Shown piece by piece: positions 1-36,724 of a DNA stretch of 36,724 nucleotides. How positions within the stretch are numbered: the first letter of the stretch is position 1; each line of letters opens with the position of its first letter. The notes under the pieces are model-generated. The model did not search any database. It was not told the origin of the DNA and was given only the letters and a program-made list of their open reading frames with translations. A program made the position numbers and the translations under genes. The DNA lies in contig JAJYIM010000021.1 in the NCBI GenBank assembly GCA_021790115.1, forward strand, positions 1 to 36,724, given 5' to 3'. The stretch is from Actinomycetes bacterium (GTDB lineage Bacteria > Actinomycetota > Thermoleophilia > BMS3ABIN01).

Positions 1-59
1 GAGGCTTCGGCCTTACTTCTTCTGCCTGCTAAAACCATTCATTTGCAGGCTCTTTGAAA

Positions 60-106
60 TGGTAGCGGTGGCAGGACTCGAACCTGCGACACGCGGATTT
101 GGATTC
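60..106 (-). pseudogene. tRNA 3'-half fragment (T-arm, acceptor strand, CCA)
   Basis: Read on the minus strand, this stretch has a perfect T-arm (GCAGG, TTCGAGT, CCTGC), a 7-nt acceptor 3' strand (CACCGCT), a discriminator A and an encoded CCA. A poor anticodon-arm-like stretch precedes it. The matching 5' acceptor strand (AGCGGTG) is not found within the next 300 bases, and D-arm sequence is absent, so no complete tRNA can be drawn. A 3' tRNA half without its 5' half is the usual footprint of a tRNA-targeting integrative element or a decayed tRNA. A tmRNA end was considered because smpB is adjacent, but no tmRNA body or tag frame is visible. Confidence 0.5.
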
Positions 107-127
107 CAAAACAGGGCTGGTGTATAA

Positions 128-307
128 GAATCTATCTCAAAAGGCATATTCTGCTGCGGCCGGCTGCAAAGGCCATGGGCGGCGTCCTTAAGAGCAAAAA
201 GTCCAAGGCGTACCGCAGCGGGAACGACTGCGGGCTTTTTACTCCTGCGTCCTTGCCCATCGCCTTTTCGCTCGGCCTCGCTACGAACAGCCTTTTGAGA
301 TAGATTC
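128..307. mobile_element. MITE-like 180-bp element with 18-bp perfect terminal inverted repeats
   Basis: The ends are perfect inverted repeats: GAATCTATCTCAAAAGGC at 128-145 and its exact reverse complement at 290-307. There is no credible gene inside. The left end (about 37 bp) recurs with a few changes at 6590-6626. The right end recurs at about 8889-8942, including a shared stretch reading roughly CTATCGCCTTTTCGC and CGAACAACCTTTT. Three related copies in 9 kb mark it as a dispersed non-autonomous element. No clear target duplication is visible. It sits about 20 bp from the tRNA 3' fragment. Confidence 0.7.
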
Positions 308-398
308 GAAACCAACCCGGCTCCTGGGTGATGGGTAAACCAGACCCAAACCAAAAGTCTTGACAAATCGCTGGAGGAAATAGTTTTCTTGGGTTCAA

Positions 399-884
399 AT
401 GAAAGACATTAAGCCAATCGCCACCAACCGCAAGGCTTATCATGATTTCTTCATCGATGAGACGTACGAAGCCGGATTGGAACTTTCCGGGACAGAGGTC
501 AAATCGCTTAGGGCCGGGCGCGCCAACCTCAAGGACAGCTACGCCACCATCAGAGGAGAGGAAGCTTTCATTGTCGGGCTGCACATCAGCCCCTACAAGC
601 AGGGGGGAATCCACAACGTCGATCCCGACCGCACCAGGAAACTGCTTTTGCACAAACGCGAAATCCGCTCACTGATAGGCAAGACTCGCGCGAAAGGCTA
701 CGCTCTTGTGCCAACAAAACTTTATTTTCGCAACCGGCGGGCCAAGCTGGAAATTGGCCTTGCCCGCGGCAAGAAACTTTACGACAAGCGGCGGGCGATA
801 GCGGAAAGGGAAGCCAGGCGCGAAATGGAACGCAGCCTCGCCAAGAGGCAGCGGCAGGGGCGGGGGCATCAAGCATCTACCTAA
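399..884 (+). CDS. smpB: SsrA-binding protein SmpB
   Basis: SmpB binds tmRNA and delivers it to stalled ribosomes for trans-translation in the cytoplasm. The 161-residue protein matches the family along its length: NRKAYHDF near residue 10, the highly conserved segment GTEVKSLRAGRANLKDSY near 31-48, and a basic C-terminal tail (KKLYDKR ... KRQRQGR) that becomes helical on the ribosome. Its length is typical (150-165 aa). The start is ATG with only a weak upstream purine stretch; a TTGACA hexamer lies about 40 bp upstream. No ssrA gene is recognisable in the window. A terminator lies about 150 bp downstream, so it is probably monocistronic. Confidence 0.95.
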   Translation: MKDIKPIATNRKAYHDFFIDETYEAGLELSGTEVKSLRAGRANLKDSYATIRGEEAFIVGLHISPYKQGGIHNVDPDRTRKLLLHKREIRSLIGKTRAKGYALVPTKLYFRNRRAKLEIGLARGKKLYDKRRAIAEREARREMERSLAKRQRQGRGHQAST

Positions 885-1037
885 AAAGGCAGCTTTATCT
901 GTTCAAAAAGGAAACTTTCTGATATTGGTTTACTACGCAAATGGTTAAAATGCATTATAGACTGTTATATATATTGAAGTTATTATGCAAGCTAACATCA
1001 TTTTCTTAGTGTAATGGGCATTCGCCCCCCTTGGAAG

Positions 1038-1069
1038 GCCCCGATATCTCAGTCGGGGCTTTCTCTTTT
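1038..1069 (+). terminator. Rho-independent terminator downstream of smpB
   Basis: A 7-bp perfect stem (GCCCCGA at 1038-1044, TCGGGGC at 1053-1059) with an 8-nt loop is followed by a T-rich tract (TTTCTCTTTT). The orientation fits termination of smpB. The 150 bp between smpB and the hairpin is A+T-rich and shows no gene. Confidence 0.8.
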
Positions 1070-1118
1070 ATATCCCAGTCTGCCTGGTTGCGTTTGCCAG
1101 CAATGAGCGCGGCGCGAC

Positions 1119-2420
1119 TTACGCCACGATCCCCCGGTGACTCTTAATCAAACGGCAGGCGAAGTAAGCCAGGCCCGCGGCAACGACCGGGCCGGCAAGA
1201 ACCAGCACCCGCAGGGCTGTCCTGACCGACACAAGAGAGCCCCCGATCGCAACGGCGACTACATCCTGGCTGCCGGCTACGGAAAGGATCAGGAAGAATG
1301 TCAAAACGCCAAGCCCGAGGGCGGTGCGGACCGGATTCATGTACGGTGGCTGCAGCACGTGATGAACGCTGCGGTCGCCGGTAACCCGCGCTTCCAGAAA
1401 GGGCCACAGGTACAAAATGCCAAAGAAGATACCGGGCATCAATACCCCCGGCAGGAAGATTCCGGGCACCAGGTGGCCGGCGATATGGAAGTCCAGCGAC
1501 GGAAACAGGCGCAGGGCGCCCTCCAGCCAAATGATATACCAGTCAGGCTGTGAGCCACTGGAGACAGCGGCGGCGTTAAAGGGACCGTAGAGCCAAACGG
1601 GATTGATCTGAACAAGTCCGGCGAGCGCCGCCAGGGCCGCGAATACGAAGAAGAAAAGCCCGAGCGACTTGGCGGCGTATGTTGGCCAAAGCCTCGAGCC
1701 CACGACCCACTCATCGGAGCGCCCGGGCCCCGGGCAGTTCGTATGCTTCTGACGGACAAGCACCATCATATGCAAAACGAGCAGCCCCAGGATCAGAAAT
1801 GGAACGACAACGTGCATGCCATAAAGCCTGGAAATGGTCACCTGCGAAGGCACGTTGCCGCCAAAGAAAATAAAGGCCAGCCAGTCCCCGATAAACGGAA
1901 CCGACAGCATCACTGAATACGCTATCCTTAAGCCCGTTCCGGAAAGCATGTCGTCCGGGACGGAGTAGCCGGTGAATCCGTTGAAGATTCCCAGAAGCAA
2001 CAGGGTGACGCCGATGATCCAGTTGATCTCGCGTGGCCGCCTGAAGGCCCCGGTAAAAAAGACACGCATCAGATGCAGGGCAATCGCGCCAATGAATACC
2101 AGGGCGGCCCAGTGATGGATCTGGCGGATCAGCAGTCCGGCCGGCACATCGAAGCTGATGTTAAGCGTCGATCGATAAGCGGCCGACATTTCCACGCCTT
2201 TTAACGCCTGATACGATCCTTCGTAGACCGTCTTTGTCTCACCGGCGTTAAAGAACATCGCCAGGAAAATTCCTGTTCCTACCAGGATCATGAAAGAAAA
2301 GAGCGCTATCTCGCCCAGCATGAACGACCAGTGATCGGGAAAAATCTTGTTGATGGTAAGACGGGTCAGCGAGGCCGCGCCCAGGCGGTCATCAAGCCAG
2401 CGTGCCAGTCTGGAGATCAT
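1119..2420 (-). CDS. qcrB: Cytochrome bc complex cytochrome b subunit (QcrB)
   Basis: This is the membrane core of the menaquinol:cytochrome c reductase, carrying two b hemes and the quinol sites. In 433 residues about nine to ten hydrophobic segments are visible. The b-heme ligand pairs have the canonical 14-residue spacing: His102/His116 in the IHHWAALVF helix and His203/His217 in the GMHVVVPF helix. A PDWY variant of the Qo-site PEWY motif lies after residue 290 (SGSQPDWYI). The gene overlaps qcrA by 4 bp (ATGA), so it is translationally coupled as the last gene of the operon. It is a fused b/subunit-IV form, as in Actinomycetota, not split b6/IV. Confidence 0.93.
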   Translation of the reverse strand: MISRLARWLDDRLGAASLTRLTINKIFPDHWSFMLGEIALFSFMILVGTGIFLAMFFNAGETKTVYEGSYQALKGVEMSAAYRSTLNISFDVPAGLLIRQIHHWAALVFIGAIALHLMRVFFTGAFRRPREINWIIGVTLLLLGIFNGFTGYSVPDDMLSGTGLRIAYSVMLSVPFIGDWLAFIFFGGNVPSQVTISRLYGMHVVVPFLILGLLVLHMMVLVRQKHTNCPGPGRSDEWVVGSRLWPTYAAKSLGLFFFVFAALAALAGLVQINPVWLYGPFNAAAVSSGSQPDWYIIWLEGALRLFPSLDFHIAGHLVPGIFLPGVLMPGIFFGILYLWPFLEARVTGDRSVHHVLQPPYMNPVRTALGLGVLTFFLILSVAGSQDVVAVAIGGSLVSVRTALRVLVLAGPVVAAGLAYFACRLIKSHRGIVA

Positions 2421-3286
2421 GACTTGTAGCTCCAGAAGCCGGGACCGGGATGGCTGGAAAAATCACCCTGGGCCCTGAGGAAACCCTGCTGATCCTCATA
2501 AAGGGGCAACTGCGGCAGGGGCCGGCTGGCCGGCCCGCCCACCGGCACGGCGCCCCTAAGAATGTCAAAGGCAGACTGGTGGCAGGGGCATAGCAGGATA
2601 TTCACGCTCTTCTCGTACTGGGCCACGGGGCAGCCGGCATGCGTGCATATCTTTGAGAATGCTATGAAACCTTTCGGCGTCCAGCTTTCCCTCCCCGGCG
2701 GCAGCCTGAGCAATTTCTCGTCCATGCGCAGCAGCAGCGTCTGGGAGGTGATGGAATCGGTTTGGCCTTCGGGAAACACAGTTAGAATATCGCCCCGTTG
2801 CATGGCCGTGGTCACGGGGCGGCCGTCGAAAGTTACCAGGCGGGCACCCTTTTCCCAGGCTGTCTGGTAAAGCACCGGCAGCGGGCTTTTCCCCATTGAA
2901 CGAAGCAGGGAGATGGAATCAAGCGCCAGCAGTCCCAGGACGCCGCCTGCCAACAGGCCCAGCAGCTTGCGGCGGCCGATCTTGTGTTCTCTTGAAATGA
3001 AGCTTTCGCGAAACTCTTTCTTTTCCGCATCACTCGAAGGCAGGGGCCCGCGCCTGCTTTTTACTTCCTCATCCGGCATCAGCCTGTGCGCCCAGATGAC
3101 GAGGCCGGCTCCCATTCCCGCAAAGGCCAGTGCAAGCGAAACCCCCTGGCTGGCATTTTCCCCATCCGTCCAGTAGAAATAAAAGAAGGCGGCGGCGCCC
3201 GCCAGGCCCGCCAGGAAGGCCGCGGCGGCCAGCGCCAGGGCAGCCGGGCCGGCCCTGCCTCTTTTCTCCCGTGCGCCCTGATTCAT
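2417..3286 (-). CDS. qcrA: Rieske iron-sulfur subunit of cytochrome bc complex (QcrA)
   Basis: It transfers electrons from quinol to cytochrome c in the bc complex. There are 289 residues with three hydrophobic N-terminal segments (about 15-38, 48-66 and 107-124), matching the three-helix actinobacterial QcrA; the third follows a twin Arg (GRRKLLG), which fits Tat-assisted insertion. The 2Fe-2S ligand motifs are present: C214-T-H216-A-G-C219 and C233-P-C235-H236, with the two Cys of the stabilising disulfide. The conserved GGPASRPLP loop follows. It overlaps both neighbours by 4 bp (ATGA), so qcrC-qcrA-qcrB is a tightly coupled operon. Confidence 0.93.
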   Translation of the reverse strand: MNQGAREKRGRAGPAALALAAAAFLAGLAGAAAFFYFYWTDGENASQGVSLALAFAGMGAGLVIWAHRLMPDEEVKSRRGPLPSSDAEKKEFRESFISREHKIGRRKLLGLLAGGVLGLLALDSISLLRSMGKSPLPVLYQTAWEKGARLVTFDGRPVTTAMQRGDILTVFPEGQTDSITSQTLLLRMDEKLLRLPPGRESWTPKGFIAFSKICTHAGCPVAQYEKSVNILLCPCHQSAFDILRGAVPVGGPASRPLPQLPLYEDQQGFLRAQGDFSSHPGPGFWSYKS

Positions 3287-4050
3287 CCGCGCCCCCTTTT
3301 CTCAATCCAGACAGTCACCAGGACCAGAACCGCAAGGACCCCAGCTCCTGCGAGCGCCTCGGTAACAGGCCCCCGGTAGCCAAGCGGCTGCCCGCCGGGA
3401 TGGTCCGGCGTTTTCAGAGTTCCTACAAACTGAACGATTGAAGCCAGGTCATGCTGATCGACGATAGCCATCGAAAATGAAGGCATGGGGCCGGGCCCAA
3501 AAAGAATAGCCGTGGCAATTTCAGAGGGGGCAAACCCGGTCAGCGCGGGCGCGTTTGTCCCGGCTCCCACCAGGGCGCCTCCCCGTCCTGTCGTGCCATG
3601 ACAGCCGCTACAGTCAAAGCGGTAAAGACTGCCGCCGCGGCTTAGGTCTCCACCAGAAAGCTGAATGGTGGCTTCCGCCGCCACATATTCAGCCACGGCG
3701 CTTATTTCGGAGCCCGAGAGCCTGCCGGCGAAACTGGGCATGGCTCCTCTCCCTGATGTAACAGTCCTCTCTACGAACGCCGGATCATTCACTGCTTTGA
3801 GCGTGGGGGCCGCCTCGGTGCCGCTGCCATTTGGCCCGTGGCAACCAGAACAGTTGGCTTTAAAAACCTGCGCCCCCAGCGAAGACGGGGCCGCCTGATT
3901 TAATGTTTGAGCCGCAGCCGAGGCCGGGGTTGCAGCTTGCGGCAGAATACCGGCGCTCCAGGCTTCAGCCACGCGCCCTGCCACGCCTGCCGCGGCCGCC
4001 ATAATTACGGCGGGCAACAGCACGATGATGACGCGGCGGCTGGTTCCCAT
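3283..4050 (-). CDS. qcrC: Diheme cytochrome c subunit of bc complex (QcrC)
   Basis: It carries electrons out of the bc complex toward a terminal oxidase. An N-terminal membrane anchor or signal (about residues 6-24) is followed by two cytochrome c domains, each with a CSGCH heme-binding motif (near residues 67-71 and 149-153), and a C-terminal membrane helix (ALAGAGVLAVLVLVTVW). Tandem c domains plus a C-terminal anchor are typical of actinobacterial QcrC. The start is taken at ATG 4050, behind GGGAG; a TTG codon lies one codon earlier. It overlaps the upstream DUF488 gene by one base (TGATG). No ctaE (oxidase subunit III), its usual upstream partner, is present. Confidence 0.9.
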   Translation of the reverse strand: MGTSRRVIIVLLPAVIMAAAAGVAGRVAEAWSAGILPQAATPASAAAQTLNQAAPSSLGAQVFKANCSGCHGPNGSGTEAAPTLKAVNDPAFVERTVTSGRGAMPSFAGRLSGSEISAVAEYVAAEATIQLSGGDLSRGGSLYRFDCSGCHGTTGRGGALVGAGTNAPALTGFAPSEIATAILFGPGPMPSFSMAIVDQHDLASIVQFVGTLKTPDHPGGQPLGYRGPVTEALAGAGVLAVLVLVTVWIEKRGRG

Positions 4051-4409
4051 CAACTCTCCCGGCGCCCTTTTTTCTCCAGGTATTCTTTCAGGGCAACAGC
4101 ATTGTTGTGCTCGGTGTCCCTGGCTCCGTAAAGCAGGATTATTTTCTTTTCGCGCTCCCTGTCCAGAATGAAGCCAATTTCCTCTTTCCGGCCTTTAAGC
4201 TCCGCAAAATATCTTTTTTTAAATTCCTGCCACTTGTCAGGGTCATGGCCAAACCATTTGCGCAGTTCGCTGCTGGGCGCGATGTCACGCAGCCAGAGAT
4301 CCGGTTTAACCTCTTCCTTTTTAAGGCCCCGGGGCCATACCCGGTCGACAAGCACCCGGCAGCCGCCGGTCCGCTGCTTTTCATCGTAGACCCGCCTGAG
4401 CTCAATCAT
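4050..4409 (-). CDS. DUF488 family protein
   Basis: Function unknown. The 119-residue protein has the DUF488 hallmarks: a start like IELRRVYD, the RVLVDRVWPRGL motif, WLRDIAPS, LRKWFGHDP, and a C-terminal LLYGARDTEHNNAVALKEYL. It is short, cytosolic and without membrane segments. The start at 4409 is chosen because AGGAGG (4418-4423) lies 8 bp upstream; an in-frame ATG at 4457 lacks a ribosome site. It is the first gene of the operon and overlaps qcrC by one base. Its position in front of a respiratory complex is unusual and its role there is unknown. Confidence 0.85.
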   Translation of the reverse strand: MIELRRVYDEKQRTGGCRVLVDRVWPRGLKKEEVKPDLWLRDIAPSSELRKWFGHDPDKWQEFKKRYFAELKGRKEEIGFILDREREKKIILLYGARDTEHNNAVALKEYLEKKGRRES

Positions 4410-4434
4410 TTCGCATGCCTCCTGATTTAAAAAG

Positions 4435-4470
4435 ATAACATCTGTTATACCGCGCATCCTTGACAGTCAA
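4435..4470 (-). promoter_or_regulatory. Promoter of DUF488-qcrCAB operon with overlapping palindrome
   Basis: On the minus strand TTGACT (4465-4470) is followed after 15 bp by TATAAC (4444-4449). A perfect inverted repeat, ATAACA-tc-TGTTAT (4435-4448), overlaps the -10 element and is well placed for a repressor. The spacing is short, so the promoter call is moderate. The regulator is unknown. Confidence 0.45.
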
Positions 4471-4539
4471 ACTGAGAAAGGCTTACCGAGTTCATGCGCG
4501 TCGAAGCCAGAGGGCAAACGGGGGACAGGCTCCAAATCT

Positions 4540-4568
4540 TTGACATTGACTACTTTTTGTGCTAAATG
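4540..4568 (+). promoter_or_regulatory. Sigma70-type promoter of the first DNA glycosylase gene
   Basis: TTGACA (4540-4545), a 17-bp spacer and TAAATG (4563-4568), about 40 bp upstream of the TTG start at 4608. The -35 and spacing are ideal; the -10 is weaker. Confidence 0.5.
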
Positions 4569-4607
4569 GAACTGTGCCGACGGCATCCCTGAGCAAAAAG
4601 GAGCACA

Positions 4608-5201
4608 TTGACGAGGCCGGGAAGAGATTTTTTTGAAAAACCGGGAATCGAAGTGGCGCGCGGCCTGCTGGGGAAGATTCTTGTCAGAAAAACAGGTGGC
4701 GGCATTATTTCCGGCAAGATCGTCGAAACGGAAGCATACATTGGCGAGGAAGACCTGGCCTCGCACGCGAGGTTCGGCAAGACGGCGAGAAACAGGGTAA
4801 TGTATGGTCCCGGCGGGTTCCTTTACATTTATTTGATTTATGGTATTTATTTCAACCTGAATATCGTTGCCGCCCAGGAGAGTGTCCCGGAAGCCGTTCT
4901 GATAAGAGCGCTGCAGCCGGTTGCCGGCCTGGAGCTGATAAAAGAAAACCTGGAGAAATTTGGCCGCGTCCGCGCAGACAGGAACCTGATGAAGGGACCG
5001 GGGAAACTTTGTGTGGCGCTTGATCTTGACAAGAGCTTCTACGGCGAGGATCTTGCCAGCTCAAAACGTATCTGGATTGAGGACGCGGGCGAAGCCCCCC
5101 GGATTGAAGCCTCACCAAGAATTGGCATTGATTACGCCGGCGCCTTCCGCGAAAAGCCGTGGCGGTTTACAGTGTCCGGGAACAGTTTTATCTCAAAGTG
5201 A
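4608..5201 (+). CDS. 3-methyladenine DNA glycosylase (AAG/MPG family)
   Basis: It excises alkylated purines such as 3-methyladenine in base-excision repair. The 197 residues cover the whole family: an N-terminal FFEKPGIEVARGLLGK, the IVETEAYIGEEDLASHA catalytic region (E of VETEAY activates water), MYGPGGFLYIYLIYGIYFNLN, LIRALQP, the LMKGPGKLC motif and a C-terminal SPRIGIDYA. The start is TTG, supported by AAGGAG about 5 bp upstream. It converges with the MFS gene and overlaps its end by 9 bp. A second, frameshifted paralogue lies at 21745-22348; this copy is the intact one. Confidence 0.92.
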   Translation: MTRPGRDFFEKPGIEVARGLLGKILVRKTGGGIISGKIVETEAYIGEEDLASHARFGKTARNRVMYGPGGFLYIYLIYGIYFNLNIVAAQESVPEAVLIRALQPVAGLELIKENLEKFGRVRADRNLMKGPGKLCVALDLDKSFYGEDLASSKRIWIEDAGEAPRIEASPRIGIDYAGAFREKPWRFTVSGNSFISK

Positions 5202-6479
5202 CGGCTCTTTCGCCTCGGCGGCAAGCGCACCGATCGCAGGCCGCCCTTCATCCAGAGCAGGAGGCCTTTTCAGGGCAAAAAAGCCGTAGGCGGCTGCCGT
5301 CAGGGCAGCCAGGCCTCCTGCCGCCATTGCCCACCGGGGGCTGGCATATTCTCCCACCCAGCCGATGATGGGGCTGCCCACGGGTGTCGAGCCCAGGAAG
5401 GCTACCGTCCACAGTGACATAACCCGGCTGCGCATCTGTGGAGCGCTCTCTAGCTGCAACGTAGAATTGCTCAGTGACGTGAAGCTGATGGAGCATGCCC
5501 CCACGGCCACCATCGCCAGCACAGCTACAAACAGGTTGGGCGAGAGGGAAGTAAGCACGATGGCTGCGCCAAAAGCCAGCGCCGCGCCGGCAATGCCCCG
5601 CGGTGAACGCCGACGCCTGCCGGCAGTGGCCAGGCCGCCAAGCACAGCTCCAATGCCCATAGCCGAGGTCAGTAGCGCGTAGCCGTCAGCGCCGCCGTGG
5701 AAAGTGAATTTCGCGATCAGCGGCAGCGTTACCTGGAACTCGTAGGTCAGAGTACCAATAATCCCCATCATTATTAAAACATCCCTCAAGAGCGGCGTCT
5801 GGCGCACATAGCGGAATCCCTGCCGCAGTTGACCTTTCAGGTGTTTAATGGGCTCAGTGCGGTGCAGCTCGTCGCCGCGCATCAGAGACAGGCAGGCCAG
5901 CACCGCAACAAACGAGGCCGAGTTTATGAAAAAACAGGGAGCAAAGCCGATGCCGGCGATGAGGGCGCCCGCGATCGCCGGCCCGACCACGCGCGTCAGA
6001 TTAATCTCCGTAGAATTTAGGGTAACCGCATTCCTGAGCGCATCGCGGCCGACAAGCTCCAGGACGAACGACTGGCGGGTAGGGTTGTCAACCGTGTTGG
6101 TGAGCCCGTAGGAAACGGCCAGGACAAAAATCATCCACAGCCGGATCTCGCCCGTTGCTACCAAAATCGCCAGCGCCAGAGCCAGGGTGGCTGCCACCGA
6201 CTGGGTTATGAAAAGGATTCTGCGCTTGGAAAACCGGTCTGCGATCACGCCCCCGGCGGGAGCCAGAAACAGAACCGGCAAAAACTGGAGCGCAATCACG
6301 AGGCCAAGAGCGGTGCCTGATCCGGTCAAGGTCAGCACCAGCCAGGCCTGGCCGATCGACTGCATCCAGGTGCCCGACAGCGAGATCCCCTGGCCGATAA
6401 AATAGAGGCGGTAGTTACGGATTTTCAGCGATGAGAATGTGCTCAGGCCGTATTTTTTTATTGCTTGAACTATTGCGGT
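5193..6479 (-). CDS. MFS transporter (EntS/DHA3-like), start codon unclear
   Basis: A 12-helix major facilitator, most like the enterobactin-exporter or macrolide-efflux type. The first ATG (6365) lies inside transmembrane helix 1. The same frame stays open to 6479 and encodes the typical family N-terminus (KIRNYRLYFIGQGISLSGTW) right before that Met. No ATG, GTG or TTG occurs in the 38 added codons; only ATA, ATC and CTG codons are available. An A7 run at about 6452-6459 could be a one-base indel that would connect to GTG or TTG codons in another frame. The MFS signature DRFSKRR follows helix 2. The substrate cannot be read from sequence. The 110 bp between 6480 and 6589 shows no gene. Confidence 0.85.
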   Translation of the reverse strand, partial: TAIVQAIKKYGLSTFSSLKIRNYRLYFIGQGISLSGTWMQSIGQAWLVLTLTGSGTALGLVIALQFLPVLFLAPAGGVIADRFSKRRILFITQSVAATLALALAILVATGEIRLWMIFVLAVSYGLTNTVDNPTRQSFVLELVGRDALRNAVTLNSTEINLTRVVGPAIAGALIAGIGFAPCFFINSASFVAVLACLSLMRGDELHRTEPIKHLKGQLRQGFRYVRQTPLLRDVLIMMGIIGTLTYEFQVTLPLIAKFTFHGGADGYALLTSAMGIGAVLGGLATAGRRRRSPRGIAGAALAFGAAIVLTSLSPNLFVAVLAMVAVGACSISFTSLSNSTLQLESAPQMRSRVMSLWTVAFLGSTPVGSPIIGWVGEYASPRWAMAAGGLAALTAAAYGFFALKRPPALDEGRPAIGALAAEAKEPSL

Positions 6480-6589
6480 TCACTTCCAAAAAAGCCAGAA
6501 ATCAGTATGCGAACTGCTCCTTCCGGTTTTTGAGCACAAAAAACTGTCACTTACCTCTTCAGGGGTTTGTGTCCCACCCGAACCATTTA

Positions 6590-6626
6590 GAACCTATCTC
6601 AAAAGACATATTCTGCTACGGCCGGC
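6590..6626 (+). repeat. Left-end copy of the MITE-like repeat
   Basis: It matches the left end of the 180-bp element at 128 (GAACCTATCTCAAAAGACAT versus GAATCTATCTCAAAAGGCAT) and continues to GCCGGC. It forms the breakpoint of the truncated ABC ATPase. Confidence 0.7.
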
Positions 6627-6968
6627 GAACAGCCTGATGATCTGGGAAATTGTCAACTCGGGCTGGAAACTGGTCGTCTGCAACTGCACGCCCAGCCGCT
6701 GTTTTGCCGCCTGCGGGTGGTCGCGCATGGCGGTGCCGTCCACAACGACGGTGCCGGCGTCGGGTTTTACCAGGCCCTCAATGGCGCTGAGAATAGTCGT
6801 CTTGCCGGCGCCGTTGGGACCCAGTAGCCCGAAGATTTCCCCTGGCTTGATCCTTATATCGACACCGTCTACGGCAGGTGTGCCATTATAGTTGACCTTA
6901 AGGCCGTTAATCTCCAGTACCGGTTTGCCTGCGGCTGTAATTATTCTTCCCTTTCCAGCGCCGCGCAC
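6627..6968 (-). pseudogene. ABC transporter ATP-binding protein, C-terminally truncated
   Basis: The N-terminal third of an ABC ATPase is intact: strand LEINGLKVNYNG, Walker [10 protein letters not shown], and the Q-loop region (QRLGVQLQ). Homology stops after TISQIIRLF, where the sequence turns into the MITE-like repeat, adding about ten foreign residues before a stop. The ABC signature, Walker B and H-loop are missing, so the protein cannot hydrolyse ATP. It overlaps the end of marR by up to 28 bp, suggesting a former marR-ABC exporter operon. The 3' part and the permease are not found downstream. Confidence 0.85.
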
Positions 6969-7396
6969 AGGCTGGCGAGACCGTCCATGATTCTCGCTTG
7001 TTCCTTGCCGGCCGCGGACTCAATTTTGGCTACCAGCGGCGCATAGATGCCGGCCTTGGCGGTTTTGACAAAATGTTTGACACGTTCACTGAGATAGATC
7101 CGGCTAATGCGGCGGTCGGCGGCGTCGGTCTCGCGCCGCACGATCTTTTTCAGCTCAAGCCGGTCGACAATGCCGGAGACGGTGCTGTGGGAAAGCCCCA
7201 TCCGCCCGCTGAGGGTTTTCAGGCTGAGGCCATCCTCCCGCGTCAGCTCCAGCACCAGCAGCTGCTGCGGCACAGTGATGCAGCCCTCAGCTGCCCGGGA
7301 TCTGAGCCTTCCGACTCCGGTCTTGATGGCGCGCATGAGCGTGCGATGCAGAAACTCCAGTTGCTCTGCGATCTGGTTGGAGTCTTCGGGTTTCAT
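6941..7396 (-). CDS. MarR family transcriptional regulator
   Basis: A winged-helix regulator of about 151 residues. Visible parts are the dimerisation helices (NQIAEQLEFLHRTLMRA), the recognition helix in LSGRMGLSHSTVSGIVDRLE, and the wing with ETDAADRRISRIYLSE, whose D-R-R pattern is typical of MarR. The start is taken at ATG 7396, because a consensus -10 covers the further upstream ATG at 7426. The stop overlaps the truncated ABC gene, and it probably regulated that exporter and itself. A palindrome overlapping its promoter is a likely operator. Confidence 0.88.
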   Translation of the reverse strand: MKPEDSNQIAEQLEFLHRTLMRAIKTGVGRLRSRAAEGCITVPQQLLVLELTREDGLSLKTLSGRMGLSHSTVSGIVDRLELKKIVRRETDAADRRISRIYLSERVKHFVKTAKAGIYAPLVAKIESAAGKEQARIMDGLASLCAALEREE

Positions 7397-7424
7397 CAAG
7401 TACGCTTGATTGATTATTGTTATC

Positions 7425-7459
7425 ATTATACATCCCTTACGACGTGTTGTAATGCAACA
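7425..7459 (-). promoter_or_regulatory. marR promoter with overlapping MarR-type palindrome
   Basis: On the minus strand TTACAA (7447-7452), a 16-bp spacer and a perfect TATAAT (7425-7430). The perfect inverted repeat TGTTG-taatg-CAACA (7445-7459) covers the -35. MarR proteins usually bind palindromes of the TTGnnnnCAA type, so autoregulation is a reasonable inference. Confidence 0.6.
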
Positions 7460-7539
7460 TATTTGGCCCCGCATCCAAGAGCCTGTTTCGACAGGCTACT
7501 CGCAGCAAGGTCAAGCTATCCGCGCACGATTGCCAAAAG

Positions 7540-7568
7540 TTGAAAAAGGAAAGGATTTGCTTTATGCT
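7540..7568 (+). promoter_or_regulatory. Promoter of the riboswitch-NiCoT transcript
   Basis: TTGAAA (7540-7545), a 17-bp spacer and TATGCT (7563-7568), placing transcription start just before the cobalamin riboswitch. A short hairpin (AGCCTG/CAGGCT, 7480-7497) lies upstream without a T-run. Confidence 0.5.
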
Positions 7569-7576
7569 CGAAATTC

Positions 7577-7745
7577 ATAAATGCCAGGGGCCAATAGTTT
7601 GACGATTGGCTTAAACGGGGCAAGCCCGGTGAAAGTCCGGCGCAGTCCCGCTACTGTGAGTGCGTTTTGGCAACCTGTGCCGCCATTTCGTGCGAGCCAG
7701 AAAACCCGCCCTGACTATCAGAGACTCTGATAACCTTCGAGAGAA
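7577..7745 (+). ncRNA. Cobalamin riboswitch
   Basis: The conserved core is easily read: TTAAACGGG, then the CCGGTGAAAGTCCGG element and CAGTCCCGCTACTGTG, and the B12 box GAGCCAGAAAACCCGCC at about 7694-7710. An 8-bp hairpin (TATCAGAG/CTCTGATA) follows. Between the aptamer and the gene lie a run of seven T (7799-7805) and a GC hairpin (CGCCC/GGGCG) just ahead of the AAGGA ribosome site, so control could act on termination or translation start. High cobalamin should switch the downstream cobalt uptake gene off. The outer boundaries are approximate. Confidence 0.9.
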
Positions 7746-7842
7746 AGGGACAGGATCATGCCTGAGCACCTGCAAAACTTTGCCCGGTTCGGACAGAGTT
7801 TTTTTATTTCCCGCCCAGGACCGGGCGAGAAAAGGATTTAAG

Positions 7843-8865
7843 TTGATTGACAGAGGCGAAGCGCCTTTTGGAAAAAGCCGGCCGGCGTGGCTTGGCTACG
7901 CATCAGGCGTGGGAGTTATTCATCTGCTTGCCTTTAGCCTGCTGCTCATCAAAATGAGAAACTACCCGCAGCTTCTCGGGTTCGCTTTCCTGGCTTATAC
8001 GCTTGGCCTGCGCCACGCATTTGACGTAGATCACATAGTGGCGATTGACAATGTCGTGCGCAAATTGGTGCAGCAAAAAGAAAACCCGGCGGGCGCCGGC
8101 TTTTTCTTCTCGTTAGGCCACGCCACGGTAGTCTGTGCAATGGCGCTGATCACAGCTTTCTCGTTGGGGTGGGCAGAAGGCGGGCTTCCGCAGCTAAAAG
8201 CGTATGGCGGGATTGTCGCCACCACTGTTTCTGGAACATTCCTGATTCTGATCGGAGTTTTTAACTTGTTTATTTGGTTGAGCGTTTACCGCCTTTTTAA
8301 AGAGATGAGAAGGGGCAAGTATGAAGAGGAGGATCTTGACCATCTCCTGGCAAGCCGGGGCTTTCTTTCCCGTATCTTTAAATTTGCCTTTCGCTTCATT
8401 AACAAGAGCTGGCATGTTTATCCACTTGGCTTCTTGTTCGGTTTTGGTTTTGACACCGCTTCAGAGATTGCTCTGATTGCTGTTTCCGCGAGCGTTGCTT
8501 TCCAGGCGATGCCAATGTCGGTGGTCGCGGTCCTCCCGTTGCTCTTTGCGGCCGGGATGACTCTGATGGATACCGCTGATGGCGTTTTTATGACCACTGC
8601 TTACAACTGGGCTTTTGCGAATCCGCTGCGAAAGATTTACTACAATCTTTCGGTTACCGGCATGTCGGTTGTTGCCGCCCTCGTCATCGGACTGGTGGAG
8701 CTTCTGCAGTTGTTGACCCCCGCGCTGGGGCTTAACAGCGGGATCTGGGGCTGGATCCAACACCTCAGCTTTGGCAGCATGGGATATTTGCTAGTTGTCC
8801 TCTTTGTGATTAGCTGGGCTTTTTCATACGGGCTCTGGAGGGTGCTGCGGCTTGAGGAGCATTAA
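7843..8865 (+). CDS. NiCoT family nickel/cobalt permease
   Basis: A high-affinity Ni2+/Co2+ permease of the inner membrane (HoxN/NixA/NhlF family). Of 340 residues, about eight are helices. The signature motifs are present: RHAFDVDHIVAIDN in helix II (about residue 66), LGHATVV, FGFGFDTASEIAL and GMTLMDTADGVFM. The start is TTG 7843, placed 6 bp after AAGGA; the same frame extends upstream into the riboswitch and is not used as coding. Control by a cobalamin riboswitch argues for cobalt as the physiological substrate, supplying B12 synthesis. Monocistronic; no clear terminator follows. Confidence 0.93.
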   Translation: MIDRGEAPFGKSRPAWLGYASGVGVIHLLAFSLLLIKMRNYPQLLGFAFLAYTLGLRHAFDVDHIVAIDNVVRKLVQQKENPAGAGFFFSLGHATVVCAMALITAFSLGWAEGGLPQLKAYGGIVATTVSGTFLILIGVFNLFIWLSVYRLFKEMRRGKYEEEDLDHLLASRGFLSRIFKFAFRFINKSWHVYPLGFLFGFGFDTASEIALIAVSASVAFQAMPMSVVAVLPLLFAAGMTLMDTADGVFMTTAYNWAFANPLRKIYYNLSVTGMSVVAALVIGLVELLQLLTPALGLNSGIWGWIQHLSFGSMGYLLVVLFVISWAFSYGLWRVLRLEEH

Positions 8866-8888
8866 GAGTATTAAGGCTATCTAAATTT

Positions 8889-8942
8889 GCCTATCGCCTT
8901 TTCGCACATCCTCGCCACGAACAACCTTTTAAGGCAGGTTCT
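8889..8942 (+). repeat. Right-end copy of the MITE-like repeat
   Basis: It aligns with 255-307 of the first element: CTATCGCCTTTTCGC, CTCGCCACGAACAACCTTTT, then a diverged terminal repeat ending in GGTTCT. The following 220 bp up to the tRNA spacer repeats show no gene or other feature. Confidence 0.6.
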
Positions 8943-9160
8943 AAGCAGTTCCGGCGTAGTCCCGGCGGCTTGAAGTCATGCCGCTGCTTCTTTTCCGGCA
9001 TCCCAGCCTGGAAACACCAGAACGGCAGGATGTCAATTCAGCGCACGAGGGAGTACTATTGCTCTTTCCACGCCCAGCTTCACCCTATATTTCGATTCCC
9101 TTGCCCTGTCATGTTTTTGGGGTTAAATCCGCCGCACCAAAAATTACTTAACCAAGCCAT

Positions 9161-9235
9161 AAGGCGGACGGTGGACGGTGGGCCTGGATGGTGGAAATCT
9201 ACCATCTACCCCCCACTGTCTGCCATCCGGTTTTT
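9161..9235. repeat. Palindromic tRNA spacer repeat, copy 1
   Basis: Begins ATAAGGCGGACGGTGGACGG and ends CTGCCATCCGGTTTTTTGG. The outer parts (GACGGTGG versus CCACYGTC) and inner parts (GATGGT versus ACCATC) are inverted repeats, so the RNA or DNA can form a long hairpin. It recurs after each tRNA-Ala gene here. Confidence 0.75.
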
Positions 9236-9311
9236 TGGTGGAGGATACCGGACTTGAACCGGTGACCTCCTGCGTGCAAGGCAGGCGCTCTCCCAACTGA
9301 GCTAATCCCCC
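9236..9311 (-). tRNA. tRNA-Ala(UGC)
   Basis: Complete 76-nt cloverleaf on the minus strand with encoded CCA. The anticodon stem-loop CCTGC-CTTGCAC-GCAGG gives anticodon TGC. The acceptor stem GGGGGAT/ATCCTCC contains the G3:U70 pair that identifies alanine tRNAs. Confidence 0.97.
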
Positions 9312-9388
9312 ATAAGGCGGACGGTGGACGGTGGGCCTGGATGGTGGAAATCTACCATCTACCCTCCACCGTCTGCCATCCGGTTTTT
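9312..9388. repeat. Palindromic tRNA spacer repeat, copy 2
   Basis: Nearly identical to the spacer at 9161-9235, with the outer arms (GACGGTGGA and TCCACCGTC) now perfectly complementary. The tRNA plus spacer forms a tandem unit of about 153 bp, implying duplication of tRNA and spacer together. Confidence 0.8.
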
Positions 9389-9464
9389 TGGTGGAGGATA
9401 CCGGACTTGAACCGGTGACCTCTTGCATGCGAAGCAAGCGCTCTCCCAACTGAGCTAATCCCCC
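9389..9464 (-). tRNA. tRNA-Ala(CGC)
   Basis: Complete cloverleaf with encoded CCA. The stem-loop CTTGC-TTCGCAT-GCAAG gives anticodon CGC. The rest of the molecule is almost identical to the neighbouring tRNA-Ala(UGC), including the G3:U70 pair, so one probably arose from the other by tandem duplication and anticodon-arm change. Confidence 0.96.
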
Positions 9465-9520
9465 ATAAGGCGGACGGTGGATGGTGGACGCTGGATGGTG
9501 GAAATCTACCATAATATACC
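9465..9520. repeat. Palindromic tRNA spacer repeat, partial copy 3
   Basis: The first 55 bp resemble the other two spacers (ATAAGGCGGACGGTGGATGG ... GATGGTGGAAATCTACCAT), then similarity stops. It lies on the 5' side of the tRNA-Ala(CGC) gene; a possible -10 (TATATT on the minus strand) for the tRNA pair lies within its end. Nothing else is seen before the TetR gene. Confidence 0.65.
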
Positions 9521-9681
9521 AATTTCCATCCGCGTTTCGAGTTATTTTAAACCAGACGGTCACGTGTTGTGAAGAACGCGGCGGCGGAGCCGCCGCGGCA
9601 GATGCCAGGCAACCTGTCGAAATCCAATCAACTTGAGTTATGCCATGAAGCGAAATGGGCCGGCAGCTGCGCTGTTATTTG

Positions 9682-10317
9682 CTACTTGGCGCGCATCCTT
9701 GCCTTTCCGGCGGCGCCGTCGAACAGGATGTCAACTGCCTGGCGGCCATCCGCTGGCTTGTTGAATGCTATCAGCCTCCGGATCAACACCGGCCCCAGCA
9801 GCATGTCGGCGGCCAGATCCACGTCGAGTTCCGGGCCAAGCTCGCCGCGCTCCTTTCCCTCCCGCAAGGCGGCGATAATCTTCCGCCGCCGGTTTATCAC
9901 CAGGTTTTCCTTGACTGCCCTGGTGAGCTGTGGATTGTGGCCAATTTCGCCCAGCAGGCTTCTCAGTGAGGAAGACATGCGCAGAGCGCCCCTGGTGCAA
10001 CCCAGCCGCTGAAATGATTCCATAAATGCTGTCAGGCGCTCGCGCACCGGACCTGCTTCAGCCATCTGCGGCTGCTCCGCCATGCGCCCGAGAACAGCCA
10101 TCACCAGTTGCTGCTTCGAGCGCCAGCGGCGGTAGATGGTAGGCTTGCCGACTCCCGCCCGCCGGGCCACCGCTTCGATGGACATGCGACCGTACCCGTC
10201 CTCGGCAAGCAGCTCCTGCGCAGCATCAAGAATTGCCTCTCCGACGGCCGGGTCGCGGGGCCGGCCGGGTGGGCGCCCCGCCTGAGCTCCTTTCCCTCCA
10301 GAGCGGCGCCCGTTCAT
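9682..10317 (-). CDS. TetR family transcriptional regulator
   Basis: A 211-residue TetR regulator. A basic N-terminal tail (GRPPGRPRDP) precedes the HTH: AILDAAQELLAEDGYGRMSIEAVARRAGVGKPTIYRRWRSKQQL is the typical pattern at about residues 26-70. The C-terminal ligand domain is variable (PQLTRAVKENLVINRRRKI). It lies 84 bp downstream of the DHA2 exporter on the same strand and probably shares its transcript. It is the likely repressor acting at the double palindrome upstream of the exporter. The effector is unknown. Confidence 0.92.
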   Translation of the reverse strand: MNGRRSGGKGAQAGRPPGRPRDPAVGEAILDAAQELLAEDGYGRMSIEAVARRAGVGKPTIYRRWRSKQQLVMAVLGRMAEQPQMAEAGPVRERLTAFMESFQRLGCTRGALRMSSSLRSLLGEIGHNPQLTRAVKENLVINRRRKIIAALREGKERGELGPELDVDLAADMLLGPVLIRRLIAFNKPADGRQAVDILFDGAAGKARMRAK

Positions 10318-10401
10318 GGTTCCAGAAACTCTACTTGGGCGCGGTCGGCAAGTTCATCACCTGGAAGCGCCCCTGCGTCGGCCGGGTGCCCGGCGGCGCC
10401 G

Positions 10402-11967
10402 TCACGGCTGCGGCGGCCTGTGTAAATCTCTTCCATATGCAAGCTCTTCCGCGTCGGGCTCGGGACGGTTCGGCAGCCATATCAATGCCACCAGGGCGCC
10501 GGTGAGGGCAACCAGCGCTCCCAGCACGAGGGCGCGGTCCATGGCGGTGATAAAAGCCGAGTCGGCTGTCCTGGAAAGGGCCTGCCCGGCGCCGCCCATC
10601 CGGGAAGCCACTGCCAGCGCGGCGCCCACCGAGCTTTTAATCTGATCCGGGATGCCTGCCGGCAGCCGGGAGATAGCCGAGCCGAAGCCTGAGGCGTACG
10701 TCGAGCTAAAGATGCTTCCCAGCACCGCCACGCCGAGGGCGCCCCCGATCTGCCTTGTGGTATCGTTCATCGCCGAGCCGACGCCAGCCTTTTCTCTTGG
10801 CAACGATCCCATTATCGATTCCGTTGCCGGCGTCATTGTCAGGGCCATGCCGATCACCAGCACGATGATCGATGGCAGCATGTTCCAATAATCCGAGCCC
10901 ACTGTCGTGCGCGACAGCATGAACAGGCCTGTCGCCGCCACCGTCATGCCCGTGCAGACCAGGATCTTGTTCCCCAGCTTGTTAACCAGCAGGCCAGCCA
11001 TCGGCGCCACGATGATCATCACCAGCGCCACCGGCATCTGGCGGATGCCGGCCTGGAGCGGCGAGTAGCCCAGCAGAAATTGCAGGTACTGGCTCATTAA
11101 GAACATCGACCCGAACATGGCGAAAAACACCAGCGTGATTGAAAGGCTGGCGGCCGTGAACCTGGGATTCTCAAAGAAGCGCACGTTTAACATCGGATGG
11201 TTGGAGTGGATCTCCCACCAGGTGAAGATCGAGAGGATCACTACCGCTGCGGTAAAACCGGCGAGGATGGCCGGGTCGGTCCAGCCGCGGGTGGGCGCCT
11301 CGATGATCGAGAAGACCAGCGAGACCAGCCCCACGATCGAGAGGACGGCGCCGACAGGATCAATCGGGGGCACGTTCGGGTCCTTTGAATTGGGCACGAT
11401 CAGTTTTCCGGCCGTAACCGCGATGATCACAATCGGCACGTTTATCAAAAAGACCGATCCCCACCAGAAGTTATCCAGCAGGGCGCCGCCGACAAGCGGC
11501 CCGACGCCGATCCCCAGGCCGGACACTCCCGCCCAGATGCCGATTGCCTTGCCCCTCTCCTCAGGCGGAAACACATTTGTCAGAATTGACAAGGTCGAGG
11601 GCATGATCATGGCGCCGCCGACCCCCATCAGCGCCCGCGTGCCGATCAGCATCGGCGCCGAGACGGCAAAGGCTGACGCCGCCGAACCGGCCCCAAAGAC
11701 CAGCAGGCCGATGCTTAGCACCGTCCGCCGCCCAAAGCGGTCCGACAGGCTGCCGGCAGTGAGCAGCAAACCTGCAAACACGAGCACGTAGGCGTCAACC
11801 ATCCACTGCAGCTGGCTGTTGGAGGCGTGCAGCACCCGCACCAGCGTAGGTATGGCGACATTAAGAACCGTATTATCCAGGCCAATCACCAGCAGGCTCA
11901 TGCAAAGCACCACCAGGATCCACCAGCGGCGCTGGTAGCCTTCTGCGTGCTCAGTGCTTAAGGACAT
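10402..11967 (-). CDS. DHA2 (EmrB/QacA-type) MFS drug exporter, 14 TM
   Basis: A proton-driven multidrug exporter of 521 residues with about 14 hydrophobic helices. Helix 1 carries the LDNTVLNVAIPTL motif typical of DHA2, followed by WMVDAYVLVFAGLLLTAG, the loop motif SDRFGRRT, and the antiporter motif C region (GIGVGPLVGGALLD). The start ATG 11967 is preceded by AAAGGAG. Its promoter region contains a strong double palindrome suited to the neighbouring TetR protein. The substrate cannot be deduced. Confidence 0.92.
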   Translation of the reverse strand: MSLSTEHAEGYQRRWWILVVLCMSLLVIGLDNTVLNVAIPTLVRVLHASNSQLQWMVDAYVLVFAGLLLTAGSLSDRFGRRTVLSIGLLVFGAGSAASAFAVSAPMLIGTRALMGVGGAMIMPSTLSILTNVFPPEERGKAIGIWAGVSGLGIGVGPLVGGALLDNFWWGSVFLINVPIVIIAVTAGKLIVPNSKDPNVPPIDPVGAVLSIVGLVSLVFSIIEAPTRGWTDPAILAGFTAAVVILSIFTWWEIHSNHPMLNVRFFENPRFTAASLSITLVFFAMFGSMFLMSQYLQFLLGYSPLQAGIRQMPVALVMIIVAPMAGLLVNKLGNKILVCTGMTVAATGLFMLSRTTVGSDYWNMLPSIIVLVIGMALTMTPATESIMGSLPREKAGVGSAMNDTTRQIGGALGVAVLGSIFSSTYASGFGSAISRLPAGIPDQIKSSVGAALAVASRMGGAGQALSRTADSAFITAMDRALVLGALVALTGALVALIWLPNRPEPDAEELAYGRDLHRPPQP

Positions 11968-11998
11968 GCATCGCTCCTTTCAACTCCAAATAGATTAA

Positions 11999-12016
11999 GT
12001 AACGTTACAGTAACGT
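11999..12016. promoter_or_regulatory. Double palindromic operator upstream of the DHA2 exporter
   Basis: Two overlapping perfect palindromes: GTAACGTTAC (11999-12008) and ACGTTAC-a-GTAACGT (12002-12016). Size and symmetry fit a TetR operator; the TetR gene of the same operon is the obvious binder. The site is 32-49 bp upstream of the start codon. Confidence 0.65.
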
Positions 12017-12060
12017 TTCATATTATTTTAACAGCATCTGGAAAGAAAGGGAAATGATTG

Positions 12061-12669
12061 TTAGCTGTGCCTGAGAGACACGGCAAGCAGCGCCATGTCA
12101 TCGGTCATGCTGTCGCCGGTGAACTCTATCACGCGCTCAAAGATGTGCTGCGGCATCTCCTCGGCCAGCTTGGGAGCCGCCAGGGCCTGCATCAGCATCG
12201 CCTGGCCAAACAGCTCGCCGCCGGAAGCGCGGGCCTCTATGGCGCCGTCGGTGTACAGCAGCAGCACGTCGCCGGCGTCCATCATGGTCTCGGCGCCCCT
12301 GAATGAAAGACCGGAGAATGCGCCAACAACCGGGCACTCGGTCCACAGGTCCTCAATGGCGCCGCCCCTGCGCTTGAGCAGCGCCGGGGGGTGGCCGCCG
12401 CTGGAATAAGCCAGCCTGCCCGTTTTCGTGTCCAGGATGCAAAAGAAAACGGTAACAAAACTGGTGTCTTCCATAGCCCGGGTGATAATTGCATTGGTTT
12501 TCTCCAGGGTTTCAGGGGGCGAATATCCCTGGTGCGCATACGATTTTATCGTGCTCTCCACAAACACAGTCATCGTCGCGTTGCAAACGGCAAAGCACGT
12601 TGCCTGATTCCTTTGGGGAAGAAGATCTTTAACAAAATTGAAAAAGCAACGAAAACACATTATATGCAA
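12061..12669 (-). pseudogene. PP2C/SpoIIE-type serine phosphatase, 5'-truncated
   Basis: The C-terminal half of a SpoIIE/RsbU phosphatase domain is clear: ESTIKSYAHQGYSPPETLEKTNAI, SFVTVFFCILDTKTGRLAYSSGGHPPALL, LLLYTDGAIEAR, and the metal-binding DSMTDDMALLAVS end. The N-terminal half with the GDFYD and GDVSGKG metal motifs is missing. Homology begins near residue 29 (about 12585); the preceding residues look non-coding. No sensor domain is found upstream. Probably a decayed fragment; its end lies about 94 bp upstream of the exporter start. Confidence 0.8.
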
Positions 12670-12742
12670 TAATTTTCACTGGAACCATCAAATCGATTGC
12701 TTTCGTATTGGGGTTCAGCCTAAAGCGTGGAGAGGGTGCGTG

Positions 12743-12770
12743 TTGCGCCAGCAAACGATTTGCATATAAT
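12743..12770 (+). promoter_or_regulatory. Promoter of the ABC exporter operon
   Basis: TTGCGC (12743-12748), a 16-bp spacer and a perfect TATAAT (12765-12770), about 100 bp upstream of the ABC ATPase start. Confidence 0.55.
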
Positions 12771-12873
12771 GCGGGCATCGATTCTTGCAGCGGACCGTGG
12801 TTAACAGCTGCTTTAAGCGGCGCTTTATATTGCATATTTTCAGATGGTTCCGCACTATATCAAGCAGATACAG

Positions 12874-13801
12874 ATGATCGATGTAAATAATCTTACAAAA
12901 ACGTTTGCCAAAATCACAGCTGTTGATAACTTAACGTTTCATGTTAATAGGGGCGAAATCTTCGGCTTTCTTGGTCCCAACGGCGCCGGTAAAACCACGA
13001 CCATGAGAAATGAGAATGCTTTGCTGCCTCATATCCAAGACCGGCGGCGAAGTCAAAATAGGCGGTTACGATGTCGGCAACGACGGCGATTCCCTGAAAA
13101 TCAGAAAAATGATCGGGCTGGTGCCGGATAATGTTGGCCTTTATGATGAACTGAGCGCTTATGAAAACCTCGATTTTTACGGGCGGCTGTATGAATGCGC
13201 GCAGCCGCAGCGGCAGGAAAACATCGAACGCTTTCTCCGGATGATGGGCCTGTGGGATGAAAAAGACCAGCCGGTGGCGGAGTTCTCCAAGGGCATGAAG
13301 CAGAAAATCGCGCTGGCAAGGGCGCTAGCGCACAATCCGGACCTGCTGTTCTTTGATGAGCCGACCGCCAACCTGGACCCGGAATCAGCAAAGGCGGTCA
13401 GGGACCTGATCGTGGAGTTGAAGCAGCAGGGCAAGACGATTTTTCTTAACACGCATAATCTCGACGAAGCCCAAAGAATCTGCGACCGGGTGGGCATAAT
13501 CAACACCAGATTGCTGGCCGTAAACACCCCGGCGCAATTAAAGAACTCCGTTTGGGGCAGCAGGACCGTGATTCAGCTGGAGCAGGTCAACGACCGCATC
13601 CTGGCGGCAATCAGAAATCTCCAGCCGAAAAGCCTGGCAGCCGAAGGAAATACGGTCTTTGTGGACGTGGCGGACCCCCTCAAAGAAAATCCCGAAGTCG
13701 TCAGGGCGATAGTCTCCGCCGGAGGCGGCGTCCAGTTTATTACCGAACGCAGCCCCGATCTGGAAGAAACTTACCTGCGAATCGTCAGAGGAACAAAATG
13801 A
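12874..13801 (+). pseudogene. ABC transporter ATPase, frameshifted after Walker A
   Basis: The drug- or antibiotic-exporter type ATPase is complete in domain content but spread over two frames. The first frame has the A-strand ([13 protein letters not shown]) and Walker A ([11 protein letters not shown]). The second resumes with [20 protein letters not shown] and includes the signature FSKGMKQK, Walker B LLFFDEPT and H-loop NTHNLDEA. The break is an exact 7-bp tandem duplication (13003-13016); removing one copy restores a single frame of about 307 residues. Start at ATG 12874; an in-frame ATG lies at 12844. The stop overlaps the permease start (ATGA). Either a mutation, a slippage-reversible off state, or a sequence error. 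Confidence 0.85.
13003..13016 (+). repeat. 7-bp tandem duplication (ATGAGAA x2) in ABC ATPase
   Basis: Two perfect adjacent copies of ATGAGAA. Deleting one gives ...ACC ATG AGA ATG CTT TGC..., the uninterrupted family sequence after Walker A. Note that the second copy supplies an ATG in the downstream frame. Confidence 0.9.
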
Positions 13802-14535
13802 GATTATCGAAAGCATGGATTGTCGCGGCGAAGGACTTCCGGATCTTCATGCAAAAGAAGAGCATCATCTATTCGATCGCCGGCTTTGAGCTATTTATCT
13901 CCATCGGCCTGCCGCTGATTATCAAATATGCCAACACAAGAAAAAACGGCTTCCCCGTGTCAGTGCTCCCCGGGTTGATCAACTCCTTTTCCTTCTGGTT
14001 CGTGATCGGCGCCGCCATGCTGCCGATGTCCATGGCCTCGTACAGCCTGATTGGAGAAAAGATCCAAAAAAGCCTGGAACCGTTGCTTGCGAGTCCGATA
14101 ACTGATGACGAAATTCTGGCCGGCAAGGCCTTTTCAGCGTTCATCCCCGCAATTGCCACCAATTTCATTGGCGCTTTGATATTCATGCTGCTCGTTGACA
14201 AAATTACCTATAATAAGTTGACCTATCTGTATTTCCCGAACTGGAATATAGCCGTCACGCTGCTGCTGTTGGCGCCCCTGGTCAGCGTTCTCAGCATTGG
14301 CGTCAACGTGCTGATTTCTTCCAGATTCAATGACATCAGGGCGACGCAGCAAATGGGCGCCTTGATACTTCTGCCGCTGGGGGGCATATATGTCCTTTCG
14401 GAGATGAGAGTCATATCGCTCTCTGTCTCCAACCTGCTGATAATGGCGGCTGTTTTGACGGTCGTGGACATCGCGGTCTTCAGTTTGGTCAAAACAACAT
14501 TTCAAAGGGAAGAGATACTGACGAGGTGGAAGTAA
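13798..14535 (+). CDS. ABC-2 type transporter permease
   Basis: Membrane partner of the preceding ATPase. In 245 residues about six hydrophobic segments are visible. The EKIQKSLEPLLASPITDDEILAGK segment is the ABC-2 hallmark (E-x-x-x-x-LxxLLxxPIxxxEil.GK) at about residues 84-107. The start ATG 13798 overlaps the ATPase stop in AAATGA, so translation is coupled and depends on the frameshifted upstream reading. Export direction is inferred from the family; the substrate is unknown. Confidence 0.88.
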   Translation: MRLSKAWIVAAKDFRIFMQKKSIIYSIAGFELFISIGLPLIIKYANTRKNGFPVSVLPGLINSFSFWFVIGAAMLPMSMASYSLIGEKIQKSLEPLLASPITDDEILAGKAFSAFIPAIATNFIGALIFMLLVDKITYNKLTYLYFPNWNIAVTLLLLAPLVSVLSIGVNVLISSRFNDIRATQQMGALILLPLGGIYVLSEMRVISLSVSNLLIMAAVLTVVDIAVFSLVKTTFQREEILTRWK

Positions 14536-14668
14536 ACTGTAACTTGGCGTCATTCCGCCGCACCGGAAGCAATGAAAAACCTGCAAGTTTCCGCCTTGCG
14601 CCCCGGGGGTGGCAACAACCGCAACACCCTGGCACGGAAACAGGATTTTGGCCAATTGCTTACTTTCT

Positions 14669-15295
14669 TTAGCCGGCCTGATGATTATCACGGACGGCCA
14701 GTTGCGCAATCGCCTCCTCGAAAGCTTCACTGCCGTGGACGCCCACGATCTTCTCCTCGCCGTTAATGAAGAAGGTGGGCACCGCGTGCACCCCGGCCGC
14801 ACGGGCGGCGGCGTCCTGCTCGGCGACAGCGCTGGCGAACTCGCCGCTCTCGGTGCGCCGCTGCATCTCATCCGCGTCGATGCCGGCGTCAAGCGCAGCC
14901 TGACGCAGGACATCCCAGTCGCTGATGTCCCGGCTCTCGCCGTAATACTGGTGAAAGACGGCGCGGTGGAACTCGTCACCCCTCCCCACGCAGTTGGCGT
15001 ATTCGGTGGCTTCCAGGGCCCGGCGTGAGTTGGGGATATGCGCGGAGAATCTGATAGGCAGGCCGGCTTCCTCAGCCCTGGCGCGCAGCCGCTGGCGGGC
15101 TTCCTCTCTCTCCGGGCCGGCCCGGTACCACAGCGACAGATCCTCGCCCTCCGGCGGCATGTCTGGCCGCAAGATAAACGGCTTCCATTCGATGACTGCT
15201 GCGGGGTGTTTTTCCTTTACATGGTCGGCCGCGACCTGACCGATGTAGCACCAGGGTCAGATATAATCAGAATAGATGGTTAACTTGATGTGCAT
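14669..15295 (-). CDS. FrnE-like DsbA family thiol oxidoreductase, candidate selenoprotein (UGA = Sec13)
   Basis: A cytosolic DsbA/FrnE-type disulfide oxidoreductase, 208 codons if UGA 13 is read through. From ATG 15295 (behind GAGGCAGGC) the frame reads a first strand IKLTIYSDYI, then UGA, then PWCYIGQ. FrnE homologues have DYxCPWCYxG here, so the UGA replaces exactly the nucleophilic first Cys of CPWC. The frame then continues without a break through EWKPFILRPDMPPEG to the conserved cis-Pro motif VPTFF (about residue 172) and the GVHGSEAFE end. A SECIS-like hairpin starts 20 nt after the UGA. Ordinary calling would give a truncated gene beginning at about 15172. The alternative is a nonsense mutation in this one codon. 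Confidence 0.8.
15223..15236 (-). promoter_or_regulatory. SECIS-like hairpin for UGA at 15257-15259
   Basis: On the minus strand: GGTCG-CGGC-CGACC, a 5-bp perfect stem with a 4-nt loop having G at its second position. The loop begins 25 nt after the UGA. This fits the known bacterial SECIS pattern (short stem, apical loop about 16-37 nt from UGA, early G in the loop). Confidence 0.6.
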
Positions 15296-15362
15296 GCCTG
15301 CCTCTGTCTTCCTGCTGCCAGTCCACTGTTAATATTTACCCGTTTTTTGATGTCAGCCATCC

Positions 15363-16061
15363 TCATTCTCCTTGCTGATCCAGAAATCTGAAAACCTCGC
15401 CAAGGAATTCATTCAGCTTCAAAACAAAAAATAGATGGCCACCATTGAACGTGACCATTTGTGAGCCCGTAATGCCGGACAGCATTTCCTCTGCAATCGA
15501 ATATGGCGCCACCTTGTCCTTTCTCCCGTGCAAGATGATGGCAGGAGCCTTGATCCTGTTCAAGGCGGCAGTGCAATCAAACTTACGCGAGGCTTCAAGC
15601 TGCCGGGCCTTGGCAAAGCGCCGTTGCGGAAATTTGCTTTTCCAGACCGGGAAGTTTGAAACTGCGTTTAGGATTTGGAATCGAAAGCTGCCTGCGGCCC
15701 TGCAGCCTGTAGAAGTCAGGACCAGCTTCCTGACCATATCCGGATTTTGAAGGGCCAGGCTCAAAGCAACCCTGCCGCCCATCGAGATGCCAAGAATATC
15801 GGTCTTCCTGAAACCTGCCGCCTTCATCAGTGCAGCGGTATCTGCCGCCATCCCTTCAATAGAATACGCAACATCGGGCTGGTCACTGCGGCCCGCCCCC
15901 CGGTTATCAAAAGCCAGAACTTGATATTTCTGAGCCAACCCGTCAATCAGCTTGCCCCATTCAGAAATGTCTGTACTATAGCCAAGGATCAGCACCAGCG
16001 GCTCTCCATGACCGTGGATCTCATAATAGATATTGATTCCGTTAATTTTTTGTGTTGGCAC
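15363..16061 (-). CDS. Alpha/beta-fold hydrolase
   Basis: A 232-residue alpha/beta hydrolase. Visible motifs: oxyanion region HGHGEPLVLILGYS, DNRGAGRSD, the nucleophile elbow GISMGG (Ser near residue 96), an acid candidate in HGRKDKVAP, and the catalytic His in NGGHLFF. It is somewhat shorter than typical homologues (about 260 aa), with a reduced lid. The start is GTG 16061 without a clear ribosome site. Esterase, lactonase or haloperoxidase-like activity is possible; the substrate is not readable. It lies upstream of the FrnE-like gene on the same strand, with a gap of 67 bp. Confidence 0.9.
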   Translation of the reverse strand: MPTQKINGINIYYEIHGHGEPLVLILGYSTDISEWGKLIDGLAQKYQVLAFDNRGAGRSDQPDVAYSIEGMAADTAALMKAAGFRKTDILGISMGGRVALSLALQNPDMVRKLVLTSTGCRAAGSFRFQILNAVSNFPVWKSKFPQRRFAKARQLEASRKFDCTAALNRIKAPAIILHGRKDKVAPYSIAEEMLSGITGSQMVTFNGGHLFFVLKLNEFLGEVFRFLDQQGE

Positions 16062-16102
16062 TTGGAAAAATGTTCTTTGTGCTGCGAGGCGCTTGATTTT
16101 TC

Positions 16103-16219
16103 CTAGCGTGCTAAAAATACCTGAGCAATTTCGAAGCCGCCTGTTTCCGTCCAGTCAATAACAATAGCGCATGTGGTGCTCTTCTGGTTTTTTTCAATCC
16201 TGAAAATGGCGTAATAATC
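16103..16219 (-). pseudogene. Possible small ORF split by the transposon (3' part)
   Basis: If the transposon and one target copy are removed, a minus-strand frame runs from ATG 19274 through the insertion point to TAG 16103-16105, about 55 codons (start MRPNRVDG, then YYAIFRIEKN and VIDWTETGGFEIAQV). It is open across the junction, and the C-terminal part has protein-like composition. No ribosome site is seen and I do not recognise it. It could be chance. Confidence 0.25.
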
Positions 16220-16234
16220 GGTAGTGGGTCAGTT

Positions 16235-17074
16235 TCAATCTAGCAGTCCTGTGATTTCTTCCAATGTCCAAACATGATCGGCGATGCCAGCGGCCATAGC
16301 GGGTGTCCGGGGATACGGATTCGCCAAAGTCTTGTGTGGCCGCGCGAAATTGTAGTACATGAAATGCAGACTGACAGCGTGTGCTAGATTCTCAACCTTC
16401 TTCGAGAAGCCATTAGTCAGCCTTGTGAACCGCCGCATTCCCATCCGCATTGTTAGGTTCTGGCGCTCAACATAAGAAGTCGAGATATGCGCTGAATCAG
16501 GATGGCCCCAAACTTTTTCTTTTTCAGCGCCGAGACACTTGGCGGGTGAGTAGCGCCGGTTTCCCTTCTGCTCCTCGACGCCGTAAATCTTCTTGATCAT
16601 GGCATAGTCAACGTCACCCCTGAAACCCTTGTCCACGGCCTCTAGATAAAGCTTGAGGCCGTCAGTGGTCAGCTGCGGCCTGCCGGTTACCCGAGCGGCC
16701 ATGTCTTTGACGAAGGCCGTTGCATCATCTGAGTTTCGTTCGCCGACTAGCCAAGAGGGAACAAGCTTTGTATCGGCATCGATTGCCGTCCAGGTCCAGA
16801 CATCGCCATAACCGAACTGGCCCTGCTTATTCTCGGGGACGTTCTTGTCTTTGGAATAAACAAAGCACCAGATCTCATCGAACTGGAGCCGCTTGCAGGG
16901 CAGGTTCCGCATAATCTCATCTTGATACTCTGAACAGGCTTCGCCGAGATCAACGAGGAGCTTGGTAACAGTGTTCTTCGCTGCTCCGGTAATACGAACG
17001 GTGGCGCGGATGCTCATGCCTTCGACAAGGCAGGCTATGATCTTCGCTCTTTTCTCTATGCTTAACCGGTTCAT
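16235..17074 (-). CDS. IS1-family-like transposase
   Basis: A DDE transposase of 279 residues. The N-terminal HTH (EKRAKIIACLVEGMSIRATVRITGAAKNTVTKLL) is followed by the catalytic core with LQFDEIWCFVY (first D), TAIDADTKL, and QLTTDGLKLYLEAVD (second D region). The end is typical of the family (VERQNLTMRMGMRRFTRLTNGFSKK ... FMYYNFARPHKTL). The stop codon lies in the left terminal repeat. A perfect promoter places transcription start right at ATG 17074, so this start is chosen over the ATGs at 17083 and 17110. Single-frame, unlike classical IS1, which uses a frameshift. Confidence 0.9.
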   Translation of the reverse strand: MNRLSIEKRAKIIACLVEGMSIRATVRITGAAKNTVTKLLVDLGEACSEYQDEIMRNLPCKRLQFDEIWCFVYSKDKNVPENKQGQFGYGDVWTWTAIDADTKLVPSWLVGERNSDDATAFVKDMAARVTGRPQLTTDGLKLYLEAVDKGFRGDVDYAMIKKIYGVEEQKGNRRYSPAKCLGAEKEKVWGHPDSAHISTSYVERQNLTMRMGMRRFTRLTNGFSKKVENLAHAVSLHFMYYNFARPHKTLANPYPRTPAMAAGIADHVWTLEEITGLLD

Positions 17075-17081
17075 ACTGACC

Positions 17082-17110
17082 ATTATACTTGAGCGGTCTG
17101 GCATTGTCAA
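17082..17110 (-). promoter_or_regulatory. Consensus promoter of the transposase gene (leaderless)
   Basis: On the minus strand TTGACA (17105-17110), exactly 17 bp, TATAAT (17082-17087): a perfect sigma70 consensus. The ATG at 17074 lies 7 bp after the -10, so the transcript should be leaderless or nearly so. Confidence 0.8.
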
Positions 17111-17124
17111 GCATATTGGTCAGT

Positions 17125-18219
17125 TTAGATTGCTCGTAGGCGAAGTTTTGATTCAGTTTTTGAAGGAACAATATTGTATTTAAGTTGAGCTTCCTCTTTA
17201 TCTAGAAATAACAATTTGCTTAGGTCACCCAAGCCATAACCGAGGTCATTTTGGTGCACTTCAATAATTTGTTTAAGCATTCGGGGCTCTTCGATTGGTA
17301 CATCAAATTCGGCAGGTTCCCTCGTTCGATATCCAGACTTGCTCATTTTTGTCCATAAGTAACGCTTCATATCAGGAGAAATTTTACCGAGATCCCCAGC
17401 TCGTTTTAATAAAGCTGCCATTGACACTTTCCAGACTTGTTTCATAGTTCCAAGCTTCGCTAAGGTCACTTGGTCAAATTGAGGACGAATCTCTTTCTCG
17501 GGCATAAGAAACTCCGCAGCAAATTGAAACGCCTGGTCCTCCATATCGGGGTTTGGAAGGCGATGCAATACGGCGTGTCCAAGCTCATGTGCAAGAGTCA
17601 TTCGCAGACGATCACCCAGAAGGCTATCATCAACAAAGAAAAGGTGTGGAAGCCCAGGGATATATCTACTTAACGCATCAATATTTACACAATCGAATTT
17701 ACAAGGAATGACTAACCCGCCAGCTGCTTCAATCGAATTAACAACGGTTTGTACCGGGCCAGGAGGTAGATTCCATGTAGCTCGAACTGCGCGAGCAACG
17801 TCGGAAACCGACCAACGGCGTTCCTCCAAATCAATGCGGGGGATGTTGTCTTTTTCGATGTCGATTGCTCTTAGCAAGCGCTCAATGTGAATTATCCTAA
17901 TATTGATTTCCGCATGAATCTGGCGCAACTTGCGGGCTGGGGTTGACTGAAGCTTCCTGTGGAAAAACTCACTTGTCCCTGGTCCAAAAACCGAATTTTT
18001 GAGTGAGAAAAATTCAGGAGGGTAACAAAGAACCGCTGATAATTTTCGGCGGATGTCTTCATCAGCGGATGTCAAGCCGCTTTCAATCTTTGAAAGGCGA
18101 CCTTGGTAGAGACCAAGAAGCTTGGCAGCTTGGCTTTGTAGTAAGCCCCGCGATTCTCTTGCGAGAGTCACCATTTCATGGTTGACAGGTGGCAATTCTT
18201 TAGCTGGCTGTTCCGACAT
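17125..18219 (-). CDS. XRE-family HTH regulator fused to ImmA/IrrE metallopeptidase (transposon passenger)
   Basis: 364 residues. An N-terminal XRE HTH (MVTLARESRGLLQSQAAKLLGLYQGRLSKIESG) is followed by a zinc-peptidase domain with the HELGHAVLH motif and a downstream Glu (FAAEFLMP). This architecture is known in phage and ICE regulators and in toxin-antitoxin-like pairs, where the peptidase cleaves a repressor or partner. The start at 18219 follows GAGGAG by 7 bp; the coding start lies inside the end of the upstream partner gene (20-bp overlap), so the two are co-translated. Carriage inside an IS1-like element suggests an addiction or defence role, which is inference. Confidence 0.9.
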   Translation of the reverse strand: MSEQPAKELPPVNHEMVTLARESRGLLQSQAAKLLGLYQGRLSKIESGLTSADEDIRRKLSAVLCYPPEFFSLKNSVFGPGTSEFFHRKLQSTPARKLRQIHAEINIRIIHIERLLRAIDIEKDNIPRIDLEERRWSVSDVARAVRATWNLPPGPVQTVVNSIEAAGGLVIPCKFDCVNIDALSRYIPGLPHLFFVDDSLLGDRLRMTLAHELGHAVLHRLPNPDMEDQAFQFAAEFLMPEKEIRPQFDQVTLAKLGTMKQVWKVSMAALLKRAGDLGKISPDMKRYLWTKMSKSGYRTREPAEFDVPIEEPRMLKQIIEVHQNDLGYGLGDLSKLLFLDKEEAQLKYNIVPSKTESKLRLRAI

Positions 18220-18865
18220 CTGATTTCTCCTCGGCATGTTCTACCTCTTCGCGCTTGGGTCTTGCTAAAACGTCGTTGGGGGGTTCGGTTGGAGCCAGCG
18301 AATCCTCTATAACAATTCCATCTGAGTAGGCTTCACCGCCGAACAATTCTATATGCCAGTGGTTGCGCTCATCATCTGGGCAACGAAGAAAAACACCGTA
18401 GTTGGTTTCTACGTCATTATTGAACTTATAACCAAGGTCAAGACTTGTCGGAGATCCCATCCCCGGTAAGCTTGGGTACTGTTGATCCACGAAATCCAAA
18501 ACAAACTGGGTTTGTATATTGCTGGAGAGAAGATTCTTGTTTAATTTTTTCACGCGAATCACGAAATTACCGACGAGCATCAAGTACCGACCATGAATGT
18601 AAATGAATGTGACATCTGGGTCACCATCAAATTCCGCCAAAAGTTTATTCACTATCATGTCGTTACGAATTGAAGAGTTGCTTCTTTTCGTTGTGACGGT
18701 CCTCAGTAATGCATAACCAAGATGGTACTCATTAAGAGCTTCATCTACACACCGATACATACGATCCAAATAAGGCTGTAATTCTTGCCTTGCTTCTTCT
18801 TCACCGCGAAACATTTTTGCTCCCAAGATCGCCAACAGAATCGAGATCAAGGCTATATCATCCAT
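18200..18865 (-). CDS. Unknown protein paired with the XRE-ImmA/IrrE gene (transposon passenger)
   Basis: 221 residues from ATG 18865 (a TTG two codons earlier is also possible). I do not recognise the family. A hydrophobic N-terminus (ALISILLAILGAKMF) is followed by a soluble body with FIYIHGRYLMLVGNFVIRVKKLNK and WHIELFGGEAYSDGIV, and an acidic C-terminal tail. The 3' end overlaps the XRE-ImmA gene, a strong sign of functional pairing. By analogy with other overlapping pairs it may be the effector or toxin held in check by the XRE-ImmA protein. Its A+T content is higher than the surrounding chromosome. Confidence 0.75.
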   Translation of the reverse strand: MDDIALISILLAILGAKMFRGEEEARQELQPYLDRMYRCVDEALNEYHLGYALLRTVTTKRSNSSIRNDMIVNKLLAEFDGDPDVTFIYIHGRYLMLVGNFVIRVKKLNKNLLSSNIQTQFVLDFVDQQYPSLPGMGSPTSLDLGYKFNNDVETNYGVFLRCPDDERNHWHIELFGGEAYSDGIVIEDSLAPTEPPNDVLARPKREEVEHAEEKSDVGTAS

Positions 18866-18894
18866 TAGCAAAAAGCAAGCAAATTATTCCCAAA

Positions 18895-19149
18895 TTATTC
18901 CTTGGGAGATTTCCACCGCGCTTGAGCAGCCTTTTTAGCTATTTCCCGCCGCCTCTCAGGGGACAATTTCTCCGCACGAGCCTTGCCCCCTTTAAGCCCA
19001 CCCTTTCGCCCCAGTTCGACCGCTGCCGGGTTCTTCTCCGGTTCCGGTTCGACCTCAGGCTTTTCTTCCTCGGTCGCCTCAGATACGATTTGAGAGGCCA
19101 GGATATTGAGATCGCGGGCTTTCTTCTTCTTTCTTAAGCGGTCAGGCAT
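18895..19149 (-). CDS. Small basic protein with KGG-like motif (transposon passenger)
   Basis: 84 residues. A lysine/arginine-rich start (MPDRLRKKKKARD) and an acidic proline/glutamate linker precede a conserved C-terminal segment NPAAVELGRKGGLKGGKARAEKL ending in REIAKKAAQARW. This GRKGGLKGGKAR block is common in small, uncharacterised bacterial proteins that look nucleic-acid binding. The start ATG lacks a ribosome site; a TATCAT hexamer 6 bp upstream would make it leaderless. It is the first of the passenger genes and lies close to the right terminal repeat. Confidence 0.7.
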   Translation of the reverse strand: MPDRLRKKKKARDLNILASQIVSEATEEEKPEVEPEPEKNPAAVELGRKGGLKGGKARAEKLSPERRREIAKKAAQARWKSPKE

Positions 19150-19282
19150 ACGTTAATGATACCACACGGCGTGATTATCTAACCGGATAAAATGATTTCA
19201 AACTGACCCACTACCTAATAATCTATCGAGACGTGTAGCGGGCGGCATGACCCGTCGACCCTGTTTGGCCTCATCAATAAAT

Positions 19283-19312
19283 CCAAAAATAGCTTAACAA
19301 AGCCATTTTTGG
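19283..19312 (-). terminator. Hairpin terminator downstream of tRNA-Ala(GGC)
   Basis: A 13-bp stem with one mismatch (CCAAAAATAGCTT / AAGCCATTTTTGG) around an AACA loop, with T-runs in the 3' arm on the minus strand. It lies 12 bp after the tRNA 3' end. Confidence 0.6.
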
Positions 19313-19324
19313 TGTTAAAGGCGG

Positions 19325-19400
19325 TGGTGGAGGATAGGGGATTCGAACCCCTGGCCTTTTGGCTGCCAGCCAAACGCTCTCCCAGCTGAGCTAATCCCCC
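19325..19400 (-). tRNA. tRNA-Ala(GGC)
   Basis: Complete cloverleaf with encoded CCA on the minus strand. The stem-loop TTTGG-CTGGCAG-CCAAA gives anticodon GGC. The acceptor stem GGGGGAT/ATCCTCC again has G3:U70. With the two genes near 9.3 kb, the window holds UGC, CGC and GGC alanine isoacceptors. Confidence 0.96.
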
Positions 19401-19440
19401 ATGGTCGCGGAGCAGCATCAGAAACCTTGTGCGCTTTCCG

Positions 19441-19470
19441 ATTATAAAAGCCGCCAGCAGCCTGGCGCAA
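19441..19470 (-). promoter_or_regulatory. Promoter of tRNA-Ala(GGC)
   Basis: On the minus strand TTGCGC (19465-19470), an 18-bp spacer and a perfect TATAAT (19441-19446), 40 bp upstream of the tRNA 5' end. Confidence 0.6.
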
Positions 19471-19520
19471 GCGGCGGCCTGAAAGAATTGTTCTTGCTGG
19501 CTTGGTGCCTGACGGCAGAT

Positions 19521-20759
19521 TCAAACTGATTTCACCAGTCCGTGAAACCTCGTCGATTTGCCTGCCTTGACCGTCGCGCCGTCCAGCCGGCTGAAGGGAA
19601 CTGTCTCTGAGTCAATCTGCCGGCCGGCGATAGATACGCCGCCCTGCTTGATACGGCGCCGGGCTTCGCTGCGGGTGAGGCCAAACCAGCGCTCAAGCAG
19701 CTTGGGAAGATAGGCCTGGCCGCCCTCATCATCTGAGGGTTCGAGCAGGCACTCAACCAGGCCGGCGCCGGCGGTCAGCTTCTTTTCCCGGAAAATCTCA
19801 TTGAAATGCCGCTCGGCGGCTGCTGCTGCCTCTTTTCCGTGGAAGCGCGCCGCCAACTCCCGGGCCAGCGCCGCCTTTTGATCGCGCGGGTGCAGCGTGC
19901 CATCGTCCATTCCCTGCCTGATTTTCTCTATCTCGACAGTGCTGCGCAAAGTTAATAGTTGATAATAGGTCAGCATTGCCGCATCGGGGATGCTCATGAT
20001 CTTGCCGAACATCTCCTCTGCGGACTCGGTGACGCCGATGTAGTTGCCCACAGACTTGCTCATCCGCTCGGCGCCGTCGGTGCCAGGAAGAATCTCGTTT
20101 GTCAAAACAGTCTGTGGCGCCTGGCCGTAGTACTCCTGCACTGCGCGGCCCATCAGCATGTTGAACTTCTGATCGGTGCCGCCCAGCTCGACATCGGCTT
20201 TGACGGCGACAGAGTCGTAGCCCTGCAGCAGCGGGTAGAGGAACTCGAGCATGGAAATGGGCTGGCCGGCGGCGTAGCGCTTTTCAAAATCATCGCGCTC
20301 CAGCATGCGCGCCACTGTTGCCGCCGCCATCAGCCGGAAGATGTCTTCCAGTTGCAGGGGGGCCAGCCACTCGCTGTTGCGGCGCAGCTCCAGCCGGGCG
20401 GGATCCTGGTCAAGCACTTTCCACGCCTGTTCCTGGTAAGTGCGGGCGTTGGCCTCAATCGCCTCCGCCGTCAGCTGCGGCCTGGTTTTGGAGACGCCGC
20501 TGGGGTCACCAATCCTGGCAGTATAATCACCGATGATGAGCACGGCCCGGTGGCCTGCGTCCTGGAACTGGCGCAGCTTGGTGAGCACGACTGTGTGGCC
20601 CAGGTGGATATCGGGCGCCGTGGGATCAACGCCGAGCTTAACCCGCAACTGGCGGCCATTCTTTTTAGCGTCATTCAGCTTTTCGCCAAGGCTGCCTTGC
20701 GGGAGAACCTCCACACAGCCTTTGGTGAGGGCGGTGATTATCTGGTCATCAGCCGGCAT
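19521..20759 (-). CDS. tyrS: Tyrosyl-tRNA synthetase
   Basis: Class I synthetase that charges tRNA-Tyr. 412 residues: the HIGH-type motif is HLGHT (about residue 52) within VDPTAPDIHLGHTVVL, tyrosine-pocket residues lie in PLLQGYDSVAVKADVELGGTDQKFN, and the KMSKS-type motif is RMSKS (about residue 234). The C-terminal S4 RNA-binding domain is present (LLERWFGLTRSEARRRIKQGGVSIAG). The D-I-H-L-G-H form points to the TyrZ subgroup. It ends the long arg operon, 23 bp after the NIF3-like gene. No T-box is seen. Confidence 0.95.
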   Translation of the reverse strand: MPADDQIITALTKGCVEVLPQGSLGEKLNDAKKNGRQLRVKLGVDPTAPDIHLGHTVVLTKLRQFQDAGHRAVLIIGDYTARIGDPSGVSKTRPQLTAEAIEANARTYQEQAWKVLDQDPARLELRRNSEWLAPLQLEDIFRLMAAATVARMLERDDFEKRYAAGQPISMLEFLYPLLQGYDSVAVKADVELGGTDQKFNMLMGRAVQEYYGQAPQTVLTNEILPGTDGAERMSKSVGNYIGVTESAEEMFGKIMSIPDAAMLTYYQLLTLRSTVEIEKIRQGMDDGTLHPRDQKAALARELAARFHGKEAAAAAERHFNEIFREKKLTAGAGLVECLLEPSDDEGGQAYLPKLLERWFGLTRSEARRRIKQGGVSIAGRQIDSETVPFSRLDGATVKAGKSTRFHGLVKSV

Positions 20760-20782
20760 GACGGTTAGGCAAACAAAGTCCG

Positions 20783-21748
20783 CTATTTCTTCTTGGTTCT
20801 GCTGACACGAATAAAACCGGAGCAGGGAATAATCTCGATGTCTTTCTTCTCCAGTTCGTCCACAAACAGGTTCATGCCGATGGAATCGCTGGCGTCATGG
20901 CCGGCGATGACAACATTTAAGTTGCTTTTTTCGGCTTCCTCTCTGTTTTTTTCACTGATATGCATGCCGACCAGAGTGCCGACGCCGGCATCAGCCAGCT
21001 TGGAAATTGCCTCCGCCGGGCCGCCGGTGCCGCCGGTCATGTCAACCATGATCTTGCCCGCCCGCCGTTTGTCCTTGCCGACGACAATCGCGGGGCCGGC
21101 ATTTTCGCGCGCAGCGCACCTGTATTCGGGGAAACTCTTAAGCTCCTTGACAACGTCTTCCAGGGTGAGGCCATCGCCTTTGCGGTCAAAGTGCTTCTGC
21201 AAGTGGGCATTGACCAGGTTATCACAGGGAGTGTGCACACACATGAACGGGATGTCAAGCAGGCGGGCGGCATCGACGGAACGCTGATGGTTGAGCGGCA
21301 GCACGCCCCGCATCACTTCCGCCTGGCGCACCGCCAGGATCGCCTCGCCAATGTTAATGGGCACGCCTTCCGTATGCCAGATATCGGCCTGGACGCCCAT
21401 GACGTCGGCCAGCGCCGCCAGGCTTTTTCCTTCCGGGTGGTGCGCCATGACCAGGTCGATCTTTCTGCCCCGCCCTTTCAGCCTGTCGGCCAGCAGCAGT
21501 TCCTGGGTCTCCATGTCGACGCCGGCAAAAATCGATTTTACTTCGGTTTTAGGGTCGCCATTTAGCACGCGCGTATCGGCAAACGGATTTACCAGCCGGT
21601 CGGAGTCATAGTCTTCCTTGTCCGGGCCGCTGAGCTTGTCAAGCGCCTGCCGCTCTTTCTTCAGCAGTGCCTCCACCGCGCGCTTCCCGCGTGGATCAGC
21701 CTTGATTCCCGCAGAAATTGCCAAATCGTAGATTTCTTCCAGTTTCAT
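20783..21748 (-). CDS. NIF3-like protein (NGG1p interacting factor 3 family)
   Basis: A conserved protein of about 321 residues with NIF3/DUF34-like features: a metal-binding type segment IDLVMAHHPEG, VPINIGEAI, and a C-terminal GTLVGMHISEKNREEAEKSNLNVVIAGHDASDSIGMN. The family is proposed to be a metal-dependent hydrolase or metal chaperone; the exact function is unsettled. The start is ATG 21748 with AAAGGAG 8 bp upstream; the frame extends further upstream but without a ribosome site. Its ATG overlaps the stop of the preceding glycosylase gene (ATGA). Confidence 0.85.
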   Translation of the reverse strand: MKLEEIYDLAISAGIKADPRGKRAVEALLKKERQALDKLSGPDKEDYDSDRLVNPFADTRVLNGDPKTEVKSIFAGVDMETQELLLADRLKGRGRKIDLVMAHHPEGKSLAALADVMGVQADIWHTEGVPINIGEAILAVRQAEVMRGVLPLNHQRSVDAARLLDIPFMCVHTPCDNLVNAHLQKHFDRKGDGLTLEDVVKELKSFPEYRCAARENAGPAIVVGKDKRRAGKIMVDMTGGTGGPAEAISKLADAGVGTLVGMHISEKNREEAEKSNLNVVIAGHDASDSIGMNLFVDELEKKDIEIIPCSGFIRVSRTKKK

Positions 21749-22348
21749 TTGCCCGCTCCTTTCGCCGCCAAATTTCGTGACAAAGACCTGCTGCCGGCGG
21801 CGCAATAGCGCCACTGGCGGCCGGTGCTGGCGCTGATGCCGATTCTTGGTGTTGTAACAATTTTAGGTTTATGCCAACAATCCTCGCGTGCATAAACCAT
21901 GAGACGCCCGTGAAAAACCGGCATGCCGTAATGTGATTGATTTACCGCTAGCGCCTGGGCGATCTTTCCGGGGCCATTGCACAGTTGCCCGATCACATTT
22001 ACCGGCGCCCGCCGCGGGCCGCATCGCCTCAATTCCGTCGGTGGGCTCCAGAGCCCTGATCAGCACCGCGGCCGGGTGTCCCTCTTGCCGGCAAACAATA
22101 TTGAGGAGATGGTGCATGCCGTATGAGAAGTATACATAGGCCCTGCCCGGCGGCCCAAACATCACCTGGTTGCGCCCAGTCATTCCCCGGCTGGCGTGGC
22201 AGGCAGGGTCGTCGCGGTCATACGCTTCGGTTTCGACAATGATGCCGCCCACACCTTCGTGCAGAAGCTTGCAGCCAATAAGATCGCGGGCGACCTGGCG
22301 AACGTCCCGGGCATAGAAAGATTCAGGCAGCACGGGCGAAGCGGTCAT
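21745..22348 (-). pseudogene. Second 3-methyladenine DNA glycosylase, frameshifted
   Basis: A paralogue of the gene at 4608. The first frame (from ATG 22348) has [58 protein letters not shown] and [14 protein letters not shown]. The family sequence then continues in another frame with [25 protein letters not shown] and CAAGSRSLSR up to a stop at 21745. One extra base in a C3 run (plus-strand ggg at 22016-22018) explains the shift. Both ends overlap neighbours by 4 bp (ATGA), so the intact form was a coupled operon gene. Real decay or a homopolymer sequence error. Confidence 0.85.
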
Positions 22349-23766
22349 GGCCGCAGCGATTCAGCCGCCCGCCTCATTTCCTCGAGGCGCTTAGCCGCCA
22401 GCTTGAGCTGGGCCGCCACCAGCGCCGGGCCGGTGCCACCCTCGCTTGCTTTGCGCTTAAGAGAAGCCTCCAGGTCAATAACCTCGTAAAAGGCGTCGTC
22501 AAACTGCGTCGCTTCTGCCTTCAGCTCATCAAGCGTCAAATCTCGCAAATGTTTTTTTTCATCGATGCATTTGCGCACCAGCCTGCCGACTATCCGGTGG
22601 GCGTCCCGGAAAGGCACGCCCTTGGCGGCCAGGTAATCGGCGATGTCCGCCGCCAGGGCAAAGCTTTCCTCGGCGGCGGCCCGCATCCGCCCGGCATTAA
22701 ACTCAAGCGTGTCAACCATCGCCGCCGTCAGCGGAATCGTCACGAGCAAAATATCAACGGTGTCAAACACGTACAGTTTATCTTCCTGCATGTCCTTGTT
22801 GTATGAGAGCGGCAGGCCGCCCAGCAGCGATGTCAATCCCTGTTGGCTGGCTGCCACGCGGACGGCCTTGGCCCTGAGCAACTCGCATGCGTCCGGATTC
22901 TTTTTTTGCGGCATGATGCTTGATCCTGATGTGAACGCATCGGCGATCTCAACAAAGTCAAATTCCTGGCTGGACCAGATAATTAGTTCGGCCGCCAGCC
23001 GTGACAGGTGCATGCTTAAATTTGAAGCCGCCGCCAGGTAATCAAGGGCGAAGTCCCGGTTGGAAACATCGTCAACCGAGTTGGCGCCAGGCCGCTCAAA
23101 ACCCAGCTCAAGGGCGACATCGCCCCGTTTGACCGGATAATTGACTCCTGCCAGGGCGCCGGCGCCCAAGGGCATTGACAGCGTGGAGTCCAGCACCCGC
23201 CGCAAGCGGGTAAAGTCGCGCGAGAACATCTCAAAATAAGCAAGCAGATGATGAGACAGCAGCACGGGCTGGGCCCGCTGTAAATGGGTATAGCCCGGCA
23301 GAATCACACCGGTGGCTGCGGCTGACTGGCCGTGAACCGCTTTCAGCAATAGAGCCAGGTCGCATAAGTGCTGGCGGCACTGTTCACGGATAAACAATGC
23401 CAGGTCAGTGGCTACCTGGTCGTTGCGGCTCCGGGCCGTGTGCAGCTTTTTGCCAGTGTCGCCGATTTTATCGATCAGCCGCTTCTCAATCGCGGTGTGG
23501 ATATCCTCATCCTCAAGGTTAATAGCAAATTCGCCCTGCGCCATCTCTGCCATTATCTGTCCGAGGCCCGTCTTGATCTCGTCAAACTCTGCCGTGGTGA
23601 GCACGCCGATAGCGGCAAGCATGCACGCATGCGCAATCGAGCCCTGGATGTCATAGGGCGCCAGCCGCCAGTCGTAAGTTATGGAAGCATTTAGCTGCTG
23701 AAAAAGCTCGTGCGGCGGCGTTTCAAACCGCCCCGACCAGAAGTAATTATTTTTTTCTTCATTCAC
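22345..23766 (-). CDS. argH: Argininosuccinate lyase
   Basis: Last step of arginine synthesis: argininosuccinate to arginine and fumarate. 473 residues, normal length. Signatures are the N-terminal [31 protein letters not shown] with the active-site region, [27 protein letters not shown] and the catalytic-serine loop [16 protein letters not shown]. Its stop overlaps the start of the second glycosylase. 72 bp separate it from argG. Confidence 0.97.
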
Positions 23767-23838
23767 CCTAGGCCCACGTTTTTAAAATGATCACATGACT
23801 TGTCGATGACTTGTGGTTAATTTTTGGTTTTCCAAAAG

Positions 23839-25056
23839 CTAATATCCGCGATCCAAGGTCCGTTTTTTTGCCCAGACCTGGAGCGGCAGGCCGTAAAGCT
23901 CGCAAAAGCCCCGGGCGGCGCCGTGGCTGAACGCGTCCTGGCCGCCGTATGTGGCCAGCCCGTAATCATACAGCGAATAGGAGGACTTGCGCCCGCTGAC
24001 CCTGCAGGCGCCCTTGAAAAACTGCAGCCGGACAGAGCCGGTCACCCGCTGTTGCGTTTCTTCCATAAACGCTCTGAGGGCGTCCATCAGCGGATCAAAC
24101 CAGCCGCCGTTGTAGGCCATGTCCGTGAACTTTTGCTCCGCCAGCCTCTTGAAGTGGGAGAGCTCGCGCGGCAGGACCAGGTCTTCCAGCTCCCGGTGCG
24201 CCATGATCAACGCCAGGGCGCCGGGCGCCTCGTAAACCTCGCGGGACTTGATGCCGACAAGGCGGTTTTCCACCATGTCAATGCGGCCGAAACCATGTTT
24301 TCCCCCGGTTTTATCAATTTCATTCAGTAAATCAACCAGCGGCATCTCTTCACCGCCGGCAGCCACCGGCTCGCCGGACACGAACTCGATTTCCATCGTT
24401 GCCGCCTGATCCGGAGCCGCGGTGGGGGAGACGGTGACTGCAAAAGCATCCTCGGGCGGATCCTGCCACGGGTCTTCCAGAGGGCCACATTCGATCGCCC
24501 GGCCCCAAAGGTTTTCGTCAATGCTGTAAGGAGCCCCGCTGGTCGAAGCAACGGGAATATTGTGGGCGGCTGCGTAGCCGACAGCTTCCTCCCTAGTCAT
24601 GCCCCATTCCCGCGCCGGCGCCAGAATTTCCAGCGAGGGATCCAGGGCGCGCAGGCCCAGCTCGAAACGGACCTGGTCGTTGCCCTTGGCGGTGCAGCCA
24701 TGCGCCACTGCGCCGGCGCCAGACTTATGGGCGACTTGCACCAGCAGCTTGCAGATAAGCGGCCGCGACAGGGCGCTGACGAGCGGATATTTTTCTTCAT
24801 AGAGCGCGTTTGCCATTAGCGCCGGCAGCACAAAATCATGGGCAAAATCTTCTTTTGCGTCAACAACTATCGCCTCGGCGGCGCCGATGGCGAGCGCCTT
24901 CTTCCGGAGTTTCTCCAGGCCGGCGGCGCGGCCGGCATCGACAAGGACGGTGATTGTCTCCAGGCCGTATTTTTCTTTCAGCCAAGCAATCATCACCGAG
25001 GTATCAAGCCCGCCCGAGTAAGCAAGAACCACTTTTTTATTTTTAACTTTGTTCAT
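23839..25056 (-). CDS. argG: Argininosuccinate synthase
   Basis: Joins citrulline and aspartate with ATP to form argininosuccinate. 405 residues. The ATP-binding P-loop is LAYSGGLDTSV at about residues 11-21. Also visible are AHGCTAKGNDQVRFE, APAREWGMTREEAVGYA, and the NRLVGIKSREVYEAPGA region. It lies between argR and argH in the operon. Confidence 0.97.
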   Translation of the reverse strand: MNKVKNKKVVLAYSGGLDTSVMIAWLKEKYGLETITVLVDAGRAAGLEKLRKKALAIGAAEAIVVDAKEDFAHDFVLPALMANALYEEKYPLVSALSRPLICKLLVQVAHKSGAGAVAHGCTAKGNDQVRFELGLRALDPSLEILAPAREWGMTREEAVGYAAAHNIPVASTSGAPYSIDENLWGRAIECGPLEDPWQDPPEDAFAVTVSPTAAPDQAATMEIEFVSGEPVAAGGEEMPLVDLLNEIDKTGGKHGFGRIDMVENRLVGIKSREVYEAPGALALIMAHRELEDLVLPRELSHFKRLAEQKFTDMAYNGGWFDPLMDALRAFMEETQQRVTGSVRLQFFKGACRVSGRKSSYSLYDYGLATYGGQDAFSHGAARGFCELYGLPLQVWAKKRTLDRGY

Positions 25057-25080
25057 CCTTCACCTAATATTCAGAGTTCG

Positions 25081-25542
25081 TCATCCGCCGCCGGCGGCTT
25101 CAGCCAGGTAGCGAGCCATTTTTTTTGACCTGGCTGCATCCGCAAGCACTATCAGCACCGTGTCGTCCCCTGCCACCGTCCCGATGATATCCGGGTGGTC
25201 CTGCTCGTCAAGGGCGCGCCCGACGTTGGGAGCTGTGCCCGGCTGCGAGCGGACCACAACCAAGTTTTGGGCTTCCTGCCAACTGGCGCCCGACTCCCTC
25301 AGCGCGCGGGCCAGCGCCGCGCGCGGACTGCGCCGCTCGCTGGACTGCCTGATCTCAAAACGGGACCCGCCTCTGCGGCCGGGGACTTTTTGCACGCCCA
25401 GCTCCCGCAGGTCACGCGACACCGTTGCCTGTGTGACCCGGCAACCAAGCTTCCCCAGCGCCGCCACCAGTTGCTGCTGGGTGGAGAGGCGCTCCTGCCT
25501 TACCAATGTCTCAAGCAGCTGCTGGCGCTCACGCTTGCGCAT
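25081..25542 (-). CDS. argR: Arginine repressor ArgR
   Basis: Hexameric arginine-responsive repressor. 153 residues. The N-terminal winged HTH contains LVAALGKLGCRVTQATVSRDLRELGVQKV (SRDLRELG is the family hallmark). The C-terminal arginine-binding domain has GTAPNVGRALDEQDHPDIIGTVAGDDTVLIV with the GTVAGDDT loop. It overlaps the argF end by 14 bp. It probably controls its own operon through the ARG-box-like sites at about 30253-30320. Confidence 0.96.
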   Translation of the reverse strand: MRKRERQQLLETLVRQERLSTQQQLVAALGKLGCRVTQATVSRDLRELGVQKVPGRRGGSRFEIRQSSERRSPRAALARALRESGASWQEAQNLVVVRSQPGTAPNVGRALDEQDHPDIIGTVAGDDTVLIVLADAARSKKMARYLAEAAGGG

Positions 25543-26443
25543 CGCCCATCAGCAGCCTTAAGAGTTCCTTTTGCGCATGCAGCCGGTTTTCCGCCTGTTT
25601 AAACACAATTGACTGGGGAGCGTCCATCACTGCGGCTGAGATTTCCTCCCCGCGGTGCGCCGGCAGGCAGTGCATCACCCGGCATGACGGCTTGGCCAAG
25701 GAAAGCAACCGCTCGTTTATCTGATAAGGCTGGAGGCGGATTTTTTTCTCCGGCACTTTTTGCTGGCCCATGCTGAACCAGACATCGGTATAAAGGAAAT
25801 CAGCGCCGGCGGCGGCCGGTTCCGGATCAGTCGCCGTCTCAACCGTGGCGCCGCTGGCTGCCGCCAGTGCTTTTGCTTCTGCCAGGGCCCAGTCGGGGCA
25901 GGCCAGATCTTCCGGCGTGCAAATCACCACATGTGCCCCCACGAGGGCGCAGATGTTCATTAGCGAAACAGCCACATTATTGCCATCGCCAAGATAAACC
26001 AGCTTGACGGCCGAAAGGTCGGCATGAAGCTCGGAAATTGTCATCAGGTCCGCGAGCGCCTGGCAGGGATGGCGCTCATCCGTGAGGCCGTTTATCACCG
26101 GCACGCTGGCGGCGGCGGCAAACGCTTCCAGGTCCCGCTGACTGAAAGTGCGGATGACCACGCCACTTAAGTAGCCTGACAAGATTCGGGCCGTGTCTTC
26201 TATTGTCTCTCCCCGCCCCAGCTGCAACTCGCTCTCGCTCAGGAACAGGCAGTGGCCGCCCAAATGATGCGCGGCCACGGTGAAGGAAACGCGGGTGCGC
26301 GTCGAGGGCTTTGAAAAAATGAGTCCCAGGCTTTTGCCTGAAAGCGCACCGGACTGCTTTCCCTTACTGGCCTTGGCGGCCTCTATCAGGGAGAGGATTT
26401 CTTCCCGGTCAAGATCGGCTACTTTTAAGAAATGACGCGGCAT
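25529..26443 (-). CDS. argF: Ornithine carbamoyltransferase
   Basis: Forms citrulline from ornithine and carbamoyl phosphate. 304 residues. Carbamoyl-phosphate motif SKPSTRTRVSF (about 50-60), the HPCQALADL motif, the ornithine-side DVWFSMGQ segment and MHCLPAHRGEEI are present; the HCLP motif separates it from aspartate carbamoyltransferase. It abuts argD with no gap. Confidence 0.97.
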   Translation of the reverse strand: MPRHFLKVADLDREEILSLIEAAKASKGKQSGALSGKSLGLIFSKPSTRTRVSFTVAAHHLGGHCLFLSESELQLGRGETIEDTARILSGYLSGVVIRTFSQRDLEAFAAAASVPVINGLTDERHPCQALADLMTISELHADLSAVKLVYLGDGNNVAVSLMNICALVGAHVVICTPEDLACPDWALAEAKALAAASGATVETATDPEPAAAGADFLYTDVWFSMGQQKVPEKKIRLQPYQINERLLSLAKPSCRVMHCLPAHRGEEISAAVMDAPQSIVFKQAENRLHAQKELLRLLMGDAQA

Positions 26444-27628
26444 TTAATGCGCCTTCAAAGCGGTTCTAAGGAATTCGACCACCTGTTCAATCATCCTCTC
26501 TTCTACAATTAGTGGTGGCAGGAAGCGGATTGTTTGCTCGGACGTATTGTTCAAAATGATCCGCTGCTTAAGAGCCCGCGCTACGATCTCGCCGGCGTGG
26601 GGACGGGGCAGGTCAACCGCCAGCATCAGGCCCATGCCCCGGACGCCTTCCGTCAGCCCGGCGTCCGCGAGCGCCTGCAGTTGCCGGCGCATGTACTCGC
26701 CGCGGCTGCATACCTTTTCCATGAATCCCGCCGCCAGCAGCTCTGTTAGCACAGCTACCCCCGCCGCGCAGGGCACGGGACCGCCGCCAAACGTGGAGGC
26801 GTGCATGCCCGGCGTCAGCACATCGGCATAAGCGGGCGCCGCCACAACCGCGCCGATCGGCAGCGCCCCGCCCAGGCTTTTAGCCAATGTCATGACATCT
26901 GGTATAACATGGCCATGCTGGTAGGCAAATAACTTGCCGGTGCGGCCCAGCCCGGTCTGAACCTCATCGAAAATCAGCAAGGCTTCGTGCTTTTCAGTCA
27001 GCTCCCGCGCCACCTGCAAAAACTCAGGCGTGAGCACATGCACGCCGCCCTCGCCCTGAACCGGCTCCACCATCAGGGCGCAAACACTGTCGTTCATTGC
27101 CGCCGCCAGGGCGGCGTCGTCGTTTGCCGGCACGTAGGTAAAGCCTGGCAGCAGCGGCTTGAAGGGGGCCTGCTTCGCCGGCTGCGCCGTTGCCGTCAGG
27201 GTCGCCATGGTGCGGCCGTGGAAACCGCCTTCAAGAGTGATGATCCGGTGCTTGCCCTCGCCGGCAAGGTCGCGGCCGTGCTTGCGCGCCAGCTTGATGG
27301 CGCATTCGTTGGCCTCGGCGCCGCTGTTGGCAAAAAATACCTTGCCGCCCAGGCTGTTTTCCGAGAGCAGCCGCGCCAGCGCCGCTCCGGGCTCCGTGTA
27401 ATACAGGTTGCAGGTGTGAATCAGCTCCCCGGCCTGTTCCCGGATGGCCTTGACCACGGCGGGATGGCAATGGCCCAGGTTGTTTATTGACAAGCCTGAA
27501 GTAAAATCAAGATAAGCGTTGCCCTGGGCGTCATAAAGATAACAACCATGCCCGCGCACAAATGCCACCGGCTGGCGGGAGTAAGTTGGCATCACGTATT
27601 GTCCGTATTGTTGAAAAATATCCGTCAT
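26444..27628 (-). CDS. argD: Acetylornithine aminotransferase
   Basis: PLP-dependent aminotransferase converting N-acetylglutamate semialdehyde to N-acetylornithine. 394 residues from ATG 27628 (MTDIFQQYGQYVMPTY); the frame is open further upstream but family homology starts here. Motifs: GLSINNLGHCHPAV, FFANSGAEANECAIKLAR, FDEVQTGLGRTGKLFAYQH, and the PLP lysine in TLAKSLGGALPIGA. The ribosome site is weak. 58 bp from the argB end. Confidence 0.95.
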   Translation of the reverse strand: MTDIFQQYGQYVMPTYSRQPVAFVRGHGCYLYDAQGNAYLDFTSGLSINNLGHCHPAVVKAIREQAGELIHTCNLYYTEPGAALARLLSENSLGGKVFFANSGAEANECAIKLARKHGRDLAGEGKHRIITLEGGFHGRTMATLTATAQPAKQAPFKPLLPGFTYVPANDDAALAAAMNDSVCALMVEPVQGEGGVHVLTPEFLQVARELTEKHEALLIFDEVQTGLGRTGKLFAYQHGHVIPDVMTLAKSLGGALPIGAVVAAPAYADVLTPGMHASTFGGGPVPCAAGVAVLTELLAAGFMEKVCSRGEYMRRQLQALADAGLTEGVRGMGLMLAVDLPRPHAGEIVARALKQRIILNNTSEQTIRFLPPLIVEERMIEQVVEFLRTALKAH

Positions 27629-27686
27629 ATCAACCCGGCCGATCGCCGCATTGTCATCCCGGGGACGGCTGAAAATGCTTCCTTTG

Positions 27687-28583
27687 TCAGGATGAAAGCT
27701 CTGCGCTTTTTTCACCCTCCACTTTCGTCCCAATTCCCTCCCGGGTGAATATTTCCAGCAGCACCGCGTGCGGCACCCGGCCATCGATGATGTGGGCGCT
27801 GGCGACGCCGCCGGCAAGCGCTTTGATGACTGCCTTTAGTTTGGGAATCATGCCTTGGGAAGCTGCGCCCGCGGCCATCATCCGCTCCAGCTCGGCGGTG
27901 GAACACTGGGAAATCAGGGAATCCCGGCTGCCGGCATCGGCGTATATCCCTTCCACATCCGTGAGGAAGATTGCTTTTTCGGCGCCGAGCGCAACCGCCA
28001 GGTCCGCCGCCACCTCATCGGCATTGATGTTATAGCTGGCGCCGCTGTCATCGGTGCCTACCGAGGCCACCACGGGGACGAAGCCGCCGCCCAGGCTCTC
28101 CAGCACCGCCGTGTTAATTTTGGTAACCCGGCCCACCCGCCCCAGATCGACCTCATTTCCGGCCTCATCCCGGACGGTGCGCTTTTGAGCTAGGATAAGC
28201 CGGCCGTCGTCCCCTGCCAGCCCCACCGCCGGCACTCCGTGGCGGTTTATCAGGGACACTACTTCCTTGTTCACCTTGCCCACCAGAACCATCTTGGCCA
28301 GCTCCATTGTCGCGTCGTCGGTGACCCGCAAGCCCTGGACGAACTTGACATCCAGAGCCAGCTTTTCCATGTATTTGCTGATATCGGGGCCGCCGCCATG
28401 GACAATCACCGGATTCATGCCAACATACTTAAGCAAGGCGACATCAGTGGCGAAGCCTTCCTTGAGCCCGCTGCTTTTCATGGCGCTGCCGCCATACTTG
28501 ATCACCAGCGTCTTGCCAGTAAACTGCCTGATATAAGGCAGCGCCTCCAGCAAGATGCTGACCCGTTTTTGGTGATGTTCCAT
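27687..28583 (-). CDS. argB: Acetylglutamate kinase
   Basis: Phosphorylates N-acetylglutamate; usually the arginine feedback point in the cyclic pathway. 298 residues from ATG 28583 (MEHHQKRVSILLEALPYIR). Motifs are VIKYGGSAM, VIVHGGGPDIS, GLAGDDGRLI and the C-terminal GAASQGMIPKLKAVIKAL. The N-terminal helix typical of arginine-sensitive enzymes is present (about residues 1-20). Initiation further upstream at 28634 is possible. Confidence 0.95.
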   Translation of the reverse strand: MEHHQKRVSILLEALPYIRQFTGKTLVIKYGGSAMKSSGLKEGFATDVALLKYVGMNPVIVHGGGPDISKYMEKLALDVKFVQGLRVTDDATMELAKMVLVGKVNKEVVSLINRHGVPAVGLAGDDGRLILAQKRTVRDEAGNEVDLGRVGRVTKINTAVLESLGGGFVPVVASVGTDDSGASYNINADEVAADLAVALGAEKAIFLTDVEGIYADAGSRDSLISQCSTAELERMMAAGAASQGMIPKLKAVIKALAGGVASAHIIDGRVPHAVLLEIFTREGIGTKVEGEKSAELSS

Positions 28584-28645
28584 AAAATCTTTAGTTTCCA
28601 GGTTCAAGCCTCTGGTTCCCAGCTGAACCGGCAACTGGGGACTTT

Positions 28646-29899
28646 TCAGGAAGTATACTCCGCATTCAGTGTCACATAATCATGCGTCAGGTCGGAGAAA
28701 TAAACCGTTTGCGCCGACGATCCCCGGTGCAAAACCATCGCCACCGAGATTTCCGCCTGCGACATGATCTGCGCCAGCCGCTTCTGATTGATTGATTCTG
28801 CCACGGCTTCTCCTGCACGCGCCAGGCAGGTATCTTCATAAAAAATATCCGCCTTAAGCTCCGGGGCGCCCGCCAGGGCGGCTCCGGCAGAGGCCATGAT
28901 CCGGCCCCAGTTTGCGTCGCCGCCATAAAACGCCGTCCTGACAAGCGGCGAGCCGGCCACCGAGCGGGCAACCCGGTCCGCCTCCTCCTGCGAGGCGGCG
29001 CCTGTTACCCGGAACTCTACTAATTTGCTTGCTCCTTCCCCGTCCGCCACCATTTTCAGCGCCAGGCTCTTGCAGACCGCTGCTACTGCTTCGGCGAACA
29101 GCGCGGCGTCACGGCTGTCCTGTCTCAACTGGACGCCGCTTTCGCCGTTTGCCAGCAGAAAGACGCAATCGTTCGTGCTCATGTCCCCGTCGACGCTGAT
29201 GCTGTTAAATGACGAAGCAGCCGCCCGGCCGAGAACCTCCTTGAGCAGCTCCGGCGCGGCGCCGGCGTCCGTTGTCATAAATGCCAGCATCGTGGCCATG
29301 TTTGGCGCAATCATGCCCGCGCCTTTGGCGCAAGCGCCGATGCGCACTTCCCCGGCGGGAAGCTTCACCGCCACTGCCCCTTGCTTATCAAGCCGGTCCG
29401 TGGTTTTGATCGCCTCGGCAAATGCCGCCCCGCCACTTTCTGACAACGCCGCCGCCGCCGTGGCAATGCCGCTGCTTACCAGGTTCATGTCCAGCTGCAT
29501 GCCGATAACGCCGGTGGAAGCCACCGCCATGCCGGCGGGCGGGAGGCCGCAAAGACCGGCAGCCTGGCTGGTCATCTCCCCGGCTGCGTCCAGACCGCGG
29601 CCGCCAGTGCAGGCATTGGCCGTGCCGCTGTTGGCCACTATGCCCTGGATGGCGCCGGATTGGGCTTTCTGGCGGCAAATCCGGATTGGCGCCGCCGCCG
29701 CTGCATTAGGCGTATAAAGCTCGGCCGACGCGCAGGGAGCTTTGGAAACCAGCAGCCCCAAATCCGGCTTGCCTGTTCTCTTCAGCCCGCATGATACGCC
29801 GGCGGCCATAAACCCGGAGGGGGCCGTCAACGAGCCCGGCTGCTCTGTTATGTGGCCGGGCATTTTTACAAACCTTGAGCCAAATAAATTCTTCGCCAT
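28646..29899 (-). CDS. argJ: Bifunctional ornithine acetyltransferase / N-acetylglutamate synthase
   Basis: Recycles the acetyl group from acetylornithine to glutamate. 417 residues from ATG 29899 (GTG at 29902 also fits AAGGA upstream). The self-cleavage site is in KGAGMIAPNMATMLAFMTTDA (cut between Ala and the nucleophilic Thr). IVANSGTANACTG, DGDMSTNDCV and GGDANWGRI are present, and the C-terminus ends TLNAEYTS as usual. It follows the small selenoprotein candidate by 14-17 bp. argC, which normally precedes argJ, is absent. Confidence 0.96.
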   Translation of the reverse strand: MAKNLFGSRFVKMPGHITEQPGSLTAPSGFMAAGVSCGLKRTGKPDLGLLVSKAPCASAELYTPNAAAAAPIRICRQKAQSGAIQGIVANSGTANACTGGRGLDAAGEMTSQAAGLCGLPPAGMAVASTGVIGMQLDMNLVSSGIATAAAALSESGGAAFAEAIKTTDRLDKQGAVAVKLPAGEVRIGACAKGAGMIAPNMATMLAFMTTDAGAAPELLKEVLGRAAASSFNSISVDGDMSTNDCVFLLANGESGVQLRQDSRDAALFAEAVAAVCKSLALKMVADGEGASKLVEFRVTGAASQEEADRVARSVAGSPLVRTAFYGGDANWGRIMASAGAALAGAPELKADIFYEDTCLARAGEAVAESINQKRLAQIMSQAEISVAMVLHRGSSAQTVYFSDLTHDYVTLNAEYTS

Positions 29900-29916
29900 C
29901 ACGAGTAATCCTTAAT

Positions 29917-30240
29917 TCAACCGGATGCATGCTGTGCGGCGCGGATTGCCTTCACCAGCAAGTCAACAGGTGGTGCATTAACAAGCCGCCCGGACTTGTC
30001 GGTATACATGCGTCAGGTGATGCCCGGCGCTCCCCCCTCGCCAATATCGTTGCCGTTAATCCGCACTGTGGGCGAGCCCTGCAAACCAAGCTTGAGCGCC
30101 CTTGGTTCATTAACCTCAAGGTAGGCAACGTTGGCGGCTGCGCCTGTTTGCGCCAGGGCCATCCCGATATTTTCCTTAAGCTGCTTTAGCGAAGCACAGC
30201 CGGGGGAGACAAAAACTTCAATTTTTAAAGGTGCGCTCAT
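29917..30240 (-). CDS. Small thioredoxin-fold protein, candidate selenoprotein (UGA = Sec76), first gene of arg operon
   Basis: 107 codons if UGA 76 is read through. From ATG 30240: strand IEVFVSPGC (Cys15), then VAYLEVNEP and the cis-Pro motif GSPTVRINGNDI (about 56-66). A UGA at 30013-30015 follows, and then RMYTDKSGRLVNAPPVDLLVKAIRAA to a TGA stop at 29917. Relatives of this small thioredoxin-like family carry a conserved Cys in C-R-x-Y at this point, so UGA stands for that Cys. An 8-bp SECIS-like stem follows at the right distance. The gene has a leaderless promoter and is 14 bp from argJ. Ordinary calling would stop at 30013. Function unknown; Cys15/Sec76 suggest redox or metal/thiol chemistry. 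Confidence 0.8.
29980..30000 (-). promoter_or_regulatory. SECIS-like hairpin for UGA at 30013-30015
   Basis: On the minus strand ACAAGTC-CGGGC-GGCTTGT: a 7-bp stem, one pair being G-U, extendable by a further G-U pair, with a 5-nt loop having G at its second position. The apical loop starts 20 nt after the UGA, inside the known bacterial SECIS window. Confidence 0.7.
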
Positions 30241-30247
30241 GAGATAA

Positions 30248-30320
30248 TTTATACAACATGAATGCATTAATTGCAAATTAAATGCAAAAAATATATTTAA
30301 TGCATTTTTATTGAATAATT
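30248..30320 (-). promoter_or_regulatory. arg operon promoter with ARG-box-like operators (leaderless start)
   Basis: TTGCAA (30271-30276), 17 bp, TATAAA (30248-30253); the ATG at 30240 is 7 bp past the -10, so the message is probably leaderless. ARG-box-like A+T-rich palindromic sequences cover and precede it: TGCATTAATTGCA on the plus strand at about 30263-30275, and on the minus strand AATAAAAATGCA at about 30301-30314, which matches the core of the Bacillus ARG box. ArgR from this operon is the likely ligand. Confidence 0.65.
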
Positions 30321-30529
30321 AAGGGGACATCACCGAAAAGGAGCGGATCATAATTCGGGCGGCATCATTATTCGCATCCCCTGACTAATAGTCAGGCAGA
30401 CCCCCTGGGCGAGTAGGAAGTCGCGGGGATTATTTCGCGGGGACGTGACTGTTCATATCCCCGCATTATTAGCAAACCGCCTCGAGCAAGGCGGCTTTCT
30501 TCATGGCTATTGGCAAACGATGGCGGCAA
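30321..30529. other. Intergenic region with hairpins between arg operon and integron
   Basis: No gene is seen. It holds a perfect 7-bp hairpin CCTGACT-aat-AGTCAGG (30380-30396). A GCGGGGA/TCCCCGC inverted repeat lies at about 30435-30464. A terminator-like stem CCGCCT-cgagca-AGGCGG (30477-30494) is followed by CTTTCTT. The last could insulate the integrase from the arg operon in either direction. Confidence 0.5.
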
Positions 30530-30557
30530 TTGGAGAATCCTTGAAGATTTCTATAAA
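30530..30557 (+). promoter_or_regulatory. Candidate integrase promoter
   Basis: TTGGAG (30530-30535), 16 bp, TATAAA (30552-30557), about 45 bp ahead of the integrase start. No LexA box of the known proteobacterial or actinobacterial type is visible. Confidence 0.4.
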
Positions 30558-30604
30558 ATTGCTTTCTAATTCATGGCCGAACTTGATTGCGGGATGTTGA
30601 TACG

Positions 30605-31639
30605 ATGCGGGATGTTGAAGTGAGCTTCGAAGAAACAGCAATGAAGTCAGATGATGTGGTCTCACGGGCGCCCGGTGAGAAAAAGCCCAAGTTATTGGAG
30701 CAGATGCGGACGGCTTTGCGTGCCCGTCATTACAGCAGGAAGACCGAACAGAGCTACTGCCAGTGGGTCAGGCGGTTCATTCATTTCCACGGCCTTCGGC
30801 ACCCGGCTGAAATGGCTGAACCGGAGGTCAATGAATTCCTGACTTACCTGGCAATTGACAGGAAGGTCAGCGCTTCCACGCAGAACCAGGCGCTTTGTGC
30901 GCTCCTCTTTCTGTATCGCCATGTTCTGGGCCGCGAGCTCGGGCATCTCGGCGACGTGATCCGCGCCAGAAAACCCAAGCGCTTGCCTGTCGTTATGACG
31001 CGCGATGAGGTGAAGGTGGTTTTGCAGAACTTGTCCGGCGACAAGTGGCTGGTGGCTTCTCTCCTGTACGGCGCCGGTCTTCGTCTCATGGAATCATTAC
31101 GGCTGCGGATCCAGGATATTGATTTCGACCGAAATGAGATAATGGTTCGGGACGGCAAGGGCGCCAAGGATCGAATTACGATGCTGCCCGGGTCACTGAA
31201 ATCGCCGTTGCGTGACCACTTGCGGAAGGTCAAGGAAATACATCAACAGGACCTTGCCGAAGGCTGGGGCCGCGTTCAAATGCCGATGGCTCTTGACCGT
31301 AAGTATCCTAATGCCCCCGTGGACTGGCGCTGGCAATGGGTATTTCCGCAGGAACATCGCTGGAAGAATCACAGGACCGGTGAACAGGGCCGCCATCACA
31401 TAGATGAATCGCTGGTTCAAAAAGCCGTAAGCAGGGCGGTGACAAGCTCTGGATTCACCAAGCGAGCCACTTGTCACACATTCCGTCACTCGTTTGCGAC
31501 ACATCTGCTTGAGGGTGGCTATGATATCCGCACGGTGCAGGAGCTTCTGGGCCACAAGGATGTAAAGACGACAATGATTTATACGCATGTCCTCAACCGC
31601 GGGCCCGCCGGAGTCCGCAGTCCAATCGATGGACTTTGA
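30605..31639 (+). CDS. intI: Integron integrase (IntI-type tyrosine recombinase)
   Basis: A site-specific recombinase that inserts and excises gene cassettes at attI/attC. About 344 residues from ATG 30605; ATG 30641 gives 332, the usual IntI length, and a TTG at 30587 lies in an 18-bp tandem repeat. The N-terminal SAM-like domain is [22 protein letters not shown]. Catalytic motifs are [13 protein letters not shown] (Arg I), [27 protein letters not shown] (Tyr). The IntI-specific extra segment [21 protein letters not shown] separates it from XerC/D. The C-terminus [14 protein letters not shown] is typical. It is transcribed in the same direction as the cassettes. Confidence 0.95.
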
Positions 31640-31802
31640 TACAGCTGGGGATTATTATTAGGGTCCGGATAACACGCAAAGGCAAGTTTCTTCTGGATGA
31701 AGAGAAGCATGATTGCAGGGCAGTCATGTCATGAAGCCAAGTTACATTATATGGACTCGTTAGACCAGACAGCGTGTTATCTGGAACTGTATAAACATTG
31801 TT
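31619..31802 (+). repeat. 184-bp direct repeat copy 1, candidate attI site
   Basis: It starts 21 bp before the integrase stop and ends at GTT of a GTTGGGC core (31800-31806), matching the GTTRRRY cassette-insertion consensus. A near-identical copy lies at 34500-34683. It contains GCAGGGCAGTC followed by AAGTTA, resembling from memory the attI1 end of class 1 integrons, and a second core-like GTTAGAC. A 13-bp near-perfect inverted repeat (CCGGATAACACGC versus GCGTGTTATCTGG) is about 95 bp apart. Position next to intI and the core motif make it the attI site. Confidence 0.75.
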
Positions 31803-31830
31803 GGGCAGCGGTAGCAAAGGAGCAGCCCTA

Positions 31831-32484
31831 ATGCATGCAACCAGAAAGACGTATCTCTCAGCCGCAGGGAAAGATTGGCTACTTCCCTTCTATGATCCGT
31901 TCACCAAACTGTTGGGGGTCGAAACAGTCCACAGCAAGCTCATCCGTCAAGCTGCCATCAGCTCTGGCCACCGTGTCCTTGAAATCGGTTGTGGGACAGG
32001 CAACTTGGCTATCCTTGCCAAGAGGCTGAGTCCCGCTGCTGAAGTGGCTGGGACCGATCCTGATCCGAAAGCCTTGGCGCGCGCTCGGCAAAAGGCCCAG
32101 CGACGTGGGGCCGCCCTGCAATTCGATCCCGGCTTTGCGGAGGAGTTGCCGTATCCCGACGCGTCGTTCGACCGGGTCTTATCTGCCTTCATGCTTCACC
32201 ATGTCAAGCCCGAGGGGAAACCACTGGCCCTGCGGCAAGCCTTTCGTGTCCTCAAGCCAGGAGGCTCCTTGCACCTCGTCGATTTCGAAGAGGGACAACA
32301 CCGCGCGGGCGGCCTTCACGGATTCATTGCCAGCATCGTCCACTCACGGCATGGATCGAGTCCCCAACACATCGTCCTTGGTCTCATACAGGGTGCTGGT
32401 TTCAAAGACAGTCAGGAGGTGGCTCACGAAACCACTATCATGGGGCGAATCGTGTACTACAAGGCCATTCGGCCTCCGTCTTGA
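31831..32484 (+). CDS. Class I SAM-dependent methyltransferase (integron cassette)
   Basis: 217 residues from ATG 31831, preceded by AAAGGAG. The SAM motif I is VLEIGCGTGNLAI (about 48-60), motif II region GTDPDPKAL, then FAEELPYPDASFDRVLSAFMLHH and VLKPGGSLHLVDFE, as in the UbiE/MenG-like group. A methyltransferase of unknown substrate, common among cassette genes. It is the first cassette after the attI candidate, 28 bp downstream of the core site. Confidence 0.9.
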   Translation: MHATRKTYLSAAGKDWLLPFYDPFTKLLGVETVHSKLIRQAAISSGHRVLEIGCGTGNLAILAKRLSPAAEVAGTDPDPKALARARQKAQRRGAALQFDPGFAEELPYPDASFDRVLSAFMLHHVKPEGKPLALRQAFRVLKPGGSLHLVDFEEGQHRAGGLHGFIASIVHSRHGSSPQHIVLGLIQGAGFKDSQEVAHETTIMGRIVYYKAIRPPS

Positions 32485-32496
32485 TCACCCACCGCT

Positions 32497-32594
32497 GCCT
32501 AACCCTGGCTTGCAGGCGGCGCGCTGCGCGCGGGCAACGTGCCGCCCGCGCTGGCGTCCCCTCGCCGCTGACGCGGCTCGGCGCGCCTGAAGCC
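32497..32594 (+). repeat. attC site lacking its R' box (split attC)
   Basis: R'' box GCCTAAC at 32497-32503, L'' GGCTTGCAGGCGGCGC from 32507, and L' GCGCCTGAAGCC ending at 32594. L'' and L' pair except for an extrahelical G in GGCTTgCAGGCG, the feature IntI uses for strand choice. An inner hairpin GCGCGGGC/GCCCGCGC lies between. The expected GTTRRRY is missing here; its exact complement GTTAGGC is found at 33216-33222, after the next gene. Confidence 0.7.
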
Positions 32595-32623
32595 TGTCGA
32601 TCTGTGTGACATAGGGAGAGCGC

Positions 32624-33205
32624 GTGGGAGACAGCAGGCCCTTTCGTGTCATGGGGCTAGTCAGCACCGTTGCAGCAGCAGCCGTGGCGAGTTTGCTTGC
32701 GGTGGGGGTGGCTGGACCTGCTGTCGCGCTGCCGGGTCTCGGCCTGAGGAACTGGCTCGTAGTGCTCTTTTCCGTCAATGTCGGGCTGTCCGGCGTCTCC
32801 TTCGGTGCGCTGCGGCAATTGAATCCCCTGGACCTCGCTGTGCTTATCCTGGCTGCCGTCGCCTTCGCTGGGTTCTGGCCCGGTCCGCGGAAGCCACACC
32901 GGGGCTGGATGGCGGCGACTATCGCCCTTCCGCTCGTCGGTGTCGGGGTGCTCCTGGTCACCGGTCTTTGGGGCCGCTCCGGCCTCATGAGCGCGGCGAT
33001 TGTGATGTCATTCCTCCTGCTCGGCTCCCGGATGTGGCTTGGCGTAACGGGCATCGCGGCAAACGCTCTGCTCCTGGTTGGGGACTTCGGTACGACCGGA
33101 TCGCGATCTCTCGTCATGGCTTTGCTGCTCGGTGTCGCATACGCGCTGCTTGTCGTCTGGTTCGTGGGCCTTGCCCTCGCGCTGCGATCGCGGAGTAAGA
33201 GGTGA
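32624..33205 (+). CDS. Membrane protein of unknown function
   Basis: 193 residues from GTG 32624, after a GGGAG-type site. About six hydrophobic helices: LVSTVAAAAVASLLAVGVAG, LVVLFSVNVGLSG, LDLAVLILAAVAFAGF, WMAATIALPLVGVGVLLVTG, SAAIVMSFLLLG, and ALLLGVAYALLVVWFVGLALAL, ending with RSRSKR. No catalytic motif is seen and I do not recognise the family. It lies between the two halves of an attC site, so it appears inserted into it. A longer antisense frame exists but has no protein-like features. Confidence 0.75.
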   Translation: MGDSRPFRVMGLVSTVAAAAVASLLAVGVAGPAVALPGLGLRNWLVVLFSVNVGLSGVSFGALRQLNPLDLAVLILAAVAFAGFWPGPRKPHRGWMAATIALPLVGVGVLLVTGLWGRSGLMSAAIVMSFLLLGSRMWLGVTGIAANALLLVGDFGTTGSRSLVMALLLGVAYALLVVWFVGLALALRSRSKR

Positions 33206-33215
33206 TGCGCCAAAC

Positions 33216-33222
33216 GTTAGGC
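33216..33222 (+). other. Displaced attC R' core box (GTTAGGC)
   Basis: Perfect GTTRRRY consensus and exact reverse complement of the R'' box at 32497. It lies 10 bp after the membrane-protein stop and has no R''/L'' of its own upstream. Confidence 0.6.
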
Positions 33223-33281
33223 ATCGCACTCCGGCTGGGGCTATAAGAAACATCCCCCAGACACTAGTCATTGCTAAACAT

Positions 33282-33313
33282 TGCAATTAGCGGAATAATA
33301 TTCCATAATTGCA
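33282..33313. promoter_or_regulatory. Long palindrome upstream of the DUF4143 ATPase
   Basis: Nested inverted repeats TGCAATTA-gc-GGAATA-a-TATTCC-a-TAATTGCA, ending 3 bp before the ATG. Probably an operator or an RNA hairpin around the start; the binder is unknown. Confidence 0.5.
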
Positions 33314-33316
33314 AGG

Positions 33317-34501
33317 ATGATTAAGCGTAGACTTCTATCAACCCTGAAACAGCGGCTTCAGGAAGTACCGGCCGTGGTATTGCTGGGTCCGCGTCAGGTG
33401 GGTAAGACCACGCTGGCGCTGGCGGTTGCTGAGCAGGAGGATGCGGTTTACCTGGATCTGGAGTCCGAACAGGACCGCGCCAAGCTGGCCGAACCCGAGC
33501 TGTATCTTGCCGATCACCTGGGCCGGCTGGTGATCCTGGATGAGGTCCATCGTGCCCCAGGTCTCTTTCCCGTGCTGCGCGGCATGATCGACCGTTCCCG
33601 CAGGGCCGGGAAACGGCATGGCCAGTACCTGCTGCTGGGTTCGGCGTCTCTGGATCTGCTCAAACAGTCCGGAGAGACGCTGGCCGGGCGTGTCAGCTAT
33701 CTTGAGCTTTCTCCTTTCGATGTCCTCGAGGTGGGGGAAGAGGGAGCTGGGGCGTCACGTGACCGGCTGTGGCTGCGCGGCGGATTTCCCGAGAGCCTGC
33801 TCGCGCCCGGCGAGCCCCAGAGCCTTCGCTGGCGGCAGGATTTTATCCGCACCTACCTGGAGCGGGACATCCCCCAGTTTGGGCCGCGTATAGCGGCCGA
33901 GACGCTGCGCCGTTTCTGGGCCATGCTTGCCCACAATCAGGGTGGGCAGCTGAATATCGCCCAGCTGGCCCGCAACCTGGGGGTCGATGCCAAGACCGCC
34001 GCCTCTTACATCGATCTTCTCACCGACCTGCTTCTGGTGCGCAGGCTTCCATCCTGGCGCGCAAACGTTGGCAAGCGGCTGGTAAAGTCGCCCAGGGTGT
34101 ATGTGCGCGACAGTGGCTTGGTCCACGCCCTGCTGGCCGTCGGCGACATGGAGACGCTGCTTTCACACCCGGTGCTGGGGGCAAGCTGGGAAGGTTATGT
34201 AATTGAGAATCTGTTTGCTGTTGCGCCTGATGGCGCAGAGGGGCATTTCTACCGGGCCAGCGGCGGCACCGAGATCGACCTTCTGCTTGGTTTCCCCGAT
34301 GAGAGCATGTGGGCGATCGAGATCAAACGCAGCCTCTCGCCGCGCCCTGAGCGCGGGTTTCATTCAGCGTGCTCTGATTTAAAGCCAGCGCGCAAGTTCG
34401 TGGTTTACCCCGGCGCCGAAACGTACCCCCTTAGCAACGATGTTCAGGCCATCCCGCTTTCCGGACTTGCCGGGCTTCTTACTGCTGAAGATTTTTCGTA
34501 G
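33317..34501 (+). CDS. AAA+ ATPase with DUF4143 domain
   Basis: 394 residues. The N-terminal AAA_14 P-loop domain has Walker A GPRQVGKTTLAL (about 24-35), Walker B LVILDEVHRA, and a sensor LLLGSASLDLLKQ. The C-terminal DUF4143 domain has LRGGFPESLL, WRQDFIRTYLERDIPQ, LARNLGVDAKTAASYIDLL and a nuclease-like end GGTEIDLLL ... WAIEIKRS. Widespread in bacteria and archaea, often mobile; function unsettled. No spaced ribosome site, so initiation may be leaderless. Its stop lies at the start of the second 184-bp repeat. Confidence 0.92.
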   Translation: MIKRRLLSTLKQRLQEVPAVVLLGPRQVGKTTLALAVAEQEDAVYLDLESEQDRAKLAEPELYLADHLGRLVILDEVHRAPGLFPVLRGMIDRSRRAGKRHGQYLLLGSASLDLLKQSGETLAGRVSYLELSPFDVLEVGEEGAGASRDRLWLRGGFPESLLAPGEPQSLRWRQDFIRTYLERDIPQFGPRIAAETLRRFWAMLAHNQGGQLNIAQLARNLGVDAKTAASYIDLLTDLLLVRRLPSWRANVGKRLVKSPRVYVRDSGLVHALLAVGDMETLLSHPVLGASWEGYVIENLFAVAPDGAEGHFYRASGGTEIDLLLGFPDESMWAIEIKRSLSPRPERGFHSACSDLKPARKFVVYPGAETYPLSNDVQAIPLSGLAGLLTAEDFS

Positions 34502-34683
34502 TCCAATCGATGGACTTTGATACAGCTGGGGATTATTATTAGGGTCCGGATAACACGCAAAGGCAAGTTTCTTCTGGATGAAGAGAAGCATGATTGCGGG
34601 GCAGTCATGTCATGAAGCCAAGTTACATTATATGGATTTGTTAGACCGGACAGCGTGTTATCTGGAACTGTATAAACATTGTT
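34500..34683 (+). repeat. 184-bp direct repeat copy 2, second attI-like site
   Basis: Same length as the copy at 31619-31802 with only a handful of substitutions (for example in the stretch before GTTAGACC). Identity ends exactly at GTT, where the downstream sequence changes from GGGC to AGCC. Because IntI cuts between G and TT of the core, this break is expected if different cassettes were joined to identical attI sites. Confidence 0.85.
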
Positions 34684-34708
34684 AGCCGTCACAGGAAGGA
34701 TGAGCAAG

Positions 34709-34984
34709 ATGGTTGGAAAGAATTCACAGTTGAAACGTCTCAGACTTCCGATACCCGACTTTGTTAAGCGAGCGCTCAAAGAGCGTGGTCTGATAGCTGA
34801 ATACAAAGCGCGGCCAGCGTACCAGCAGAACGACTACATCGGCTGGATAAACAGAGCGAAACATCAAGAGACGAAAGAGAAGAGGCTTTATCAAATGCTT
34901 GATGAACTTGAAGAGGGTGGCGTTTACATGAATATGGCGCATCCCCCATCCAGGAAAAACAAGAAAGGGTCGGAAGGAAAATGA
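34709..34984 (+). CDS. YdeI/OmpD-associated-like small protein (integron cassette)
   Basis: 91 residues from ATG 34709, which has GGAAGGA at proper spacing; ATG 34700 is also possible. The segment IPDFVKRALKERGLIAEYKARPAYQQNDYIGWINRAKHQETKEKRLYQMLDELEEG resembles the C-terminal domain of the YdeI/OmpD-associated family. It is cytosolic and function is uncertain. The stop overlaps the RidA start (ATGA), so the cassette is a two-gene operon. Confidence 0.75.
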   Translation: MVGKNSQLKRLRLPIPDFVKRALKERGLIAEYKARPAYQQNDYIGWINRAKHQETKEKRLYQMLDELEEGGVYMNMAHPPSRKNKKGSEGK

Positions 34985-35391
34985 GTATCGAATACGTAAG
35001 TCCCGATGGCTTGCACAAGGACCCCGCTTTCTCACAGGTGGTTATATCGCAGGGCAATGTACACACCGTCTATGTCGGCGGTCAGAATGCGGTTAACCCG
35101 GCTGGCGAAATTGTGGGCAAAGGTGATATAGGTCGCCAAACAGAACAAGTTTTTGAGAATCTTGAGATCGCACTTTCCGCAGCAGGGGCGCGATTGGAAA
35201 ACGTCATCAAGTGGAATGTCTACGTTGTTCAAGGACAATCGCTGCAACCAGCTTTCGAAGCATTCCAGCGTGTATTCGGGAATCGTTCTAATCCGCCACT
35301 TGTCACGGTGCTATTTGTTGCCGGGTTGGCGAATCCGGATTTTCTCTTGGAGATTGAAGCAATTGCCGCCGTTCCTCATAACAACGGCTAA
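34981..35391 (+). CDS. RidA (YjgF/YER057c/UK114) family protein (integron cassette)
   Basis: 136 residues. The family handles reactive enamine/imine intermediates; some members do other chemistry. Visible hallmarks: VVISQGNVHTVYVGGQNAVNPAGEIVGKGDIGRQTEQVFENLEIALSAAGA, VIKWNVYVV, and a C-terminal PPLVTVLFVAGLANPDFLLEIEAIAAV. The deaminase Arg of canonical RidA (usually in the RxxV segment before the C-terminal strand) is replaced in PPLVTVLFV, so it may belong to an Rid2-7 type. The stop codon lies inside the attC R'' box. Confidence 0.9.
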   Translation: MSIEYVSPDGLHKDPAFSQVVISQGNVHTVYVGGQNAVNPAGEIVGKGDIGRQTEQVFENLEIALSAAGARLENVIKWNVYVVQGQSLQPAFEAFQRVFGNRSNPPLVTVLFVAGLANPDFLLEIEAIAAVPHNNG

Positions 35392-35457
35392 CAAGGCGCT
35401 GCACCGGACGGCTTTTCCGCTACGCTCCAAAGCCGCCGGTGAGCTTGGTCGTTAGGC
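35386..35457 (+). repeat. Complete attC recombination site
   Basis: 72 bp from GGCTAAC (35386-35392) to GTTAGGC (35451-35457). The inner CAAGGCGCTGCACCGG pairs with CCGGTGAGCTTG apart from unpaired bases, and the outer boxes are complementary. The form CTAACAAGGCGCTGCACCGG ... GAGCTTGGTCGTTAGGC is a very common attC type in proteobacterial chromosomal integrons (from memory). Confidence 0.9.
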
Positions 35458-35467
35458 CGCACTTTTC

Positions 35468-35752
35468 TTAAGCTGGCCCCACGGTCAACTGCAGGCCCAG
35501 CGGCTTGAGCAACCGGTTGAGAGTCTGCTGTGTTGGATTGTATTTTGGATTGATGGCTCTCAGCACATTCGGGCTCGCCATCTTGATCTTCTCAGCATAT
35601 TCCTTTACTCCATAGGCCCGTACAATCTTCCCTAGAGCCACTTGCAGCGAAACACCCTCATCCAGCGCCGCCCTAATAAAATCACGCGCAAACTCGGGAT
35701 CCTGCAGGTCCTGCGCCAGCCCCTCATTCCAATCACGGCTTCTCTTTACCAT
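35468..35752 (-). CDS. HigA-type antitoxin of addiction module (integron cassette)
   Basis: 94 residues, HTH antitoxin of the killer/antidote pair: WNEGLAQDLQDPEFARDFIRAALDEGVSLQVALGKIVRAYG, then SPNVLRAINPKYNPTQQTLNRLLKPLGLQLTV with the recognition helix. The start ATG 35752 is preceded by AGGAGG 6 bp upstream. It overlaps the end of the restored toxin frame by about 20 bp. It lies on the strand opposite to the array, as is common for cassettes carrying toxin-antitoxin genes with their own promoter. Confidence 0.88.
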   Translation of the reverse strand: MVKRSRDWNEGLAQDLQDPEFARDFIRAALDEGVSLQVALGKIVRAYGVKEYAEKIKMASPNVLRAINPKYNPTQQTLNRLLKPLGLQLTVGPA

Positions 35753-36076
35753 GCTCAACCTCCTCATGCCAAAGTCTTTGCACCAACTTTATGTCCCTGC
35801 GCTGGCCTTTTTTCTCACCGTCACCAAGAAGGAGAATGATCTGGTCTTCTTAAATTCAAAGTAGGTTCGGTAACCCGGGCCAAAGGCGAGCCGCGCCTCC
35901 CAGACTCCCCGTCCAAGCGATTTACAGTCACCCAGGTTCCCGGTCTCAAATCGTAAGACTCGCGCTTGCACCCTGACCCGCGTAGTGACGTCCAAACCAG
36001 TCAGCCACGCTCTATAAGGGCTCTTGCCATCGGCAAGGATGAGTTCCCGAAGCTCACGTGGGCGTGTTGATCGCAT
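35733..36076 (-). pseudogene. HigB/RelE-like killer toxin, frameshifted (integron cassette)
   Basis: The first frame reads RELRELILADGKSPYRAWLTGLD, ARVLRFETGNLGDCKSLGRGVWEARLAFGPGYRTYFEF, typical of the COG3657 killer family. After about 35846-35851 the family C-terminus (DQIILLLGDGEKKGQRRDI) continues in another frame, down to a stop at 35733. One missing base in the AAGAAG stretch explains it. As read, the protein has a wrong C-terminus lacking the conserved LLxGGDKxxQ-like segment and is probably inactive, unless this is a sequence error. Confidence 0.85.
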
Positions 36077-36082
36077 TTGTCT

Positions 36083-36111
36083 ATCTTATCGCAAAAGATA
36101 TGTTTAGGCAA
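36083..36111 (-). promoter_or_regulatory. Promoter of the toxin-antitoxin cassette
   Basis: On the minus strand TTGCCT (36106-36111), 17 bp, TAAGAT (36083-36088), with the toxin ATG only 6 bp further: a leaderless start. Confidence 0.55.
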
Positions 36112-36724
36112 TCCATGTGCGGGCAAAGAGTTCAAAGTCCTATTAACAAGCTGCTGTCTGCCAAGAAAGATTAGCAAGATCAATCAAAAAGTCGATTCAA
36201 AACCTGTTCTTGCTACTAATGCAGGAATATCGTACGAAGTGACGGAGGGTTATGCTGCAAGAATTTGCAGTGTTGGGATTGATAAATGGAACTCGCATTT
36301 CAGTCGAAGCGTGCCGCGATTCCACATTGCAGAAGATGAGTTCGTGACCTGGACTTACTACCTACGACGTAGAAGCGATACAGGAGGCGGAAGAGGTAGG
36401 TTCGTGTATACGCCGCCCAACACCGGCTTCAGGCGACATTGGCTTCGCCGCTGCTGGTACGCTCCCGCCAAATGCCGAGTTGCGCGATAATGGCGAAGAG
36501 TTCCGATGCGCCCGCCGCTGCGCCCGAGCCAAGCCGGGGCCGGTCTCATGGCATGGCGTATTCAGCGCGGCGGCGAACGGAGTTTTTGACGGTGTCCTCT
36601 TAAGGGCACCTCTAATAATTTGATATAGCACTCAGTTGACACATGACGGCAGATGTTTGTCTATCTTGACTTGCTGTTTATTTCTTATTTCTGGCAATCA
36701 CTGCGATTTTCCGCCCTCAACCTC
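36112..36724. other. End of window: no supported gene
   Basis: A plus-strand frame (36077-36490) and a minus-strand frame (36362-36631) are open, but neither has a family resemblance or ribosome site. The segment includes an attC-like site (36415-36485). Beyond it lies sequence ending in an A+T-rich stretch, in which I see no feature. It is probably the remainder of the toxin-antitoxin cassette and the start of another. Confidence 0.4.
36415..36485 (+). repeat. attC-like site
   Basis: GCCCAAC (perfect RYYYAAC) at 36415-36421 and GTTGCGC at 36479-36485, 71 bp in all. Inner GGCTTCAGGCG and CGCCAAATGCC can pair at both ends with a mismatched middle. R' has one base off the consensus, so the call is tentative. 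Confidence 0.4.

What the first reader, a model, noticed from the sequence alone, without database searches (positions are those of the whole stretch)
29917..30240. Second UGA-for-Cys gene: small thioredoxin-fold protein heading the arginine operon
Seen: UGA at 30013-30015 lies in frame, with coding-like sequence on both sides (GSPTVRINGND before, RMYTDKSG ... LLVKAIRAA after) and a 7-8 bp stem with a CGGGC loop starting 20 nt after the UGA. Known: relatives of this small thioredoxin-like family have a conserved Cys followed by R-x-Y there. Inference: UGA is Sec76, probably partnering Cys15. Its place as first gene of an arg operon, in the usual argC position, is unexplained and may be new.
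Basis: partly seen in the sequence, partly recalled or inferred. Interest (0 to 1): 0.9.

Follow-up and report, generated by a model that had tools for sequence, protein, structure and literature searches.

The report
Selenocysteine thioredoxin in vacated argC slot
A small redox protein that uses selenium sits as first gene of an arginine operon, in the place where the gene argC was lost, and the lost enzyme appears to have been replaced by a copy of a proline enzyme carrying the same two changes that laboratory evolution selected for this job.

Summary
On the minus strand, 30240-29917 encodes a 107-residue thioredoxin-fold protein with an in-frame UGA at codon 76. All eight homologues in the window's family (uncultured Thermoleophilia, Actinomycetota) have UGA there; class relatives have Cys-Arg. 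A SECIS-type hairpin with compensatory changes follows in all eight, and selA, selB, selC and selD are in the genome. Sec76 partnering Cys15 is supported by a reciprocal case: in another family of the phylum UGA replaces the Cys15 equivalent while the second Cys stays Cys. The protein resembles NCBIfam's 'DF family (seleno)protein' but scores below its cut-off: a divergent variant.

The arg-operon position is explained by gene loss: G001 has pheS-pheT-X-argJ-B-D-F-R-G-H, the actinobacterial argC slot, and none of 19 family genomes yields an ArgC above cut-off, while ArgJ and ArgB persist. Nearly all carry a second, standalone ProA with Ala at E. coli Glu383 and Leu at Phe372, the two changes of lab-evolved 'ProA**' that replaces ArgC in E. 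coli; canonical ProA keeps Glu/Phe. I infer natural replacement of ArgC by a ProA paralogue. The selenoprotein's role is probably thiol redox or metal(loid) chemistry: five family copies lie beside mer or ars-type genes.

The parts
29917..30240 (-). selenoprotein gene: 107-residue thioredoxin-fold protein, Cys15 and Sec76
30013..30015 (-). in-frame UGA read as selenocysteine (residue 76)
   Evidence: TGA in 8/8 family homologues, Cys in class relatives
30196..30198 (-). codon of Cys15, presumed redox partner of Sec76
   Evidence: invariant in the family; UGA at this column in four genomes of another family of the phylum
29980..30000 (-). SECIS hairpin: 8-bp stem, 5-nt loop CGGGC at 29992-29988
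30241..30255 (-). TGTATAAATTATCTC, resembling the TGTATAAATATTCTA element found upstream of argJ across the family (possible arg promoter/ArgR site)
   Evidence: by-eye comparison of upstream sequences; inference only; not listed by the promoter scan
28646..29902 (-). argJ; begins about 14 nt after the selenogene stop
   Evidence: NF003802, 442 bits
27687..28634 (-). argB
   Evidence: TIGR00761, 243 bits
26444..27817 (-). argD (the ORF as listed is probably too long at its 5' end)
   Evidence: TIGR00707, 461 bits
25529..26443 (-). argF
   Evidence: TIGR00658, 385 bits
25081..25542 (-). argR
   Evidence: TIGR01529, 126.5 bits, just under its cut-off; Pfam Arg_repressor and Arg_repressor_C over cut-off
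23839..25056 (-). argG
   Evidence: NF001770, 558 bits
22345..23766 (-). argH
   Evidence: TIGR00838, 539 bits

Best explanation
29917-30240 (minus strand) is a genuine selenoprotein gene. SelB, Sec-tRNA and the SECIS hairpin directly after codon 76 decode UGA as selenocysteine, giving a 107-residue thioredoxin-fold protein in which Cys15 (the place of the first Cys of a thioredoxin CxxC) and Sec76 (end of the strand after the cis-Pro loop) form a selenylsulfide redox pair. It is a divergent relative of NCBIfam's DF family (seleno)proteins in which the other cysteine of the pair has been changed to Sec. It stands as first gene of the arginine operon because argC was lost from the pheST-argCJBDFRGH operon in this lineage and the gene occupies the gap between the arg promoter region and argJ. 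The ArgC reaction itself is probably done by a second ProA (G000:C30:27423-28676) that carries Ala383 and Leu372 (E. coli numbering). Shown by sequence: UGA/Cys column, SECIS conservation, Sec genes, slot, absence of argC, second ProA with these residues. Inferred: redox pairing, co-transcription, enzyme activities, physiological substrate (most likely a thiol or metal(loid) reduction partner).
For: UGA in 8/8 family homologues at 38-66% identity, Cys in class relatives. Six-bp core of the hairpin paired in 8/8 with changes on both sides at two pairs, invariant GG in the loop, 20-nt spacing, meeting the published bSECIS limits. selA, selB, selC together on contig 60 and selD on contig 30; selA in all 18 family genomes searched. 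dN/dS well under 1 on both sides of the UGA. Reciprocal Sec at the Cys15 column in G181, G236, G275, G304, with Cys at column 76. AF2 model pLDDT 88, pTM 0.79; best PDB matches are thioredoxins. Slot: pheT-X-argJ in G001 and a 36-codon remnant between pheT and argJ in G003. No ArgC above cut-off in 19 genomes, and the ArgC-like hits scanned are Asd. Second ProA with L372/A383 in 16/16 family sequences, F372/E383 in 18/18 canonical ProA of the family; 17/17 other-family ProA keep E383.
Against: No protein data. The hairpin of the single window sequence is no more stable than shuffles, and shuffles of the alignment reach the covariation score in 28 of 500. The window's own upstream neighbour is an integron integrase, not pheT, so the slot is inferred from G001 and G003. 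The TGTATAAA element is a by-eye comparison. The redox pair is not shown in three dimensions, since no coordinates were at hand.
Confidence: 0.88

Rival explanations
1. The UGA is an ordinary stop and the gene is a truncated 75-residue thioredoxin or a decaying pseudogene.
For: G003 holds a real remnant of the gene in the same slot, so decay does happen; some Trx-like proteins need only the first Cys (own knowledge).
Against: Same UGA in 8 homologues, selection on the downstream part, conserved hairpin, Sec genes.
Confidence: 0.03
2. The selenoprotein serves arginine synthesis itself, for instance by keeping a catalytic cysteine of the pathway (such as that of the ProA paralogue) reduced or by coupling the pathway to redox state.
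For: First gene of the operon in two species, a short way before argJ; both it and the ProA paralogue depend on a reactive Cys or Sec (inference).
Against: In the other family genomes the gene lies elsewhere or is missing while the arg operon stays.
Confidence: 0.12
3. It is a mercury/arsenic or organometal stress protein that has landed by chance in an expressed gap.
For: Family copies lie beside MerA (G005, G017), ArsR/ArsD/ArsA (G007) and a DsrE, MduS/ArsM-DUF2284-like seleno cluster (G005, G009); plasmid relatives are annotated alkylmercury lyase family or merB.
Against: No mer or ars gene was seen beside it in the window or in G001; neighbourhood is indirect evidence. This reading is compatible with the best explanation and is my favoured guess at the ancestral role.
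Confidence: 0.45
4. The selenoprotein replaces ArgC enzymatically, as its position suggests.
For: It occupies the argC slot in a genome without argC.
Against: No dehydrogenase domain, 107 residues, thioredoxin fold; most family genomes without argC do not have it in this slot; the ProA paralogue is a far better candidate.
Confidence: 0.01

Closest known systems
DF family (seleno)protein, NCBIfam NF049942
   Same: Full-length alignment, thioredoxin fold, the two conserved Cys/Sec columns, GSPT motif, C/U-R-x-Y/F motif; selenoprotein members exist
   Different: Scores 54 bits against a cut-off of 70 (other members of the clade 40-49); Sec is at the second cysteine, whereas the above-cut-off Sec members seen here have it at the first
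Pfam Thioredoxin_3 (PF13192) and the MJ0307 / MTH895-ArsE thioredoxins
   Same: N-terminal thioredoxin half matches (25.2 bits, cut-off 24.8); best solved relatives 1nho, 1fo5, 1ilo
   Different: No CxxC: CASL in place of it; the second redox residue lies 61 residues further on
Thioredoxin-like selenoproteins Sec.1 (CxU) and Sec.2 (UxC) listed under pfam13192 in a review (PMC9312934)
   Same: Same Pfam domain, Sec in a thioredoxin fold
   Different: There Sec and Cys are two residues apart in one motif; here they are 61 residues apart
E. coli ProA* and ProA** (E383A; E383A F372L), laboratory-evolved substitutes for ArgC (PMC4271523, PMC6941894)
   Same: The family's second ProA has Ala383 and Leu372 and stands in genomes without argC
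   Different: Natural, fixed across a family, beside an intact canonical ProA; activity untested
Actinobacterial pheST-argCJBDFRGH operon (order from own knowledge)
   Same: Gene order the same from pheS to argH in G001
   Different: argC missing, selenogene in its place

Membership tests
Bacterial selenoprotein gene | UGA column is Cys (or UGA) in homologues | tested here: met
   8/8 UGA in the family, Cys in class relatives
Bacterial selenoprotein gene | bSECIS: 4-16 bp stem, 3-9 nt loop with G in its first two positions, 16-37 nt after UGA | tested here: met
   8 bp, 5 nt, CGGGC, 20 nt; core conserved in 8/8
Bacterial selenoprotein gene | selA, selB, selC, selD in the genome | tested here: met
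Bacterial selenoprotein gene | Selenium found in the protein | not testable with these tools
   needs mass spectrometry or 75Se labelling
DF family (seleno)protein NF049942 | Score over the curated cut-off of 70 bits | tested here: not met
   54.3 bits; clade members 39.8-49.2; Cys and Sec members of other families 106-112
DF family (seleno)protein NF049942 | Both conserved Cys/Sec columns and full-length alignment | tested here: met
Thioredoxin_3 PF13192 | Gathering score | tested here: met
   25.2 against 24.8, marginal
Thioredoxin (classical) | CxxC active site | tested here: not met
   C15-A-S-L18 in the window, no second Cys there in any family homologue
Selenocysteine-assisted organometal (Sao) proteins | Match to an NCBIfam Sao model and Sao neighbours | tested here: not met
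   no Sao model among hits at E <= 0.01; neighbours in the window are arg genes
ArgC | Semialdehyde dehydrogenase NAD domain PF01118 | tested here: not met
   not among Pfam hits of the protein
Neo-ArgC ProA (ProA**-like), the family's second ProA | ProA family score over cut-off | tested here: met
   428.9 bits against 317
Neo-ArgC ProA (ProA**-like), the family's second ProA | Ala (or Gly) at Glu383 and Leu at Phe372 with catalytic Cys kept | tested here: met
   L/A in 14/14; invariant Cys in RPSTCN; further records
Neo-ArgC ProA (ProA**-like), the family's second ProA | N-acetylglutamyl-phosphate reductase activity, complementation of an argC deletion | not testable with these tools
   needs enzyme assay and complementation in laboratory E. 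coli

The most novel reading that the evidence does not exclude
In an uncultured family of Thermoleophilia, ArgC was lost for good and replaced by a ProA paralogue that carries the same two substitutions (E383A and F372L) that laboratory evolution of E. coli selected for this task; the vacated argC slot of the operon was then taken by a selenoprotein of the DF thioredoxin kind in which Sec sits at the opposite cysteine of the redox pair from the known Sec members.
Probability: 0.72. Interest if true: 0.85.

Novelty: new variant of a known kind. Interest (0 to 1): 0.72.

Why it matters
Two clades that changed opposite partners of one Cys-Cys redox pair to Sec give a natural test of what Sec buys at the attacking or the resolving position. 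More important, if the second ProA is the ArgC of these bacteria, a well-known laboratory model of enzyme evolution (ProA to ArgC through E383A, then F372L) has a natural counterpart fixed across a bacterial family, which would make predictions about promiscuity, order of mutations and trade-offs directly testable on natural enzymes.

Tried and rejected
First genome-contig scan with the selenoprotein found no close relative. Literature search for 'DF family' selenoproteins: none in the library; none of the papers listed for ProA/ArgC was, by title and abstract, about a natural ProA acting as ArgC. In-frame TGA counts in several distant relatives (L024, L026, L027, L029, L040, and G258, G288, G479) proved to be ordinary 3' stops, not Sec codons. 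The weak ArgC hits of the family, the three scanned, are aspartate-semialdehyde dehydrogenases. Considered and rejected: the selenogene as an integron cassette (only about 14 nt lie between it and argJ, and the attC-like repeats lie on the other side of the integrase). L372 alone is weak evidence: it also occurs in a verrucomicrobial ProA that keeps Glu383; it is A383 that sets the paralogue apart. Read-through of two other UGA sites in the window (671 and 4469, minus strand) gave no family match spanning the UGA.

Full report
Observation. The gene lies on the minus strand, ATG 30240 to stop 29917, with an in-frame UGA as codon 76; read through, it gives MSAPLKIEVFVSPGCASLKQLKENIGMALAQTGAAANVAYLEVNEPRALKLGLQGSPTVRINGNDIGEGGAPGITURMYTDKSGRLVNAPPVDLLVKAIRAAQHASG. 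Best family matches are NCBIfam NF049942 'DF family (seleno)protein' (E 1e-14, 54.3 bits, cut-off 70) and Pfam Thioredoxin_3 (25.2 bits, cut-off 24.8). The AF2 model has pLDDT 88 and pTM 0.79 with a thioredoxin-like order of strands and helices; the best PDB matches are mostly thioredoxins, at TM about 0.5, and by sequence 1nho, 1fo5 and 1ilo.

Is UGA selenocysteine? Among 149 relatives searched, 50 have a homologue. In the window's own family (f1) all eight full-length homologues, at 38-66% identity to the window's, have TGA exactly at this column; the homologues outside f1 that I read across the column have Cys followed by Arg, a hydrophobic or small residue and Tyr or Phe (one locus, L033, was misaligned because a wrong start was taken, but its matched stretch reads KCRLY). 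Between the window and its same-genus orthologue in G001, dN/dS is about 0.18 before and 0.29 after the UGA, while the other frames downstream show no such bias. Downstream hairpin: aligned without gaps in all eight, core of six pairs formed in 8/8, two pairs with changes on both sides, loop with invariant GG. [quoted passage not shown] The single window sequence folds no better than shuffles, and alignment shuffles reach the observed covariation in 28 of 500, so the hairpin alone would be moderate evidence. Sec genes: tRNA-Sec (ARAGORN, anticodon TCA), selB and selA side by side on contig 60, selD (itself with one in-frame TGA) on contig 30. selA is in all 18 f1 genomes searched; of 21 Cys-form genomes of the class, four have selA over its cut-off.

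Which residue is the partner? Cys15 is invariant and no CxxC exists. A profile search of 397 genomes of the phylum turned up another family (f27: G181, G236, G275, G304) in which the protein has UGA at the column of Cys15 (F-x-G-U-P) and an ordinary Cys at the column of Sec76. Three of the four have selA over cut-off (none was found in G236). The two clades thus changed opposite members of the same pair to Sec. The simplest reading is a Cys15/Sec76 selenylsulfide; in the fold Cys15 precedes helix 1 and residue 76 ends the strand after the cis-Pro (GSPT) loop, which in thioredoxin lies next to the active site (own knowledge; not measured on coordinates). The f27 proteins scanned score 106-112 bits against NF049942, as do class Cys forms, whereas the f1 clade scores 40-54, below the cut-off of 70.

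Why in the arg operon? Downstream lie argJ, argB, argD, argF, argR, argG, argH. In G001 the order is pheS, pheT, selenogene, argJ, argB, argD, argF, argR, argG, argH (pheT confirmed, pheS from its sequence by eye), which from general knowledge is the actinobacterial pheST-argCJBDFRGH order with argC gone. In G003 only about the first 36 codons of the gene remain between pheT and argJ. In G002, G005, G006, G007, G009, G013 and G015 nothing convincing of it was found in the gap. The window has lost pheT upstream, where an integron integrase now lies. TGTATAAA-like elements recur upstream of argJ across the family and lie upstream of the selenogene in the window and G001; I take this as the arg promoter and operator, by eye only. 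Elsewhere in f1, copies of the gene lie beside mercury(II) reductase (G005, G017), ArsR, ArsD and ArsA (G007; ArsD confirmed by model, the other two by eye), and a DsrE, MduS-like methyltransferase and DUF2284 cluster (G005, G009).

argC is missing from the family. TIGR01850 gives no hit over its cut-off in 19 f1 genomes although all 14 control genomes ring; the three hits scanned are aspartate-semialdehyde dehydrogenases at 465-470 bits against asd_B. PF01118, which covers ArgC-like enzymes, gives one strong hit in nearly every f1 genome and two in class relatives G019, G021, G024 and G026; G009 has an extra broken pair of hits on contig 21 that I did not resolve. ArgJ is over its cut-off in 17 of 19.

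What replaces ArgC? The f1 genomes carry two ProA, both recovered at or near full length in all but G012, G014, G015 and G017. ProA1 follows proB and neighbours nadD; ProA2 stands alone (gene names there by eye). Aligned to E. coli ProA (fetched), ProA1 keeps Phe372 and Glu383 in 18/18; ProA2 has Leu and Ala in 14/14, and in two further f1 sequences and the named family records fetched from genome contigs. All 17 other-family ProA of the class keep Glu383. Ala or Gly at 383 appeared in every one of 34 selected ProA genes that gained enough N-acetylglutamyl-phosphate reductase activity (PMC4271523), and F372L is the one improving change found in ProA* during evolution of an argC-deleted E. coli (PMC6941894). 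ProA2 is one clade (support 100/100) apart from ProA1 and from the other ProA of the class, so it is an old paralogue or an acquisition, not a recent copy; its sister in the tree, a verrucomicrobial ProA with Leu372 and Glu383, may be placed there by long branches. None of the papers my searches listed was, by title and abstract, about a natural case. Inference: ProA2 is the ArgC of this family.

Organism.

Verdict. The UGA-for-Sec reading is right and well supported; the gene is a divergent variant of a known selenoprotein kind with Sec at the other cysteine. The argC position is explained by loss of argC and probably does not mean a role in the ArgC step. The most valuable outcome is the likely natural ProA-to-ArgC replacement.

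Noticed in passing
G000:C30:27423-28676 (L146:1424-2677): Second, standalone ProA with Ala at Glu383 and Leu at Phe372 (E. coli numbering) in a genome without argC; same in all family members examined. Candidate natural counterpart of laboratory ProA**.
   Followed up: yes
window 30587-31639 (+), repeats 31616-31802 and 34497-34683: Integron integrase (TIGR02249, 486 bits) followed by two 187-nt repeats, 97% alike, containing an inverted repeat CCGGATAACACGC...GCGTGTTATCTGG and a GTTAGAC box, attC-like; between them ORFs including an AAA_14/DUF4143 ATPase. Cassettes appear to lie on the 3' side of the integrase and on the same strand.
   Followed up: partly
G181, G236, G275, G304 (L210-L213): DF-family proteins with UGA at the first cysteine (F-x-G-U-P) and Cys at the second: reciprocal Sec placement. 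G236 showed no selA hit in this search.
   Followed up: partly
G005:C41 (L049), G009:C55 (L052): Cluster of a DsrE protein (seen in L052), the Sec thioredoxin, and an MduS-like methyltransferase and DUF2284 protein related to double selenoproteins MduS/MbdU.
   Followed up: no
G000:C30:32412-33341 (L013): selD with one in-frame TGA, itself apparently a selenoprotein.
   Followed up: no
window 7569-7728 (+): Cobalamin riboswitch (53 bits, Rfam RF00174).
   Followed up: no
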